Assembly: GCA_038734275.1 (NCBI GenBank)
Contig: JAVYOO010000009.1
Span: forward strand, 1 to 64,000
DNA: 64,000 nucleotides
DNA from: Archaeoglobaceae archaeon
Lineage (GTDB): Archaea > Halobacteriota > Archaeoglobi > Archaeoglobales > Archaeoglobaceae
Direction: 5' to 3'
The position numbers and the translations under genes were made by a program. Shown here one piece after another: positions 1 through 64,000 of this stretch (position 1 is its first letter; each line of letters opens with the position of its first letter). Under the pieces are notes generated by a model. That model was not told where the DNA came from, made no database searches, and was given only the letters and a program-made list of their open reading frames with translations.

Positions 1-50
1 TCTTGCTTTCTTATCTCATTCAGCACTTCAGCAAGAATTCTGTAGTGCTC
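1..50. repeat. 50-bp exact direct repeat, copy A
   Basis: Bases 1-50 are identical to 3267-3316. Both lie in the same reading frame of two related minus-strand genes. The repeat may continue to the left of the window, so 50 bp is a minimum. It points to recent duplication or gene conversion between two small-peptide genes. Confidence 0.9.
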
Positions 51-152
51 GGAGAGCTTGGCTTTGCTTTTAATCTCGATGACATCAGCGAATGGAGCAA
101 ACTTCTTCTCATCCTTAGGAGCTACATCCGAAGCAATTGCAACCTTTAACAT
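1..152 (-). CDS. N-terminus of a paralogue of the halocin C8-like precursor (runs off the window)
   Basis: An ATG at 152 on the minus strand opens 50 codons that continue past the left edge. A GGAG-type ribosome site (GGAGTTGAG) lies just upstream. The last 17 visible codons (EHYRILAEVLNEIRKQ) are identical, base for base, to the start of the halocin C8-like gene at 2932-3319. This copy carries about 33 extra residues at the N-terminus, beginning MLKVAIASDV, which are soluble and lysine-rich with no signal peptide. It follows the membrane-protein gene at 171-530 by 18 bases, the same position its paralogue holds in the other cassette. Whether it ends in the same cysteine-rich domain cannot be seen here; that is inference. 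Confidence 0.6.
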   Translation of the reverse strand, partial: MLKVAIASDVAPKDEKKFAPFADVIEIKSKAKLSEHYRILAEVLNEIRKQ

Positions 153-170
153 AATCTCAACTCCATTGTT

Positions 171-530
171 TCAATTTTTCACCTTTCTGTAAAAAATTGG
201 ACTTCTTGCAATTATAGCATAAATTATGGTCAATATAGCTGTATTCTCGAAGCAGAGTATGGTTAACGTTCCGTAAAGACGAATTAGTGGATCTGGATGC
301 TCTGAAATTTCCTTTGGAATGACTTGAATTGAAGATCCAGTGGTATGTATGGAGCCAAAATTTACAAGAAATAAAATGAAAAGTCCAAAGAAGGCTATCC
401 CAAAGCCTATGAGGACAAGGATAGGGAAATATCTGTATCGGACTTTTGAAATCCTTATGAAAACATAACTCGCTATTGTTGCTGGTATCAAAAAAACAAA
501 TAGAATTAAAAACACATCTTCGATCCTCAT
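171..530 (-). CDS. Small membrane protein of PLC/halocin-like cassette 1
   Basis: 119 residues with three to four hydrophobic stretches (about 7-27, 35-57 and 88-108), separated by a polar stretch near 60-85, ending in a basic tail. No family recognised. It starts one base after the phospholipase-like gene at 532-1671 and precedes the peptide-precursor paralogue at 1-152. It therefore occupies the position held by the 136-aa membrane protein (3321-3731) in the second cassette. Sequence likeness between the two is weak, so only the architecture is compared. A role in export of, or immunity to, the downstream peptide is a guess from position. Confidence 0.6.
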
Positions 531-531
531 T

Positions 532-1671
532 TTATCCCCTCAAATATTTAATCAATCCAAGAGAATATTTAGCCGTTTCGAGCAGACAGTTTTCTGTGAC
601 TTTCCTCAGGTTTTGGTCATTTTGCCATGTATTTGGGTTATTGTAGATGGTCCAGAATACTGTATCATCATATTGGTGGGAATAAGTTGCTAAGTCTTTG
701 GTTGCCTGTTCTGGGTTGCTGATTGGGTAATAATACCAATTGTTTTCGATTACTGATTTGAATCTATAACCACTTTCCCAGTTACTGGAAATATAATTTT
801 CATGGGAATAATGAATAGAGCTAAAAACCGCTTGCCAGCTCTCCAAACCTGTGTGCAAGGGATTTCCAACGTCCGTTATAAAGTGGCTTGCGTATCCCAA
901 ATTCTGGAAAGCTGAATACTTATCTCCACTCGAGTACTTGCTCTTAGCTACGTTTGCATAATACTTGCATTCGCTTGGAGCAGAGCCCGTTGCCCAATCC
1001 GGGTTGTAATAGTGCGTCCAAGAATGAACAACCTGCATTATGAAATTCCAATACCATTCAGGGTAACCTGGAGGGGGAGGAATTTGAGTCCAGTAGTCCG
1101 GATCGTCTGCATGGTCTCTAGTTATACCGCAGTAATAATCGCTCTCTCCCCACTTCTTGCAGGAGATAAAAGCAACGCTTTGATGTGTGTCTACATTCCA
1201 CAATATTCCTATTTCGTATTTTGAACTGAAATACTCATTTACAGCCATAGCTACTCTCTCGAGCATTATTTTATCCTCTTCTGTAAGCAAAATTTCATTT
1301 CCGGATTCAATTGTTACTAAGGTTGATTTCTTGTCTCTAATCGTCTTCACGGGATACTTCTTCCAAAGTTCTTGCAAAAATCTTTTCAACTCCTCTTTTT
1401 CATAATCTTTTAGACTTTTACTGGTATCTATATATTTAAAGGTTGTCAATCTTCCCTTTTCTTCACTTCCAACAGCTATTATTATCCAATATGGTGTCAA
1501 ATTCTCAAGATTTGGGTCGATTTTTATAATTTCTATGTCTTTATGTAATTCAGATTTCTCTTTTGCAGGAATTGGCTTATTTTCTGCAATTTTAGTCGCA
1601 ATCACTGGTGTTGTTGTGCTGCCAACCATAACTAAAACCAGAAACAGACTTATTATTTTCTTGGCTGTCAT
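532..1671 (-). CDS. Secreted zinc-dependent phospholipase C-like protein with long propeptide
   Basis: 379 residues. Residues 1-25 form a signal peptide ([17 protein letters not shown]). The C-terminal half shows the zinc-ligand pattern of the bacterial zinc-dependent phospholipase C / S1-P1 nuclease superfamily: H216, H263-x3-D267-x5-H273 and H287-x3-E291. In that family the free amino group of an N-terminal Trp binds zinc. Here the matching W-x4-H motif (W158, H163) lies deep inside the protein, so residues of about 26-157 would be a propeptide that must be cut off before the enzyme can work (inference). It begins the operon that continues with the 119-aa membrane protein and the peptide precursor. 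Its promoter and signal peptide are near-copies of those of the gene at 5991-7018. Confidence 0.8.
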
Positions 1672-1697
1672 GCTCTCACTAAGCTATGTTGTGTGCT

Positions 1698-1790
1698 ACT
1701 AATATATAAGTATTTCGCTACTTGCTGACATATATGTAAAAAGAGGTTTTTGATTTGGAATAAAATTCTTTAAATTGGTAACACTTTTTA
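1698..1790 (-). promoter_or_regulatory. Promoter/operator of cassette 1 (copy of 7045-7136)
   Basis: On the minus strand a TATA element (CTTATATATTAG) lies at about 1700-1711, 30-40 bases before the ATG at 1671. Upstream of it, 1717-1790 matches 7062-7136 with only a couple of differences. The shared block contains the perfect 10-bp palindrome acatatatgt (1728-1737). Such preservation of non-coding DNA in front of two paralogous genes suggests a shared regulator. Confidence 0.6.
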
Positions 1791-1875
1791 AGCTTAAAAA
1801 TACAAAGATTATATTCCGAGCTAAAAATGCTGAATTCTGCGCTTATGGGATCAAAAATTGAGTTGAATCCAAAAA

Positions 1876-1886
1876 GTTAATAAAAT
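1876..1886 (+). promoter_or_regulatory. TATA box of the toxin-antitoxin pair
   Basis: The sequence gttaataaaat is centred about 25 bases before the ATG at 1906, which predicts a leaderless transcript. Confidence 0.4.
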
Positions 1887-1905
1887 CCAGTTCCATAAGT
1901 GAAAT

Positions 1906-2091
1906 ATGCAAACAACGCTTGAAGAGCTCAGCGAGCAAATGAAGAGAATTGAGAGCTATCTAAAGGCTCTGATCGAAGTAAACCTTGAGTTGATCGAAGA
2001 AGTTGAGCCTGAAGCATGGGAAGTTGAAGATCTTGAAGAAAGAAGTAGAGACGAGTTCATTGAGTGGCGTTTGATTAAGAATGAGTTATGA
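1906..2091 (+). CDS. Antitoxin of a RelE-type pair
   Basis: 61 residues, strongly acidic and predicted helical (LEELSEQMKRIESYLKALIE). It lies directly upstream of a RelE/ParE-type toxin and overlaps it by 11 bases, the usual antitoxin-first order. The shape matches the short archaeal RelB-like antitoxins in which one long helix and an acidic tail wrap the toxin. No DNA-binding domain is obvious. The family assignment rests mainly on context. The pair sits in opposite orientation between the two minus-strand PLC/halocin-like cassettes. Confidence 0.7.
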   Translation: MQTTLEELSEQMKRIESYLKALIEVNLELIEEVEPEAWEVEDLEERSRDEFIEWRLIKNEL

Positions 2092-2347
2092 AAATCAAAT
2101 TTTAATAGCCAGAAAAGCTCTAAAGGAACTTAAAGATATTCCAGAAAAGGATCGAGATCTCATAAAAGATAGAATCTCAAAGCTCGCATTCTTTCCGCTT
2201 GTTCGCCTCGATGTGAAGAAGCTTAAAGGCTTTGAGAAGACTTACAGGCTAAGAGTTGGCGATTACAGAGTGATCTTTGAATTTGAGAAAGATGAGAAGG
2301 TAATAAAGATACTCAAAATCGGTAAAAGAAGCGAAATTTATGGGTAA
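2081..2347 (+). CDS. RelE/ParE family toxin
   Basis: 88 residues, full length for the RelE superfamily of mRNA interferase or gyrase-inhibiting toxins. Visible hallmarks are the N-terminal helix pair with ARKALKELKDIPEKDR, the strand LKGFEKTYRLRVGDYRVIF and the C-terminal KILKIGKRSEIYG, which contains the basic residues usual in the active cleft. The ATG overlaps the antitoxin stop, so the two are translationally coupled. No frame damage is visible. Which target it attacks (ribosome-bound mRNA or gyrase) cannot be read from sequence. Confidence 0.85.
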   Translation: MSYENQILIARKALKELKDIPEKDRDLIKDRISKLAFFPLVRLDVKKLKGFEKTYRLRVGDYRVIFEFEKDEKVIKILKIGKRSEIYG

Positions 2348-2472
2348 AGGCTAAAAATATGCCAATAGAAATTATAGATGACAGATAATACCCCCAAGTC
2401 AGCAAAAGCAAGCCACGAGTCCAGCAAAGACTTCCGAATGTCTGATTATTCGTCTTAATGTTACAATTCAAA

Positions 2473-2658
2473 CTAAAGCTCATACTCGTGACCAAAGATT
2501 CTCTTATGAAGAAGAAACAGAACTCCAAGAACTATAGCGATCAAAGCCAAAGACATTCCAAAGAGGTCTCTCTGGATTAACTTTAAAATCAGATAAATCG
2601 AAGAGAAGAAAATTAAAAGATACGCATAACTTTTCATGCCAAGTTTTTTCATATCCAT
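2473..2658 (-). CDS. 61-aa membrane peptide at the end of cassette 2
   Basis: 61 residues with two hydrophobic segments (about 10-27 and 34-50), a basic loop and an acidic C-terminus. No family recognised. It is about 100 bases downstream of the 55-aa membrane peptide gene on the same strand, with no other gene between, so it may close the cassette-2 operon. A second accessory or immunity peptide is possible. It could also be a chance open frame, since no paralogue is visible in the window. Confidence 0.4.
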   Translation of the reverse strand: MDMKKLGMKSYAYLLIFFSSIYLILKLIQRDLFGMSLALIAIVLGVLFLLHKRIFGHEYEL

Positions 2659-2754
2659 CCCATGTATTTCGCGCAGTTATAGCAGCTATAAACATGAGAA
2701 GCCAGCAAGATAACTTCCCTCCACTCTTTAGCCTCATTCAAAAGTTGCTATTTA

Positions 2755-2922
2755 CTATTTTTTCCTCAACCTGCTGTAGACACCAAAGACTGCTGAAATG
2801 CCAAGAGCTACTGCAAAACTTCGAAGTATCTCGAGTAATTCCAGATGACCATCGAGGTAGCTCAGAGTTAAGCCTAAAGAAAAAGCTGCAATAAAAAATA
2901 CGAGAACGTATTTTCCATTCAT
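2755..2922 (-). CDS. 55-aa membrane peptide directly after the halocin C8-like gene; immunity candidate
   Basis: Opens at ATG 2922 and ends at TAG 2755. It encodes 55 residues: a hydrophobic segment (YVLVFFIAAFSLGLTL, about 5-20), a short acidic turn, a second segment (RSFAVALGISAVFGVY, about 34-49) and a basic end RLRKK. A ribosome site GAGGTGAT precedes the ATG and overlaps the stop codon of the cysteine-rich peptide gene (corrected frame), so the two are tightly coupled. Genes in this position after an antimicrobial peptide commonly encode self-protection. That function is inferred from position only. Halocin C8 itself is reported to carry its immunity function within its precursor. Confidence 0.6.
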   Translation of the reverse strand: MNGKYVLVFFIAAFSLGLTLSYLDGHLELLEILRSFAVALGISAVFGVYSRLRKK

Positions 2923-2931
2923 ACGATCACC

Positions 2932-3319
2932 TCAGCAGTATCCCGCATAAATACAAAGTTGATTTGCTCCAGGATTGCATCCGTATTCTCCAATTACCCA
3001 GCAAACAGCAGACGCAATTGCAGCACAAGCTATACCACCAATCACTGTAGTAACTCCTGCAAGAACACAAAGAACTGCGATACCAACTCCCACACCCTAC
3101 AGCACAAGCAATACTTACAAGAGCCTTACATGCCCAGCAATATTCCCCCGTGTCTGCGATAATCCCACTCCCTTTCCCCTCAACATTAAACTCAGCCAAA
3201 TTTCTCTCAACTACTCTGCTCAAATAGCTCAGCTCAAGCTTAGCCTTATTCCAAATCCAAGTCTCATCTTGCTTTCTTATCTCATTCAGCACTTCAGCAA
3301 GAATTCTGTAGTGCTCCAA
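2932..3319 (-). CDS. Halocin C8-like cysteine-rich peptide precursor (one-base frameshift)
   Basis: TTG start at 3319 after a GGGAGG site, one base past the preceding stop. An ATG at 3343 is possible but overlaps that gene. The N-terminal part of about 60 residues is a charged helix region. Next comes CWACKALVSIACAVGC in frame. A single extra G in the GGG at 3089-3091 then throws the frame. Removing it gives a hydrophobic tail ending IYAGYC and TGA at 2932, 128 aa in all. The corrected domain has ten Cys spaced CxxC-7-C-3-C-7-C-13-C-7-C-7-C-7-C-5-C. As I recall halocin C8, this equals it except for 8 residues instead of 7 in two loops. Halocin C8 is a secreted archaeal peptide antibiotic cut from a longer precursor. 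No signal peptide is visible. The fit says the corrected frame is, or was, the functional one. Confidence 0.75.
3267..3316. repeat. 50-bp exact direct repeat, copy B
   Basis: Identical to 1-50. It lies at the 5' end of the halocin C8-like gene and encodes EHYRILAEVLNEIRKQ. Confidence 0.9.
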
Positions 3320-3320
3320 T

Positions 3321-3731
3321 TCAATCCTCCCAGTACTTCTCAAAAATCAATAAAATCAAGTAAAAGCTCATCGCCACTAATGCAACTAAGATGCAAAAGT
3401 AGTGCACTGGCGAATAGCTAATCAACTGTAAAATGCTTTCAGGATAAAAGCTGTAGGCTTTGGCAGATAAAAAGGCAATCGTTGCAAATGAAAGGCTAAG
3501 AACAGCGGTTAACAGCACAGCCTTATTTCTATGCTTTAGTTTTGATATTATCGGGAAAGGGACGAGAATTGAAAGAAGGGCAGGTATCAAGACTGCAAAG
3601 ATGAACTGAAGAATTAAAAGAACTATTGCAATCCAGTGGGCTAACGAGATTTGCAAAAGGGAAAGAAATGGAAGAGTTATCCAAAGGAAGAGAATTAAAA
3701 ACCAGATTTTAGGCTTCTCTAAACTACTCAC
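3321..3731 (-). CDS. Multi-spanning membrane protein of cassette 2
   Basis: 136 residues with about four hydrophobic segments (roughly 9-28, 32-57, 69-91 and 107-129). GTG start at 3731 behind a clear GAGGTGAG site that overlaps the end of the upstream gene. No family recognised. It ends one base before the TTG start of the halocin C8-like gene, so the two are coupled. This is the same place the 119-aa membrane protein holds in cassette 1. Export partner or immunity protein are both reasonable guesses; nothing in the sequence decides. Confidence 0.65.
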   Translation of the reverse strand: MSSLEKPKIWFLILFLWITLPFLSLLQISLAHWIAIVLLILQFIFAVLIPALLSILVPFPIISKLKHRNKAVLLTAVLSLSFATIAFLSAKAYSFYPESILQLISYSPVHYFCILVALVAMSFYLILLIFEKYWED

Positions 3732-3740
3732 GATCTCACC

Positions 3741-4295
3741 TCAGCATAATGGCTTTGCTTCAACAATGTTCCAGCCTTCTTTGAGCGTTACATTATCCAG
3801 ACAAATCTGAATCCTGCTAAATCCGCCAAATGCCAATCCTTGCGAAACAAATGAAGTTGCAAAGAGCTTCATCTTCACAGAACTGTTGCTGTAAACTCTC
3901 AATTTTTTGTCACCCTCGAAAGTGCTCAGCTGTATAAGATCTATTGATGAAAGAAGGGGTGCATGATAGCTGTAGTTACTTTTTATAGCTACATGATATC
4001 TTCCAACTACCTTCAGAACCATTCCAAATTCGGATTCAGTTATCTCAACAAAGCAGTTAACACATTCAACGTTTAGATTGTTCATAACTTCGTGCATTCT
4101 TGAATCTTTATCCTTAACGACTGGAATTAAAGCCAGAAAGTCGCCATTGGAAAAGATCTCAACAGAGTATTCGATGCAGTTCATTTGAGCGTTGTTGAAT
4201 AAATCCAATGCCATGTAAAAATAGCAGAAGAGGGCAGAACAAATTATAGCTATTGCAAGGGCTTTCCGCAGAACTTTCATCGCCATGAGCTTCAC
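3741..4295 (-). CDS. Single-pass anchored extracytoplasmic protein paired with a PLC-like protein
   Basis: 184 residues. An N-terminal hydrophobic anchor (about 11-31, ALAIAIICSALFCYFYMALD) is followed by a beta-rich outer domain with two close Cys (VECVNCFVEI) and several N-x-S/T sites. It overlaps by four bases the end of the second PLC-like gene. The gene at 5367-5987 has the same layout and also follows a PLC-like gene, so these look like PLC-plus-anchored-partner pairs. No known domain recognised. Possible roles are a chaperone, inhibitor or surface tether for the phospholipase. Confidence 0.6.
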   Translation of the reverse strand: MKLMAMKVLRKALAIAIICSALFCYFYMALDLFNNAQMNCIEYSVEIFSNGDFLALIPVVKDKDSRMHEVMNNLNVECVNCFVEITESEFGMVLKVVGRYHVAIKSNYSYHAPLLSSIDLIQLSTFEGDKKLRVYSNSSVKMKLFATSFVSQGLAFGGFSRIQICLDNVTLKEGWNIVEAKPLC

Positions 4296-5324
4296 TTCAT
4301 TCTATTAACCTTTTCGAGTTTCTCGTTTAATTTCTTTATGAAAACCTTTCCCAACTCTTCATAGCTCAAATTGCTCTCCAAACGCAAGATGTAAGCCCCA
4401 GATGCATCGTAGTGTCTTTGAAGAGTTAAGAATCCTTCCTCGATTAGTTCCTCTCCTACAGCCTTTTTCAGCGAAATTCCCAAATGTTCTCTATGATACT
4501 TTTCGACTAATTTTTCGTTTGTCTCTAAGGTCTGAATCGAAGTCTTGATAGGACAGAAGCCGACTATATAAGCATAAGATGCGTTGATTGCAGCTTGCCA
4601 CCAGTCGATGTAATCGCCAAAGGTCCTCTTAGCGTATGCGTAAGTGCCAAGGTTGAAAGTTGCTTGTTCTGCAACTATTGAAGCAGCTAATTTATCAAAT
4701 TCTGAAACAATTTCGCTTTCTGAAGGTATTGGAAAGTTCCCACCATATCTGCTTCTGTATTCTTGAAACACTGATTTTATAAATGAAGGATAGACTTTAA
4801 ATTCCCATGGCCAAGGAGCGCTTCCACCTTTTTCATAATAGGCTAAGCAGTCTACCATATACTCAGCAGTTATGTGAGCATTCAAATTATATGGATCGAT
4901 CCTCTTGTATTCTAAATAGAATTTGCCATTCGGATACGGTAGATTTAAAAAGCTCGGTTTTCCACCATGAATGTAGTAATCAGAGATAGCATGGCTTACC
5001 CAACCAGCTAAATAAGCTCTTTGTTGGTCGTTTGAAGATTTCAATTTTGCTGTTTCATAGAAATTCCAGAAATAATTTCCATCATGAACAATTACAAAAA
5101 GAGAGGTCTCTCCAGTTTTCTGGACAGCCTTTGTAAAGACTCCAATTCCCCACCTGAACGTTTGCGCAGAAGAATACATCAGGCACAATCGCCCCGTTTA
5201 TATAATCTAAATTGTACGTATAGATATAACTCGGTAAACCGCTCCTATCGTCCAAGTTCTTTACGATGCCGTAATGCGTAGCTCCTCCCCAAGCCATCGC
5301 TGGCGTCGCTAAACTGCCGATCAA
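4292..5324 (-). pseudogene. Zinc-dependent phospholipase C-like gene, frameshifted (second PLC-like copy)
   Basis: A TTG at 5324 behind GGTGAG opens a short leader ending AMA then WGGATHYG, the mature Trp and first His of the zinc phospholipase C family. The frame then breaks near 5165-5173 (TTCTTC). Removing one base joins GAIVPDVFF to AQTFRWGIGVF and a long intact remainder. That part holds GWVSHAISDYYIH (H-x3-D-x3-H) and HITAE (H-x3-E), the expected metal ligands. The signal peptide is unusually short and lacks the hydrophobic core of its two paralogues, so besides the indel the N-terminus may be damaged. It reads as a broken or mis-sequenced secreted lipase, second in the operon after 5367-5987. 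Confidence 0.7.
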
Positions 5325-5366
5325 GCTCTCACCAGTCAAACATAAACACGGGTTGGGATATTAATA

Positions 5367-5987
5367 TCAGCAGTTCACTGGTATCTTTAACCAAATATTC
5401 TTTTCGCTTTCGTTGATTCTTACAAATCCCGTTCCACACCAGCCGACATCATTGTGCCCTGTGACGAGATAAATTCTATACCCGAGCAAATCGAGATAAC
5501 GATTTTCCAAGTAGGAGAGGTGAAGCATAAATTCCACATTACTGGCGTTTGTAAAGTTTATTTTAACATCTATGTATTCTCCTTCTCCAATTTTATACTC
5601 GCTGAGGTTTTCTATCCTCTTCTTTGGAAATTTCACCACAAAGTCCGAGAAATAGACCAATACACTTCTATTCTCCTTATACAAAAAACTCATTTCAGCT
5701 ATAGGTTTGTCCAATAGTATCTTTAAGTAAGTCCGATTATCCACTTTTATAACCTCAAAATTTTGTAGTGGTCTCAGTTCTTCAGAGCCTAACATAACTG
5801 TAGGAATGAACACCGAAACGTTGTCGAATGGTTCATTGCTTCTGACATAAACCAGTAAGAAATTAGAATATCTCTCCTTGCCTGTAAAATTTTCAAATAG
5901 AAAAGAAATGCAATAGACAGTAAGAAGTGGTAAGAAAAAAATTACAACTGCCACCATCACCAGCACCAAAAACCTAACTTTTTCCAT
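5367..5987 (-). CDS. Single-pass anchored extracytoplasmic protein (partner of a PLC-like protein)
   Basis: 206 residues. A strong hydrophobic N-terminal helix (about 5-30, FLVLVMVAVVIFFLPLLTVY) anchors a beta-rich domain of about 170 residues with several N-x-S/T sequons and a Cys pair near the end (GWCGTG and the final NC). It starts three bases after the PLC-like gene at 5991-7018 and precedes the second PLC-like gene. It shares architecture, though little obvious sequence, with the protein at 3741-4295. No family recognised. The alternating order PLC, anchored protein, PLC, anchored protein suggests cognate pairs. Confidence 0.6.
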   Translation of the reverse strand: MEKVRFLVLVMVAVVIFFLPLLTVYCISFLFENFTGKERYSNFLLVYVRSNEPFDNVSVFIPTVMLGSEELRPLQNFEVIKVDNRTYLKILLDKPIAEMSFLYKENRSVLVYFSDFVVKFPKKRIENLSEYKIGEGEYIDVKINFTNASNVEFMLHLSYLENRYLDLLGYRIYLVTGHNDVGWCGTGFVRINESEKNIWLKIPVNC

Positions 5988-5990
5988 CCC

Positions 5991-7018
5991 TCATCCCTTC
6001 TCGATTTCCGAATTCTGGAATTTTAAAATTTCGGCAGCTTTTCCGCTCAAATTCATATTTCTCAACATCTCTCTGGCGACTATATCTGCCTTAGATTTGT
6101 CAAAAGATTTAAACTCGATTAATAACCATCCTTTTTCGATTTTTCTGCTAATTTCCAAAGCTTCTGATTCTTCCAAATTCTTGGCATATTCTCTCATCCA
6201 TCCTTTCCAAATATTTGCAATCTCATTTTCGGCCGAATTTTCAAGGAGTATTGAAGGTCTCGAGACTTGAGGATTGTTTGTAAGATAGATCGACGTATAA
6301 TATGGATTGCAGTTTACTTCTTGCACGTAATCGTCGTAATCTCCGACGGTTCCAGCCATGAAAAGGGAGATGTACAACGCTTTACCCGTTGGAGTTTGCC
6401 AAAAAGCAAGTTCACCATAATATTCTGCCGCAAAAGTGTTATAGGCATCAATTAGCCTATCTCTTGGTGGAGACTGACCGTATAGAGTATTCATCGTCTT
6501 AATAACCAAATCTATCGGAACTGCGAAGGTAACAAAGTCCCAGTTCCATCCTTTTTCGTTGAGAACTCTACCGTTAACAAAGAATTCTGCAGAAATGTGG
6601 TCTATTCCGTATTTTTAGCAGCAAAGTTTGAGTATCCTACTCCGAATGCTGGGTCTCTTGGTAATCCTAGTCCATTACCATGAGCTACCCTGTCTTGCAT
6701 GAGATGTGCGAGCCAGCCTTTGGCAAATGCTCTTTCTTTACTGTTTTGAGAAAGAACGAATAAAGTGTTACCTATGCGGAGTGCCTCGCTTACATTGTAG
6801 CCATGGAATTTTGAACCCCACTCATTTGAAATCAAATAGCCACCATCTGGTGCAATGGAACCAGAGAGATACTCCATTTTCCGTCCAGGATACGGATTTC
6901 CCGCTTCAGAAGACATTCTGATGTGTGTTAATGTTCCCCAAGCCATTGCTGAACTTATTGCGAACTTAAATGCAACTAAAACCAGAAACAGGCTTATTAT
7001 TTTCTTAGCTATTGTCAT
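5991..7018 (-). pseudogene. Zinc-dependent phospholipase C-like gene, frameshifted (third PLC-like copy)
   Basis: ATG at 7018, preferred over an upstream GTG because GGTGAG lies just before it. It opens a signal peptide nearly identical to that at 532-1671 ([14 protein letters not shown]), ending AMA before WGTLTHIRMS. Cleavage there would leave the N-terminal Trp that ligates zinc in this family. GWLAHLMQDRVAH supplies H-x3-D-x3-H. In an A5 run at 6613-6617 the frame stops (AAKNTE then stop). Adding one A restores KKYGIDHISAEFF, which brings back the essential H-x3-E, and continues unbroken to 5991. The gene heads cassette 2. Because the rest is intact, an indel error in the homopolymer is as likely as decay. 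Confidence 0.7.
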
Positions 7019-7044
7019 GCTCTCACCAGTCAAAGATGAGCACA

Positions 7045-7136
7045 AGAAGTATATAAGTTTTGCTACTTGCTGACATATATGTAAAAGGAGGTTTTTGATT
7101 TTGGAATAAAATTCTTTAAATTGGTAACACTTTTTA
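7045..7136 (-). promoter_or_regulatory. Promoter/operator of cassette 2 (copy of 1698-1790)
   Basis: A TATA element (CTTATATACTT on the minus strand, about 7050-7060) lies some 30-40 bases before the ATG at 7018. The upstream block 7062-7136 repeats 1717-1790 almost exactly, including the palindrome acatatatgt (7073-7082). Confidence 0.6.
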
Positions 7137-7334
7137 CACTATTTAAGCTTGAATTGAAATACTCACACCGCCACAATAAACCTGCAATTCTAAGAGAAGT
7201 TCGGAGTTGCTCAATAGAAAAAATTTTTAGTCCTACAAACTACATTCACTCTTTTTCTATCAACCTTGGCTGAGAAAGCGATTTTTCCGAATGGGGCGAG
7301 CAATAGAAATAGGGAATACAAATAAAAAATAGGC

Positions 7335-10300
7335 TTACTTTCTCAGCTTCATTCCTGCATAGAATATCAAAACGGCTAAAACTACCATTATTATTGCAAT
7401 CAGCGGAGTTGCTGAGATTTCAAAGCTTTGCAACTGCTTTTCAGCTACTTCCATCTTGTATCCTGCAATTTCCTCATTCTGCTCCTTTTGCTCAGCCATT
7501 GGAATTGATTGCTCAAACCCAACGCCAGCGGTTTGGTTTCCGCTCTGTGAAGTTGTTGGTGTAACTGTTTGGGCTGTCGAAATCACTCTTCCACCACCTG
7601 AGCTTCTATACCTCGGTTTTTGCTCGACGACTTCTTTCTTTTCTTCTTTTGTCTCTTTTTGCTCGATCAGCGAACTGAGGATTCCGGCTTTAAAATCAAG
7701 CAGTTCTATGTTCCCGCAAGTGTGATGGCAACAAGTGAAGCCGTATTCTTTCTGAAGTCTGTCCAATTCCTTTGCGAGCTGAACTTTAACTTCTTCAGGA
7801 GCTTTCCAGTAATCCTTCCTTATCGCTTCAAGCATTCTCGCAGCTATGGACTGCAAAGCATATGGATTGTTCTTCTCAAAGAATTCTTTCAGCCCGAGAT
7901 CATACTTGTCTTTCACATAGATTTCGTAGAAGTTTTGCCAGGTTTTGTCTGAGATCAGGCTCGGCATCATTACATCCCAGCCCCAGAGGTTCTCCACAAT
8001 CTCAGCAATTAGCCTTGCTCCGGCGTAGTCGTTCTCCATAACTCCTTCGATCCACTTCGGATTAAAGTATCTCGTCAAAAGCTCGCTTGCGATGAACTCT
8101 TTAAGCGTTATAGCCTTCGGATCGTTAACGTTGCGAACGTCGAAGATGTAGGTTTCGGGATCGCTACCAGTTAAATGCCTTACAGCCAAAGCGATGCCAC
8201 CGAGGTATTGGAAAACGTCGTCATTATCTATGGCTGCGAATATGTTCGTTGATCTTGAATGCACGGCGAGATCTACATTCTTTAGAGCTCCAGCGAATAC
8301 GTCTTTTGCAGAGATCCCCCAGAAATCCTGCCCATAACCAAATCCAACTCTGCTCAAAAATAGCTCAGCAAGCTTTGCATCGCTTTGCCATGTATTACTT
8401 GCCTTTACAGCTTCAGCTAATCCAGTTCCGTAATTTCCGGGGCTTTCAGAGAAAATTCTAATCTTTGCAAACTTCTCAGCCTCTTCTTCGCTGTAACCTT
8501 TACTCTTTAAGTTTTCCTTTATCTCTAAGTAGTGCTTTCTAACATAGTTCAAGCTCGGATCTTCATTCGCGTTGATGCAAAGCTTCACCGCTTTGTCGAG
8601 CAACAGCATAAGCGAGGAAAAGGTGTCCCTATGAAGTCCGGAGCTAACAACAACTACGTCAATTCTTGGTCTTTGGATTTCTCTTCCATCAGACAGCCTT
8701 AGCTTCAAATCGCTCAGTGGAATCAGGCTAACGTCTTTCACTCTCCCAGCTGAATCCCACTCAATTTTAACGCCCATCGTGTAAAGCACCGCTGCCTGCA
8801 TGACGCCATAGTTGCGCATCGTTTCAGTAGCCCAGAGAACATAAGCGATACTTTCTGGAAACTCTCCTTTCTCCTCATAGTATTTTCTAAGCAAATCGTC
8901 AACGAGCTTTACTGCGACTTTCCAAGCTTCTTTTGTTGGAATTGTTCTCGGATCAAAGCTGTAGAAGTTGTTTCCAGTTGGCAATGCCTCTGGCTTTCTT
9001 ATTGGATCTCCTCCAATCCTTGGTGGAATATACTTGCCTTCCAAAGCCTGTAAGATTCTCGGAATTTCTATCGTGCAATTCATTAGATCGTAGTAGTATT
9101 TCAAAGCTTTTTCGAGTTCCTGAGTTATTGATTCATCTACGCCGCCAAGTAATTTCTTCTGAGCCTCTTCCAAGCTACTTCCATTGAAAAGAACTTCTCT
9201 GAGCAAATCGTTTAAGATCTGCTCGTCTTCAGGCTCATTAATTTGCCTGACTTTGCCAACCTTTTCCTTGAACTCTTTTCCAAGCATCGCCTTCACGAAT
9301 TCAAGCGTGATTTCATCTTTCCTGACAAATCCAAGAATGTGCAGACCATAGGGCATTACAGTGCTTGAAAGCTCGTGCAAATATTCATGCAGTTTCGTTT
9401 GCAGGAAGTTCTCGAATTCTTCCTTGCTTAACTCTGAAATGTTTCCAAGGAATTCAAGCTCAAGTTCTTTGTAAAGCTCTTCGATCGTTTTTCTAAGCTC
9501 AGCCTTTACAGCTTCGTCCTGAGCTTCAAAATACTGGTGAATCTTTTCATGCAAAAGTGATAAATTGCCGTAAAGACCGCTTTCGATCAATGGAGGGGTT
9601 AGATGATCCACTATCACCGCCTGACCCCTCCTTTTTGCTTGCGTTCCTTCGCCAACGTTGTCCATTATGTATGGATAAACTACTGGCAGATCTTGAATGA
9701 GCAAAGCAGGCCAGCAGTCTTTTGCAGATAAACCGCTCTCCTTTCCAGGTAGCCATTCCTGAGTTCCATGCGTGCCAAAGTGAACGATCGCATCAGCTTT
9801 GAACTCTTTGGCTATCCAGAAGTAGAATGCGATGTATTGATGATGCGGTGGCAACGATTTATCGTGGTATAGGATCGTTGAGTTCTCGAGCCAGCCTCGC
9901 GAAGGCTGGGGGGCTAAGATCACGTTCCCCAAATTGATTAGCGGAATAACGATGAACTTACCGCTTTCATTTTCAAAAACCATCACTTCTCCAGGTGGTT
10001 CTCCCCAATACTTGATGACTTCCTGCCTTTTTTTCTCTGGAAGCTCGTTGAACCACTGCAAATACTTCTCAGCTGGAATTAGGACTGCTGTTTTCGTCAA
10101 ATTCTCAAGCTCATCTTTCTTCCAGCTTCCTATGTTAATTCCCTGAGTCATCAAAAGCTTCGTAAGCAGTTTCTTGTCAAAGCTCGTGTCCAAATTGTAT
10201 CCTTTTTCCTTCATCGCTTTAAGCAAAACTTCGAGGCTTGCTGGAACATCTAAATAGCTTGCACCAATGTTGTCTTTGCCACCGTTATGGTTGTAGTAAA

Positions 10301-12248
10301 TTATTACAACTTTTTTCTCGCCATTTTGCTTTCTGTGAAGCTCTGCCCACTTCAAAGCCCTTTTTGCAATCCATTCAATCTGTTCGCCGATCGGATCATA
10401 GTCTTTCGTCGTCTTATTCTTAGCTCCAACGATTATGAACTCTGTAAGCCCATCAAGCTCTGGCAAAGCTATTTGCCAAGCTATGGATTGCGGGTTTAGG
10501 CCGTGAAGGCTTTCCCATTCGCTCACATTGTAGTAATACTCCATTATCGCTTTGATTGGCGTAACGTTCAGTTCTTGGAGGTATTTTAATCCCACGTCCT
10601 CGCTACCTGAATGGCTCCAAAGCCTAAAGGATGTGAGCGTTATTAGAGCATCAACCCTCGCCTTGCCATTTTCAATCAGCCACTTTGTTGAATTTGAATC
10701 GCGATAGGTGAATGAGGAGAAGACGACATTAGCTCCAAGCTCTTCAAGTTTAAAGATCAGCTCATCAATCACAGGGTAAGTTGAGGGATCGTTCACGTAG
10801 TAGTAATGAATTCCAACGACTGGAGCATTCTCCTTGAATCCATTGTCTCTATACCAGCCCATGTATTCTTCAAAGCTTAAAAATATCCCCATTCCTTGGT
10901 AACCTTTGCCAATAGCCTTTGGATGGTAGATTCCGTATGGCGGAATTTCGATCGGATTTGGAACTTCAGTTAGACCAAATTCTTCAACAGCTATATTGCA
11001 TAGCTTAACTCCAATGAAGATCATGAGCCCTTTGAAGTTTTCCGAGCCTCCGTAATTCCAGTAAAGCGTTATGTTGCTGTACTCCGTTTCGCTGAGATTA
11101 ACGTTTGTAATGCTGTGCACATCTGTGAAGCCGTGGCCAATGATCTTTGCCTGCTGCTTTAAAGGCAAAAGGTAGTCCTTCAAAAAGTCTTGAACGGGAT
11201 AGCCGAGCATGTAAAGGAAGAAGACGCTGAAATTGCTCAGATCATAATTCTCTATTTCTTCTTTAAGATCGTCAACGCTGGAGTAGCCAAGCAATTTTAT
11301 TTCAAGGTTCTTTTCGATGTAAAGATCCTTACTTGCATTCAGGATCAGTGGAATCTGCTTCGAGTCTTTGTCGAGGATGAAGAGAATTTTTGCCCTATTT
11401 TCGGGAACCTTTGGAGGATCATAGCTAATTTGCAAATCGAAGAATTCAGCTCTCAAATAATTCACGAGATTGAGCAGGTTCTCTTTTCCGCCGTAAATCC
11501 AGTATTTTGCAATCAATTCATCACTGTAGCCAGCTGAGGAGTTGAATAAGACAATCGTTGCATCTGTAGCGTTTGCGATTTCATTTGAAAGACTTTCATT
11601 TAGATTTGCTAAAAATATGAGGCTTTTGTTCGCAAAATCGACTTCATCTCCGAGTTTAAAAACTTCTATAAGAGCTGTTTCGTTTTCTATTTCTTTCAAA
11701 GCTTCATAGTTCTCGTTGTTTCCAAGATAGAATGTGATCAAATCTTTAAGCAGAATAACATCTATTTCCTCACTGTCTACATAAATCGATTTTGCAACAT
11801 AGCCTTCTTTGCTAACTGAAACTTTAAAGCCAAGATCTGTAGTGTTAAGAGTTGCTATTCCTTCCTCATCCGTGAATTTTTCAACTTCTCCAGCCTTTAC
11901 CGATGCATTTTCAATTGGGTTCCCCAGTTTGTCAAAAACTTTGATCAAAACGGTTTCACAGCTCAAGTTGATCGTTACGCTCGAGTTTTCATTCAATTCT
12001 ATAAAGCTTTCGTTAAAGCAGAGCTCGTAAAAAGATTTTATTGTGTAACTTCCCCCACCAAGCTCGAAAATTGCAGAACCGCTGGAAGTGAGATTCTGAG
12101 CAATCAATCCTGTTTCGTTGTAAACAGCAACGGACGCGTTCTCGACTGCAGTGCCGTTAATTAGAACTTCAACGCTTACTTCGTAACCTGAAGCCGTGAA
12201 GATCATTGACAGAGTTGCGATCAACAAGAAAAGCTTCCTTCCGAGCAT
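7335..12248 (-). CDS. Secreted, C-terminally anchored CobN/BchH-like chelatase-family protein
   Basis: 1637 residues. A signal peptide (1-21) is followed by two beta-sandwich repeats of carboxypeptidase-regulatory type (about 22-95 and 98-170). A CobN/magnesium-chelatase H domain fills about 290-1500, with GGKDNIGASYLDVP, HFGTHGTQEWLPGKESG and RGQAVIVDHLTPP as family motifs. A Cys/His cluster (TCCHHTCGN) follows, then a charged, Ser/Thr-rich linker and a final transmembrane helix (about 1610-1632). Cytoplasmic CobN inserts cobalt in corrin synthesis; this one is predicted to sit outside the membrane. Downstream genes on the same strand are absent. Upstream are DUF2149, an ExbB-like protein and DUF2162, a set known to accompany such CobN homologues in methanogens. 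Its substrate, a metal or tetrapyrrole, is unknown. Good ribosome site GGAGGTG before ATG 12248. Confidence 0.85.
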   Translation of the reverse strand: MLGRKLFLLIATLSMIFTASGYEVSVEVLINGTAVENASVAVYNETGLIAQNLTSSGSAIFELGGGSYTIKSFYELCFNESFIELNENSSVTINLSCETVLIKVFDKLGNPIENASVKAGEVEKFTDEEGIATLNTTDLGFKVSVSKEGYVAKSIYVDSEEIDVILLKDLITFYLGNNENYEALKEIENETALIEVFKLGDEVDFANKSLIFLANLNESLSNEIANATDATIVLFNSSAGYSDELIAKYWIYGGKENLLNLVNYLRAEFFDLQISYDPPKVPENRAKILFILDKDSKQIPLILNASKDLYIEKNLEIKLLGYSSVDDLKEEIENYDLSNFSVFFLYMLGYPVQDFLKDYLLPLKQQAKIIGHGFTDVHSITNVNLSETEYSNITLYWNYGGSENFKGLMIFIGVKLCNIAVEEFGLTEVPNPIEIPPYGIYHPKAIGKGYQGMGIFLSFEEYMGWYRDNGFKENAPVVGIHYYYVNDPSTYPVIDELIFKLEELGANVVFSSFTYRDSNSTKWLIENGKARVDALITLTSFRLWSHSGSEDVGLKYLQELNVTPIKAIMEYYYNVSEWESLHGLNPQSIAWQIALPELDGLTEFIIVGAKNKTTKDYDPIGEQIEWIAKRALKWAELHRKQNGEKKVVIIYYNHNGGKDNIGASYLDVPASLEVLLKAMKEKGYNLDTSFDKKLLTKLLMTQGINIGSWKKDELENLTKTAVLIPAEKYLQWFNELPEKKRQEVIKYWGEPPGEVMVFENESGKFIVIPLINLGNVILAPQPSRGWLENSTILYHDKSLPPHHQYIAFYFWIAKEFKADAIVHFGTHGTQEWLPGKESGLSAKDCWPALLIQDLPVVYPYIMDNVGEGTQAKRRGQAVIVDHLTPPLIESGLYGNLSLLHEKIHQYFEAQDEAVKAELRKTIEELYKELELEFLGNISELSKEEFENFLQTKLHEYLHELSSTVMPYGLHILGFVRKDEITLEFVKAMLGKEFKEKVGKVRQINEPEDEQILNDLLREVLFNGSSLEEAQKKLLGGVDESITQELEKALKYYYDLMNCTIEIPRILQALEGKYIPPRIGGDPIRKPEALPTGNNFYSFDPRTIPTKEAWKVAVKLVDDLLRKYYEEKGEFPESIAYVLWATETMRNYGVMQAAVLYTMGVKIEWDSAGRVKDVSLIPLSDLKLRLSDGREIQRPRIDVVVVSSGLHRDTFSSLMLLLDKAVKLCINANEDPSLNYVRKHYLEIKENLKSKGYSEEEAEKFAKIRIFSESPGNYGTGLAEAVKASNTWQSDAKLAELFLSRVGFGYGQDFWGISAKDVFAGALKNVDLAVHSRSTNIFAAIDNDDVFQYLGGIALAVRHLTGSDPETYIFDVRNVNDPKAITLKEFIASELLTRYFNPKWIEGVMENDYAGARLIAEIVENLWGWDVMMPSLISDKTWQNFYEIYVKDKYDLGLKEFFEKNNPYALQSIAARMLEAIRKDYWKAPEEVKVQLAKELDRLQKEYGFTCCHHTCGNIELLDFKAGILSSLIEQKETKEEKKEVVEQKPRYRSSGGGRVISTAQTVTPTTSQSGNQTAGVGFEQSIPMAEQKEQNEEIAGYKMEVAEKQLQSFEISATPLIAIIMVVLAVLIFYAGMKLRK

Positions 12249-12270
12249 TTTTCCACCTCCAGTTTGTTTG

Positions 12271-12327
12271 ATTTAAAGTAAAATTAAGTGTATTTAAGAC
12301 TTTCCATTTTTCTTTACTTAAAGTAAA
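12271..12327. promoter_or_regulatory. Palindromic operator and promoter of the cobN-like gene
   Basis: 12313-12327 is a perfect inverted repeat with one central base, TTTACTT-A-AAGTAAA. A related half-site ending AAAGTAAAATTAAG lies at 12272-12287. Between them, minus-strand CTTAAATAC (about 12290-12298) can act as the TATA element for the gene starting at 12248. Two such sites flanking a TATA element fit a metal- or ligand-responsive repressor (inference). Confidence 0.5.
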
Positions 12328-12407
12328 AATTTTTTGATATCTCAAGTAATAGTGAAGTTTTGAACTTTGGTTCTCAAAATCTTCGCTTAGAAAATCTGTG
12401 GAACATT

Positions 12408-12737
12408 TCAGTCTTCGGGAACGTAAATAATCGTCCCATCTTTAAGCCTGTAAGCCGTGCCGATCTTCTCTCCTTGCCCTCCATGAAGCTCTGCAGTCAG
12501 GTTCATTACCTTTATAACTTCCCCATCTTTTATTATGATCTGCATGTTCTCCTCGCCAGGATTTTTAACGATCGTGATTTTTTCGTTTGGAGTTAGGAGT
12601 TCTGTGAGGTTGTAGGCGGTGATAAGCATAACCAAGAAAGCCAAAGCTATGATCAAAGCAACGTCGAAAAGGTTTGAGACGAAGTCGAGCGGGTTATCGT
12701 CTTCAATTTCGTCAATCAGCCTTCTTTTCATTCCCAC
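12408..12737 (-). CDS. DUF2149 protein, ExbD-like
   Basis: 109 residues. A cytoplasmic start is followed by one transmembrane helix that contains an Asp at its start (NLFDVALIIALAFLVMLITA, about 21-42) and a small outer domain of about 60 residues (KITIVKNPGEENMQIIIKDG, ending GTIIYVPED). A single helix with a buried Asp plus an outer domain is the ExbD/TolR plan, where the Asp takes part in proton flow. Its start overlaps the end of the ExbB-like gene by 26 bases. The two probably form one proton-driven complex next to the anchored CobN-like protein. Confidence 0.75.
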   Translation of the reverse strand: MGMKRRLIDEIEDDNPLDFVSNLFDVALIIALAFLVMLITAYNLTELLTPNEKITIVKNPGEENMQIIIKDGEVIKVMNLTAELHGGQGEKIGTAYRLKDGTIIYVPED

Positions 12738-13335
12738 ACCTCCAGATCTTTATAATATATTCCATATCGCTTAGATCTTCAAGATACCACCTTTTTCTGA
12801 CCATGAACACTGTGTAGCCTATTCCGCCCACGATTAAGCCAAGAACTGTGGTTGCAAATGCAGTTATCAGGTTTGTGGCGAGCTCGTGTATGTTTCCCTG
12901 CGATAAGGCGATCATTGCTGGGCCCAACGGAATAAGAGTCCCCATCAGGCCAAGCATTGGGCCGATTCTCGTAAGAATTCTCGGAATTTCAAGTTCTTTT
13001 GCAACTTTCAATTCAAACTCCTCAAGAAGCTTTTCAAGATCTTCATCGCCCGGATTCAGCTTTTTTAAATCGAGAATGAACATTCTGAGCAATCTTGTTG
13101 TTTGCATCTTTTCAAGATTTTCAATAATCTTTTCAAAATTAAATCCTTTTAGTTTCCTTAGATCTTCAAAGTTCCTTCGCCTTTTTGAACTTTCAACGAT
13201 GAATGCCCCAAGTTCCATCAGCGAGTAAACAACGAGTAGAATCAAGGCCAAGATCACTGGATAAAGCAAAGAAGTCGAGATCGCATACATCGTTGCATAG
13301 ATTGCTGAGGTAACGCTAACCATATCTTGCAGCAC
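12712..13335 (-). CDS. MotA/TolQ/ExbB family proton-channel protein
   Basis: 207 residues with three transmembrane helices, about 14-38, 122-145 and 160-184. The family stretch ILTRIGPMLGLMGTLIPLGPAM gives the conserved channel helix, and LITAFATTVLGLIVGGIGY gives the final one. A cytoplasmic coiled region (40-110) lies between helices one and two, as in ExbB/TolQ. These proteins pair with ExbD/TolR-type partners to turn ion flow into motion. It overlaps both neighbours (DUF2149 and DUF2162), indicating one operon. Confidence 0.85.
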   Translation of the reverse strand: MLQDMVSVTSAIYATMYAISTSLLYPVILALILLVVYSLMELGAFIVESSKRRRNFEDLRKLKGFNFEKIIENLEKMQTTRLLRMFILDLKKLNPGDEDLEKLLEEFELKVAKELEIPRILTRIGPMLGLMGTLIPLGPAMIALSQGNIHELATNLITAFATTVLGLIVGGIGYTVFMVRKRWYLEDLSDMEYIIKIWRCGNEKKAD

Positions 13336-14023
13336 CCCTTATCGCACCCAGAATCAGGGGAATGAGCAAAATCAATGAGTATGGGCTGAAGTTGTCTGTA
13401 ATTGAATATTTAAGGCTCATACCTTGAATCACCGCGGGGATCAAAAGCATTGCAAAGAGATAATAAACGCCGCAAAGCAACATTATCTTTCCAAGCCTTT
13501 CTGGGTTTTCTTTCTTTCCAGAAGATAAAGCGATGATTCCCAATGCAATTATAGTCCCAACAATTGCTCCCATTGCAATTTTAGGGATTTCAAGAATTTG
13601 CGAAGCGAAGTAACAGGAAATGAAGATTGCAGCAAAGCAAACTGGGCATGGAATTGCAATTGCCAAGGAAGTTTTGCTTGTTAAATCTACTCCGCAGGAA
13701 GCTTTTTTAATTGTCGTGTAGCCAGCTAAAACGAGCAGAGATGCGACAATTAGGTGAAAACCGATTGTATAGCTAAGAAGAGCCGATAGAGATTCAATTA
13801 TGTTTTCAAGGATAAATCCAACTATCGTGGAGATAGAAAAGTAAATGAGAGCGAAGAAATAGACTATTTTCTTGTTCATAGAGCTGTATCTGCATCCAAT
13901 TCCTGCTTTAAAAGCCACGATTGCAGAGCTGGCCAATATTCCGGCGATGAGTGGATTGTATACGATGATTGCAACGAGAGCCATTGTAAAGATGAGAGCC
14001 GATTTAAATTTGTCAAATCTCAT
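13316..14023 (-). CDS. DUF2162 integral membrane protein
   Basis: 235 residues and about seven hydrophobic segments. It contains the paired-cysteine stretch AIPCPVCFAAIFISCYFA (about 128-145) and an earlier SCGVDLT, arranged like the cysteine motifs of the DsbD/CcdA and nickel/cobalt-permease class of small transporters; that comparison is by eye. It is the most upstream gene of the set and overlaps the ExbB-like gene by 20 bases. DUF2162 proteins are recurrent neighbours of DUF2149 and CobN-like genes in methanogens. Transport of metal or electrons across the membrane is a reasonable guess. Confidence 0.7.
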   Translation of the reverse strand: MRFDKFKSALIFTMALVAIIVYNPLIAGILASSAIVAFKAGIGCRYSSMNKKIVYFFALIYFSISTIVGFILENIIESLSALLSYTIGFHLIVASLLVLAGYTTIKKASCGVDLTSKTSLAIAIPCPVCFAAIFISCYFASQILEIPKIAMGAIVGTIIALGIIALSSGKKENPERLGKIMLLCGVYYLFAMLLIPAVIQGMSLKYSITDNFSPYSLILLIPLILGAIRGAARYG

Positions 14024-14048
14024 TTAGTTGAAATCAAGAGTTTTGAAT

Positions 14049-14306
14049 TTAAGCTTTTTGATTTACTATCCACAAAACTTGGCATAACAGGCATTTGGGA
14101 TTGTAGGGAGCTTCAACTTTTGCTCCTACAATAAGCCCTTTTAAGCTTTTTAAGTTCCTCTGATAGCTATTCATCGAATCGCTTTCTTCTTTGCCGATGA
14201 TTTCGTCGAATTTTGCCGGAGAAGGACTGTGCTTTGAAACTGGCAATGGACTCAGAGGAGAGCAGTCTTTATCTCTGGGGTTATATTGGATTTTATCAGG
14301 ATTTTA
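14049..14306 (-). other. Open frame, possible gene remnant, with a CxxC
   Basis: An open frame of about 85 codons with protein-like composition but no ATG. The only near starts are TTG 14243 or codons further in. It includes FDEIIGKEESDSMNSYQ and GLIVGAKVEAPYNPKCLLCQ. A second frame just upstream (DLELFKILIKSNITPEIKT) would join it after a one- or two-base shift. No family recognised. It lies between the DUF2162 gene and the zinc-ribbon gene on the same strand. Confidence 0.3.
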
Positions 14307-14345
14307 AACAGTTCTAAGTCGAGTTTTAGATTGCATGAGTGTGCT

Positions 14346-14521
14346 TCAATCCTTTGCAAGGCTCTTCAAAATCCTTAAAGCGATGTCTTCTCATTGTTTT
14401 GCTTTCTATTTCCACACCTTCTACATATCCCCTTTATCAGCCCAAAAATGTGATCCGAATCTTGACAGCATAAGCAGTTGTTTAACCACCAAACTCGGTT
14501 TAAGACTTCTGCAAAAAACAC
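14346..14521 (-). pseudogene. Small zinc-ribbon protein, frameshifted
   Basis: GTG at 14521 opens MFFAEVLNRVWW followed by CLCCQDSDHIFGL and ICRRCGNRKQ, two Cys pairs fit to bind zinc. Near 14386 the sequence GAGAAGACATC stops one frame. Adding one A gives NNEKDIALRILKSLAKD and a stop at 14346, 58 residues in all. The corrected product looks like a compact zinc ribbon with a helical tail. No particular family is recognised and function is unknown. Confidence 0.4.
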
Positions 14522-14588
14522 TCGTTTAAAATCTAAACTGAAAAGAAAATTTGGAAAGTTTTAAATAAACCTAAGAGTAAAATTTGCG

Positions 14589-15125
14589 ATGGAAATCAAG
14601 GAAATTTTGCCATGCATCGCTGATCCGAGCAAATACAGAGTTATTGGCAAAGTTGATATTGAAAACATCGCCGAGATTGCCCCTTATCTCGCAAGAATTT
14701 TGCCAAATGCAAGCTACAACGCAAAGGATGGCTGGATCAGCTTCAAAAAGGGACAAAGAATAATCACTATTCACAGCGACCGCTTTGTAACGATGACGAT
14801 GATCAGTAGCAAAGAAGAAGCATTGGGCATTCTCAAGGAAATTGAAGAAAAAGCCAGAACTGCTTGGGAGAAAAGAGACGAAATCGACATAAGCAAACCC
14901 CTGCAAAAAACCTTTATTGGAGCGCTTGACGTTTACAAATATCTGCCAAAGACGAACTGCAGGAAATGCGGAGAGCAAACTTGTATGGCATTTGCGGTTA
15001 AATTGCTGAATGGCGAGAAAGATATAAAAGAATGCAAACCCCTTTTTGAAGATAAGAAGTTTATAGGCATTCGGGAGACGCTCATAAGCCTTTTGTTATC
15101 CGCGGGATACGAAATTGAACTATAA
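14589..15125 (+). CDS. Fe-S cluster (Fes/4Fe-4S) domain protein
   Basis: 178 residues. Residues 1-100 form a small alpha/beta domain resembling archaeal proteins that precede such clusters (VIGKVDIENIAEIAPYLA, RIITIHSDRFVTMTMIS). Residues of about 118-150 carry PKTNCRKCGEQTCMAFAVKLL and then C149, the C-x2-C-x4-C-x(n)-C pattern of the 4Fe-4S domain found in corrinoid Fe-S proteins and RnfB. It may serve electron transfer or reductive activation. The partner is not evident from the neighbours. The ATG lies about 28 bases after TTTAAATAAAC, so a leaderless transcript is likely. Confidence 0.65.
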   Translation: MEIKEILPCIADPSKYRVIGKVDIENIAEIAPYLARILPNASYNAKDGWISFKKGQRIITIHSDRFVTMTMISSKEEALGILKEIEEKARTAWEKRDEIDISKPLQKTFIGALDVYKYLPKTNCRKCGEQTCMAFAVKLLNGEKDIKECKPLFEDKKFIGIRETLISLLLSAGYEIEL

Positions 15126-15216
15126 ACAAAAACCAAGATTCGATGAAGATTCGACCACGCATGGAGAACAGAAAAAATTATATTGCATGCCAAACATTTT
15201 TGTTTTAGAGTTGAGC

Positions 15217-15369
15217 ATGAAGCAGGCGAAAAAGTTTAAGGAATACTTTGAGGACATAAGACCTGTAACGGACGAAGAGCTTGAAGAGCTTTTGAATGAT
15301 CCCCCGGGAAGGGGCGAAAAGAACAAAAAGCTGAAAAAGGCGAAAAAAGAGTTATACAGAGAGCATTAG
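15217..15369 (+). CDS. Small charged protein of unknown function
   Basis: 50 residues, MKQAKKFKEYFEDIRPVTDE onward, with an acidic middle (EELEELLNDPP) and a lysine-rich tail. The ATG at 15217 was chosen over an upstream TTG because a TATA-like aaaaaattatatt lies about 40 bases before it. It runs convergently into the triosephosphate isomerase gene and overlaps its end by four bases. No family recognised. Confidence 0.45.
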   Translation: MKQAKKFKEYFEDIRPVTDEELEELLNDPPGRGEKNKKLKKAKKELYREH

Positions 15370-16022
15370 CTTAGACCTACAAGCTCTTCAAGCGCCTTTT
15401 TTTGATCTTTTGCCCTTACAACACCACTTGCAAGTAGCACACCGTCCGCACCAAGTTCAAGAGCTCTGACGTAGTCTTCGTGCTTTGTAATTCCCGCTCC
15501 GCAAAGCACTTTAACTTCTTTGCAGATCTTCTTTGCGGAAGCTACAGCCCTTTCAACAACCTCAGGTTCAGCTTTGCTCACCGCTATTCCTGAGCCGATC
15601 AGCTCAGGTGGCTCCACAGCAACGAAGTCTGGCTTTAAAGCTGAGACTGCTGCGGTGGTCGCAACATTATTTGTGCAAACTATTGAAGTCATATTGAGCT
15701 TTTTGAGCTTTGAAACACAGAAATCAATGTCTGCAAGCTTCAGCCTACGTTCGGAGTGGTTTATTAGGCTTCCCTTCGCCCCATATTCTTTTATCATTTC
15801 CGCATTTACCGCTCCAGTGTAGCTTCCGAACTCAACAGCGTCGATGTGCTGCGCGAAAACGTCGATGCAAACACTCTTTGCAATTACTGGCAGATCTAAG
15901 TGATTAACCGCAACCGCAATGTATACTCCACTTCTCTCTGCAACCTTCTCAGCTATCTTTGCGAGCTCCAGTGCATTTTTGCCAAATCCTTCCCTATAGG
16001 CCTTAAAATTTATGAAGATCAT
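15366..16022 (-). CDS. tpiA: Triosephosphate isomerase, archaeal type
   Basis: 218 residues, the short archaeal form of the (beta/alpha)8 enzyme that interconverts dihydroxyacetone phosphate and glyceraldehyde 3-phosphate. Visible are the active-site Lys in INFKAY (residue 7), the catalytic His in INHSERR, the catalytic Glu in AVEPPELIGSGIAVSKAEP with the flexible phosphate loop, and VLCGAGI and GVLLASG of the phosphate site. It begins two bases after the fae-hps gene, so both are probably one operon serving C1 assimilation and gluconeogenesis. Confidence 0.95.
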   Translation of the reverse strand: MIFINFKAYREGFGKNALELAKIAEKVAERSGVYIAVAVNHLDLPVIAKSVCIDVFAQHIDAVEFGSYTGAVNAEMIKEYGAKGSLINHSERRLKLADIDFCVSKLKKLNMTSIVCTNNVATTAAVSALKPDFVAVEPPELIGSGIAVSKAEPEVVERAVASAKKICKEVKVLCGAGITKHEDYVRALELGADGVLLASGVVRAKDQKKALEELVGLS

Positions 16023-16023
16023 A

Positions 16024-17202
16024 TCAGAAGTCTGTCATGATTCTGAACTGGTCAGTGTCGGGCTTTAAGTGTGCCATGAATCTCCTTACTGCTCCTTCGA
16101 CATCTCTCGCCTTTGTTATCGCCCTGCCAACAACGACTATGTCCGCTCCCGCGGAGATCACTTCTGCAAGGTTTTCTGGCTTTATACCGCCCGCAACCGC
16201 TACAAGAACCTTGAAACTCTTGATCTCTTTTGCAAGAGACCACGGTGGAATGCTTTGCTCGTTATCAATGGCTCTGTGCAATTCCACTACGTCTGGCAAA
16301 ACTTCCTTTGATATTTGCTCCATTCTTTTCACAGGATCCTCTACATTGAGCATATCTACCACTGCGAGCATTCCAGTCTTCTTTGCCTCATTGATTCCCT
16401 TTACAATCGTGCTGATCGGTGCAAGCCCCGAAATCACTACCGCGTTTGCTGTCGCATCAGCAGCCATTCTTGCCTCTAAATTCCCGACATCGAGAGTTTT
16501 GAGATCGAGGATGAAGAAAGCATCCGGCTTCACTTCTCTCAGCTTTAGAATAACCTCACTGCCATATTTCTTAACCAAAGGTGTTCCGACTTCGAAGATT
16601 ATGTGGTCGCTTTCCGGAATTTGAGACAAAATAGAGAGCACTTCCTCCAGATCCGGGATGTCGAGAGCGATCTGCAGATAAGGCGGATCCCAGAGCTTAG
16701 TGAGCTTTCTGCCAACAAAAGGATGATAACTGCGATCCTTCTCGTAAAGCATTGTGTTAACATCCGGGAAGTTTTGCATTGCTCTCTTGATCGCGAGCTT
16801 TGTCGCTCCGTAATTATAGTAGTAGATTTTGTGTTTGTTCTTTGCAAGCGGATGTATGAAAACGCTGGCAATGATCAAATAATCATCCGCCTTCTCTTTC
16901 GGAATATAACCCTCTTCAACTGCATCTGCAACAGCTTTAGCAACTGCCGCCTGAGCTGGCCCGAAAATTAGCTCAGCCTGCTCCATGTTTTTAACCGTAA
17001 CTTTTGGAACGATCACAGTTGGAGGTTTTGTGATCAAGTTAGGCCTGAGAACTGCAAGAAGTGGTGTGTGCCCGGCAGAAAGCGTTGCAAGAGCATTGGC
17101 AAAAGCACTTGCCACAGGACTGTCTTTAGTGCCTATGAGGAGGTCAACGTGAGCGACTTCGTATCCTTCGCCAATTAAAGCTTCGCCGACTCTGAACTCC
17201 AT
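16024..17202 (-). CDS. fae-hps: Bifunctional formaldehyde-activating enzyme / 3-hexulose-6-phosphate synthase
   Basis: 392 residues. Residues 1-160 are the Fae domain (FRVGEALIGEGYEVAHVDLL with the active-site His, and the GPAQAAVAKAVADAV region), which joins formaldehyde to tetrahydromethanopterin. Residues of about 170-392 are the Hps (beta/alpha)8 domain (LQIALDIPDLEEVL, FFILDLKTLDVGNLEARMA, VAVAGGIKPENL), which condenses formaldehyde with ribulose 5-phosphate or runs in reverse to supply pentose. The fused form is typical of methanogens and Archaeoglobales. In archaea lacking an oxidative pentose pathway it mostly makes ribulose 5-phosphate. tpiA follows in the same operon. Confidence 0.95.
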   Translation of the reverse strand: MEFRVGEALIGEGYEVAHVDLLIGTKDSPVASAFANALATLSAGHTPLLAVLRPNLITKPPTVIVPKVTVKNMEQAELIFGPAQAAVAKAVADAVEEGYIPKEKADDYLIIASVFIHPLAKNKHKIYYYNYGATKLAIKRAMQNFPDVNTMLYEKDRSYHPFVGRKLTKLWDPPYLQIALDIPDLEEVLSILSQIPESDHIIFEVGTPLVKKYGSEVILKLREVKPDAFFILDLKTLDVGNLEARMAADATANAVVISGLAPISTIVKGINEAKKTGMLAVVDMLNVEDPVKRMEQISKEVLPDVVELHRAIDNEQSIPPWSLAKEIKSFKVLVAVAGGIKPENLAEVISAGADIVVVGRAITKARDVEGAVRRFMAHLKPDTDQFRIMTDF

Positions 17203-17254
17203 ATGCCTTGGATTTCTTTTCGGTAATAAACTTTTTGTTCCAAGAGAAATTTGA

Positions 17255-18016
17255 ATGATGGAACAAATCGTCGTTTATTTTATTGGAATCGCGGGATCAG
17301 GAAAAAGCTATCTTACAAAGGCTTTTGCAGAGTGGCTTGATTCATTGAAAGCCCAATGTATGCGAATAAACCTTGATCCCGGAGCGGATTACGTGCCATA
17401 TCCTGCAGACATTGACGTCAGAGAGTGGTTTACTCTTGAGGATATAATGCAAAAATACAATGTAGGCCCAAATGGTGCCCAGATCATCGCTTCAGATCTG
17501 CTGGTGACTTTGATAGATGAAATAAAATACGAAATCGACTTATCACAGCCAGATTTCATTCTAATCGATACTCCAGGGCAAATGGAAATCTTTACAGTCC
17601 GAGAGAGTAGTAAGCTGATTCTTGAAGCTCTCGGTAGAAATAGAAGTGTCATGGTTTTTTTATTCGATCCAGTAGTTTCAAAAACCCCCTTCGGTTTTCT
17701 TTCTCAGCTTTTTATGGCAAATTCTGCGGTATTTAGGCTTGAAATCCCCCAAATACCTGTTTTGTCCAAAGCAGATACCTTGCGAGATGATGAAGTTGAA
17801 AGAATAATAAGGTGGAGCTCAGATCTGGATTATCTTTCGAGCTTCATTGAAGCAAAAACGCTTAGCGTGGAGCTTCTAAGAACTCTAAAGGAGTCAGGAT
17901 TATTCAGACCGCTCGTTGCTGTTTCCGCGGTAAAGGGATATGGGATGGAGGACATCTACGACGGAATTCAGGAGTTATTCTATGGAGGAGAGGATCTTGA
18001 GAGGGTTTTATTTTAA
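17255..18016 (+). CDS. GPN-loop GTPase (canonical GPN motif)
   Basis: 253 residues. The P-loop GIAGSGKSYLT (about 11-21) is followed by the diagnostic Gly-Pro-Asn loop in KYNVGPNGAQI (about 69-79), the switch DTPGQMEIF and the base-recognition SKAD. The family forms obligate homodimers that use the GPN loop of one subunit at the other's active site. Eukaryotic relatives help assemble RNA polymerase II, while the archaeal role is unsettled. It is divergent from fae-hps and convergent with the DHH gene. The window has a second, variant copy at 36175-36876. Confidence 0.9.
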   Translation: MMEQIVVYFIGIAGSGKSYLTKAFAEWLDSLKAQCMRINLDPGADYVPYPADIDVREWFTLEDIMQKYNVGPNGAQIIASDLLVTLIDEIKYEIDLSQPDFILIDTPGQMEIFTVRESSKLILEALGRNRSVMVFLFDPVVSKTPFGFLSQLFMANSAVFRLEIPQIPVLSKADTLRDDEVERIIRWSSDLDYLSSFIEAKTLSVELLRTLKESGLFRPLVAVSAVKGYGMEDIYDGIQELFYGGEDLERVLF

Positions 18017-19350
18017 TCATTTAGTTGTTCTCCCACAAGGTTATCGAAAAACTCCAAAAACTTCTCTTCTGTTCCCTGAGGAATTAAAGCTCCTGCTGCG
18101 ACACTGTGCCCTCCACCACTTCCGCCAACTCTTTCAGCAGCAATTCTTATAGCTTTTCCAAGGTTCAAACCCTTCTCAACCAGCTTGTAATTTGCTCTCG
18201 CAGATACCTTGATTCCTTCCTCATTCTCGGCAAAAGCAACAATAGGCTTCTTTGGATTCTTAACAAGGCTCATTCCAGCAACTATTCCAACGATCGTGTC
18301 TCTTATTTCTTTTCCCGCATGGAAGAACTGGATGTTCTTCAGCTCTTTAATTCCAATCTCTTCCACAAGCTTTAGTCCTTCGGAAAGGTTCTTTCTGTGA
18401 TTCTGAAGCAAAGTCCTTGCCCTGCTAAAAGCCTTTTCATCACCAAAGCAAACCCTCAAGCCCACATCCGCCTCTTCATATCTTGCGGTTGCATTCAAAA
18501 GCGTCGAGAACTCCATTGCATCCCTTTTCTCTGAGCCCTCCTCTTCGTGAAGCAAAATGTAGCACTCACCAGCCATACGCTTTATTTCCTCATAGCTAAC
18601 TCCAAGACTCATGCAGTGTCTAACTAAGGCGGAAACAATCCTTTTTTTATCTTCAAGGCTAAGTTCAATCCATTTTACCCAAGGATCTATGCCCAGTTCT
18701 GAAAGAAATCGCACGCAGCTTCCTTCACTTCCACTCAATCCCGGGATCAAAGGATCCGTGTTGTATTCAAGCATCTTTGCTATCGGTCTTGTCTGCTTAC
18801 CGAAAAATCTAAGATCTCTGCAAATCTCTATGCTTTTACCCACTAACTTTTCAGCAATTTTTCTGTTTAGCCCAACAAGCTTCCCAAACTTTGAGTCCTG
18901 AAGATCCCCAACTGAGCCTACAACCGCCAATGCACCAAGCCTTGCAGAAGGTAGCATTCTGCTTGCAACAAGAAAGGTAGCCATTGCTCCGCTCATCTCT
19001 ATGCTACCGTCCAAGGCAAAGTCGTGTGGATTGAGCTGTCTTTGTGATTTATATTCGGGGATATGATGATCCGTGATTACGAAGTCCAATTCCTTAAGCA
19101 TGCTCAACTGTCCACTTCCAAGATCTGTAAACCAGACGAATTTTCCTGTATCTGCAATTTTCTCGACTTCTTTTTTATCAAGCTGTTTTAAAAATCTTAT
19201 TTCAACCTCAATTCCGATCCTCTTTAAAGCTCCCAAAGCTATTGCACCGGCAGTTATTCCATCAGCGTCGATGTGGGTTACGACAAGAACCTCTCTCTGT
19301 TTTTTAACGAGCTCTGCAAGCTCTAAAGCCCTTGCGATAAGACTTCCCAC
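18013..19350 (-). CDS. DHH-family phosphoesterase, archaeal RecJ-like
   Basis: 445 residues. DHH domain at 1-300 with VVTHIDADGITAGAIALGAL (first Asp motif), FTDLGSG and the signature VITDHHIPE; DHHA1 domain at 330-440 with the GGGHSVAAGA motif that binds substrate. This layout is that of archaeal RecJ-like nucleases (GAN/HAN group), single-strand DNA or RNA exonucleases linked to the replication machinery. The exact substrate polarity cannot be told from sequence. All metal ligands are present. It overlaps the end of the GPN GTPase gene by four bases in convergent order. Confidence 0.85.
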   Translation of the reverse strand: MGSLIARALELAELVKKQREVLVVTHIDADGITAGAIALGALKRIGIEVEIRFLKQLDKKEVEKIADTGKFVWFTDLGSGQLSMLKELDFVITDHHIPEYKSQRQLNPHDFALDGSIEMSGAMATFLVASRMLPSARLGALAVVGSVGDLQDSKFGKLVGLNRKIAEKLVGKSIEICRDLRFFGKQTRPIAKMLEYNTDPLIPGLSGSEGSCVRFLSELGIDPWVKWIELSLEDKKRIVSALVRHCMSLGVSYEEIKRMAGECYILLHEEEGSEKRDAMEFSTLLNATARYEEADVGLRVCFGDEKAFSRARTLLQNHRKNLSEGLKLVEEIGIKELKNIQFFHAGKEIRDTIVGIVAGMSLVKNPKKPIVAFAENEEGIKVSARANYKLVEKGLNLGKAIRIAAERVGGSGGGHSVAAGALIPQGTEEKFLEFFDNLVGEQLND

Positions 19351-19455
19351 GTTTTAAGATTGCAGAGAGAGTTTAAAAAGATTTACTGGAAACAGACCCT
19401 CCGACAGTTTTTAGGGTTAGTTTGTGTCTAAAAAGTTATAAGACAAGAAATTAAT

Positions 19456-20151
19456 TCAGCATTCGTAAGCTTCTCCGGGCTTCAGCACAACGACCTTGCA
19501 GAATTTCTCTGCAAGCCTCTTGAACTCCATTGGATCGGTGTCGATCAGCGGAAAAGTGCCGTAATGCATTGGAATTGCCACTTTAGGCTTTACAAGCTCA
19601 ACCGCCTTTACCGCTTCCTTAATACCCATTGTATAAAAATCACCGATCGGCACAAGCATAACATTGGGCTCGTAAAGCTCACCAATTAGCTTCATGTCCG
19701 AGAAAAGCCCGGTGTCGCCTGTATGGTAAACCTTCACGTCGTCCATATCGACAACAAAGCCTACCGGGGATCCACTGCTTATGATCTCCCCTCTTTCGTC
19801 CTCAAAATCCGCTGAATGCAAAGCTGGAACCATTGTTATGCGAACTCCAGAAGAGTAGGCACTTCCGCCGATGTTCATTCCCATTGTCTCAATGTCTCTC
19901 TTCGCAAGGATCCTTGAAAGCTCGTGAATGCAGATCACAAGTGCTTTGTTTCTTTTTGCGATCTCAACAGTGTCTCCAAGGTGATCGCCGTGTCCATGCG
20001 TTACGAGTATGACATCAGCGACTATTTCTTCAGCACTAACGGGAGCCTTTGGATTTCCAGTAATGAATGGATCTATGAGGACTTTTTTACTGCCATCAAT
20101 CAGAAAAGCTGAATGACCAAGCCATACGATCTTCATAGGGTTAGATCTCAA
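19456..20151 (-). CDS. UPF0173 metal-dependent hydrolase (beta-lactamase fold)
   Basis: 231 residues, normal for the family. Residues of about 55-61 give the metal motif THGHGDHLGD. Further ligands are the His in VPALHSADF, Asp in HTGDTGLFSD and His in IPMHYGTFP. The true start is the M in MKIVWLGHSAFLI (residue 6) or the upstream M; both are possible. The fold hydrolyses phosphodiester or lactone bonds, but no substrate is assigned to UPF0173. It stands alone. Confidence 0.9.
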   Translation of the reverse strand: MRSNPMKIVWLGHSAFLIDGSKKVLIDPFITGNPKAPVSAEEIVADVILVTHGHGDHLGDTVEIAKRNKALVICIHELSRILAKRDIETMGMNIGGSAYSSGVRITMVPALHSADFEDERGEIISSGSPVGFVVDMDDVKVYHTGDTGLFSDMKLIGELYEPNVMLVPIGDFYTMGIKEAVKAVELVKPKVAIPMHYGTFPLIDTDPMEFKRLAEKFCKVVVLKPGEAYEC

Positions 20152-20209
20152 CCAGAAAATTTAGTCTTTTCGGTGCCAAAGCTAATAAATATCAAAAGCT
20201 ATAGTCAAC

Positions 20210-21157
20210 ATGCTCTTTGACGACATCGGCAGTTTTCCCCTGCCCGCGGGAATAAGCAGAGAATGGGTTGAGAAGAATTTTCAAAGCAGGGAATACGAGG
20301 AAATGGTTCAAAGGGCATTTTTAATGAAAGCAAAATTCGTGGAAGTGCCAAATTATCCCCAGTTTCGAGACATGGTAAAGATGTTCCTTGAGCCAATCAA
20401 AAATCCCGAATTTCAGGATGACGCTTACCTGATCTCCGAGAAGGAAGCCATAATTCCTGAAGTTGAATTTGTTGAAAAGATCAAAGTTGAAAGGCTCAGG
20501 GTTTGCATCACAGGGGTTTTTGAGCTCTACTATCGGGAATTCGGGGGCAAAATTTACGAAGACGTTTTGGAGAACCTTGCAAAGTCCGTTTACAGATTTG
20601 CAAAAAATGCGCTCAGATACGAGAACGTCGTTTGCATAAGCTTCGACGAACCCAGCCTTGGAGTTGTTCCAGACTTACAGCCAAGCAAGGAGTTGATCGA
20701 AAATACTTATGGCTTCAGGCTTAACGTGGACACGCAGGTGCATTTGCATGAACCCCTTTTCTACGATCGATTCTCTGAGACTGGAATTAAGGTAATTGGC
20801 ATCGAAACCGCTCGAGATCCGAAGAAAATGGAAGCCATTGATCCCGAAGTGCTCCAGAGTGCGGATAAAAAGCTCAGAATTGGGGTTGCAAGGACGGACA
20901 TAGACTGCATAATTTCAGAGTTCAATGCGATGCACAACGTAAACGCTTGGAAAGATGAAGAGCTTTCTTTGCTCGCAATCGAGGAATTTGAGCCCGCAAG
21001 CAAAATTTCAGAAAGAATAAAGCTTGCAAAAGAGAAGTTTGGAGAGCTTATCAGCTACATTGGTCCAGATTGTGGGCTTTTCTCGTTTCCAACGCAAAAA
21101 ACCGCATTGAAGCTTCTTGAAAACATCAAAAAGGCGAAGGAACTATGGACTATTTGA
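20210..21157 (+). CDS. MetE-like (cobalamin-independent methionine synthase core) protein
   Basis: 315 residues with the UROD/MetE-like barrel. It starts DDIGSFPLPAGI, contains VVCISFDEPSLG and VHLHEPL, and ends IGPDCGLFSFP, where the Cys is the expected zinc ligand. Archaeal short MetE proteins lack the N-terminal folate half and take methyl groups from methylcobalamin proteins or related donors. Only the catalytic half is present here. It overlaps the marC gene by 13 bases. Whether homocysteine is the acceptor is likely but not proven by sequence. Confidence 0.75.
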   Translation: MLFDDIGSFPLPAGISREWVEKNFQSREYEEMVQRAFLMKAKFVEVPNYPQFRDMVKMFLEPIKNPEFQDDAYLISEKEAIIPEVEFVEKIKVERLRVCITGVFELYYREFGGKIYEDVLENLAKSVYRFAKNALRYENVVCISFDEPSLGVVPDLQPSKELIENTYGFRLNVDTQVHLHEPLFYDRFSETGIKVIGIETARDPKKMEAIDPEVLQSADKKLRIGVARTDIDCIISEFNAMHNVNAWKDEELSLLAIEEFEPASKISERIKLAKEKFGELISYIGPDCGLFSFPTQKTALKLLENIKKAKELWTI

Positions 21158-21765
21158 TCTACTTTCTAAAGTGCTTTCTAACATTTTTCGTGATCGTAGA
21201 CCCACCCGGGAATTTGCCATTCTTTATAGGACTAACTGAGAGGTTCAGAGAAGAGCTCAGAGAGAGAATTTCGAAGAGAATGACGATCATAGCCCTAACA
21301 ATTCTGCTTGTGACAACAGTCTCTGGTGGCTTAATACTCGAGTTCTTCCATGTCTCAATAAACAGCTTAAGAATTGCAGGCGGAATTTTACTTTTCATAA
21401 TCTCGGTTGACATACTCCTCGGCAGAGTTGGAAGGGAGCAATATCAAAGAAAAGCCAAAGAGAGTGCGGAAGTTGACTCAATCGCAATATTTCCACTCGC
21501 TTTACCTTTATACACAGGCCCTGGAGCAATAACAGCTGGAATAGTAATGTATTCTCAGGCTTCGGATTTTGTGTCGAAGCTGATCGTTGTAGCAAGTGCG
21601 ATCCTTGTTTACGCGATCGTTAGGCTAAGCCACATTTATAGTGGGTGGCTAATAAAATTGCTCGGCAAAAGCGGTGCGGACATAATTGCAAAGCTCCTTG
21701 CGATCTTCCTCGCTGCTATAGGTGTTGAATTCGTTATAGAAGGTGTTAAGAGCGAGTTTGCCTGA
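21145..21765 (+). CDS. MarC family integral membrane protein
   Basis: 206 residues with six predicted helices. Family motifs are FFVIVDPPGNLPFFIGLT (about 10-27) and LALPLYTGPGAITAGIV (about 118-134), where the Pro-Gly stretches kink the helices. The MarC/UPF0056 family was once tied to multiple antibiotic resistance, but that link was withdrawn and the function is unknown. The start lies inside the end of the MetE-like gene, so the two are co-translated. Confidence 0.85.
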   Translation: MDYLIYFLKCFLTFFVIVDPPGNLPFFIGLTERFREELRERISKRMTIIALTILLVTTVSGGLILEFFHVSINSLRIAGGILLFIISVDILLGRVGREQYQRKAKESAEVDSIAIFPLALPLYTGPGAITAGIVMYSQASDFVSKLIVVASAILVYAIVRLSHIYSGWLIKLLGKSGADIIAKLLAIFLAAIGVEFVIEGVKSEFA

Positions 21766-22159
21766 TCAAAATTTTGCATTGCTCTCCGCAGGTTGGCAAA
21801 GCTTCAATTCGCATTCCAAAAGCTGAAAAGAAACCTTCAATATAGCCCTTGCAAATTCTCGCTGATTTAACCTGCTCCAAGATATTTACTGGGCAGGAAA
21901 GAAAGACAATTTCTTCACCTTTCTGTTCAATCCTTGTTCCCGAGATCATCGACAAAAACTTTGCAATCTCCCTGAAATCCTTAAGTTTCAAATTCCGCAT
22001 GACCTCTCTCCCCTTCTCTTCTCCGTATTCAAAAGCCATTTTATAGACTTCTTCCCCACATTTTTCGCTCAAAGTATTAACTAACCTAAAAGCAAGTATC
22101 GGTCTGGTTTTTGAGAGCTTGATCAGTCTCCACTTCTGAGCAATTATTTCCTCTTTCAT
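21746..22159 (-). CDS. Conserved hypothetical protein with C-terminal Cys motif
   Basis: 137 residues, mostly helical at first (LVNTLSEKCGEEVYKMAFEYG), then a small alpha/beta end ARICKGYIEGFFSAFGMRIEA followed by TCGEQCKI. The layout recalls small archaeal 4-vinyl-reductase-like or hydrocarbon-binding domains that end in a Cys-bearing loop; this is only a resemblance. Its start overlaps the stop of the 90-aa membrane protein by four bases, and that gene overlaps the Lrp regulator, so the three form one minus-strand operon. Confidence 0.55.
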   Translation of the reverse strand: MKEEIIAQKWRLIKLSKTRPILAFRLVNTLSEKCGEEVYKMAFEYGEEKGREVMRNLKLKDFREIAKFLSMISGTRIEQKGEEIVFLSCPVNILEQVKSARICKGYIEGFFSAFGMRIEALPTCGEQCKILIRQTRS

Positions 22160-22428
22160 CCTCTCACTGTCGAGTAGTAGATCGCCGAGATCCCGCAGAT
22201 CTGAAAGATTATGCCCAGTAAATACATGAGCTCAGAAAGAGCCATGGCAAACGCCAGAACTGGCAAGGCTCCGCCAATAACGAGCGTGAAGAAACCAAAG
22301 CTCAGTAAAAGCAAAAACTTCTGCTTGGTTCTATGATAGGCATTGTAAACCTGCAGTATCAACGCACCGCCCAAAAGTAAGAATGCCGAAGTCAGAATAA
22401 AAAGATAGGTCTGCAGAAACTCACTCAT
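22156..22428 (-). CDS. Small membrane protein in an Lrp operon
   Basis: 90 residues with three hydrophobic helices (about 5-27, 36-58 and 62-84). A short basic loop (NAYHRTKQK) joins the first two. No known family. It is coupled by a four-base overlap to the Lrp/AsnC regulator upstream and to the 137-aa protein downstream. It may be a membrane sensor or target of that regulator (inference from position). Confidence 0.55.
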   Translation of the reverse strand: MSEFLQTYLFILTSAFLLLGGALILQVYNAYHRTKQKFLLLLSFGFFTLVIGGALPVLAFAMALSELMYLLGIIFQICGISAIYYSTVRG

Positions 22429-22862
22429 TTTACCACCTCAGGCTTCCAGGCGGTTTCCTTAATCCTCTTTGTTGCAACTATGCACTCAACCATCAAAACC
22501 CCCTCCATCGATGAAATCCTGTTGGTGATCTCACTTATTTCTTCAATGCTCCCTCCCCTTATTTTTAGCAGAAAATTAAAGTTGCCAAAGGTCTGGTAAA
22601 GCTCTATAACTTCGGGTAGATCTTTTAACGACTCCACGATCTTCTTCGGCTCACTTACGCTAACAAGAAGAAAAGCGGTGATTTGATTGAACTTTTCAGG
22701 GTTCAATATAACTGTGTATCTTTCGATAATATCCTTTTCAAGCTTCCTGATTCGTTTATGAATGCTTGAAACAGATAAACCAAGCTCATTAGCAAGCTCA
22801 TGAAGGGTTTTTCTGGAGTCCTCGACAAGCAAAGATATCAGCTTTATATCTTTTTCATCCAT
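22425..22862 (-). CDS. Lrp/AsnC family transcriptional regulator
   Basis: About 145 residues from ATG 22862 (MDEKDIKLISLLVEDSRKT), preferred over an ATG five codons upstream because Lrp proteins begin just before the LD/DxxD helix. The N-terminal winged helix has ELGLSVSSIHKRIRKLE as recognition helix. The C-terminal RAM ligand domain spans about 65-140 (TAFLLVSVSEPKKIVESLKD, GNFNFLLKIRG). Lrp proteins form octamers or dimers and sense amino acids. The two small genes after it are likely its co-regulated targets. Confidence 0.88.
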   Translation of the reverse strand: MDEKDIKLISLLVEDSRKTLHELANELGLSVSSIHKRIRKLEKDIIERYTVILNPEKFNQITAFLLVSVSEPKKIVESLKDLPEVIELYQTFGNFNFLLKIRGGSIEEISEITNRISSMEGVLMVECIVATKRIKETAWKPEVVK

Positions 22863-22908
22863 GGTTAAAATTTGCACCCATAATGATAAACTTTTCGCCT
22901 ATTGCAAT

Positions 22909-24792
22909 TTAGTCTTTTCTGAGAGCACTGAAGATCTTGGCATTTCCGCTTTCAAAAACTTTTTCAAAGCATTTCTCAATAGCCAATTCAGAGCCAAAAA
23001 GTCTTCTTTCTTCGTAGCCAAAAAATACGTAGGAGACGTTGTATTTTTCCAAAATTCTTGTCATTTCATTGCAGTCCTTTGAAGTGTAAAATTCCCTCAC
23101 ATCGCTTGCCCTCTCAGCTATTGCACTGTAATTTCTTCTCCACTGAAACTCGTGCCCAGTCCATGCGACAACTGTCGGATTTCCCGTAAAAACCGCAACC
23201 CTTCCGCCATACTGGTATGCACAGTAGTAGCCATGGGTGCAACCTTCTTCGATGATTACTCCATCCTTTTCCTTCAGCCACTGAAGTGCCTCATATTCTC
23301 CATAGTGCTTAGTAAAGCCCATTCCATCAAGCGTGAATTCTGCATAAGAATAATTGTATCTCAGCGGAGTTGCAACGAGCGGATAAACAAGGCTTGCAAT
23401 GAGCAATACTGCCACGATCAGCTTCGCCTCTCGCCTTAAATCTTCAATTTTTAGCTTCATAACTGCTCCGATCGCAAGTAGAATCCATGCACAGAGGTAA
23501 AATTTAAACACTGTGTTCAGTCTTGAGTCAATAGCAACGAATTCTGGTAAAATAAAGCATATTACGGCAGTGAGGACCAAAGCAGAAGCTCCATCTCTTT
23601 TGTAAACTCCGTAAGCAGAGCAAACAAGCAGAGGAATTAAAACTGGCAGGATTGGGCTAAGGAAGTAGAATGGCAGAGCAATTGGAATTGAATAAAATAG
23701 CGTTTTTTTGTCTGAAATTAAGTAGACCAAATAAGCCAAAATTAGAAGGGTGGCGGAATAGCCAAGAAACTCAAGCAAAGCGCTCTTCTCAACTGAAAAA
23801 ACGATTTCAGTCTTTGGCAGATTCATCGTGGTGTAGTAAAACGCAACCAAAGGCAATGAAACCAGAGAATAAATAAGAATGTTTCTGTCTCTACTTGAGA
23901 GAGCATAAACGATCGAGAGCAAGAGCATTATCGGGTAATCCCAAGAGTTGGTGGCAAAGATTGCAAAGAGGGTTAATGGCAAAAGCACTCGAATTCTTTT
24001 TTCATTCAAAAGCAATAAGGAAACAAAAAAGATCTTCATGGGGATTGCAAACACATGAGCATGGAGATCAGCGTGAATGAAGCTGAAATATGGAAACTCG
24101 TTTATTGTGCCCTCAATCACCCTCGTTGAATTCCAGTAATAAAGGAAGTCCAAGCCCCCTGAGAAAGGTCTCTGGAGTAAATCTACGAAGGAATAGGCGT
24201 TCCCAGAAAAAGCGACGAAGATCATTGCAATTAAAGCGATCTTACGATTGCTCTCGAAAATTCCATAAACAAGCAGCGCGGTGTATGCGGGAATTGCTGC
24301 CACTGCAATGTTGTATCCAATCTCAGGTGGGGCAAATGAGAGCAGTATAATTCCAGCGCCAAGCACGTGCCCGAAGTAGTAGTAGCAGTTGAGCTTTTCG
24401 TTTGCAAAAAAAGGATCGTTCGGCGGTAAGTTTGGGGACTTCAGAATTGAATTCATAAAAGCCATGTCCATAAACTTTTCAGCGTCGAAAATGCTTGGGT
24501 TTAGAAAACGAAGAAAGATAAAGAAAAAGAAGACGCAAGCGAAGATCGTTTCGCTTTTATCCAAGCTGAGCCTGTATTTCGAATAAATGAGATAGGCTAA
24601 AAGAAGTATGGTTAATATTAAAATAGCGTAAAAGACAACTTTAAAGGCGATTAGGTGTCCAAGAAAGAAGGAAGTGAGGGTGAGCAGAAAAATAGAGGCA
24701 AATCTGGCAACTGAAAATTTTAGGAATTTGAGAAATGGAAGTGTGATCAGAAGAGAGAGAAGATAGAAAACTATTGCGTAAAAAAAGCTCAA
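22909..24792 (-). CDS. DUF2298 (Chlor_Arch_YYY) large membrane protein
   Basis: 627 residues with about twelve or more hydrophobic helices. The domain's defining Tyr-rich start is seen in NCYYYFGHVLGAG and DFLYYWNSTRVIEG. FPYFSFIHADLHAHVFAIP and FATNSWDYP match conserved stretches of this family, which is shared by archaea and Chloroflexi and resembles GT-C membrane glycosyltransferases. The C-terminal 100 residues form an outer soluble part (AVFTGNPTVVAWTGHEFQWR). It overlaps by four bases the downstream end of the AglD-like gene. Both together suggest polyprenyl-linked sugar transfer for surface glycans. Confidence 0.85.
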   Translation of the reverse strand: MSFFYAIVFYLLSLLITLPFLKFLKFSVARFASIFLLTLTSFFLGHLIAFKVVFYAILILTILLLAYLIYSKYRLSLDKSETIFACVFFFFIFLRFLNPSIFDAEKFMDMAFMNSILKSPNLPPNDPFFANEKLNCYYYFGHVLGAGIILLSFAPPEIGYNIAVAAIPAYTALLVYGIFESNRKIALIAMIFVAFSGNAYSFVDLLQRPFSGGLDFLYYWNSTRVIEGTINEFPYFSFIHADLHAHVFAIPMKIFFVSLLLLNEKRIRVLLPLTLFAIFATNSWDYPIMLLLSIVYALSSRDRNILIYSLVSLPLVAFYYTTMNLPKTEIVFSVEKSALLEFLGYSATLLILAYLVYLISDKKTLFYSIPIALPFYFLSPILPVLIPLLVCSAYGVYKRDGASALVLTAVICFILPEFVAIDSRLNTVFKFYLCAWILLAIGAVMKLKIEDLRREAKLIVAVLLIASLVYPLVATPLRYNYSYAEFTLDGMGFTKHYGEYEALQWLKEKDGVIIEEGCTHGYYCAYQYGGRVAVFTGNPTVVAWTGHEFQWRRNYSAIAERASDVREFYTSKDCNEMTRILEKYNVSYVFFGYEERRLFGSELAIEKCFEKVFESGNAKIFSALRKD

Positions 24793-26369
24793 CCCCTCAC
24801 CTCCCTAAGGCTCAAATTCAGCATGGAGAGGGCGAGCATTCCAAGAATGACTGTTAAGACGTTCTTCAGAGCATGGTCAACAAAGGCGATTGTGAATGCT
24901 ATTGAGTAGGGCTGAGAGAGCCCGATGATTGCGGTTAAAGCCAGCTCGTATGTGCCAATTCCGCCAGGGGTTATGGGGATTGCCTTAACAATATTGCCGA
25001 TCGCAACCGCAAGAGCTATAACGAAAAAGTTAACACCACCGAAGCTTAACGATATGAAGTAGCAAACGAAGATGTCTGAAAGCCAGAGCAGTGAAGAAAG
25101 GGCAAATAAAATTACCCCGCCTGAGGGATTTAAAGCCATTTTAGCCCTTTCCATGATCCTTCCAACGAAATTCTGCATTCTCGAAAGGATCAGAATTGCT
25201 AAGATTATGAGGATTGCAAAAGCCAAGCCATAGATTGGTTCCAAGTTTCTTGTGCCGAGGTAGAATGAGCAAAAGAATGCAATTACTGCAACCGAGATTA
25301 TGTCAAAAAACCTCTCTACCGCTACGCCACCAAGAGAACAGGTATAACTAACCCCAGATCTTTTGAAAACGTAAGCTCTCGCGAGATCTCCAAGCCTTAT
25401 GGGGGTTATCACATTCACAGTCTGACCAATGCTAACAGCAAGAGCCGAGAAACCAGTTGAAGTCTTTTCTCCGAGCTTTTCGACAACATATTTGAATCTG
25501 AACCCTCTTAGGAGAAATGAAAGAACGTAAAAGAACGTTGCGAGTCCAATGAACTCGGGTTTGATTAAGAATAGGCTTTCAACAAAGCTTTGAATACCCG
25601 CGGTAAAGATCAGGAATAAAAGGATCGAAACAGCCAGAATTGTTGTAAAGACAAAGAATTTACGGGATCTTGCAAGATCTTCCGATAACATCCGTAAAAT
25701 CTGGAAAAACATGTAAAGAACGTCCTTTTTGAAGCGAACCTTTGTCTCCCCACCATGTTCCCAAATCACTGGGATCTCCTTTACCTTATAGCCCTTTTTC
25801 TGGGCTAAAACGAGCACTTCAGTGTCCCAGAACCAGTGTGTGTCCTTAGCAAGTGCACCAATCTCAAGAATTACATCTTTTTTGAAGGCCTTGAAGCCAC
25901 ATTGATGATCATGGAGCTTTGAGCCAAGCAAAAGCCTAACGAGAAGATTGTAAGCTTTTGACGCAAGATCCCTCTTCAAAGGTCTCTTTGCCTTGCTTTC
26001 CTTCATGAGCCGTGAGCCAGTGGCAATGTCGTAGCCTTCGACAATGGCGGAAACGATCTCCTTAAGATGCCTGAGATCGGTCGACAGATCAACATCCATG
26101 TAAACAACCACATCGCCAGAGCAATTTCTAAAGGCGTTCATCAACGCTTTGCCTCTGCCAAGCCTTTGATCAGAATGCAGATGCTTAACTCTTGGGTTCT
26201 TTTCGGCTATCTCCTTTGCGATCTTGTCTGTGCCATCGGTGGAGCCATCTTCGGCTATTACGATCTCGTAGTCGTAACCCAAGGCTTTCGCATGCTCCTC
26301 TATTTTCTCAACCGCATTTCTCAGCCTTTTCGCTTCATTATAGGCTGGAAGGACTATGCTTACCTTCAT
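24789..26369 (-). CDS. AglD-like glycosyltransferase fused to a flippase-like membrane domain
   Basis: About 526 residues from ATG 26369 (MKVSIVLPAYNEA) behind GAGGGGG; the ATG further upstream lacks such a site. Residues 1-230 are a GT2 fold close to dolichol-phosphate sugar synthases (EDGSTDGTDKIAK, DVDLSTDLRHLKE, HQCGFKAFKKDV). Residues 240-520 are a lysylphosphatidylglycerol synthase-type/UPF0104 membrane region of eight or more helices (PITPGGIGTYELALTAIIGL). This fusion is the plan of haloarchaeal AglD, which loads the last sugar onto dolichol phosphate in N-glycosylation. The gene overlaps the end of the radical SAM gene. Confidence 0.85.
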   Translation of the reverse strand: MKVSIVLPAYNEAKRLRNAVEKIEEHAKALGYDYEIVIAEDGSTDGTDKIAKEIAEKNPRVKHLHSDQRLGRGKALMNAFRNCSGDVVVYMDVDLSTDLRHLKEIVSAIVEGYDIATGSRLMKESKAKRPLKRDLASKAYNLLVRLLLGSKLHDHQCGFKAFKKDVILEIGALAKDTHWFWDTEVLVLAQKKGYKVKEIPVIWEHGGETKVRFKKDVLYMFFQILRMLSEDLARSRKFFVFTTILAVSILLFLIFTAGIQSFVESLFLIKPEFIGLATFFYVLSFLLRGFRFKYVVEKLGEKTSTGFSALAVSIGQTVNVITPIRLGDLARAYVFKRSGVSYTCSLGGVAVERFFDIISVAVIAFFCSFYLGTRNLEPIYGLAFAILIILAILILSRMQNFVGRIMERAKMALNPSGGVILFALSSLLWLSDIFVCYFISLSFGGVNFFVIALAVAIGNIVKAIPITPGGIGTYELALTAIIGLSQPYSIAFTIAFVDHALKNVLTVILGMLALSMLNLSLREVRG

Positions 26370-27435
26370 TTTTCCCCCTCGGTCTGTAAACACAGCAGGG
26401 CTCTTCAGCAAGGTAATCTCCAGTCATGGCATAAGCTCTCGCCCTGCTTCCACCACAAATAGATCGGAATTCGCAGATCCCGCATTTACCTTTAAGATTG
26501 TTCGGATCTCTCAATTTAACGAAGATCTCAGAGTTTCTGTAAATTTCCTCTACTCTCTTCTCTCTAACATTGCCAGCGGAGATCTGAAGGAAACCGCTCG
26601 GATAAATTTCGCCAACGTGACTTATAAAGAACATTCCTCTGCCGTCGGTTACAAACGCTCTGTGCATGCTTTCACTTCTCTCTTTTCTTTCTCCAAAGTC
26701 GATCTTTTCTCTCAGCTTCCAGTAAAGTTCGCCTACTTCTGGCATCTCTCCACGGCTTCGCATGATCTCGATCCTTCTGAAGTGCACAGCAGCGGAGCTT
26801 TTAACATTTATTAAGCTTCTGACATCGTAAAGCCAGCATAAAATGTCTTCGAATTCCTGAGCACTTGGCATCAGCTCAGCCTTAGCTCTTCCAGTGGGCA
26901 CAATGAAAAATACATCCCACATTTCCGCTCCAAGCTTTAAGCAAAGCTTTAAAATTTCTGGAAGCTCAAGAATATTGTCTCTCGTTACAGTAGTGTTGAT
27001 CTGAAATGGCAGACCAACTTCCTTTGCAATTCTTAGAACTTCAAGACTTTTTCTGAACACTCCACTGATGCCTCTAAATTTGTCATGCGTTTCCTCAAGC
27101 CCGTCTATGCTTATCGCAATCCTTGCAACTCCCGCATTTTTCAGCTCCTCAAGAACTTCTCTATTTGCCTTCTCGGTTCCGCTGAAAGCAATTGAGACCC
27201 TGAATTTTTTTGAAGCATGAGCCACAATTTCAGGAAGATCCTCCCTCATCAGCGGATCTCCACCCGTGAAGATCAGCATTGGCTTTGAAAAGCTTGCAAG
27301 ATCATCCATGACGCGGAAGCACTCTTCCCTTGTGAGCTCATTTGGATCTCTTTTTCTTATTGCTTTTGCTCTGCAGTGCTTGCATGCAAGCATGCACGCC
27401 CTTGTGAGCTCCCAGAAGACAATGAATGGATCCAT
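26338..27435 (-). CDS. Radical SAM/SPASM domain protein (heme-type AhbC/AhbD/TIGR04053-like)
   Basis: 365 residues. The SAM cluster motif is C14-x3-C18-x2-C21 (RACMLACKHCRA). GGDPLM and ISIDGLEETHDKFRG are typical of the class. The C-terminal SPASM-type cysteines are in KGKCGICEFRSICGGSRARA, with a last pair in EEPCCVY. This composition is that of the archaeal group around the alternative heme pathway enzymes AhbC and AhbD and their relatives. No heme genes lie nearby, so the peptide-modifying or porphyrin role stays open. The 3' end overlaps the AglD-like gene by 32 bases. Confidence 0.75.
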   Translation of the reverse strand: MDPFIVFWELTRACMLACKHCRAKAIRKRDPNELTREECFRVMDDLASFSKPMLIFTGGDPLMREDLPEIVAHASKKFRVSIAFSGTEKANREVLEELKNAGVARIAISIDGLEETHDKFRGISGVFRKSLEVLRIAKEVGLPFQINTTVTRDNILELPEILKLCLKLGAEMWDVFFIVPTGRAKAELMPSAQEFEDILCWLYDVRSLINVKSSAAVHFRRIEIMRSRGEMPEVGELYWKLREKIDFGERKERSESMHRAFVTDGRGMFFISHVGEIYPSGFLQISAGNVREKRVEEIYRNSEIFVKLRDPNNLKGKCGICEFRSICGGSRARAYAMTGDYLAEEPCCVYRPRGKNEGKHSPSSL

Positions 27436-27688
27436 AAACCGTTCGCCTTATTTCATAAAGCTTGTGCTTGTGATAAAAATCTTTTGCAATTAGAATTTTA
27501 AAGCCATTTGATCCCTTCGGACGAATTCATGCCAATGTTGACTTAAATAAATGCGATTAAAATTTTAATTCTCAAAAATCGTGCAAACAGACAGAGCCTT
27601 AACCAGAGGTTCTTTAATCTAAAATGCTCCAGGATGAATACTCTAAACCAAAAAGAAAGTTTAAAATTAATCAAACCATATTAAAATT

Positions 27689-28581
27689 ATGCGTGTTGTG
27701 AAAAAAGGTAACACCATCGAAATCGTAATCCATATTTTGAGGACTATGTTCTGAGCAATAAACTCAGAACAAGACCCATTTACTCAAAAAATCGTGATCT
27801 CGTCAAATTCACGATCTATCAGGGATCAGAGGATTTCGAAGAAATAATTCCCGAAACCATGCCATTCAGAAAATTCGTCTTAACTTTTGGAAAAGAATTT
27901 GAGACACCAAAAATCTGTGTTGATGACTTGAGGGATATACCACTTTGCTCTTATTTCGAACTGCCTGAGCTTCTCATTGTAGAAAAAATGGATGGTGGAG
28001 GATTCGACTATTTCGAACTTTCGCAAATAAGACAACAATTCCTTGATGAATGGATAAGCGAGGGTTGGCCATTAGACTTTGAAAGACCCATAATCGAGAG
28101 TTATTACTTCAACAGAAAGCTATACTTCTACGTTTCTTCAGAGAGCTACTACGTTTCATCTTTCCGCGAATTTGTTGAGACCTTCACCAAGTATTTGGAA
28201 TCTTTTGAATCTGAAACTACTGAGATAAAGGAGAATAACGACAGACACGCTTTTATATCAACCAAAAATAAAACCTATTTGCTTTTATATCGTGGGTATG
28301 ATGAAGAAAACGACGTCGAAGACGAGAAATTTGGTAAAGAAGAACTCTTTGAACTCATAGGAAACAGAAAGAAATCTATTGAAGTGATCGTGGAGGATTA
28401 CGACATCCTTGACGCATTGGAAAAAGATGCAATCGACTGGCTTAAAGAAAAAGGCTATAAGGTCAAAACCCTCGATGACTTCATGGTAGAATATATGCTA
28501 AAAGAATGGAGATGGAACGACGAATATGCAGAAACAGAGCCAGAAGAAGTAAAGGAACTTATAGAATCGATCTTCTGCTGA
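27689..28581 (+). pseudogene. Unknown acidic protein, frameshifted near its start
   Basis: The long frame (27859-28581, 240 residues) clearly extends upstream. ATG 27689 opens MRVVKKGNTIEIV, and one added A near 27726 joins it to NPYFEDYVLSNKLRTRP and on to IPETMPFRKF. The product would be about 297 residues: soluble, acidic, Tyr- and Phe-rich, with VIVEDYDILDALEKDAIDWL and a highly acidic end. No family recognised. A TATA-like tttaaa sits about 28 bases before ATG 27689, so a leaderless transcript is plausible. The 250 bases before it hold nothing I can identify. Confidence 0.5.
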
Positions 28582-28695
28582 TTTCGCCATAGTCGATCTG
28601 AACTTTTTGAATTAAAAGTTTTTAATTGATTCAATAAATCAAAACAGCCATAACTAAAAGAAAATTTTATCTTTCGAGCGATTTTTTAACTTGAC

Positions 28696-30003
28696 ATGCC
28701 ATGGAATAACGAATACTGGGAAAAAGAGGAGGTGCTCCCAAAAAAAGAGCTTGAGGAATTGCAGTTCAAAAGGCTAAAGAATGCGATTAAAAGGGCTTAT
28801 GATAATGTTGAATTTTATAGAAGAAGACTAAAAGAAGCAAATATTACTCCTGATGATATAAAAAAACCTGAAGATATCGCCAAGATACCCTTCACCCAAA
28901 AAGAGCATTTTGCCCAGAATTACCCCTTTGGACTGTTTGCGGTTCCAAAGGAGAAAATAGTCAGAATTCACACGTCGAGCGGAACTTCAGGAAAGCCAAA
29001 AGTTGTTGGCTACACTGCTCAGGACATCGATACATGGGTAAACATGGTAGCGAGATGCTTATACATGGTAGGCGTTAGAGAGAGCGACGTTTTTCAGAAC
29101 ATGGCAAATTACTCTTTCTTCACGGGTGGTCTTGGATTTCACTACGCTGCAGAGAGAATTGGGGCAATGACAATCCCCTCAGGAGTTGGAAATACCGAAA
29201 GGCAGGTGCAGTGCATGGTCGATTTCGGCACCACAGCGATTCACTCAACTCCAAGCTATGCCATGCATGTCAAAGAAGTTGTTGAAGAAATGGGTGTTGC
29301 TGATAAGCTTAAGCTGAGAATTGGTTGCTTTGGCGCCGAGCCATGGAGCGAAAACACTCGAAAAAGGCTTGAAGATGCTTTTAATATAAAAGCCTACGAC
29401 AGCTACGGGTTGAGTGAAATGAATGGCCCAGGAGTTGCTTTTGAATGCAAGGAACAGCATGGATTGCATATATGGGCGGACCACTACTTCATTGAGCTAA
29501 TAGATCCTAAGACTGGCGAGCAGGTTGGTGAGGGCGAGAAAGGGGAGCTTGTTTTGACTGCATTAACAAAAGAGGCAATGCCAATACTCAGATATAGAAC
29601 TGGAGACATAACGATCCTTGAAACTGATAAATGTGCTTGTGGGAGAACTCACCCAAGGCTTATGAGGATCCTTGGCAGAAGTGATGACATGCTAATTGTG
29701 CGTGGCATCAACGTCTTCCCGAGTCAGATCGAGCATGTGCTAATGCAGATCCCAGAAGTGGGAGACAATTTCCAGATCGTGCTTACCAGAGAATCCGGAC
29801 TTGATGAGATCACAGTCAGAGTCGAAGTAAGAGACGAGATCTTTACAGGAGAGCTTTGGGATCTTAAGGAGCTCCAAGAAAGAATTCAAAGGATTTTGCA
29901 GAAAGAATTGCTTCTGAGAACCAACGTTGAGCTTGTCGAAAAAGGAAGCATTGAAAGATCGATGGGCAAAGCAAAAAGGGTTTTGGATTTAAGATCAATC
30001 TGA
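28696..30003 (+). CDS. paaK: Phenylacetate-CoA ligase (copy 1)
   Basis: 435 residues, full length. The AMP-binding loop is HTSSGTSGKPKVVGYT (about 95-110). Other motifs are DSYGLSEMNGPG, RYRTGDIT and the C-terminal lysine region KAKRVLDLR. The product activates phenylacetate or a related aryl or branched acid to its CoA thioester with ATP. In anaerobic archaea such ligases serve aromatic-acid use or amino-acid fermentation (AMP-forming). It converges with the PHA synthase gene, overlapping by nine bases. A second copy with an ACT-domain partner lies at 46476-47777. Confidence 0.92.
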   Translation: MPWNNEYWEKEEVLPKKELEELQFKRLKNAIKRAYDNVEFYRRRLKEANITPDDIKKPEDIAKIPFTQKEHFAQNYPFGLFAVPKEKIVRIHTSSGTSGKPKVVGYTAQDIDTWVNMVARCLYMVGVRESDVFQNMANYSFFTGGLGFHYAAERIGAMTIPSGVGNTERQVQCMVDFGTTAIHSTPSYAMHVKEVVEEMGVADKLKLRIGCFGAEPWSENTRKRLEDAFNIKAYDSYGLSEMNGPGVAFECKEQHGLHIWADHYFIELIDPKTGEQVGEGEKGELVLTALTKEAMPILRYRTGDITILETDKCACGRTHPRLMRILGRSDDMLIVRGINVFPSQIEHVLMQIPEVGDNFQIVLTRESGLDEITVRVEVRDEIFTGELWDLKELQERIQRILQKELLLRTNVELVEKGSIERSMGKAKRVLDLRSI

Positions 30004-30975
30004 TCTTTCTACGATCCACTTTATTGCTTCATTCCACAGCTTTGCATGGGAGCTTTTACTAACAGTTAAGCCTATGTGTCCCTTATCAACGCTCATCGCC
30101 TTCTTGTCCTTTGAGGGTATTTTTTCCAAGAAGGGTATCACAGCACTTGGCGGAGTTATGTGATCCTTCTCAGCGTAAAGTGCAAGCACTGGCATTGTGA
30201 TCTTATTCAGATCTACAAGCTTGCCCCCTATCGTGTAAGTCCCTTTCATGATCTCGTTTTTGTGATACCATCTGTCGATGTATTCTTCGAAAACACTACC
30301 AGCAACCGCTGGGGAGTCGAAGATCCAGAAATCCATTGAGAAAAATTCCTTAAGAAACTTAGTATCTTCAATGTTGTCAATCAATCCCTGATACTTTCCG
30401 AGAACGAGCCTAATCGGATCTATTAGTAGAAAAGCAATGTTCAGCATCTCTCCGCTGATGTTCCCAACCGCTCTCGATACCCTTTGTGGATCTATGTGCT
30501 TTGCCCATAGTGCAAGGGCGTTTTCAGTGTCAAAATTGAGTGGTGGAGTTTGGATTATGAGATTCTTAACTTTTTCAGGGTATAGGGCTGAATAAATAAC
30601 AGAGAGAGTTGATCCAAGACAGTAACCGTGAATCGTGACCGCTTCAACGTTACATTCTCTCATTATGAGATCAACGCAGAAATCTATGTAGTTTATATAA
30701 TCCTCGATTTTCAGAAACTTGTCCGCTCTCTTTGGATATCCCCAGTCGATCATCCAAACGTCTATACCCTCATTTATTAGCTTTCGAACCACACTAACTT
30801 CTTCATGCAGATCAAGGACGTAAGGACGATTTATGAAAGCGTAAACAAATAGCAAAGGCACCTTATGCTTTTTCTCCCCTTTAAAATGTAAAAGCTTGAA
30901 GAGCCAGTCTTCATGCACAACTTCAAAATCGCAAGTCCAAGGCTTTACGTTCACTTCCATTATTTTTTCGAACAT
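29995..30975 (-). CDS. phaC: Class III polyhydroxyalkanoate synthase, catalytic subunit
   Basis: 326 residues, normal for class III. The lipase-like box with catalytic Cys is GYCLG (C119). Catalytic Asp is in YAEKDHITPP and His in DKGHIGL. WMIDWGYPKRADK is a family hallmark. It joins hydroxyacyl-CoA units into storage polyester and needs the PhaE subunit, encoded immediately upstream with a 16-base overlap. The pair is well known in haloarchaea and purple bacteria. In a hyperthermophile-like setting it is less usual. No ketothiolase, reductase or phasin gene is in view. Confidence 0.88.
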   Translation of the reverse strand: MFEKIMEVNVKPWTCDFEVVHEDWLFKLLHFKGEKKHKVPLLFVYAFINRPYVLDLHEEVSVVRKLINEGIDVWMIDWGYPKRADKFLKIEDYINYIDFCVDLIMRECNVEAVTIHGYCLGSTLSVIYSALYPEKVKNLIIQTPPLNFDTENALALWAKHIDPQRVSRAVGNISGEMLNIAFLLIDPIRLVLGKYQGLIDNIEDTKFLKEFFSMDFWIFDSPAVAGSVFEEYIDRWYHKNEIMKGTYTIGGKLVDLNKITMPVLALYAEKDHITPPSAVIPFLEKIPSKDKKAMSVDKGHIGLTVSKSSHAKLWNEAIKWIVERSD

Positions 30976-31856
30976 CTTTCTCCCTCCAGCTTTTCAATTC
31001 TCTTTTCAAGCTCCAAGACTTTTCTCTTGAGATCTAAGATCCTTTTGTAAGCCTCGTCGATCTGCGAAACTGTTGCAAACGGACTTGCTGGATTGTTTTC
31101 TATTAAAAGCTCCAAAAATCGCCTTAAGCAGTAAATGTGGTCAAAAAGAGCGTTCATGAGTTTTCCCTGAATCTTCAAATATTGTTCAGATTTCAAAAGT
31201 ATGTCGAATTCCTTCGCAAGACAATCCTGAAATGCATCTCTGAAATTTTCAAAGCTTTTAAAACCATTTGAGTTCGCGAGATTTAGAAATCTATCAACAC
31301 CCTTCCTGTATGCTTCCCTTATGAGACTCTTGTAAATCTCATAGCTCTCTACAAATTCCTTCCAGTGAGTAAAACAGTCGAGAAGATAGTTCTTTGCGTT
31401 TTCCGGCAAGGCAAATGGATAGTCTTGTAACAAGAGTTCACCTGTTGATTCGAACTTTTTCAAGAATTCCCTCCACTCATCAAAGAATTTCTCCACTGGA
31501 AGTTTTTGGGATAAAATTGGTTCAGAAAAAAGCTGAAAAGTCAACTTCATATGCGAAATTGCGCTTTCAAGAAACTCAGTATAGGCGCTGACAACATCTC
31601 TCCCCTTGAATATCTCCTGAATGGGGATTATATTCCTGATTACTCTTTCGTTGAAGATTATGAGCTCAAATGGTCTGAAAAAGAATCTGAAGAGCTCCTC
31701 AAAGATACCATCAAACTCCTTCAAATAATCAAGAGTCCTATTGATTTCGTATAGCCTCCAAATTCCTTCAAGGTAATCTCTAACAGAGAGATTGCGGATG
31801 AATAATTCGAAAGATTCCTTCGGTAATTTTTTGTATAGATCAATCGTGATGCTCAT
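30960..31856 (-). CDS. phaE: Class III polyhydroxyalkanoate synthase, PhaE subunit
   Basis: 298 residues, largely helical and charged. FFDEWREFLKKFE and NSNGFKSFENFRDAF correspond to conserved stretches of PhaE. Residues 255-295 form a coiled coil (ILDLKRKVLELEKRIEKLE), as PhaE proteins carry at their C-terminus. Its partner phaC overlaps its end. Sequence likeness in this family is low, so the call depends partly on the neighbouring phaC. A TATA-like TATAATATG element lies just upstream of the ATG. Confidence 0.75.
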   Translation of the reverse strand: MSITIDLYKKLPKESFELFIRNLSVRDYLEGIWRLYEINRTLDYLKEFDGIFEELFRFFFRPFELIIFNERVIRNIIPIQEIFKGRDVVSAYTEFLESAISHMKLTFQLFSEPILSQKLPVEKFFDEWREFLKKFESTGELLLQDYPFALPENAKNYLLDCFTHWKEFVESYEIYKSLIREAYRKGVDRFLNLANSNGFKSFENFRDAFQDCLAKEFDILLKSEQYLKIQGKLMNALFDHIYCLRRFLELLIENNPASPFATVSQIDEAYKRILDLKRKVLELEKRIEKLEGERCSKK

Positions 31857-31899
31857 ATTATTATATTTGATGCAAGTATTTAAAACTTTTCTCCCTCGT

Positions 31900-33345
31900 T
31901 CACTTCTTGGGTGGTGCCTTGAGTCTTATTACAAAAGTGGCTCCCTTTGGCTTGGTATCCTCAACCCAGACCCTACCGCCGTATCTCTCAACGACTTTCT
32001 TAACTATGTAAAGCCCCAAGCCTGTTCTCTCCTTCAGAGTTAAGCTGTAGCCTTCAAAAATCTTCTTTTTCGCTTCAGCAGGTATTCCTACGCCATAATC
32101 CACAATTCTGATTTCAATCTCGTCTTCAACTTTGTCAATATAAACGTCCAGCTTTTCTGTTTTTCCGTGCTTTATCGCATTATTTACGATATTGTCTATA
32201 ACAGAGTAGAGAAGATCATCCGCGAGCACAATGCCTGAGCCCTGAATTTTAGCTGGTATTTCGTATGACTTTAGCACTTCTTCGACAACTTTTCTGACGT
32301 TTACTGGCTTAAGCGGTTCGGTTCCCGCAGACAGCGCTCTCTCTATTTCTCTAACCTTATCCAGATACTTGTCTATTTCCTCAACTGCCTCGATTACTTT
32401 CTGAAGGTAAGTTTCGTCCTTTTTCACCTGATAAGTTTCAACGTAACTCAGGATGATCTGTAATTTGTTCTTAACGTCATGCCTAAGCATGCGATTTAGT
32501 ATGCTTATGAGCTCTTGAGCCTCTTTTGCCTCTTTATACTGCTCCGTGATTTTTTCTTTCTCTTCAATTAATTCGGAGTAAGTAATAACTCCAATGTCTC
32601 TTCTATAGACATAAAGCAAGCCTGAGTATATACTTACGAGAGCGAGAGCATAGAAAACTGTCGGAATACCCAAATAAATTAAACCCGAAAGTGTTAGGAT
32701 ATCCCCCGTGAACCAGAAGATCAAATATGCAAGCACTATAAGGAAATAAGCTTTTGATTCTGTTTCAAGAAACATGAGAAAAAGAACTGTGTAAACAAAC
32801 ATTAATACTGTGTCGAGAAATAGGGATACAAAGTATAAGTCCTGAACCGCTGTAGGATAGTTAGAAGCGCCCATAGCCCATATAATTAGTCCTATAAGCA
32901 ACACCGGGACTAAAAAACTAATCGCCAAATCCTTTAACCTTATGAATGCTATTTCTCTCGCAAGCTTCCATACTCCGAACGCAAAGAGGGGGAAGTAAAG
33001 TCCTACAAAGAATGTTAGAGAGAGTGGAGAGGTGGCAATCTGCTCGAGAAGCTGTAGGTAAGCTTTTGTAAATTCCAACTCAACTTCTCCGAGACTAAAA
33101 TAAGCAGAAACGCTCCCCACTGCAAAAACACCGAGTGTAGTTGAAATGGAGAGCATTAAATACCTTCTTTCTCCTGTAGAACCTATAAAAATAAGAAGAG
33201 ACAGGATTATAGAAACAGAAGCAATTAATAAGACGTAAAGAATAACATATGACTTTATGAATTCCAACACAATTTCTGGAGCTATGTATGGCAAGATAAT
33301 AGGAATTAGAGCCATTATTGTTAATATTAGCACATCGAAGCGCAT
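31900..33345 (-). CDS. Membrane-bound sensor histidine kinase
   Basis: 481 residues. About eight transmembrane helices (7-250) form the sensor, followed by a short coiled linker, the dimerisation helix with phospho-acceptor His in RMLRHDVKNKLQII (about 293) and an HATPase domain: N box NIVNNAIKHGKTE, G1 DYGVGIPA, G2 TGLGLYIVKKVVERYGG. No response regulator is adjacent; archaeal kinases of this type often act through separate receivers. The signal sensed by the membrane part is unknown. Confidence 0.9.
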   Translation of the reverse strand: MRFDVLILTIMALIPIILPYIAPEIVLEFIKSYVILYVLLIASVSIILSLLIFIGSTGERRYLMLSISTTLGVFAVGSVSAYFSLGEVELEFTKAYLQLLEQIATSPLSLTFFVGLYFPLFAFGVWKLAREIAFIRLKDLAISFLVPVLLIGLIIWAMGASNYPTAVQDLYFVSLFLDTVLMFVYTVLFLMFLETESKAYFLIVLAYLIFWFTGDILTLSGLIYLGIPTVFYALALVSIYSGLLYVYRRDIGVITYSELIEEKEKITEQYKEAKEAQELISILNRMLRHDVKNKLQIILSYVETYQVKKDETYLQKVIEAVEEIDKYLDKVREIERALSAGTEPLKPVNVRKVVEEVLKSYEIPAKIQGSGIVLADDLLYSVIDNIVNNAIKHGKTEKLDVYIDKVEDEIEIRIVDYGVGIPAEAKKKIFEGYSLTLKERTGLGLYIVKKVVERYGGRVWVEDTKPKGATFVIRLKAPPKK

Positions 33346-33389
33346 AATAATTGTAATGATATGAATTATATAAATCTTTCCTCTTCGAA

Positions 33390-33863
33390 TTAGTCAGTTT
33401 CTACCTCGATCGTCGCATCAATTAGTTTTCTGAAACTAAAGACTTTATCCCAACCCTGCTTTTTAAAGATGCCCATAAAGCAAACACCCAAAAGGATTGG
33501 TTTCTTTGTTTTAGATATCCTATCAATCACTCTGCAAACTTCTTCTACGGAGCACCCAAACTTGGGCATCGCCAAACCACCAAGTAGCACTATGGCATCG
33601 GGATCGCTTGGGTCTGCTTTCTCATTCCCTATACAATATCCAACGCCCTCCAACTCTATGACTTTTCTCGCTTCCCCCTCATTTGTTTTTGGAATGAATA
33701 TTGCCTCAAAATTTCTATCCCGAACAGAATACACGAGCAGTTCCGCAAAAGGTGTGCAGACGAATGGAGAACCTATAAATACTATTTTTGAACCGTCTTT
33801 CAAATCTGAGACTGCATTTCTAAAAGCGTGTGTTAGACCAACGATACCTTTCAATTTTTCCAT
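33390..33863 (-). CDS. DUF2124 protein
   Basis: 157 residues with a Rossmann-like alpha/beta pattern: KIVFIGSPFVCTPFAELL near the start, AIVLLGGLAMPKFGCSVEEV in the middle and PILLGVCFMGIFKKQGW at the end, each with a Cys. This family is found in methanogens and Archaeoglobales and has no known function. It is divergent from ftsZ, sharing an 86-base control region. Confidence 0.75.
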   Translation of the reverse strand: MEKLKGIVGLTHAFRNAVSDLKDGSKIVFIGSPFVCTPFAELLVYSVRDRNFEAIFIPKTNEGEARKVIELEGVGYCIGNEKADPSDPDAIVLLGGLAMPKFGCSVEEVCRVIDRISKTKKPILLGVCFMGIFKKQGWDKVFSFRKLIDATIEVETD

Positions 33864-33899
33864 CTCCGAAGCACCTCAAACTCGGGTAGGAAGAAAGGA

Positions 33900-33940
33900 T
33901 TTATATACTATTTTGCATGCATAATTAAAAGAATCGGAGG
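33900..33940 (+). promoter_or_regulatory. ftsZ promoter and ribosome site
   Basis: TATA box tttatatac (33900-33908), preceded by a purine-rich BRE-like gaaagga. A strong site GGAGGGGG (about 33936-33943) lies seven bases before the TTG start at 33950 and decides that start. Confidence 0.65.
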
Positions 33941-33949
33941 GGGATGTGA

Positions 33950-35050
33950 TTGAGATCTATAATCGAAGAAGCTCTTTCTCGGGCTGAAAGAGAGAAAAAA
34001 GAGAGAATAGAGGGAAAAGGTGCGGAAAATGTTGAAGATGAAATTGTTCAAATGTTACATGAGTTGAAAACGGTCATAAAAGTAATCGGGGTTGGTGGGG
34101 CTGGGTGTAACACGATAACGAGATTATACGAAGAGGGTGTAGAAGGTGCAGAACTAATAGCGATGAACACAGATGTTCAGCATTTATACTACACCAAAGC
34201 AAATAGAAGAATCCTGCTGGGAAAAAGGAGGACAAGAGGTCTTGGAGCAGGCAGTTTGCCCCAAATAGGAGAGGAGGCTGCAAGAGAGAGCGAAGAAGAG
34301 ATCAAAAAGATTGTAGAAGGTAGTGACATGGTTTTCGTTACTTGCGGTCTCGGAGGTGGAACCGGGACCGGTGCTGCACCAGTTATAGCTGGAGCTGCTC
34401 AGGAAGCTGGAGCCCTTACAATTGCGGTAGTTACGTATCCTTTTACTGCTGAAGGATCCGTAAGAAGGGCCAATGCTGAGGCAGGACTTGAGAGGTTAAG
34501 AGAGGTTACGGATACTGTAATAGTAATCCCAAATGACAAGTTACTCGAAGTTGTGCCGAATTATCCATTAAACATGGCATTTAAAGTCGCAGATGAGATT
34601 TTAATGAGAGCCGTGAAAGGTATAACTGAGCTGATCACAAAGCCGGGACTTGTGAATTTAGACTTTGCAGACGTAAAGACCATCATGGAGAAGGGGGGAG
34701 TCGCAATGATCGGACTCGGGGAAGCAAGCGGTGAAGATAAGGCTCTGGAATCAGTTAGAAAAGCACTAAAGAGTCCACTACTGGATGTAGACATTTCTGG
34801 TGCCAAATCTGCCCTTGTCAATGTTACCGGTGGCCCAGATATGACTGTAGAAGAGGCAGAAACCGTGGTTGAAGAGATATACTCGAAACTCGACTCGGAT
34901 GCCAGGATAATCTGGGGTGCTATGATTGATCCAGAACTTGAAAATACTATGAGAACTTTGCTGATCGTTACAGGCGTTAAAAGTCCTCAAATATTGGGGC
35001 GTAAAGGCTTTCCTGTTACGCAGAAATATGGTATAGATTTCGTAAGGTAA
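33950..35050 (+). CDS. ftsZ: Cell division protein FtsZ (FtsZ1 type)
   Basis: 366 residues, TTG start. A charged N-terminal tail (1-38) leads to the tubulin-like GTPase domain: [20 protein letters not shown], the signature [15 protein letters not shown] (about 134-148), and [13 protein letters not shown]. The C-terminal domain includes [15 protein letters not shown]. It polymerises into the division ring with GTP. The gene order ftsZ-secE-spt5-rpl11 is the one that carries FtsZ1 in many Euryarchaeota, here with secE only 33 bases downstream. Confidence 0.97.
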
Positions 35051-35082
35051 AATTTAATAACCCACACATTAAGTTCCACAGT

Positions 35083-35262
35083 ATGCCAAAGATAGGGGAA
35101 AAGCTCAATGAATACTACAACGTGCTAAAGATGGCAAAAAAACCGAGCTGGGAGGAATTTTCGACTACTGCTAAGGTAGCACTTGCTGTGATGTTTATAG
35201 TAGGATTTGTGGGGTTCGTGGTCTATCTTTTAATGGAAGTTCTGCCAGGTGCCTTTAAATGA
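35083..35262 (+). CDS. secE: Preprotein translocase subunit SecE (Sec61 gamma)
   Basis: 59 residues from ATG 35083 to TGA 35262. A cytoplasmic amphipathic helix (LNEYYNVLKMAKKPSWEEF) is followed by one transmembrane helix (about 32-53, ALAVMFIVGFVGFVVYLLME). KPSWEEF is the conserved turn of archaeal SecE. It clamps the two halves of SecY. The stop overlaps the ATG of spt5 (AATGA), so they are coupled. It is easily missed because of its size. Confidence 0.93.
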   Translation: MPKIGEKLNEYYNVLKMAKKPSWEEFSTTAKVALAVMFIVGFVGFVVYLLMEVLPGAFK

Positions 35263-35705
35263 AGTATATTGCTGTAAAGACTACAGCAAACCAAGAAAGA
35301 ATTGTTGCGAACATGATTGAATTGGCCGTTAAAAAGCATAATCTTAAAGTTTATTCAATTTTAGCCCCAAAAGAGCTTAAAGGATACGTTATACTTGAAG
35401 CAGAGGGAATTGAGGACGTTATAATGGCTACTCGTGGTCTTCAGCATGTGAGGGGTATTGTAAAAAAGGAAATGAGCTTAAAGGATGTCCAGCACTATCT
35501 GACACCAAAGAAGGCTGTAGAACAGATAAAAGAAGGTTATATGGTCGAAGTTTCTGCTGGACCTTTTAAAGGTGAAAGGGGAATTGTGAAGAGAGTGGAT
35601 AAAACCAAAAATGAGATAACAATAGAACTTCTCGAAGCAGTAGTGCCAATTCCCGTAACTGTAAAAGCAGAAAATGTGAGAGTAGTTGATAAAAAGGAGG
35701 GGTAG
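35259..35705 (+). CDS. spt5: Transcription elongation factor Spt5 (archaeal NusG)
   Basis: 148 residues. NGN domain (1-82: [42 protein letters not shown]) and KOW domain (about 92-142: [19 protein letters not shown]). It binds the RNA polymerase clamp with Spt4 and raises processivity. It lies between secE and rpl11 as in most Euryarchaeota. Confidence 0.96.
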
Positions 35706-35707
35706 TT

Positions 35708-36178
35708 ATGCAGGTGGTGGAAGTTCTTGTTACCGGTGGTCAGGCTACGCCTGGTCCACCGCTTGGGCCTGTAATCGGACCACTCGGCTTAAATGTAAAA
35801 CAGGTTGTAGATAGGATAAACGAGGCGACAAAGGAGTATGCAGGATTAAGTGTTCCAGTGAAAATCATAGTGAAGGAGGATAAAAGCTTTGAAATCCAAG
35901 TAGGTATTCCACCGGTTTCAGCCCTGATAAAAAGGGAGTTGAAACTTGAAAAAGGCTCTTCAAATCCTGGAAAAGATTTTGTAGGCAACATCAGCATTGA
36001 ACAGGCTATAAAAATCGCAAGAATGAAAAAAGCCGGTTCCCTGTCATACTCGCTAAAAGGAGTTGTTAAAGAAGTCCTTGGCACATGCGTTTCGATGGGT
36101 ATAACCGTTGATGGCAAAAATCCCAAAGAAGTGCTTAGGGAGATCGATGAAGGTAAGATCGAAATACCCGAAGACTAA
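35708..36178 (+). CDS. rpl11: Ribosomal protein uL11
   Basis: 156 residues. The N-terminal domain has [20 protein letters not shown] and the C-terminal rRNA-binding domain has [16 protein letters not shown] and [15 protein letters not shown]. It forms the GTPase-associated stalk base with 23S rRNA. GGAGGGG two codons before the ATG is its ribosome site. It converges with the second GPN GTPase gene, overlapping by four bases; L1 and L10 are not next to it. Confidence 0.97.
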
Positions 36179-36876
36179 CTGAGATCTCCACAGGCGCAGA
36201 AAAGTTCTCTTAAAGCGGAAAGTAGATCGTTAAATCCAGTTTTTTTAACGCTGGATATTTTAATGGTCCTATATCTCAAACTCGTGTAATCTATCAAGGG
36301 GGATAACTTTTCTAGGACTTCAGATAAAATTCCGGTTCTCTTACTGATTTCATTTAAGAGGCTTTTAATGTCAATATCACAGAGGTCTGTCTTTGAAATA
36401 ACCGTGAGTGTTTGAAGCCCGAGACGTAGCATGACTACGAGGTCCTGCAAAACCGCAGATAAAAAATTTTCAGGTGTTTTGACCATGTTCGCGTCTATTA
36501 GAAAAACTCCACATGTGTGGCTGTCTTTAATGCGATTAACAAATTCCACTCCGCTTTCTGAGTAAATAAATAACTCCATCTGGCCCGGAGTGTCGTATAA
36601 AACGAATTCTCCATCTAACTTCAATCTTTCGCAAAATTCAAGCATCAATTCTACCGATTTAAGCATCGCCCCATTTATTCCAAGCTTATACGTTCGCATT
36701 ACATCTTCAATTTTTATAAAATTTCTAACATCTATATCTGCTTTATAAATCGGCTCACTTGCGGGGTCCAGATTTACACATTTCACGTCATATCCTTGGT
36801 GTCTCAAAAAATTTGAGAATTCCATTACAAAGGTGCTTTTTCCGCTTCCCCCCGGTCCGAGAACTACTATCTGCAT
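36175..36876 (-). CDS. GPN-loop-type GTPase with altered loop (Gly-Ile-Asn)
   Basis: 233 residues. P-loop [14 protein letters not shown] (7-20), switch [11 protein letters not shown] and base motif SKTDLCD are intact. The position of the Gly-Pro-Asn loop reads [13 protein letters not shown], so Pro is replaced by Ile. The canonical paralogue at 17255-18016 keeps Gly-Pro-Asn. Because the loop of one subunit reaches the other's active site, the change may alter hydrolysis or partner choice, including pairing with the canonical copy (inference). Downstream of two membrane-linked genes on the same strand. Confidence 0.85.
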
Positions 36877-37565
36877 TAATACCTCCTCAAGATGGCTAAG
36901 AGAACACCAACAATGAATGCCAAAGCCAAAATTGCTAAATTCTTAAAGAGCTCCAAATAAAGAGAGGAGCTACTTAGAATATTTTTGAGAGAACTCAGCT
37001 CAGAATTGCAGTTTTCTAAATCTATTTTAGCGGAGTCCAACAATGTCCGCATACTTTCAATCTTCTTTTCCATAACCGTAATGTTCTTAGAACAGTTTTC
37101 GAGCTCGGATTTTGATTTGTCCAACTCAGAAGCTAACATGTTATTCTTTTCACCAAGTTCCTTATTTTTATCGTAAAGCTGGACATTTATGTCATTCAAA
37201 ACAGCCACAAGACTCTGAAGATAATCTCTTCTCTGAGTTAAATCTTCCACCTGCTTTTTAAGCGAGATCACTTCTTTTTGAATTTCAACTATCTTCTGGT
37301 TGAGATTGTCAACTCTCTCAACGTCAATTAAAATACGATCAACTCCGCTCTGCGATCGAACCAAAATCTCCTTTCTACCGGGCTCGCACCCATAGCCTGC
37401 AATAACTCTATACTCCCCTGGGGAGAAATTTCCGGAGCTTTTTGTGTCTTCAAAGAACATGCATGGATCCAACTCCACATAGCTCTGTTCTGCAATTGTA
37501 ATATTAAAAGTTCCACCTTGTGGAACTGAAAGAGCTGAAACAATTGCAAGGATTATAAAGATCAT
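36876..37565 (-). CDS. Secreted coiled-coil protein with C-terminal anchor
   Basis: 229 residues. A signal peptide (1-13 or so) leads to a small beta domain (15-75) with two Cys (PCMFFED, GYGCEPGRK). A long coiled coil (about 80-195, heptads such as VEIQKEVISLKKQVEDL) and a final helix plus basic end (LAILALAFIVGVLLAILRRY) follow. Both ends are membrane-linked, so the rod would stand on the outside of the cell. The downstream GTPase ATG is immediately adjacent. No family recognised. Confidence 0.6.
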   Translation of the reverse strand: MIFIILAIVSALSVPQGGTFNITIAEQSYVELDPCMFFEDTKSSGNFSPGEYRVIAGYGCEPGRKEILVRSQSGVDRILIDVERVDNLNQKIVEIQKEVISLKKQVEDLTQRRDYLQSLVAVLNDINVQLYDKNKELGEKNNMLASELDKSKSELENCSKNITVMEKKIESMRTLLDSAKIDLENCNSELSSLKNILSSSSLYLELFKNLAILALAFIVGVLLAILRRY

Positions 37566-37978
37566 TTTCCAACACCTCCTATGGCCCTGTGAATTACTTC
37601 AGATATTTCTCCGAGATCCTTCATCGATAAAACCTTCCCGCGAACACAAACGAAAATGTTGTTTTTCCTAACAGCAAGTTTGCAGCCCTCTTCCCTAAAA
37701 ATCGCAATTTCGTTACAATTAACTTCTTCGACTATCTTCCTCATTTCAGCTATTTCTTGATCTTCCAGATTGGAAAACTTCTTTTTGCCTCCAATTAGAA
37801 TTGCACAATTGACCAAGAATTTGCGAGTCAGATATTCAGGAAGTTCGTTAATGTTTATCCTTGTTTTCTTCGGAGATTGTATACCCCGTCCTATTTTCTC
37901 AAGCAAAAACTCAGCAACAAAAAACCCTGCTACAACTCCGGCGAACGAAAGAACAATTTCCCAGAAGATATCCATCAC
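37562..37978 (-). CDS. Membrane-anchored small cytoplasmic-domain protein
   Basis: 138 residues. One N-terminal helix (about 4-26, FWEIVLSFAGVVAGFFVAEF) and a soluble part with NCAILIGGKKKF, NCNEIAIFREEGCKLAV and IFVCVRGKVLS. It overlaps the coiled-coil gene by four bases and is first in the three-gene operon that ends with the variant GPN GTPase. No known family. Confidence 0.55.
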   Translation of the reverse strand: MMDIFWEIVLSFAGVVAGFFVAEFLLEKIGRGIQSPKKTRININELPEYLTRKFLVNCAILIGGKKKFSNLEDQEIAEMRKIVEEVNCNEIAIFREEGCKLAVRKNNIFVCVRGKVLSMKDLGEISEVIHRAIGGVGK

Positions 37979-38075
37979 CCCACACTACATTTGCAGAGAC
38001 TTTTTTTATTTTTTGCTGTGAAAGTTCCCATATCTTTGGTGCTTCAAATTAATATATCTCAGGACTACGGGTTGT

Positions 38076-39470
38076 GTGAATGTGCTCGTTGTCGATGCGG
38101 GTGGTAGAGGAAATGCTATTGCACATGCATTTTCAAGAAGTGAGAAAGTTAAAAAAGTATTCGTAGCACCCGGAAACGCTGGAAGTGAATTTTTTGAGAA
38201 ATGCGAGATAGCAAAGATTGACAGCAGACCTATAGGCTCAATAAGGGATATTGAAACGATAGTGAAATTTGCAAAACAAAATGCTGATCTTGTTTTTGTG
38301 GGTCCCGAAGAACCACTGAGCCTTGGAATAATTGACAGGCTTGAAGAAGAAGGAGTAATGGCTCTTGGCCCTAAAAAGGAGCAAACAATACTGGAAGCAA
38401 GCAAGTGCTGGGCTAAGGATTTCATGAAGAGTATTGGTGTGCCGATTCCAGATTATAAGAACTTCGATGATCCTGAAAAGGCAAAGGAGTTTATAAGGAA
38501 TTCTTCTGGAAGAATTGTTGTTAAAGCGGATGGACTGGCTGCGGGAAAAGGAGTTTATGTATGTGATTCCGTAGAAGAGGCTCTTAGAGCTGTTGACGAG
38601 ATAATGATTGAGAGAAGGTTTGGCTCAGCTGGAGAGAGAATAGTTGTGGAAGAGAAGCTTGTGGGCGTCGAGATTGCATTTACCGCGCTTTGCGATGGAA
38701 AAAGAGCCTTGCCATTCGGACATGCAAAGGACTACAAGCGGGCTTTTGACGATGAAGACTTTGAAGGTCTTCGGGATTTCTACATAGGACTCAGAAAGAG
38801 ATTTTATAGGAGGGAGGAGATTGAAAAGCTTTATAAAAGTGGTTTATTGGTGAACCCAAACACAGGGGGAATGGGTGCCATCAGCCCTCATCCAGAGGTA
38901 ACTAAAGAGATTGAAGAGAGGATAATGAAAAAAGTCGTTGAGCCAATTGTCAGAAATTCGGGTTTCAAAGGGATCCTATACCCGGTTATAATGCTCGTAA
39001 ACGGTGAGCCAAAAGTCCTGGAAATAAATGTTCGGGAATGCGATCCTGGTGCACAGGCAAAGCTTCCAAGATTAAGGAGTGATTTGTTAGAGCTATCTTT
39101 AGCTGTAATTGAGGGAGAATTAGATAGTGTAACCGTGGAGTTTAGTGAAGAATTTTGCTGTGCTGTTTGCGCTGTAAGCGGAGCTTTAAAGGGTAGAGAG
39201 GGGTTGAAGCCTGGCTATCCTGCAGATCACTACACGAGTCAGCCAATCAGCGGTATTGAAAAAGCACGCAGTATGGCTGAAATTTATGCAAACGGGATTG
39301 CAAAAACTGAGGCAGGGTTTGTGACTACTGGTGGACGAGTTCTTACAGTGGTCGGAAGAGGGAAAACCCTCTTAGAGGCGAGAGAGAGGGCTTACTCTGC
39401 TTTAAAAGAAATAAAATTTCCGGGGATGAGATTTAGAAACTCTATTGGCTTAGAGTATCTTTCGAAGTAA
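38076..39470 (+). CDS. purD: Phosphoribosylamine-glycine ligase
   Basis: 464 residues, slightly longer than the usual 430. ATP-grasp enzyme of purine synthesis that makes glycinamide ribonucleotide. N-terminal domain VLVVDAGGRGNAIAHAF (usual Gly-Arg-Glu motif slightly altered), VGPEEPLSLGI, ATP-grasp core KADGLAAGKGVYV and GMGAISPHP, and the C-terminal EINVRECDPGAQAKL. GTG start at 38076. A TATA-like ttaatatat lies about 25 bases upstream, giving a nearly leaderless transcript. Convergent with the phosphoesterase gene, overlapping by 21 bases. Confidence 0.93.
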   Translation: MNVLVVDAGGRGNAIAHAFSRSEKVKKVFVAPGNAGSEFFEKCEIAKIDSRPIGSIRDIETIVKFAKQNADLVFVGPEEPLSLGIIDRLEEEGVMALGPKKEQTILEASKCWAKDFMKSIGVPIPDYKNFDDPEKAKEFIRNSSGRIVVKADGLAAGKGVYVCDSVEEALRAVDEIMIERRFGSAGERIVVEEKLVGVEIAFTALCDGKRALPFGHAKDYKRAFDDEDFEGLRDFYIGLRKRFYRREEIEKLYKSGLLVNPNTGGMGAISPHPEVTKEIEERIMKKVVEPIVRNSGFKGILYPVIMLVNGEPKVLEINVRECDPGAQAKLPRLRSDLLELSLAVIEGELDSVTVEFSEEFCCAVCAVSGALKGREGLKPGYPADHYTSQPISGIEKARSMAEIYANGIAKTEAGFVTTGGRVLTVVGRGKTLLEARERAYSALKEIKFPGMRFRNSIGLEYLSK

Positions 39471-40112
39471 TTCGAGTTCGCCTAAATATAGAACGTCATC
39501 CTCAATCCCGTAGACTTCAATCTTTTTTGAATTTCTGAGGATTGGTGACAAAAATTCGCCCTGAAGAACGTCGCTTCCCGCTACGAGTGGTGAGAAGGCT
39601 GGAACAACGAATTTGGTCTTGTCTACAACCAGAAAACATGGATAAGAATAAATAGCCCCACCACGCCTGAACTTAATCGCAGGATGCTCATGAGCCAGTA
39701 TCACTTTATCAAATCCAAAGTCATTATGTCCGTGAACTACATAGTAGTCGCCAATCCTATCGTATTCCCTGAGTTCTATAGAATATTCTGAAAGGATCGA
39801 AGAGAGAAAGTTATCATGATTTCCTCGAACTACAGAGATATCCACGTCAATGGAGTCCAAAAAAGCTCTTACATCGTCCCATTCGTATGGAAGATTCTGA
39901 CCAAACTCGTGCTTGAGGTCCCCTGCTATTATTAGCCTCTCAATCTCGTATTTATTTAAAATTAGATTAACCTTGTCGATTATTTCAGCAATTTGCATTC
40001 TTGGTATCGCAATTCCAACATTTTGCATCGCATTCTCTAAACCCAAATGCAGATCAGCAATTATCGCGGTTTTTCTTGCAATTAGGGCCTTTTCCGGGGT
40101 TAGTTTGAACAC
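39450..40112 (-). CDS. Calcineurin-like metallophosphoesterase
   Basis: 220 residues. Metal-binding motifs are IADLHLGLE (D-x-H), LIIAGDLKHEFGQ (GD), VVRGNHDNF (GNHD) and VHGHNDFG with LAHEHPAIKFRR. The last, with an Arg- and Gly-rich loop, fits the archaeal group of ICC-like/DEAD-linked phosphoesterases that act on nucleic acids. It is convergent with purD and divergent from the P-loop gene. Confidence 0.85.
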   Translation of the reverse strand: MFKLTPEKALIARKTAIIADLHLGLENAMQNVGIAIPRMQIAEIIDKVNLILNKYEIERLIIAGDLKHEFGQNLPYEWDDVRAFLDSIDVDISVVRGNHDNFLSSILSEYSIELREYDRIGDYYVVHGHNDFGFDKVILAHEHPAIKFRRGGAIYSYPCFLVVDKTKFVVPAFSPLVAGSDVLQGEFLSPILRNSKKIEVYGIEDDVLYLGELELLRKIL

Positions 40113-40130
40113 TAAATTCGTTGATAGAAA

Positions 40131-40138
40131 TATTTAAA
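40131..40138 (+). promoter_or_regulatory. TATA box for the P-loop/DUF362 pair
   Basis: atttaaat, centred about 30 bases before the ATG at 40165, with no ribosome site between; a leaderless transcript is expected. Confidence 0.4.
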
Positions 40139-40164
40139 TTTCTTTCGTATAAATTATTCACTGA

Positions 40165-40743
40165 ATGTCATACATATTGCTATCAGGTTTTCCCGGATCA
40201 GGGAAGTGCAGAATATTGGAGGAACTAATTGAGAACTTTGAAAACGTTGTCTGGATAACCACTACCTACAGTATTGGAAACGTTCGAAAAAAGCTTAAAA
40301 AAGATGCGTGGGTGATTGATGCGTTTAGCTGGGGCATGGGAGAGATAAGAGAAGGGAGTAAAGACGTCATAGTTGAGAACCCTACAAATCTGAACGAGAT
40401 CAGCCTCTCTCTCTCAAAAGTTCTCGAAAAAATAAAAGGAGATTATATTTTAATCCTGAATTCGATTTCAGGACTCGCAGTCTATCAACCGCTGCCAAAA
40501 ATTCTCAATCTTCTAAGAACGATTATAATAAAAGTCGAAAAAGATGATGCTAAAGCAGTTTTCACGATTGTGAAAGGTGCTCAGGACATGTCCTTTGAAA
40601 TCAGTCTAATGATGCTATTCCCCAACATTATTGAGATCGAGAACGAAAAGCTGAAAATTGTGAAATCGAGCAATTTAGAACTTGAAAAAGGAGTTTATGG
40701 CTTTGAAAAGGCGAAAGAGATATTAACTAAGATACTCTCATAG
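40165..40743 (+). CDS. P-loop (KaiC/RecA-like) protein of unknown role
   Basis: 192 residues. Walker A LSGFPGSGKCR (about 5-15) with Cys after the Lys where Ser/Thr is usual. A Walker B-like strand YILILNSISGL (hydrophobic run followed by Asn rather than Asp) lies near 95. The fold pattern is that of short KaiC/RadA-like ATPases found in Archaeoglobales and haloarchaea. The unusual Walker A and B residues may mean weak or lost ATPase activity. It precedes the DUF362 ferredoxin gene by six bases. Confidence 0.6.
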   Translation: MSYILLSGFPGSGKCRILEELIENFENVVWITTTYSIGNVRKKLKKDAWVIDAFSWGMGEIREGSKDVIVENPTNLNEISLSLSKVLEKIKGDYILILNSISGLAVYQPLPKILNLLRTIIIKVEKDDAKAVFTIVKGAQDMSFEISLMMLFPNIIEIENEKLKIVKSSNLELEKGVYGFEKAKEILTKILS

Positions 40744-40748
40744 TTTTC

Positions 40749-41834
40749 ATGGAAGTTTTTCTGGTCGACTCAAGGGCCATTGTGCTTGAACCTGAGAAAT
40801 GGTATCAACCCAAATTGAGCCTTGTAAGCAAACTGCGAAATCTAATTGATGAAAGCGGTATTCTCGATGAAATCCAGAAAGGAGACATAGTCGCAGTCAA
40901 AACCCATTTTGGAGACAAAGGAACAACAAAAACCCTAAGAAGTGTTTATATAAGGGCAGTTGTCGAAAAGGTTATAGAAAGGGGAGGCAAACCATTTGTA
41001 ACCGAAACTACAGGTTTGGGAATGATAAGACCGAGATGCACTGCCCTTGGCAGACTTGAGATTGCTGAAGAAAATGGCTACACCCAGCAAACCTTAAAAG
41101 CGCCAATAATAATAGCTGATGGTTTGCTCGGTCTTGACTTTGTAGAAGTTTCAATAAATGGAAAATATCTTAAGAAAGTATACGTCGCAAAAGCCATAGC
41201 TGAAGCCGACGCAGTCGTTTTCTGCACTCATTTCAAGTTACATATGCAATCCGGAATTGGAGGGAGTATAAAGAACGTTGGTGTTGGATGTGTTGCAAAG
41301 CCATCAAAATTCGACTTGCATGCAAAGGGTTATCCGAGAATTGTGGCTGAAAAATGCACCAAATGTGGAAAATGCGTTGAAATATGCCCCGTTGGCGCGA
41401 TCCAGGATTATAAAATTATCGAAGAAAGGTGTCTAAGATGCACGGGCTGTGCAGAGGTATGCAAAGATGATGCGATAGAGATAGAATGGCTTTTAGGCAA
41501 AGAAGTTGGCGACAGGATTGTAGAGTGTGCAAAAGGGGTTTCGAAGGTCGTGAAAAAAATGTCCTTCCTGAATTTCATCCTTGACGTAACTCCGCACTGC
41601 GATTGCCATCCTTATAGCGACAATCCTCTTATTCCAGACATTGGTATCTTAGCTTCAAAAGACATGGTAGCAATAGATAAGGCGAGCTACGATCTTTATC
41701 TGAAAGCTCAACCAATCAGCGACATATTCGCTACGGGCAGATTCTGGCAGTGGACTGATCCGGAAAGCATGTTAGAGTTTGCAGAAGAAGTTGGTTTAGG
41801 AAAAAGTGGCTATAAACTAACAAAAGTAGACTAA
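40749..41834 (+). CDS. DUF362 domain protein with two 4Fe-4S clusters
   Basis: 361 residues. The DUF362 domain (residues 40-190, DIVAVKTHFGDKGTTKTL, VNETGLG-type VTETTGLGMI, and the HFKLHMQSGIGGSIKNVGVG stretch) surrounds two ferredoxin motifs at about 200-240 (CTKCGKCVEICPVGA and CLRCTGCAEVCKDDA). DUF362 proteins are thought to be redox or maturation factors that carry Fe-S clusters. All eight Cys are present. TGA is followed by a gap of about 190 bases before potA. Confidence 0.88.
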   Translation: MEVFLVDSRAIVLEPEKWYQPKLSLVSKLRNLIDESGILDEIQKGDIVAVKTHFGDKGTTKTLRSVYIRAVVEKVIERGGKPFVTETTGLGMIRPRCTALGRLEIAEENGYTQQTLKAPIIIADGLLGLDFVEVSINGKYLKKVYVAKAIAEADAVVFCTHFKLHMQSGIGGSIKNVGVGCVAKPSKFDLHAKGYPRIVAEKCTKCGKCVEICPVGAIQDYKIIEERCLRCTGCAEVCKDDAIEIEWLLGKEVGDRIVECAKGVSKVVKKMSFLNFILDVTPHCDCHPYSDNPLIPDIGILASKDMVAIDKASYDLYLKAQPISDIFATGRFWQWTDPESMLEFAEEVGLGKSGYKLTKVD

Positions 41835-42026
41835 AATTATTATTATATTTACAAAAAATATTTATGAGCATCAAGATTTCTCAACTTTATTTTTATCCAA
41901 AACAGCTTCAATTTGTCTCCGACAAAGCGATTAAGTCTGAACGTGCCAAAAATTGAAAAAATTAAGCAGACGCTAAAAATACGTGAAACCGCAAATTTTT
42001 TAAACTAAAGGGCTAAGCTAATCTTA

Positions 42027-43067
42027 ATGGTTGAGTTCGCAGTCGAGCTCGACGGAGTTTCTAAAAGTTACTCGGGTTTTGAAGCAGTGAGGGATATTCA
42101 GCTCAAAATCCGCAAAGGAGAGTTCTTCTCAATCCTTGGGCCAAGTGGGTCTGGAAAAACAACGATTCTTAGACTGATTGCAGGTCTGCTATTTCCAGAC
42201 AAGGGCTCCATTAGACTAATGGGAGAAGACATGACCCGCGTTCCACCATACAAAAGAAGTGTGGGAATGGTTTTTCAAGAACTCGCACTATTTCCGCATC
42301 TGAACGTTTTTGAGAACGTCGCGTATGGTTTAAGAGTTAGAAAAGTTCCCGAACAAGAGATAAAAAGAAAAGTCAGAGAGTGTTTGGAAATAGTCAATCT
42401 CGACCCTGAAACGTTTGAAAGAAGAAAGATAAACCAGCTTTCCGGGGGGCAGCAACAAAGAGTTGCAATAGCAAGAGCTTTGGCCATAGAACCTTCAGTT
42501 CTCTTGCTTGACGAGCCTCTGGGGTCTTTAGATTTGAAACTTAGACAGCACATGATGTCCGAACTTAAAAGAATACAGAAGACAGTAAAGACGACCTTTG
42601 TCTATGTGACCCACGACCAGTCTGAGGCTCTGATCATGTCTGACAGGATTGCAGTGATAAATCGTGGATCTATAGAACAAATCGGAACTCCCACAGAGAT
42701 CTACGAGAGCCCTGCAACGAAGTTTGTTGCGGAATTCATTGGAGAAATGAACTTCATACTTGCAGAAGCGCATAATGGCAAACTCATAAGCGATATAGGT
42801 TTCATAAGGGTCTCTAAACTAAACGGAGCAAAGAAGGTTGTCGTTGCAATACGTCCAGAGAAGATTAAAATTGGAGGTACAGGACTTGACAACGTCTACA
42901 ATGCTATAATTGAGGAGATTTCATATCTTGGAGGATTCGTATCGGTGAAAGCAAGAGTAAATGGTATTTCTCTCAAGTGTCTTACATCTTCGGAGACAAG
43001 ATTTGAGGAAAATCAAATGGTTGAAATTGGATGGAGAGCGGATGACGCAATAGTTTTTGAGGCATGA
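42027..43067 (+). CDS. potA: Polyamine ABC transporter ATP-binding protein
   Basis: 346 residues. Walker A GPSGSGKTTILR, Q-loop, signature LSGGQQQRVAIARALA and Walker B VLLLDEPLGSLD are all intact. The C-terminal TOBE domain spans 240-345 (VVAIRPEKIKIGG). This is the PotA/PotG layout. Its stop overlaps the ATG of the first permease (ATGA). Together with potBCD it drives uptake of spermidine/putrescine-like cations. TATA-like aaattttttaaac lies just before the ATG, suggesting a leaderless start. Confidence 0.93.
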   Translation: MVEFAVELDGVSKSYSGFEAVRDIQLKIRKGEFFSILGPSGSGKTTILRLIAGLLFPDKGSIRLMGEDMTRVPPYKRSVGMVFQELALFPHLNVFENVAYGLRVRKVPEQEIKRKVRECLEIVNLDPETFERRKINQLSGGQQQRVAIARALAIEPSVLLLDEPLGSLDLKLRQHMMSELKRIQKTVKTTFVYVTHDQSEALIMSDRIAVINRGSIEQIGTPTEIYESPATKFVAEFIGEMNFILAEAHNGKLISDIGFIRVSKLNGAKKVVVAIRPEKIKIGGTGLDNVYNAIIEEISYLGGFVSVKARVNGISLKCLTSSETRFEENQMVEIGWRADDAIVFEA

Positions 43068-43810
43068 GGCGTGAACTCGCTTTTCCTTCCTTAGCATACC
43101 TTCTGATTTTTTTCTACATTCCGTTTCTAATAGTTCTCCTTTACAGTGTTGGTTTTCCCGAATTCACCCTCAAATACTATGCGGAGCTATTTGATGCTCT
43201 GTACCTCAAGGTCTTTATTAACTCGCTAATCCTTGCAGGAACCACCACTATCCTTTGTCTGATCCTGGCCTATCCCGTAGCATACTATATCGCTCTAAAA
43301 GCTGGAAAATGGAAAAATTTTTTACTCGTTCTTGTTATTCTTCCATTCTGGATTAGTTTTTTGCTCAGAACTTATGCGATAATGACTCTACTAAACCCGC
43401 TTGGATTAATGTTCACGTTTCCAGCGATCCTTATTGGAATGGTATACGATTATTTACCCTTCATGATTCTTCCTTTATACGCTTCCCTTGAGCGACTAAG
43501 TAGATCACAACTCGAGGCATCCTACGTGCTCGGTGCAAGGCCCGCAGAGACTTTCTTAAGAGTGACTTTACCACTCTCAAAACCTGGAATCGTCGCGGGG
43601 ATCATTCTCGTATTTACTCCAGCCCTTGGAGAGTTTGTTGTGCCACTAATGCTTGGTGGGACATACATGACAATCGGAACAGTAACCTGGGATCTATTCC
43701 TAAGGTATCACAACTGGTGGAAAGGTTCGGCTCTTTCGACGCTCTATATTTTTGTAGTGTTGGTTGCAATAACCATATACATAAAAAGAGCCGGGAGGAT
43801 CGAGTTATGA
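43064..43810 (+). CDS. potB: Polyamine ABC transporter permease PotB
   Basis: 248 residues with six helices. The cytoplasmic EAA loop is EASYVLGARPAETFLRVTLPLSKPGI (about 149-174). The start overlaps potA by four bases and the end overlaps the potC start (TTATGA). Typical length for PotB is 270-290, so this form is a little short at the N-terminus, but all core helices are present. Confidence 0.9.
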   Translation: MRRELAFPSLAYLLIFFYIPFLIVLLYSVGFPEFTLKYYAELFDALYLKVFINSLILAGTTTILCLILAYPVAYYIALKAGKWKNFLLVLVILPFWISFLLRTYAIMTLLNPLGLMFTFPAILIGMVYDYLPFMILPLYASLERLSRSQLEASYVLGARPAETFLRVTLPLSKPGIVAGIILVFTPALGEFVVPLMLGGTYMTIGTVTWDLFLRYHNWWKGSALSTLYIFVVLVAITIYIKRAGRIEL

Positions 43811-44533
43811 TTCGGGCTTTTGTCCTCTTCGTCTTCATTTTCCTGTATGTTCCAATAATATGTGGTGGCCTCATCCTTTATCGACGAGAACGGAATCACG
43901 ACAAAGTGGTTTCTAAAGTTGTTTGAAGATAGGGCGATAGTGAATGCCTTTTACAACAGTCTTTTTTTGGCAATTCTTTCCACGTTTTTTTCTGTAATTC
44001 TTGGCACTTTAGCAGCTTACGCCTTCATTAGAACCAATATGAAATTTGAGTCTCTTTTCTACGCACCAATAGTCATCCCCGAAATTACCGAAGCTCTTTC
44101 ACTGCTCATGTTTTACAAGCTTATTTCTTTTCCTCTTGGATTTTACTCAGTTCTGATAGGCCACATAGCATTTAATGTGTCATTTGTATATGTAATTGTC
44201 AAGGCTAGACTTTCGGCCCAGTTAAAATCGATTGAGGAGGCTTCACTAACCCTTGGAGCAAATGAAATCCAGACTTTCTTTAAAGTAACAGTCCCACTCG
44301 CCATGCCAGGAATAGTTGCAGGCTCGCTCATAGCCTTCACACTTTCATGGGATAATTTCGTAAAGACAGTCTTCACTACTGGCCCAGGATTCCAGACTTT
44401 ACCACTCATCATCTGGTCTCAAGCTGCGAGAGGTGTTGTTAGTCCAACTTTGAACGCCTTAACGACTTTAATGCTAATAACATCCTTTGTTCTCGCTTAT
44501 CTCTACGCCAGAATCTCTCTGAAGAGAGAGTAA
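43807..44533 (+). pseudogene. potC: Polyamine ABC transporter permease PotC, one-base frameshift
   Basis: ATG 43807 (overlapping the potB stop) encodes MIRAFVLFVFIFLYVPII, the usual PotC first helix, and then loses frame. An extra T at about 43861 must be removed to give VVASSFIDENG, which runs to 44533. The remainder has EASLTLGANEIQTFFKVTVPLAMPGI, the EAA loop, and SLSWDNFVKT-type helix. A translation start at 43862 alone would lack the first helix. Since potA, B and D are intact the break is probably a sequencing error; a true loss would disable the system. Confidence 0.8.
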
Positions 44534-44564
44534 AGTTTTTATTCCAAGATTTTCAACCAAAATC

Positions 44565-45644
44565 ATGGTTGACAGGAGCAGAAGAGATTTTCTTAAAATT
44601 GCTGTTGCTGGAATTGCAACAATGGCTTTAGGCAGTTTAGCTGGGTGTTTGACGCGTAGAGAAGAACTTGTAATATGCAACTGGTCATACTACATTAACG
44701 AAACTTTACTCGACGTATTTTCAAGTCACATCGGGGTTCCCAGAGATGCAATTATCTACGAAGAATACGAGGATCCAAATTACATCTTAACCAAGCTTGA
44801 GGCGGGTGTGAGTGGTTATGATGTCATAATTTTGCCAGACTACTGCGTTGACATAGCTAGAAAGAAAAATCTGCTTTTAGAACTCGACAAAAAACTAATA
44901 CCAAATTCAAGATACCTTGATGAAAAGTTTCTGAATTTACCATATGACCCAGAAGGCAAATTCAGCATTGTCTACATGTGGGGTTCCACGGGCTTTGCCT
45001 GGAGAAGTGGTATTGAAGATGTTACCACACTTGAACAGATCTTCAATCCCGAGTATGGATTCCTACCGAAGTATAGAAAAAAGATAACCATGCTTGAGGA
45101 GGCAACTGAAGTTATCTGCTCCTGTAAGGCTTATCTGGGTAAAAAGATGGATGACTGGAGCGATGAAACACTCGAAGAAGTGAAGGATGTTCTGATCAAA
45201 CAGAAACCCTACCTTGCAAGTTATGCTGGAGCCAATATTTACTATGAAGGCCTGAAGAGAGGTGCTATCTATGTCGCACAAGCCTACAACGGAGATATAG
45301 CAAGGCTGAGGGAGGAGTTTAGTGAAGTTTATTTTGGAGTGCCAGAAGAAGGTGGCACCATATGGACGGATAACTTCTGCATTCCAAAAGACGCAAAGAA
45401 TGTAAAAGCCGCACACGAATTCATAAACTTTATGCTCGATCCAGAGATTGCAGCAGCCAATTCCAAGTTAATAAGATATGCAAATCCAGTAAAGGCCTCC
45501 TGGGACCTCTTAGGTGAACTTCTCGAAGATCCGATTGTTTATCCGCCCGAAGAAGTTCAGAAGAAAATGTGGCTGATGCCCTCGCTCAGCGAAGAAGAGA
45601 GACGAAAAATTGAGAGGTTAATGCTCGAAGTGAAAGCTCTTTAA
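44565..45644 (+). CDS. potD: Polyamine-binding lipoprotein PotD
   Basis: 359 residues. The N-terminal signal has a twin-arginine-like start (DRSRRDFLKIAVAGIATM) and a lipobox before Cys 27 (GSLAGC). The mature protein is the type II periplasmic binding fold: ICNWSYYINETLLDVFSS, YDVIILPDYCVDIARKK, YMWGSTGFAWRS and DNFCIPKDAKNVKAA, as in PotD/PotF. It captures polyamine outside the cell and hands it to PotBC. The gene is 31 bases after potC. Confidence 0.9.
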   Translation: MVDRSRRDFLKIAVAGIATMALGSLAGCLTRREELVICNWSYYINETLLDVFSSHIGVPRDAIIYEEYEDPNYILTKLEAGVSGYDVIILPDYCVDIARKKNLLLELDKKLIPNSRYLDEKFLNLPYDPEGKFSIVYMWGSTGFAWRSGIEDVTTLEQIFNPEYGFLPKYRKKITMLEEATEVICSCKAYLGKKMDDWSDETLEEVKDVLIKQKPYLASYAGANIYYEGLKRGAIYVAQAYNGDIARLREEFSEVYFGVPEEGGTIWTDNFCIPKDAKNVKAAHEFINFMLDPEIAAANSKLIRYANPVKASWDLLGELLEDPIVYPPEEVQKKMWLMPSLSEEERRKIERLMLEVKAL

Positions 45645-46051
45645 GTTTTAAAATCTTTTATAATTTTTATAATTTGAAAAGCAAATTAGAGGCGTTTAAG
45701 TCACTCAAAGGGATCCTAAATGCCATAAATAGAGGAGCAAACAGGCGTAGGAAAAATACTACCTCGTCGTGCTTTTTAAAGATAAGCCGTGGAGTTAAAG
45801 TCTTTCCAGCTTAGTAAAATTGGGAAATAAATTGCCTGTGATTTGTCTTTTTCTCACCCAAATTATTTCTTCTCGGAAAAGATAACCAATTTCTGCATTT
45901 AGCAGGATGTTCTGCTTTCTTTTTGCTGAAAAGCAACCATTTAATGGATACATTTAACTGGTGGCTTTTCGAATAGAGTAGAATCGTGCTTGTCCACAGA
46001 TGCTAAACCCAAAACTTCGAGTTTTTTATATACAAAAATATTAATAAATAG
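45645..46051. other. 407-base gap, largely featureless
   Basis: A T-rich stretch after potD (45644-45673, runs of T) may end transcription. A plus-strand frame from TTG 45674 to TAG 45814 would encode 46 basic residues (MKSKLEAFKSLKGILNAI onward) but has no ribosome site and no homologue I recognise. The rest is A/T-rich with no RNA gene that I can fold by eye. Confidence 0.35.
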
Positions 46052-46465
46052 TTACTCTATTTTACCCTTAAACAAAACCCCGAGCTTTTCAAGAATTGTT
46101 TTTGCCCTACTTATGTCATCGACTCTGAAAATTATCAAAGCCTTGTGCTTTTCTGACGTAAAGGCATAAACGTAATCTATGTTTATTCCCTCATCCCCAA
46201 GAGCCTTAGAAATTCTGTAAAGTTCTCCAGGTTTATCCTCAACCTCCACAGCCAGAACTTCGTTAAGAGTGACTGTGAATCCGGCCGATTTAAGTGCATT
46301 GTATGCTTCCTCGGTTTTATCGACTACCATCCTGATAATTCCAAAGTCTCCCGCATCTGCTATCATGAATGCCCTTAAATTTACCCCCCTCCTGAATAAA
46401 ACCTCCGTTACCGACGCAAGTCTTCCGGGCTTGTTCTCCACAAAAACAGAAAGCTGTTTAATCAT
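46052..46465 (-). CDS. ACT domain regulatory protein paired with PaaK
   Basis: About 137 residues from ATG 46465 behind GAGGTGG; the longer frame would begin inside paaK. It is two ACT repeats in tandem: IKQLSVFVENKPGRLASVTEVL (1-65) and NEVLAVEVEDKPGELYRISKALG (70-135). ACT pairs bind amino acids and control enzymes. Genes of this type regularly follow phenylacetate-CoA ligase in archaea and anaerobic bacteria, suggesting feedback by aromatic or branched amino acids. The ATG overlaps the last codons of paaK. Confidence 0.88.
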   Translation of the reverse strand: MIKQLSVFVENKPGRLASVTEVLFRRGVNLRAFMIADAGDFGIIRMVVDKTEEAYNALKSAGFTVTLNEVLAVEVEDKPGELYRISKALGDEGINIDYVYAFTSEKHKALIIFRVDDISRAKTILEKLGVLFKGKIE

Positions 46466-46475
46466 AAAAACCACC

Positions 46476-47777
46476 TCAGATCTTTCTTTTATCAATAACT
46501 CTCTTGGCTTTTCCTTCAAATCTCTGAAGAGTGCCGGGGTTCACAAGTTCAACCTTTGCAGAGATACCGAGAACAACTCTAAGCCTTTCCTCAACTTTCT
46601 TTGTAAGGTTAAGAATATCTGCGGGCTTGTCTATGGCAACTTTGTCGCTTAACTCCACTTGCACAGTCATCACATCGAGATTTTCCTCTCGATCGAGAAT
46701 TATCATGTAGTGATCCCCGAGCTCAGGAATCTGCATGAGAACGTGCTCTATCTGGCTTGGGAACACGTTAACTCCGCGAACTATTAGCATGTCGTCGCTT
46801 CTCCCAAGAATTCTCATGATTCTCGGGTGAGTTCTTCCGCAGTTGCATTTCTCAGTTTCAAGGATCGTTATGTCTCCAGTTCTCCATCTTATCAAGGGCA
46901 TGGCTTCTTTGCTAAGCGTTGTGACAACGAGTTCCCCTTTCTCACCCTCGCCTACCTGCTCGCCACTCTCGGGATCTATCACTTCAATTAGGAAATGATC
47001 TGCCCATACATGGAGCCCGTTTCTTTCAATGCATTCAGTGAATAGCGGACCGCTAAGCTCAGAAGTTCCATAGACGTCATAGGCAACAATTCCTGTCTTA
47101 TCTTCTATTCTTTTTCTCGTTTCCTCGCTCCACGGCTCAGCTCCGAATATTCCCATTCTCAGCTTTGTCTCTCTAAGGCTTGTGTTCATCTTTTTTTCTG
47201 CAAATTCGGTCATGTAGAGCATGTATGATGGTGTGCATGCAATTACCGTGACTCCGAGATCTTTCATCAGGTTGATTTGTCTCTCAGTATTCCCTGCCGA
47301 CACGGGTAAGGCTGTGGCTCCTATTTTCTCAGCAGCATAGTGAAAACCTAACCCACCTGTGAAAAGTCCGTAGCCATATGCAATCTGCATTATATCCTCA
47401 TTTGTAACTCCGCAACTTATAAGACCTCTACAAAGACTCTCAACCCAGACCCTTATGTCATCCTCGGTATATCCGACCAAGGTAGGTTTTCCGGTGGTGC
47501 CACTCGATGCATGGAATCTAACGATCTGCGATAAGGGCACTGCAAACATTCCGAATGGGTAATTGTCCCTCAAATCCTGCTTCTTTGTAAAAGGTAACTT
47601 TTTGAGGTCTTTAAGGCTCTGAATATCGGTTGGGTGAATTCCAAGCTCCCTAAATCTCCGCTTGTAGAATGGGGAGTATTCGTAAGCATTTCTAACAAGA
47701 TTTTTCAACTTCTTCTCCTGTATTCTCTCCAGCTCCTTTACGGGCAGCCTTTCTATCGTCGGACTCCAGAACATCAT
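46476..47777 (-). CDS. paaK: Phenylacetate-CoA ligase (copy 2)
   Basis: 433 residues. AMP-binding loop HASSGTTGKPTLVGYT, then YDVYGTSELSGPL, RWRTGDIT and the C-terminal EGKAKRVIDKR lysine motif. About half the residues match copy 1 at 28696-30003 by eye (for example GRSDDMLIVRG-VNVFPSQIEHVLMQIPE), so they are old paralogues rather than a recent duplicate. This copy is followed by the ACT protein and preceded by the 88-aa gene, in one operon with fibrillarin and Nop5. Confidence 0.93.
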   Translation of the reverse strand: MMFWSPTIERLPVKELERIQEKKLKNLVRNAYEYSPFYKRRFRELGIHPTDIQSLKDLKKLPFTKKQDLRDNYPFGMFAVPLSQIVRFHASSGTTGKPTLVGYTEDDIRVWVESLCRGLISCGVTNEDIMQIAYGYGLFTGGLGFHYAAEKIGATALPVSAGNTERQINLMKDLGVTVIACTPSYMLYMTEFAEKKMNTSLRETKLRMGIFGAEPWSEETRKRIEDKTGIVAYDVYGTSELSGPLFTECIERNGLHVWADHFLIEVIDPESGEQVGEGEKGELVVTTLSKEAMPLIRWRTGDITILETEKCNCGRTHPRIMRILGRSDDMLIVRGVNVFPSQIEHVLMQIPELGDHYMIILDREENLDVMTVQVELSDKVAIDKPADILNLTKKVEERLRVVLGISAKVELVNPGTLQRFEGKAKRVIDKRKI

Positions 47778-48040
47778 TCCACCTCTTTAATTTCAACCTC
47801 TACGTAGTCCCCAACCCTTAGTTCTCGTGCAAGGTATTCTTCATACTCCATGGTTATAAAAGCATCGAAGCCCAGCAGTTCTTCAAACTTCTTCACGAGA
47901 TTCATCCCCATCTGAAGACTAAACTCGAGTAGTTGAGCCGGATTGCCCGGAGCAACCGGGACCATCTCAGACTTCTCCTTTTTCATAAAAACAAGCACTT
48001 CATCATCTTTTAACTCAATCTTTACAATTTTGAACCTCAC
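47774..48040 (-). CDS. Small conserved-looking protein between fibrillarin and PaaK
   Basis: 88 residues. Beta-rich start (FKIVKIELKDDEVLVFMKK), a helix (QMGMNLVKKFEELLGF), then LARELRVGDYVEVEIKEVE. No family recognised. It overlaps fibrillarin by four bases upstream and paaK by four bases downstream, so it is certainly translated with them. An RNA- or enzyme-binding accessory protein is possible. Confidence 0.6.
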   Translation of the reverse strand: MRFKIVKIELKDDEVLVFMKKEKSEMVPVAPGNPAQLLEFSLQMGMNLVKKFEELLGFDAFITMEYEEYLARELRVGDYVEVEIKEVE

Positions 48041-48669
48041 TCTCTCACCCCGAACACAAACATGTGATCCTTGTGATACGGTTCCAGAGTTCCCTTTTTA
48101 AGTATAATAAATCTTTTGGACAGTTCTTCCAAAACCTTAGAAAAGACTTCTGAAGACTCAAGTGTTGAATCTATGCTTTTGGCCTTAACCATAATCAGAA
48201 ATTTTCCCCCATCCTTCAAAAAGAATTCAGAATTCGATGTCAGAATTTCGACTTGGTTTTTCTGCGCTATGTCCTGATAGATTAGATCGACTTTTTCCAC
48301 AATACCGCTGTATCCCCACGGCTTTGACGCGTCAGCAAAAACTGGAATTATATTTTCCCTCTCTTTTGCAAGTTCAAGAAGCTTTTTGAATGGTTTGGCT
48401 GAATACTCTACAGCATAGATTATTCCCTCATCCAAAATGTCTGCAAGGTGGCTAACCGTTGTGCCACTCGCAGCACCAAGATATAAAACTTTTTCATTGC
48501 CGTAAAATTCAATTTCATATCCTTTAACGAGAACTGCGGAGAGTTTGCTTCTCCATGGCACCCACTCTCTGAATCTTTCATTCCCAATCTCAAATATTTT
48601 CTCCCCGTAGTGGCTTCCGTATTTACTTTTCGTGGCCGGAATACCTCCAAAAAATCTAACGTTTCTCAT
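48037..48669 (-). CDS. flpA: Fibrillarin-like rRNA/tRNA 2'-O-methyltransferase
   Basis: 210 residues. SAM-binding core KVLYLGAASGTTVSHLADIL, then YAVEYSAKPFKKL, VDLIYQDIAQKNQ and FLIMVKAKSIDST, all family motifs. It is the methyl-transfer subunit of the box C/D particle with Nop5 and L7Ae, guided by sRNAs. The start overlaps the Nop5 stop by four bases. Confidence 0.96.
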   Translation of the reverse strand: MRNVRFFGGIPATKSKYGSHYGEKIFEIGNERFREWVPWRSKLSAVLVKGYEIEFYGNEKVLYLGAASGTTVSHLADILDEGIIYAVEYSAKPFKKLLELAKERENIIPVFADASKPWGYSGIVEKVDLIYQDIAQKNQVEILTSNSEFFLKDGGKFLIMVKAKSIDSTLESSEVFSKVLEELSKRFIILKKGTLEPYHKDHMFVFGVRE

Positions 48670-49448
48670 GCCCGTCTTAACCTCTCAAACCTGTTTTTTA
48701 GCGATTCATAAAGTCCTTCCTCAAGTTCTCCTCTAAAGAAGTCAATTTTCGAAGCAATTGAGATTTTTGCTGCCAAAAACCTCGCCATCTTGCCTCTCTT
48801 GTGTTTTGGAAGATTTCGAATGAAACCATGTGCGAAAATAATTCCGTGCTTTGGAACTTTGGCTTCTTTACCTTTCCTAATTTTAGCTAAAGCCCTGTAA
48901 AGGCTTCTTTCGGCACCAATTATTTGTATCTTACTTGCAGGTGCTTTTGCAAGATTTTCAAGACTTCCAAATCGCTCTATAAGCTTTGCTCCGATTTTAA
49001 CTCCTGCTATTTCAGTTAGATTTGGGGCAATTTTTTCCATAACCGAAGCTATTTCATCTTCAATCCTCAATCTTAGTCTCTCCAGCTTTTCAAGAGTGTT
49101 CGCAAATTCTTCTTGAATTTCAGTCTCTCTAACAAGTTCTAAATCTTCTTTTTTCTCTTTTAGAGCGTTTATAGCTTCATCGAGTTGTTCAAGCGCTTTT
49201 ACGAGGACAATTACATACTTATCGTCGCTCTTCAGCTCTTTTTCGACTTTTTCCTCGGCAACATCGATAGCAATTTTTCTTAGTAAATTATAATAATTAT
49301 TACCAAATATTTTCAAACCGATCTCGGAAACGTTAAATTGCAATGGAGCATCATTTCTGGCCGACTTAAATGATTGTTTCAAATCCTTGGAAACTTCAAC
49401 TTCTCCATTGAACTTACCAAACCAGAGATTATAGCTCAATTTCTGCAC
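48666..49448 (-). CDS. nop5: Nop5/Nop56-related protein of box C/D RNPs
   Basis: 260 residues, shorter than many archaeal Nop5 (about 340-400). Residues 60-130 form the coiled coil (LEQLDEAINALKEKKEDLEL) and 140-240 the NOP domain: APNLTEIAGVKIGAKLIERFGSLENLAK, IQIIGAERSLYRALAK, PKHGIIFAHG. The N-terminal fibrillarin-binding domain looks reduced (residues 1-60). It scaffolds fibrillarin and guide RNA. The ATG overlaps the end of mptG by 20 bases. Confidence 0.93.
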   Translation of the reverse strand: MQKLSYNLWFGKFNGEVEVSKDLKQSFKSARNDAPLQFNVSEIGLKIFGNNYYNLLRKIAIDVAEEKVEKELKSDDKYVIVLVKALEQLDEAINALKEKKEDLELVRETEIQEEFANTLEKLERLRLRIEDEIASVMEKIAPNLTEIAGVKIGAKLIERFGSLENLAKAPASKIQIIGAERSLYRALAKIRKGKEAKVPKHGIIFAHGFIRNLPKHKRGKMARFLAAKISIASKIDFFRGELEEGLYESLKNRFERLRRA

Positions 49449-50364
49449 CTCTATTCCTGCCCTTCGTTATTAAACTCTCGCACTTTATTTCTCTCTCCTC
49501 GAAATATTTTTCAATTTCTCTTGCCAATGTCCTTGCATTTGTGTCTGTGACTGCAAAAATGCTTGGCCCAGTAGAGCTCATTCCAGCAGGAAACTGCTCG
49601 AGACACTCGCGAATAAGGGAACCGTATCGCTCAACCTCTGCTTTCTTAAACCCCAGATGCTGAATCCTTCGCAGTGCAAAAATAAATGAGTCGAGGTCTT
49701 TTTCAACCACTGCTGGAAGCATTTTCATTAAAATTAGATGGCAAAGCTCTCTGACATCTTCCAGTGGCACCGGACAGCTTTTCTGGAATAAATCCACTTC
49801 GCCCAAACCATAAGCTCCACTGAGTTTTGGAATTACAACAACAACGTCCCATTCAGGAAACTCAAGCCTCGAAATAATTTTCGCGGGCTTTGCCTTGCTT
49901 GCAGAAGATGGCAGAAAATCCTTTTTCTCTTTCTTTGAGTGGCCTCCATCAACAATAAACCCACCGAATTCAAATACTGCAACCCCTATTCCAGAAGTCC
50001 CACCCCTGCTGACAAGTTCAGCAATCTCTCTTACACTCAAGCCGTATCCGTATAACTCCGAAAAAGCTTTGCCGATTGCCAGAGATATCTGAGTCCCGCT
50101 ACCTAAACCCACATGACTTTGGTAGTCTGCTTTTACATAAATATCGATCCCTTTACCAAAATAAGCAGATAATTTTTCTGTTACCTCTTTAAATCTTTTA
50201 AAATTTAAAGCGTTGCCTCCTATCGAAACTTCATCGCTTTCAAAAGCTTCTATTTCCACGAAAGGCTCATTAAGCGCAAAGCCCACTCCTCCGTCTATTC
50301 TGCCAAGACTACCATTTAAATCAATCAGCGTGATGTGAATTCTTGAGGGTGTTTTTATTCGCAT
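49429..50364 (-). CDS. mptG: Beta-ribofuranosylaminobenzene 5'-phosphate synthase (methanopterin biosynthesis)
   Basis: 311 residues of the GHMP-kinase fold. TPSRIHITLIDLNGSLGRIDGGVGFAL at the start and the phosphate loop HVGLGSGTQISLAIGKAF (about 87-104), RGGTSGIGVAVFEFGGFIVDGG and AGMSSTGPSIFAVTD are family motifs. It decarboxylates and condenses 4-hydroxybenzoate-type or 4-aminobenzoate precursor with PRPP, the first committed step to tetrahydromethanopterin, the cofactor used by Fae and Hps in this window. It heads the operon mptG-nop5-flpA-88aa-paaK-ACT. Confidence 0.93.
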   Translation of the reverse strand: MRIKTPSRIHITLIDLNGSLGRIDGGVGFALNEPFVEIEAFESDEVSIGGNALNFKRFKEVTEKLSAYFGKGIDIYVKADYQSHVGLGSGTQISLAIGKAFSELYGYGLSVREIAELVSRGGTSGIGVAVFEFGGFIVDGGHSKKEKKDFLPSSASKAKPAKIISRLEFPEWDVVVVIPKLSGAYGLGEVDLFQKSCPVPLEDVRELCHLILMKMLPAVVEKDLDSFIFALRRIQHLGFKKAEVERYGSLIRECLEQFPAGMSSTGPSIFAVTDTNARTLAREIEKYFEEREIKCESLITKGRNRGAEIEL

Positions 50365-50413
50365 GGATAAAGTTAAAGAAAAAGGATTAAAAGCTTAACG
50401 CAGAAATGCCGTA

Positions 50414-51142
50414 ATGCTCGAGCTGATCGAATCTCTTTCAGAAATGCTTTCTGGAAGAGTTGTTGTAAGCGAAGAGGAATTAAAGCACAAGGCCTTGCGC
50501 GCCGGGTTGAAAGTTCTTGGGTTTGGAATTAAAAATTTTGGAGAGGATGAATTGAGGGTAGTGGTTCTTAGCTTTATTGAATGTCCAATATCGGTTAAAT
50601 CGCTATACTTTTCAGAAAAGATCCTGATAAATGGAGTTCCATTCTACCATCTGCACACAAAAAAGCCCCAGCAATCAGATTTAGAAATCGCATATAGGGA
50701 ATTTCTAAAATCCAAAAGCTTTCTCGATAACCTTAAACGCATTATGGATTTGACTGATAAGTTCTTTGAGGGTTATGCAAAAGAGGGTTATTTCCTTCGT
50801 TTTTACACTTCAGACTATAAATTTGCTGTCTACTTCACAACTGTTTCCGACCTCAAGAATGATTCTGAAATCCACCTTAAGCTTGCAGAAAATTTTGACG
50901 GAGAATACGTGACAATTGTGCAAACAGAAGAGAAGCCAACAGAGTTTGTGGAACTTTTCAAAATTTATTCCGAGAGATTCAAAAGAGGAGGAGTAAAAGT
51001 CTGGGTTGCGAACCCAAAAGACGGGATTGATCCCTTCATTGGCTATCCAAAGGATTTAAAGCTTTTGAGCAGATTTAAGAATCCAAAACTCGCAAGCCGT
51101 ATCAATGCCCTTTGGAGAGAAAAAGTTGAAGAGCTGGATTAG
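50414..51142 (+). CDS. Conserved hypothetical protein
   Basis: 242 residues, soluble alpha/beta. It has [38 protein letters not shown] and [20 protein letters not shown]. Possible start codons are two; ATG 50414 has the better place. No family recognised. It is divergent from mptG and its end overlaps the convergent aldolase gene by four bases. Confidence 0.5.
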
Positions 51143-51930
51143 CTCCTAAGAATTTCAAGAGCTTCCTTCACTTCAACATTTTCATGAACAATCATTGAAA
51201 TAGCTCTTGTCATCTTTGTTGGATTCTGAGCCTGAAAGATGTTTCTTCCGATTGCAACTCCTCTCGCTCCAGCATCCATTGCCATCCTCACCATTTGAAG
51301 TATTTCTTCATCACTGCTCATTTTTGGCCCACCTGCAATAACAACCGGCACTGGGCAACCCTCAACTACTTTTTTGAAGCTTTCAACATCGCCGGTAAAG
51401 TTTGTCTTAATGATGTCCGCACCCAGCTCTGCCCCAACTCTTGCTGCAAGGCTTACTGCCTTGTAATCGTATTGATTTATCTTTTCCCCTCTCGGATACA
51501 TCATTGCGAGCAATGGCATCCCCCATTCAGAGCAAATCTTTGAAATCTCCCCAAGATTTTTCAATTGCTCCGCCTCAGTTTTGCTTCCAACATTTATATG
51601 GATGCTCACTGCATCCGCTCCAAGCTTAATTGCCTCCTCAACCGTGCAAACAAGAACTTTTTCGTTTGGATCTGGCGATAGGCTCGTCGAGGCGCTGAGA
51701 TGGACAATCAAACCTATATCTCTGCCATATCCGCGATGACCAAAGGGTATGACTCCCTTATGCAAGATCACAGCATTTGCCCCGCCCTCTGCTACCGCAT
51801 TGATCGTCTTGGGCAGGTTTACGAGCCCCTCTATCGGCCCCATCGAAACTCCATGGTCCATTGGAACTATTACTGTGTTACCTGTGTTCCTGTTTACTAT
51901 GCGTTCAATTCTGATCTTCTTTCCTATCAT
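51139..51930 (-). CDS. aroA': 2-amino-3,7-dideoxy-D-threo-hept-6-ulosonate synthase (class I aldolase type)
   Basis: About 263 residues from ATG 51930, selected because TATA element GATTTATATTG (51951-51961) is about 25 bases upstream and longer starts lie before it. [58 protein letters not shown], the Schiff-base Lys in [10 protein letters not shown] and [12 protein letters not shown] follow the archaeal AroA' protein (for example MJ0400) more closely than fructose bisphosphate aldolase. The enzyme joins an aldehyde-phosphate precursor and aspartate semialdehyde, starting the archaeal route to 3-dehydroquinate. Confidence 0.9.
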
Positions 51931-51950
51931 GCTATTGAGTTTCAAAGTGG

Positions 51951-51961
51951 CAATATAAATC
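51951..51961 (-). promoter_or_regulatory. TATA box of aroA'
   Basis: Minus-strand GATTTATATTG, about 25 bases before ATG 51930, implying a leaderless mRNA and ruling out the upstream ATG/GTG starts. Confidence 0.6.
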
Positions 51962-51973
51962 TTTCCATTCAAA

Positions 51974-52555
51974 CTATTCCTTACTTGTTTCTCTTGTAAG
52001 AACAAGCTGTGTTACAATTCCTATTATCCCCATGACAAACCATAGCAGAAAGAGCAGTGGAGACAAGAATGCTACCTGTAATGCATTTCTCGGATCAAAT
52101 AGAAATACTTCGACAGATGTCCCGGTTACCAGCATTTCTACAGCAACAACGATTGCTGTTGCACCGAGGAATGCGGTAATGATAATAACCAAAGCTCGCT
52201 CTAAAAATAGAACAAGAATACCACAAAGAATTGCAAAAACATACGCGTAAAGCATTTTTTCGGGAAGTAGATAATTCAGAAACATATACCCAATAACCGT
52301 TCCTGTGAGAAAGAGACCAACATTGTAGAAAAGCCCAAAAATGATAGCCAAAACAATTCCCGTTGCAATGTAAGTTAAAAACGAGTAACCAACAAACAGA
52401 GAAATGTAATATCCAAGGATAACTCCCACAACGAATCCAATAACTGCACTGTAAAGTCTAAAGAGCTTGTAGCCCGCAAAGCCTACAATCAAACCACCGA
52501 ATACAAGAACTGCTACGATGAACATCGGATTATACATCAAGTCCATCCAGTCCAT
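51974..52555 (-). CDS. Seven-helix membrane protein (DUF4203-like)
   Basis: 193 residues, seven hydrophobic helices, Gly-rich in the first half ([36 protein letters not shown]). The pattern is that of DUF4203/TMEM198-like proteins, which are of unknown function. It stands alone between aroA' and the DUF99 gene, both on the same strand. Confidence 0.65.
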
Positions 52556-52591
52556 AGTATATGGTTGTGTCTATATTTATAAAATTTCCGA

Positions 52592-53134
52592 TTATCGATT
52601 TTTTGATTCTCCATGAACTACTGCAGAAGCCACAAGATGTGCGATCCTCAAAGCTTCAGGAAATTTTCCCCTCCATACATTTGCATCAACGATTTTTTTA
52701 GCATCCTCAAAGTTCAGCCCGGAAAATTGCAAAAAAAGATTTCCATACCTGTATATTTCTCCTGCTCGCTCAACAATTGCGATTCTCTGCTCAAATCTCT
52801 CAAGGTTTTTCAAAGCACTGCGGAATTCTTCCATATTCGGTTCTTTGCCCATAACAACAACAACTGGAATTCCAGTTTTTTCATGGATTTCCTTGATATC
52901 CGCAATATTGAAACCACCAAAAGTGATCCCACCCAAGAAAACGCACCTCAACTGCCTGAAAAATTTTGATCTCTTTAGCATCGTCACAATCTTTTCGGTG
53001 GAATCAAACCCGTCTACAGAGATTCTTTCAAACATGAAACCATCAATACTCCTACCACTCATTACACAACCAACGAGACAGCAAAAGTCCTTGGAAAAGC
53101 TATCGTCTATGCCAACAACTCTCCAGCTTTTCAT
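52592..53134 (-). CDS. DUF99 family protein (endonuclease V-like fold)
   Basis: About 180 residues from ATG 53134 (MKSWRVVGIDDSFSKD); an ATG five codons upstream would overlap the opposite gene. Residues RVVGIDDSF and VFLGGITFGGFNIADI carry the acidic and Gly-rich core of DUF99, which resembles endonuclease V and in Pyrococcus includes an enzyme acting on deoxyuridine in DNA. The acidic residue pair DD fits metal binding. Activity here is inferred from the family. Confidence 0.85.
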   Translation of the reverse strand: MKSWRVVGIDDSFSKDFCCLVGCVMSGRSIDGFMFERISVDGFDSTEKIVTMLKRSKFFRQLRCVFLGGITFGGFNIADIKEIHEKTGIPVVVVMGKEPNMEEFRSALKNLERFEQRIAIVERAGEIYRYGNLFLQFSGLNFEDAKKIVDANVWRGKFPEALRIAHLVASAVVHGESKNR

Positions 53135-53166
53135 AAAGTTTATTGCCATGGAAGTTTATTAACCAT

Positions 53167-53661
53167 ATGCAGGACACCATAAAGCTAATTCATGAACTTG
53201 GAACTCTTAAGCTAACCCCAAGATCTGGATGGCTTAAAATAGGAATCGAAATTCCTGAGAGTGTTGCAGAACACAGCTTTAGGACAGCAATAATTGCATT
53301 TTTGCTTGCCAAAAAAAGTGGCGAAAGCATAGAAAATTGTCTGCGATCTGCATTTCTTGGGCTGATCCACGACATCCATGAAGCAAGAACGATGGATCTT
53401 CACAAGATTGCCAAGAGATACGTGAAAATAGACGAAGAAAAACTCGAAAATGATATTGCGAAGTTTGAAGTAGATAGCAAGGGAGTTGAGAAATACGTCG
53501 AAGATGCGGACAAGCTTGAGCTCGCATTTCAGGCTGTGGAATATTCAGTGAAGAACAGGTTCGCAATTGAGTTTGCAAAAAATCTTGAGTTTAAAACAGA
53601 AGTAGCTAAGGAGATTTACAAAAATCTTATGGAAAGAATGGATCCAAGATGGTGGAGATGA
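53167..53661 (+). CDS. HD-domain phosphohydrolase (YfbR/HDDC2-type)
   Basis: About 164 residues from ATG 53167 (MQDTIKLIHELGTLK); an upstream TTG overlaps the divergent gene. Metal ligands: H in VAEHSFRTA, HD in GLIHDIHEA and D in VEDADKLE. The family removes phosphate from deoxynucleoside monophosphates. The start LKLTPRSGWLKIGI is also typical (usual R-x-GW). The stop overlaps the start of the Mut7-C gene, forming a translational pair. Confidence 0.88.
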   Translation: MQDTIKLIHELGTLKLTPRSGWLKIGIEIPESVAEHSFRTAIIAFLLAKKSGESIENCLRSAFLGLIHDIHEARTMDLHKIAKRYVKIDEEKLENDIAKFEVDSKGVEKYVEDADKLELAFQAVEYSVKNRFAIEFAKNLEFKTEVAKEIYKNLMERMDPRWWR

Positions 53662-54128
53662 AGTTTATCTGCGATCGAATGCTGGGGAAGCTTGCAGTAT
53701 GGCTTCGAATTTCGGGCTATGATACGCTTTACATAGGGGATTTTGCAACCGAAGATGAAGATGATTTTATGATCGAAAACTTTAAGGATCGGATTCTCCT
53801 GACAAAGGATAGAAAATTGTTCTCAAAGGCAAAAAAATTCGGCAGAGATGCTATATTGATAAGATCCAACGATGTTGCGGAGCAAATGAAAGAACTCAAG
53901 GCATTTGGAGTTAAATTCCAGATTGTTATGGATCGGTGCAGTGTTTGCAACAATTTTCTGCGAAAGCCAACAATAGAAGAAGCTTTAACAGTTTTAAGGG
54001 AGCAGGGCTTGCCAGAAGACATGCTCGAGAGATATGAACTCTGGTTCTGTGAGAACTGCAGAAAACTTTACTGGATGGGTGGGCACTGGATAAACATGGT
54101 AAGGTTTTTAAGAAAGTTGGAAGATTGA
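53658..54128 (+). CDS. Mut7-C RNase domain protein
   Basis: 156 residues from ATG 53658 (MKFICDRMLGKLAVWLRISG). PIN-like N-terminal Asp motif FICDRML, YIGDFATEDEDDF and LLTKDRKLFSKAKK supply the acidic residues. A zinc ribbon with CSVCNNFLRK and WFCENCRKLYWMGGHW (about 97-140) follows. The domain belongs to the PIN-like nuclease superfamily and probably cleaves RNA. An alternative start at 53649 would add MVE. Fused in frame overlap with the HD gene. Confidence 0.85.
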   Translation: MKFICDRMLGKLAVWLRISGYDTLYIGDFATEDEDDFMIENFKDRILLTKDRKLFSKAKKFGRDAILIRSNDVAEQMKELKAFGVKFQIVMDRCSVCNNFLRKPTIEEALTVLREQGLPEDMLERYELWFCENCRKLYWMGGHWINMVRFLRKLED

Positions 54129-54132
54129 CTTT

Positions 54133-54237
54133 ATGGACATGCCATCGGAAGTTGTTTTAGCTTCGGTAATCGTTTTTATGGGTATAGGAATCCCCTATGC
54201 CTTTACAATTCTAAAGAGTTTCAAGAAGAATCGCTGA
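54133..54237 (+). CDS. 34-residue putative membrane peptide
   Basis: ATG 54133 to TGA 54237, MDMPSEVVLASVIVFMGIG followed by a hydrophobic run and basic end KSFKKNR. One transmembrane helix (about 6-27). It lies five bases after the Mut7-C gene, so it is likely in the same transcript. Too short for family assignment. Confidence 0.35.
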   Translation: MDMPSEVVLASVIVFMGIGIPYAFTILKSFKKNR

Positions 54238-54370
54238 AGTTTTAATAAAATTAGATTTAGATCGTCTAAAAAGAGTTTTGAAGTGCAAAAAAGTCGAGTA
54301 GCCCGAACTTTTGATTCGAGTGCCAGTTTTTAATCAAAGTTTTTAATCAAAAGCTCTGGCGTATAGAGCT

Positions 54371-55063
54371 TCAGATTTCAAATGAAGTTATGAGTTGACC
54401 CAAAATATCCCCATAGTATACCTGAAGCAAAAAAACTATGACTGGGTGCTGAATCAGATAAATAGCCAATGAATGTCTTCCAAGAAAGTTTATCGGGTTG
54501 CTCCAGTAATTTGAGCTTTCACGCCTGTAATAAGAACCAAAGAACATGCCAAGCAAAAAAACGCCGAACCAAGGGATCATTGGATAGTAGTCAAGCGTTC
54601 TAAAGCCATAGGGCATTATTCCAAGCCAGACAAGGTAAGGCTCCTTAATTAATAGTTCCGAGACATGAAAATTCGCAATGAGAAACAAAATTCCAACCGA
54701 GAGGCTTAAAAATGGTTTTCCGAGGAATAAAAACCCAAAAACAGATGCCAAGGCAAAGAAGTGAATTATGCCAAAAATAACCATTTTATCAGGGGCAAAG
54801 ATGTATGTGGCAATGGTTATCCCCAATGCGATCAACAAGAGTCTCAGCGTTCTCCTAAGAACGGGTTTAAAATTTTTATAGACTATGCTAAATGTAAATC
54901 CTGAAATGAATATGAACATCCCGCCGATAAAGCGGGGAAACCAGAACCAGAAGTCGCCTTCAAGCTTGATCTTGCCAAAGTAGTATGCATCGAAAAATAG
55001 GTGAAAAATTAGCATTAGAATTACAGCTATTCCCCTCGCAAAGTCGATCTCCCAGAACCTCAT
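54371..55063 (-). CDS. DUF1624 (heparan-alpha-glucosaminide acetyltransferase-like) membrane protein
   Basis: 230 residues, six or seven helices. The start FWEIDFARGIAVILMLIFHLFFD, with its conserved Asp and His, and the end RHSLAIYLIQHPVIVFLLQ are hallmarks of this acyltransferase-like family. It would move acyl groups onto sugars or lipids at the membrane. The start overlaps the end of the PAC2 gene by four bases, and 130 bases of gap before it hold a 13-bp tandem repeat (gtttttaatcaaa twice, near 54330-54355). Confidence 0.85.
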   Translation of the reverse strand: MRFWEIDFARGIAVILMLIFHLFFDAYYFGKIKLEGDFWFWFPRFIGGMFIFISGFTFSIVYKNFKPVLRRTLRLLLIALGITIATYIFAPDKMVIFGIIHFFALASVFGFLFLGKPFLSLSVGILFLIANFHVSELLIKEPYLVWLGIMPYGFRTLDYYPMIPWFGVFLLGMFFGSYYRRESSNYWSNPINFLGRHSLAIYLIQHPVIVFLLQVYYGDILGQLITSFEI

Positions 55064-55839
55064 CTGAAGTATCTCAGATCTTCATCGCTCTTCCACTGCT
55101 GAACCGCAAGCTCTTGCATCTCCTTTATCTGGGCTATAATCTTCTCCATTTCCTTGGCCCTTTTCTCAAGAGCTTCAAAGGATACCTGAAGCCCCAGAAT
55201 TCTCGACAATACTTCCAGCACTGCCTTTGCACTCTTCGGATCGACCATATAGCCAGAAGTTACTCCCATGAGACAGATCGCCTCTATGTTCTCAAGCTCC
55301 GCCACTCCAAGCAAAAGCCCGGCAGCACCGATTATCCCTCCTCCTGGCTCTCCTGGTTCAAATTTGACACCATATTTAACCATTTCATCAACAACTTTCT
55401 TAGAATTAGCGGCACCAACTACGTAAGGTTCTTCCACGAGTCTACCTACTCCGTATCCGCCCAGAGTGTATATTCTCCTTACACCAAATCGCTTCGCTAT
55501 CTCTATGTAAGCATTCACGAGCTCAAAGTGCCCCTCGTTGCTTATGCTCTGAAAGTCCCCCACGAGTATTAACAGATCGGGGGAACTACCATTTGATTTC
55601 CATGCGTAAACCTCATTCCTCGGTATTCTAATAGTTCCATCTTCCAGAACCATTACCTGCGGTGGGAAGTGATGAGAGTATATCTCCACAATCTTTTCAG
55701 CTCCAAGCTCGTTTACCAAGTGATCCGCTACAAGCTTCCCAACATGTCCGATACCTGGCAAACCTTCAATGAATACCGGATCCTTTAGCCCGCAGGCCTC
55801 TGGATCCTTCAAATACCTTACGTCCACTCTTTTTATCAT
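55060..55839 (-). CDS. Proteasome assembly chaperone family (PAC2) protein
   Basis: About 259 residues from ATG 55839 behind AGGGTGAT; a GTG three codons earlier is possible. LKDPVFIEGLPGIGHVGKLVADHL, YSHHFPPQVMVLEDG, YTLGGYGVG and LLLGVAELENIEAICLMG match the PAC2 domain found in eukaryotic PAC1/PAC2 and archaeal PbaA/PbaB. C-terminal helices 220-255. It is presumably a chaperone for ring assembly of proteasome-related particles. The order aIF2alpha-nop10-PAC2 is common in archaea. Confidence 0.88.
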   Translation of the reverse strand: MIKRVDVRYLKDPEACGLKDPVFIEGLPGIGHVGKLVADHLVNELGAEKIVEIYSHHFPPQVMVLEDGTIRIPRNEVYAWKSNGSSPDLLILVGDFQSISNEGHFELVNAYIEIAKRFGVRRIYTLGGYGVGRLVEEPYVVGAANSKKVVDEMVKYGVKFEPGEPGGGIIGAAGLLLGVAELENIEAICLMGVTSGYMVDPKSAKAVLEVLSRILGLQVSFEALEKRAKEMEKIIAQIKEMQELAVQQWKSDEDLRYFR

Positions 55840-55844
55840 TCCAA

Positions 55845-56021
55845 TCACCCTCTCAAAAAGAATCCTTTCTCCTTTCTCAACATCCTTCTATACTTCCCAT
55901 AAGGATCCTCCGGGGAGAATCTCGGTGGAATTGGCATTCTTGTCTCTCCTCCACACTTTGGACATCTATTCTTCAATGTGTAATTACCACACTTTGAGCA
56001 TTTTCTCATGAGAGCTTTCAT
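55845..56021 (-). CDS. nop10: H/ACA RNP protein Nop10
   Basis: 58 residues from ATG 56021 to TGA 55845: RKCSKCGNYTLKNRCPKCGG is the zinc ribbon (four Cys), followed by PIPPRFSPEDPYGKYRRMLR, the conserved basic helix. Nop10 joins Cbf5, Gar1 and L7Ae to make pseudouridines in RNA. The ATG overlaps the stop of aIF2alpha (TATGA), and the next gene's ribosome site lies over its stop. Confidence 0.95.
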   Translation of the reverse strand: MKALMRKCSKCGNYTLKNRCPKCGGETRMPIPPRFSPEDPYGKYRRMLRKEKGFFLRG

Positions 56022-56824
56022 ACGGCCTCTCTTGCAAAGTTAGCTTCTCCTCCAAGCTTCTTGGCATTCTTCAACACAGTGTCCACGATTTTCTTTAGGG
56101 AGTTCTCTGCAAGCTTATAATCTTCTGCTTCCACGACAATCCTATACTTGGGTGCACCGATGTAGAAGATTTCAACCTTGACATTATCTGTGGGCTTGAT
56201 TTCTGAGAACAATTTTTTGATCCTTTCAACACCATCTGGCTGGAAAAATTTGACCTCGAAAACTCCCCTGACTTTAACTCTTTTTGGTTTTATGTTCTCA
56301 CGCGCAATTTCAGCCATCGCCTTTGCGAATTCCTCTCCGACAATCTTAACGAGAACTTCATAACCCTCATAGGCTGCCTCTTCAAAAGCAGAATAAATGG
56401 AATCGTATTCCTTTAACAATTTTCTTCCAAGCTTTACAAGTTCTTCATTGCTTAGCTTTACTTTCTCATTCGCTAACTCAAGCCATTTGAATGCGGCCAT
56501 TTCGTTCTTCCATTGTTGAAGTTTCTCCCTTTTTTGCCTTTCATTGACATCTTTAATTGATAGATCTATGTGGCCTCTTTTCGGATTCACGCTGAGAACT
56601 TTGCAAACCACTTTTTGCCCCTTCTTAACGTGCTCTCTTATGTCTTTTATCCAGCCCGATGCAACTTCACTTATATGAACCATTCCCTCTTTATTCTCAT
56701 ACTCGTCTAAGGAAACGAAAGCACCAAAATCTAAAACTCTTGTAACAGTTCCCACCACAATCTCTCCCACTGAAGGATAGCCCGTTCTTTTTATTATGAG
56801 TCTCTCTCCACTTTCGCTTTTCAT
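56018..56824 (-). CDS. aif2a: Translation initiation factor aIF2 alpha subunit
   Basis: 268 residues. S1 domain at 12-85 (GEIVVGTVTRVLDFGAFVSLDEYENKEGMVHISEVA), helical middle domain 90-175, and the C-terminal alpha/beta domain (VEIFYIGAPKYRIVVEAEDY, about 225-244). With beta and gamma subunits it brings initiator tRNA to the ribosome. The residue equivalent to eukaryotic Ser51 is not judged. Downstream genes overlap directly. Confidence 0.95.
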   Translation of the reverse strand: MKSESGERLIIKRTGYPSVGEIVVGTVTRVLDFGAFVSLDEYENKEGMVHISEVASGWIKDIREHVKKGQKVVCKVLSVNPKRGHIDLSIKDVNERQKREKLQQWKNEMAAFKWLELANEKVKLSNEELVKLGRKLLKEYDSIYSAFEEAAYEGYEVLVKIVGEEFAKAMAEIARENIKPKRVKVRGVFEVKFFQPDGVERIKKLFSEIKPTDNVKVEIFYIGAPKYRIVVEAEDYKLAENSLKKIVDTVLKNAKKLGGEANFAREAV

Positions 56825-56952
56825 CCCCTTCTGCTAAGCTTTGTGTGAATTTAACTCTATCGGAAGATTTAAAAAACTTATAAAATAATTAGAGTTTTAT
56901 ATCGTTTTTCTACTACAGAAAAAATTATCTTTAAAAAATTAATGATTTGGCT

Positions 56953-57474
56953 ATGTGGGATACAATTGCAGAGCGGTACCACCTGTGGACTATAAACAAC
57001 AGGTGGTTTTATTATCTTCTCGGATTAGAGATCAAAAACTCGGTGAAAGATGCTGAGAGAATAATCGACATTGGTGCCGGCCCAGGAATTCTTTCAGAAG
57101 AATTAAAGAATCTGTTTCCGGAAGCTGAGATAATTTGTATTGACTTATCTTCAGAAATGTGCATAATGTCTGGTGGAATCAGATGTAAGGCCGAGTGTTT
57201 GCCCTTCAGAAATGAAGTGTTTGACGTGGCAATTTTCTGCTTCTCCTTACATGAGTTAAGTGTTGAATGTGCACTGAAAGAAGCTTACAGAGTTTTAAAA
57301 AGAGGGGGTTTTATCTTCATTATAGATTTAGACAGGGATGCGCCGGAGATTATTAAAAAACTCTGGAAGATAATTTTTAGCAGGCTTATTTCTCCAGATT
57401 ATGCCAGTAAAGTATACAACAGTTGGAGAGCGTTTGAAAAATGTGAGGATATAGCAGAAAGACTTAAAAAATGA
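56953..57474 (+). CDS. Class I SAM-dependent methyltransferase (C-terminal frameshift likely)
   Basis: About 173 residues from ATG 56953 (MWDTIAERYHLWTIN). SAM loop ERIIDIGAGPGILSEELKN, acidic residue in IICIDLSSEMC, then VFDVAIFCFSLHEL and RVLKRGGFIFIIDLD. The frame stops in an A6 run at 57470 (LKK, stop). Adding one A gives [21 protein letters not shown] and a stop at 57536, a typical last strand pair of this family. The full protein would then be about 194 residues, overlapping no start of ilvC (57568). Substrate unknown. Confidence 0.7.
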   Translation: MWDTIAERYHLWTINNRWFYYLLGLEIKNSVKDAERIIDIGAGPGILSEELKNLFPEAEIICIDLSSEMCIMSGGIRCKAECLPFRNEVFDVAIFCFSLHELSVECALKEAYRVLKRGGFIFIIDLDRDAPEIIKKLWKIIFSRLISPDYASKVYNSWRAFEKCEDIAERLKK

Positions 57475-57567
57475 ATTTCGATGTTGAGTTAAGCAAGGGT
57501 GCTTATGGATTCAAAATCTCAGCAAAAAAAATATGAGGCTTATCGACATCAAGTGCTCGGTGATAGT

Positions 57568-58557
57568 ATGGCTCGAATTTACAGTGATAGGGATGCAAGT
57601 TTAGAACCCTTAAAGGGTAAGAGGATTTGCATTGTTGGTTACGGGAGCCAGGGGCATGCACATGCTCTAAATTTGCGTGATAGCGGGCTTGATGTTGTAA
57701 CCGCTTTGCCAGAATGGGACAAAGAGAGCTGGAAGAGAGCTGAAAAAGATGGCGTTAAGGCAATAAAACTCGAAGAAATAGACGGAGACTTGATTGCGAT
57801 GCTCATTCCGGATATGGTTCAGCCAGAAGTTTACAGAAAATTTGTTCATGGAAAACTAAAACCTGGCTGTGCGATCTTATTTGCCCACGGTTTCAACATC
57901 CATTACAACCAGATCGTTCCACCGAGCAACGTTGATGTAATAATGGTTGCTCCTAAAGGCCCGGGACCTTTGGTTAGGAGGATGTTTGTTGAAGGCAAAG
58001 GTGTGCCGGCACTTCTTGCGGTTCACCAGAATGCAAGCGGAAAGGCCTTGCAAATTGCCTTAGCGTATGCAAAGGGCATTGGAGCGACAAGGACTGGAGT
58101 TATAGAAACAACTTTCAAAGAGGAGACTGAGACCGATCTATTTGGTGAGCAGGTCGATCTATGCGGTGGAGTTGCTGAGATGATAAAGAATTCTTTTGAG
58201 GTTCTTGTTGAAGCAGGCTATCAGCCAGAAGTTGCCTACTTTGAAGTCTTGCACGAACTTAAGCTGATAGTCGATCTGATTTACGAGGGTGGCATTTTCA
58301 ATATGTGGAAAGCAGTTAGCGAAACTGCAAAATACGGGGGGATGACGCGAGGAAAAAGGATATTCACAAGTGCTGTTAAGGAAGAGATGCGTAAGATTTT
58401 GAGGGAGATACAGAGTGGTGAGTTTGCGAGAGAGTGGATCCTTGAGAATATGGCCGGAAGACCCGTTTACAACAAGCTTCTCGAAATGGAGGCAAATCAT
58501 CCGATAGAAGTTGTTGGAAAAGAGATGAGAAAGTTAATTCCGTGGCTGAGCAAGTAA
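57568..58557 (+). CDS. ilvC: Ketol-acid reductoisomerase
   Basis: 329 residues from ATG 57568 ([18 protein letters not shown]); a longer frame from 57499 overlaps the methyltransferase tail. NADPH loop [14 protein letters not shown], then [20 protein letters not shown], metal residues in [19 protein letters not shown] and [15 protein letters not shown]. Class I enzyme of branched-chain amino acid synthesis; ilvB/N and ilvD are not in the window. A T-rich stretch at 58557-58575 may end transcription before the convergent gene. Confidence 0.96.
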
Positions 58558-58649
58558 TTTTATATTTTTTAATTATATAAGTATAGACTTAAAAATTCGG
58601 ATGCTGTTCACAGGAGCTTTTTATCTAATTTTTACTTGCAATTGGAATT

Positions 58650-59833
58650 TCAAATCACACCTTTTCTCTCGAAATTCCTGATCTCGTCTTCGCTATATCC
58701 AAGAGAAGACAGTATTTCGATATTGTGTTTTCCCAACTCTGGAGCAGGCTTAACTGAGCCGGGTGATTCTGAAAGTTTCACACAAACTCCAGGTATCTGG
58801 AATTTCATGCCCTTATACTCCACCTCAACAAGCATCCCCCTTGCCTTCAGCTGTTCATCATTTCTGAGTTCTGAAACATCGTAAATTGGTCCACATGGAA
58901 CTTTTGCATTAGCAAGTAGTCGAACAATTTCGTCTCTTTTCATTTTTGAAGTCCAGTTACTAACGACTTTATTTAGTTCCTCATCATTTTCAAATCTTGA
59001 GATAAAAGTAGAGAATTTACCCTCGCTGACAAGCTCCTCCATCCCCATTGCCCTAAACAATCTTTTTGCCTGTGCATCTGTTAAAGCACATATCGCAACT
59101 TCCCCATCTTGGGCTGGATAAATGCCATAGAGAGGCAATTTTATCCCGGGAGGGTATTTCGTGATACTTAAACCTATTTCTTTCGCTTTTTCTCCTAATG
59201 CAGTCTCTACAATACCGGCCAAGTTGATCGAGAAAACGACGTCCTGCATTGAGACGTCAACTAACTGCCCCATTCCAGTTTTCTCGCGCCAATAAAGAGC
59301 GAACATCGCCCCAAGTGCGGCATAAACGCCGGAAACTATGTCGCCAATGAACATCTTTGGTTTATTCCCGACTCTCTCAACAAGCTTGGCTGTTCCCCCC
59401 GCACCCTGTGCTATTAGATCAAAAGCAGTTCTTTCTCTATAGGGCCAGTTCTACCAAATCCCGATATGCTGACATAAATTAGTCTTGGATTCAGTTCTCT
59501 CAGCTTCTCATAACCGAGTCCAAATTCATTCATAGTCCCTGGGCCGAGATTCTCCACCAATATGTCAGATTTTGAAGCAAGCCTTTTGAAAATTTCCACA
59601 CCCTCTTTATCTCTGAGATTTAAGGTTAAACTCTTTTTGTTTTTGTTCAAAGCACAAAAAAGGGCTTCAAGTTCTGGATGAATAAGTGAAGTCCAAACTC
59701 TTAAAGTGTCTCCAATTTTGGGTTCCACCTTGATTACTTCAGCACCCATCTCTGCCAAAAGGGTTGCACAAAGGGGCCCTGAGATGAATTGAGAGGTGTC
59801 TATAACTCTCACACCTTCCAGCGGAGCTGACAT
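58650..59833 (-). pseudogene. Family III CoA-transferase (CaiB/BaiF), one-base frameshift
   Basis: ATG 59833 starts MSAPLEGVRVIDTSQFISGP, with AEMGAEVIKVEP and the catalytic-region KSDILVENLGPGTMNEFGLGY. At about 59430 GGCCCTATAGAGAAAGAACTG ends the frame soon after GFGRTGPIE. One more A gives RTAFDLIAQGAGG, the conserved continuation, and the rest (58650-59354: GDIVSGVYAALGAMFALY, YPAQDGEVAICAL, YSEDEIRNFERKGVI) is intact. The enzyme moves CoA between organic acids, perhaps for aromatic or fatty acids as with the two ligases here. Intact length about 394 residues. Decay or sequencing error cannot be separated. Confidence 0.85.
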
Positions 59834-59877
59834 ATTGACTAATGTTAATTGCCAATTTTAAATATTTCGCAAAATCA

Positions 59878-60492
59878 TCAGTAAAATTCCACTCCCGTAA
59901 GCATTTCGGAGAGCAGATTTTTTATGAACCTGCAGTTTTGGGCACTCCTTAAACAATCGTTGGAAAAAATGTCTGCTGAGAAGACCACAATGTTGTTCTT
60001 TTTTACTCCCAGAATCACATTCTTACCCGCTCTAAAAACAATGTCTCCAAGCATAGCTTTTGAATCCTTATTCCCGTTAAGAACTACTTCGCAGGCGTCT
60101 TTTGGTTCTATATGGTAAGCATTTAGGGCTAAAATTTCATCTACCCCACGGAAATATTCAAGCTTTCCCCTCATCGCACTTGCTTTAAGCAAAATTCTGT
60201 CCGCAACTGGTAGAAGCCCATTTTTGAGCTGTATAGGTGAGAAGCCATTCTCTCTGACATGAAAAATAAAGATTTTACTCTTTAGGAGTCTTGATATCGC
60301 GGAAATTTCGTTCGTTTCGGGCATTTTGAGGTAGAAAATGATATCATATGAGAATTCAAGCTTGCTTAATTCTGTAACCTCTGAGCTTAATTTATCGGCA
60401 TATTCAACATAGTATTCATTAATCAAGCATTCTTCAAGCTCCTTATACTTGTGCCACTCACAGGAATCTGCAACCAGAAGAACCGTAAGCAT
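59878..60492 (-). CDS. Unknown alpha/beta protein next to the CARF-like regulator
   Basis: 204 residues. TVLLVADSCEWHKYKELEE at the start resembles flavodoxin- or ThuA/glutaminase-like Rossmann folds; SYDIIFYLKMPET and a C-terminal IVVFSADIFSND follow. No catalytic triad is clear. The start lies seven bases after the CARF-like gene on the same strand, so they probably act together. Confidence 0.45.
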   Translation of the reverse strand: MLTVLLVADSCEWHKYKELEECLINEYYVEYADKLSSEVTELSKLEFSYDIIFYLKMPETNEISAISRLLKSKIFIFHVRENGFSPIQLKNGLLPVADRILLKASAMRGKLEYFRGVDEILALNAYHIEPKDACEVVLNGNKDSKAMLGDIVFRAGKNVILGVKKNNIVVFSADIFSNDCLRSAQNCRFIKNLLSEMLTGVEFY

Positions 60493-60498
60493 ACTTGC

Positions 60499-61149
60499 TT
60501 AACCAAACATTACTACATAAGCTTTGCCAAGATCCGTTATCGCAATCTTGAGATGTTTTCCCTTTCTTTCCGTTGTAACTAACCCGTCCTCCTCCAATTC
60601 GTTCAAATGGTAACTCATTCTTGCTCTTTGGGCCATATACTTCTTTTGTTCCTCGATTTTTCCGTCTACGAGTTCTATCAGTCTATTTATAGAATCTACT
60701 GACCCTCCCTCATTTGCAAGCACTTTTAAAATTTTAATTCTATCCCCATTAAATTTTTTGAGAGGGGGTGTTTGCAGAAACTTTGTAGAGTTCTCCCAAG
60801 CCGAGTATATCTTGCTGTTCGAGATTTGCGCTGAGATAAGAAAGGCCATACATAGCAATTTATCCGCGTCTGAAACGTTAAAAAGAACCGAGTTCCCACT
60901 TTCGATCTCCTGCCTGATAACACTAAGAATTTCCCAAACAATCTGATATACTCTTTTACCTTCGAAGTTTAGTATTTTCGACTCAACAAGAGAGCTTAAA
61001 GCTCGATTAACGTTTTCAACGGCATTTAATGCTTCCTTTTCTCTGTAAACAATATAGGCCTTATGAATTGGATAACCGACTGATTTTATACTCTCCAAAA
61101 TTGTTGCGCTTTCTGAAGTGACTGCTACTACATGTACAACTTCTCCCAT
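60499..61149 (-). CDS. CARF-like domain plus winged-helix regulator
   Basis: 216 residues. The first 120 residues show a Rossmann-like order (VVHVVAVTSESATILESIK, KAYIVYREKEAL, SVLFNVSDADKLLCMAFLIS), which resembles CARF domains of Csa3/HFX_2341-type regulators, where the glycine-rich ligand loop is NVTGGTK; here NVSDADK. Residues 135-216 are a winged helix (INRLIELVDGK, MSYHLNELEEDGLVTTERKGKHLKIAITDLGKAYV). No CRISPR array or cas gene is present in the window. A stand-alone ligand-controlled regulator is likely; binding of cyclic oligoadenylate is only possible. Confidence 0.55.
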   Translation of the reverse strand: MGEVVHVVAVTSESATILESIKSVGYPIHKAYIVYREKEALNAVENVNRALSSLVESKILNFEGKRVYQIVWEILSVIRQEIESGNSVLFNVSDADKLLCMAFLISAQISNSKIYSAWENSTKFLQTPPLKKFNGDRIKILKVLANEGGSVDSINRLIELVDGKIEEQKKYMAQRARMSYHLNELEEDGLVTTERKGKHLKIAITDLGKAYVVMFG

Positions 61150-61424
61150 AGTTCATTCCAAATTTTTCTTGTTTAAAAAATTTTCTCTATAAGCATAAAC
61201 TTTTATCTTAAAACAAGCCCCCCTTTGTTTCCTGTGGAAATGGTTGAATTAGTATTAAAGATCAGACTGCAAGAAAATAAGCTTTTTAAAGAAAAGAAAA
61301 ATAGAGTAAATGTATCTAACAGCCATAGAACTTAATTTATGCCATCTCCATAAATTTCCCTCCAAGTTTTGTTTTATTTGAGTTTTTGAGTCTGCAAACT
61401 TCTAAGGCACCGCTTTATAAAAAA
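61150..61424. other. Intergenic region of 275 bases
   Basis: Contains a plus-strand frame from about 61242 coding about 32 residues, MVELVLKIRLQENKLFKEKK, which could be a remnant but has no partner. Nothing else is recognisable. Confidence 0.3.
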
Positions 61425-62072
61425 TTAGCTTTGATGAAGATTATTTTCTCCAAACAATCGGATTTCTATATCACCATAAATTTCTTTTTGAAAGATTTGA
61501 AACTTTTTTCTTAGAACAAGATGGAGAAGGGAAATATAATACTCCACCAAGTCCTCCCTATTACTTGCAATGGAGAAAAGAGTTACGAATTCTTTTTTCT
61601 GCAACAATTTCAAAAGGTTTTCCTCAACCTGTCGAATTTTACCCTCCATACTTTCATCATGTGGAATTGAAGTTACCAAGTCTATATCTATAAAATCCTT
61701 ACCTTTTCTTTTTTTCCGCCTCTTTTCAATAGCTTCCGCTTTCCTCAGCTCCTCAATTAAATCTTTTAATGTGTTTATTTTTCTTATTCTCCTCCTCTGT
61801 GCTCTCAGTAAGTCTTCAAGTTTGATTTCATCTATTTCATCAGCATCGAATTCCTCCCACTCTATTATTTCAACATCACTTTCATCTTCTGCAGGTGGTG
61901 GCTGAGGGGCAATAGCGTCTGCTTTCATTCTTACAAGAATTGCCGCATAAAGTAAAACCCTTCCGGAAATTCTTAAATCAAGCTTTTTAGCTTCTTCAAG
62001 TCTTTTTAGAAATTTATCGGTAACATCAATTACATCTATATTCCAAGGGTCTATTTCCCCTTTTCTTGCCAT
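61425..62072 (-). CDS. scpA: Segregation and condensation protein ScpA (true start probably upstream)
   Basis: 215 residues from ATG 62072 (MARKGEIDPWNIDVIDVTDKF). The N-terminal SMC-binding half has LKRLEEAKKLDLRISGRVLLYAAILVRMK, followed by an acidic linker (PPPAEDESDVEIIEWEEFDA) and the C-terminal winged helix KEFVTLFSIASNREDLVEYYISLLHLVL. Together with Smc it folds chromosomes. The family's usual start EFGDPIEILID lies in frame further upstream, overlapping the smc end (to about 62129), behind a strong GGAGGTGAC. No ATG, GTG or TTG exists there, only ATC, so the true start is uncertain. Confidence 0.85.
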   Translation of the reverse strand: MARKGEIDPWNIDVIDVTDKFLKRLEEAKKLDLRISGRVLLYAAILVRMKADAIAPQPPPAEDESDVEIIEWEEFDADEIDEIKLEDLLRAQRRRIRKINTLKDLIEELRKAEAIEKRRKKRKGKDFIDIDLVTSIPHDESMEGKIRQVEENLLKLLQKKEFVTLFSIASNREDLVEYYISLLHLVLRKKFQIFQKEIYGDIEIRLFGENNLHQS

Positions 62073-62077
62073 GTCTA

Positions 62078-64000
62078 TTAGTATTTCGATTGGATCTCCG
62101 AATTCAGCTTTATACCCGTTACGATCGATGAGTTGTCACCTCCTAATGTTATACCCACAACCGCATCTGCAGATTCAACCATCGGCTTTCTTAAAGAGAC
62201 AACTATGAACTGAGCAGACTTAGAGCGTTTCTTTATCATCTTCGCAACTCTTTCGACATTTACACCATCGAGAAACATATCAACTTCATCAAAAGCATAA
62301 AAAGGTGCAGGTTTGAACATCTGAATTGCCAATATCAATGATAACGCCACAAGACTTTTCTCTCCCCCACTTAACGCTTCAAGCCTCTGCATTGGCTTAT
62401 TTTTAAGTCTGACTCGCATGTGGAGTCCGCTATTAAATACGTCTTCGCTATCGAGAAATAACTCACCCTCACCATCTGCGAGTTCTGCTAAAATCTGTCC
62501 GAAGTTCTTGTTAATCGCATTAAAAACTTCAAAAAATACCTCTCGTTTTCTCTTCTCATACTTCTCAATTCTATCGATTATCTCAGCTCTTTCTTTTTCT
62601 AAAATTCCCTTTTTCTGAACCAATTCGTCTCTTCTTGCTTTGACGTTTTCGTAATCCTGTATTGCTTTGAGATTCACTTCTCCAAAATTTGCAAGTAGAC
62701 TATTAACCTCAGAGAGTTCCCTAATCAACTCTTGTAAGTCTCTCAGAACCTCTGGTAACTCAAAACCCTCAAATTTTTTAAGATCTCCCAAAATTACTGA
62801 TAGCTTCTCATTAAGATTCAAAAGTCTATCCTCGCATCTCTTTAAATCAAAATCAGCCTTGTTTTTCTCTTCTTCAAGTTTTCTGAGTTCTGAAAGTAGA
62901 GTGTCTCTATATTCCCTGAGTTCTCTAACCTTTTCACCTAAACCCTTCTCCTCGTCACGCAGTTCTTTAAGCCTCTGTGTGATTTCTTCATATCTCTTTT
63001 TATTTTCTTCAATTTTGCTTTTAAGCTCAATTTTTCTTTTGAGCAATTGCTCAAGCTCCAAATTTATAGAATTTAGATTTTTATCGAGCTGAGATTTCTG
63101 AAACTCGTAATTTTCGATCTTTTTCTCAACCGATATAAGAATTTCTCTGTTTCGTGAGAGCTCGTCTTTAACTTTCTCAAGCTCTGAAAGTATCTCGGGT
63201 ATTTTACTTTCTTTCAATTTGCTTTCTAAATCTCTTATTAAAGCCTCGAGCTCTTTTATTTTCTTTTCGATTTCTGAGATGTTATTGTTAACTCTTCTCA
63301 ATTCTTCGATGTGCTGTGACTTTTCCGTATTTCTTTGGTCAATTCTTTTATCAATTTCACTAATCTGACTATTGTAACTCTTTAGTCTTTCCTCCAGAAC
63401 TCTAACCTCTCCCCTAATCTCCTGAACTCTTGCATTGATTTCATCAAGCTTTATTTTCAGATTTTTTCTGCTTTCCTCAACTTTAACGAGTTCTGCTGTT
63501 ATCTTCTCTTTCTGTTGCTGCAGTTCGTATATTCTGTCTGTAAGCTCTCTATCTTTTTCTAACAACTCCTTTGAAATTAGAAGGCCCTTTCTCTCTCTGC
63601 TTCCTCCAGAAATCAAACCACTCTTTTCTACGAGATCTCCATCAAGAGTGACTATTCTCAAATTTTTATCCATCAATCTCCTAGCACTCTCAATCGTGTC
63701 AACAACTACTGTATCACGGAGCAGGAACTTGAAAACTGGTAGAAATTTCTTATCGCATTTAATCAGGTTAACTGCAAAGTCTATTACGCCCCTCTCGCTC
63801 AATACGCTCCGATCAAATTCGACTTTATAATCCTTTATCTTTCTCAGTGGAATGAAACTAGCCCTCCCTGCTTGAAGCATTTTGAGATATTTTATGGCTT
63901 CAACTGCATCATCTTCAGTTTCAACCACAATAAATTGCAGAGCCCCACCAATTGCAGATTCTATAGCTGAAGTAAATTTTTCATCAACTTCTCCAAGTTG
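62078..64000 (-). CDS. smc: Chromosome segregation protein SMC (C-terminal part; 5' end off the window)
   Basis: 641 codons visible. The hinge domain occupies the first 110 residues (ALQFIVVETEDDAVEAIKYLK, VVDTIESARRLMDKNLRIVTLDGDLVEKSG). A long coiled coil of about 380 residues follows (heptads such as ELQQQKEKITAELVKVEESRK). The head has the ABC signature LSGGEKSLVALSLILAIQ and Walker B YAFDEVDMFLDG. The C-terminus is GIKLNSEIQSKY. It forms ring dimers closed by ScpA, which is encoded directly after. Only the C-terminal arm and head are in the window. Confidence 0.97.
   Translation of the reverse strand, partial: QLGEVDEKFTSAIESAIGGALQFIVVETEDDAVEAIKYLKMLQAGRASFIPLRKIKDYKVEFDRSVLSERGVIDFAVNLIKCDKKFLPVFKFLLRDTVVVDTIESARRLMDKNLRIVTLDGDLVEKSGLISGGSRERKGLLISKELLEKDRELTDRIYELQQQKEKITAELVKVEESRKNLKIKLDEINARVQEIRGEVRVLEERLKSYNSQISEIDKRIDQRNTEKSQHIEELRRVNNNISEIEKKIKELEALIRDLESKLKESKIPEILSELEKVKDELSRNREILISVEKKIENYEFQKSQLDKNLNSINLELEQLLKRKIELKSKIEENKKRYEEITQRLKELRDEEKGLGEKVRELREYRDTLLSELRKLEEEKNKADFDLKRCEDRLLNLNEKLSVILGDLKKFEGFELPEVLRDLQELIRELSEVNSLLANFGEVNLKAIQDYENVKARRDELVQKKGILEKERAEIIDRIEKYEKRKREVFFEVFNAINKNFGQILAELADGEGELFLDSEDVFNSGLHMRVRLKNKPMQRLEALSGGEKSLVALSLILAIQMFKPAPFYAFDEVDMFLDGVNVERVAKMIKKRSKSAQFIVVSLRKPMVESADAVVGITLGGDNSSIVTGIKLNSEIQSKY
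62135..62143 (-). promoter_or_regulatory. Strong ribosome site inside smc for scpA
   Basis: GGAGGTGAC on the minus strand, inside the last codons of smc and six bases before the in-frame ATC at 62129. It marks where scpA translation should begin, 57 bases upstream of the first ATG. Confidence 0.55.

Follow-up and report, generated by a model that had tools for sequence, protein, structure and literature searches.

Does the split reading frame on the minus strand at positions 3343-2927 encode a halocin, and if not, what does it represent? The window, i.e. the whole stretch of DNA analysed here, comprises the first 64,000 bases of contig C9 (79,779 bases) in an Archaeoglobaceae genome of 1.73 Mb and 12 contigs (G000, the host genome). 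The reading frame specifies a halocin C8-type peptide, which is split by a one-base step near 3091-3089, where a GGG was located by three-frame translation beside the in-frame homologue L023:5287-5910. Frame a, read from 3343 or 3319, aligns with residues 80-156 of this homologue (BLOSUM62 score 254), and frame b, entered just past the GGG and ending at the stop codon 2934-2932, aligns with residues 153-207 (score 216). Since both frames align with adjacent parts of the homologue, they represent one protein with a one-base step.

The halocin C8-like core occupies positions 2932-3155 of the minus strand, and its ten cysteines are distributed over the two frames, as seen from TIGR04449 and from the alignment of both halves to L023. 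The initial annotation had proposed that dropping one G restores the cysteine spacing of halocin C8, and this is borne out: across the step the gaps are 2-7-3-7-13-7-7-7-5, identical to those of L012 and L023, and all ten cysteines are obtained only when both frames are read together. The gaps that it gave for halocin C8, 2-7-3-7-13-7-8-8-5, are exactly those of L013, a TIGR04449 match from another family of the same phylum, and two gaps of the window core are one residue shorter. It had also judged agreement on both sides of the step very unlikely to arise by chance and suggested comparison with the TIGR04449 domain (halocin_C8_dom; cut-off 24 bits). The downstream half alone (2935-3096) scores 43.4 bits over model positions 15-69 of 69, with an E-value of 1.1e-10 for the whole genome, and chance is therefore excluded for the core. 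No C8-like core was found by tblastn against a plasmid collection.

Upstream of the core, the copy is truncated. A leader stub at 3152-3319 (minus strand) matches positions 146-201 of the leader profile A2, which has 201 positions and was built from five related precursors, with an E-value of 2.2e-26. The stub thus retains the last 56 of the 201 leader positions; approximately 145 positions are absent at the 5' end and it carries no signal peptide. One further leader codon is absent, the window copy reading DET-WIW where other copies read DETSWIW. The start would be a TTG one base past the stop of the upstream gene, or a TTG within that gene; since the former is a plausible start with GGGAGG before it, translation of the stub is possible. 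Directly upstream on the same strand lie a membrane protein gene (3321-3731) and, in the same gene run, a gene for an exported-looking protein of 184 aa (3741-4295), both taken from the list of open reading frames and both without a family match. No single open frame leads from an export signal to the core, given that the signal peptide is absent and the core frame is stepped. The gene had been described as probably intact in the organism or only recently broken. The core does read as recently broken, but an intact gene finds no support, because the copy lacks its signal peptide and most of its propeptide independently of the GGG. An intact gene with one sequencing error was therefore rejected as a full account of this headless copy, even if the extra base by itself may be an error.

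The host genome contains the leader DNA four more times, namely on contigs C7, C10 and C1 and at the beginning of C9. Different cores or remnants follow the five leader copies, and a complete standard gene is not among them. The copy at the start of C9 (1-152, minus strand) is cut by the contig start, beginning within the leader and ending at the contig end; its bases 1-127 are identical to the C7 copy, which looks like an assembly-graph overlap of 127-base words. On C1 only a leader fragment is found. In the C7 copy the leader is interrupted by an insertion, and the core that follows, core Y, is related to the core of G004 and contains an in-frame TAA. The C10 copy combines a leader with a 12-cysteine core, core X; its signal region has a replaced start and no in-frame ATG, GTG or TTG before it. 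Since the damage differs from copy to copy (nonsense codon, insertion, truncation), one kind of sequencing artefact would not explain all of them. In G009, G050 and G053, too, contigs end within a leader. Because contigs break inside the leader, single junctions, including the mosaic of C7, C10 and G009 described below, could be assembly chimeras. The insertion found in the C7 leader recurs in that of G009 C9 (L020:4754-5597 and L056:3996-4954) and codes for the end of another exported protein as well as for a small membrane protein. No accepted family was obtained for the leader from Pfam, NCBIfam or PADLOC. An AlphaFold model of the related precursor L080 had a mean pLDDT of 60, with no PDB match at E <= 0.001, and no conclusion on the leader fold is drawn.

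Among the 59 genomes of the class, leader matches were obtained in ten, restricted to two genera. In a comparison of nine copies, the leaders are 66-90% identical (48-60% for one divergent subtype), and the cores are 71-90% identical within a type and 22-40% identical between types. The leaders of the host genome are alike at the DNA level up to GAGGGGAAAGG and are followed by unrelated sequence; in the DNA alignment, leader identity stops at the leader-core boundary. A junction of this kind is seen on contig C9 of G009, where the leader and upstream insertion are those of G000 C7, and core X and the downstream genes are those of G000 C10. Core X thus stands behind a C7-type leader in G009 and behind the C10 leader in the host genome, in which the C7 leader precedes core Y. 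This mosaic, as read from the assemblies, may reflect exchange of cores at the boundary, recombination of the chromosome at that point, or an assembly chimera. Intact full-length genes are present in L023, G050 and G053 C34, and damaged copies also in G009, G002, G013 and G024. In the L023 array, a full-length precursor and then a membrane protein are followed by a headless C8-like copy, whose core is in frame, and lastly by a small membrane protein. In G053 C6 the core is broken in the opposite direction to the window core and at a different place.

Each intact core is followed, within approximately 50 bases, by the gene of a multi-segment membrane protein of its own type. The C8-type cores are followed by proteins of 55-59 aa, core X by one of 54 aa, and core Y of G004 by one of 93 aa; the protein measures 155 aa in G003, 259 aa behind the full-length gene of L023, and approximately 340-350 aa behind the cores in G053 C34, G024 and G050. 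In the window, the corresponding gene (2755-2922, minus strand) is intact and encodes a protein of 55 aa with two segments predicted by hydropathy; GAGGTGATC lies upstream of its start. Copies of this gene are found in G009 on C5 and on C9, in the latter without a core. By their position, this gene and the other core-adjacent membrane protein genes are candidate immunity genes. For those of their products that were compared with Pfam, NCBIfam and PADLOC, no accepted family was obtained. A second small membrane protein, of 61 aa and also with two segments predicted by hydropathy, is encoded at 2473-2658 on the same strand. In G002 C12, DNA 72% identical to this gene follows a leader pseudogene; the window gene is possibly an orphan immunity gene of a lost core. 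Between the two genes, a short stretch at 2675-2711 (minus strand) matches sequence that follows core X in G000 C10 and G009 C9 (91-92% over 34-37 bases by blastn), and it may be a remnant of another module.

Several other features were seen around these genes. Within the island, positions 1906-2347 of the plus strand hold a small two-gene pair, the second member of which matches ParE_toxin (PF05016, E 7.6e-12). A promoter and signal-peptide start region (1598-1811 and 6974-7136) is common to several exported genes of the host genome and G009 at approximately 80-87% DNA identity, and it forms a second shared module besides the leader. Near the coreless membrane gene of G009, L072:7245-7664 encodes a protein of 139 aa that is cysteine-rich at its end; the genes behind it resemble those of a membrane protein and of an ABC transporter ATPase, and the group may be a further system for an exported peptide.

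Window positions 117-3009 share 98.4% identity with G009 C5, and G009 C9 matches the C7 island at 96% and the C10 island at 95%, whereas the housekeeping stretch at 44000-48000 is just 67-68% identical to G009. Recent transfer of the island between species would be the simplest account of these identities. In G009 C5 the identity to the window stops within the core, and the residual end carries an indel of its own, different from that of the window; this sister MAG therefore keeps only a damaged core remnant. The initial annotation had named inactivating changes in related strains as evidence against its reading, and this is partly what is found, G009 being without most of the core. No second assembly across the GGG was found, since G009, the sole close relative here, is without that part of the core.

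The extra G may be an assembly or sequencing error; the organism would then possess an in-frame core, albeit again in a headless module. The sequence on both sides of the step is well conserved, the closest MAGs have a coverage of only about 4.0 (G004) and 5.4 (G009), and at least one other frame break is seen elsewhere in the window, all of which favour an error. However, 41 of the 44 window genes compared with G004 are unbroken, and the other three comprise one antisense ORF, one partial match and one apparent frame break near 43,860, against three broken genes among about 12 in the first 7 kb (3343/2927, 5339/4292 and 7045/5991). This clustering (Fisher p 0.03-0.06, depending on the background count) suggests real decay of the island, without proving the extra G, and the sister locus in G009 is damaged as well, by its own indel. 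We regard an error at this base as possible, though less likely than not. A programmed frameshift that joins both halves in translation, which had been thought conceivable, is highly improbable: it is favoured by the step itself and the conserved halves and by nothing more, the L023 homologue needs no frameshift, and the relatives are broken differently, in G053 C6 in the opposite direction and in the G009 remnant by a different indel. As to the other breaks, the genes at 4292-5339 and 5991-7045, on the same strand, look frame-broken, and the latter is related to an exported zinc-dependent phospholipase C-like protein of L023 (PF00882 in L023). Two adjacent ORFs at 58650-59833 appear, by inspection, to be one CoA-transferase-type gene that is split.

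A decaying island is also what would be expected if the whole set were plain pseudogene debris, left by a duplicated halocin-like family that is being lost, with no continuing role and no switching. All five leader copies of the host genome are incomplete, G009, G002, G013 and G024 hold damaged copies too, and the broken genes of the window gather in its first 7 kb. This explanation is nevertheless rather unlikely, since the headless C8 copy of L023 retains an in-frame core and a small membrane gene, L023, G050 and G053 C34 possess intact full-length genes, the small membrane gene of the window is intact and also copied elsewhere, and the core changes sharply at one boundary. In the reading that we favour, with a probability of about 0.62, the window copy belongs to a polymorphic system of halocin-like secreted peptides and is one of its orphan modules, now inactivated. 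This reading is supported by the same order of elements in the L023 array, by constant leaders with variable cores and headless fragments before an intact small gene, by the candidate immunity gene that stands without a core in G009 C9, by the contrast in identity to G009 between the island (95-98%) and the housekeeping stretch, and by the same pattern in orphan cdiA-CT/cdiI modules (PMC3150448). It is weakened in that most copies in the genus are damaged, so that the set could be plain debris, and in that the window stub may be translated from its TTG behind GGGAGG.

The scheme behind the orphan-module reading would be as follows. A variable cysteine-rich C-terminal core would leave the cell behind a signal peptide of Sec type and a conserved leader of approximately 200 residues. 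Cleavage near the conserved boundary between leader and core would free the core, which would act on competing microbes, and the membrane protein encoded immediately downstream would protect the producer. With leader DNA in common, cores could be swapped by recombination near the boundary, and headless fragments consisting of a core and an immunity gene would remain. The window copy would be one such fragment: it retains the stub of a leader, its C8-like core is out of frame, and its candidate immunity gene is still intact. In its assembled form, the locus would make no halocin, and its likeliest remaining use would be immunity against the C8-like halocins of neighbours.

By analogy, these loci suggest that these archaea may exchange antimicrobial cores by recombination, much as bacteria exchange polymorphic toxins. 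A more tentative extension, which we consider possible but doubtful, is that Archaeoglobales maintain a reservoir of interchangeable cores and matching immunity genes, that the expressed core is switched at the leader, and that modules pass between species. The orphan-module reading would account for the existence of a halocin gene that is headless and broken and yet well preserved in its core. If it is true, thermophilic relatives outside the halophiles use exchangeable leader-plus-core halocin-like peptides with separate membrane immunity genes, and the loci offer a natural set of cores for testing halocin targets and producer protection. The reservoir, if true, would be an archaeal peptide counterpart of the bacterial orphan toxin modules. 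Leader-core loci of this kind may have been noticed before, which makes their novelty uncertain; the survey by Makarova et al. 2019 (mBio) is said to be the main one of archaeal antimicrobial peptides and polymorphic toxins.

The nearest known system is halocin C8 of halophiles, in which toxin and immunity reside in one protein: ProC8, comprising HalI and HalC8, is exported by the Tat pathway and contains the immunity protein HalI in the same precursor (PMC11509114). The window system shares with it the TIGR04449 cysteine-rich C-terminal core, with ten cysteines at nearly the same spacing, and a longer precursor. In contrast to ProC8, the related precursors appear Sec-like by inspection, and a separate membrane gene lies behind each core; the window copy, being headless and frame-broken, is not a working halocin gene. 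Between the leader profile and the N-terminal part of L013, a precursor with C8 spacing, hhalign detected no similarity (E 0.76).

Among bacterial systems, orphan cdiA-CT/cdiI modules consist of headless C-terminal fragments with varying upstream homology and a small gene with its own start, and, as here, unrelated C-termini stand behind alike upstream sequence (PMC3150448). The system of the window differs in being archaeal, with peptide-sized cysteine-rich cores and putative toxin and immunity functions, and neither a CdiA/CdiB-like protein nor a VENN motif was seen in it. The orphan immunity gene arrays of Vibrio type VI secretion systems resemble it in retaining small immunity-like genes after loss of the effector, although no type VI secretion is involved here and immunity is proposed from gene position (PMC5361080). 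The VARTIG modules of Thermococcales encode Ig-domain proteins of unknown function without a halocin-like core. Like the loci described here, they are archaeal, and they join constant upstream parts to hypervariable C-terminal parts with matching membrane proteins; their authors likewise compare them with polymorphic toxin systems (PMC8416519).
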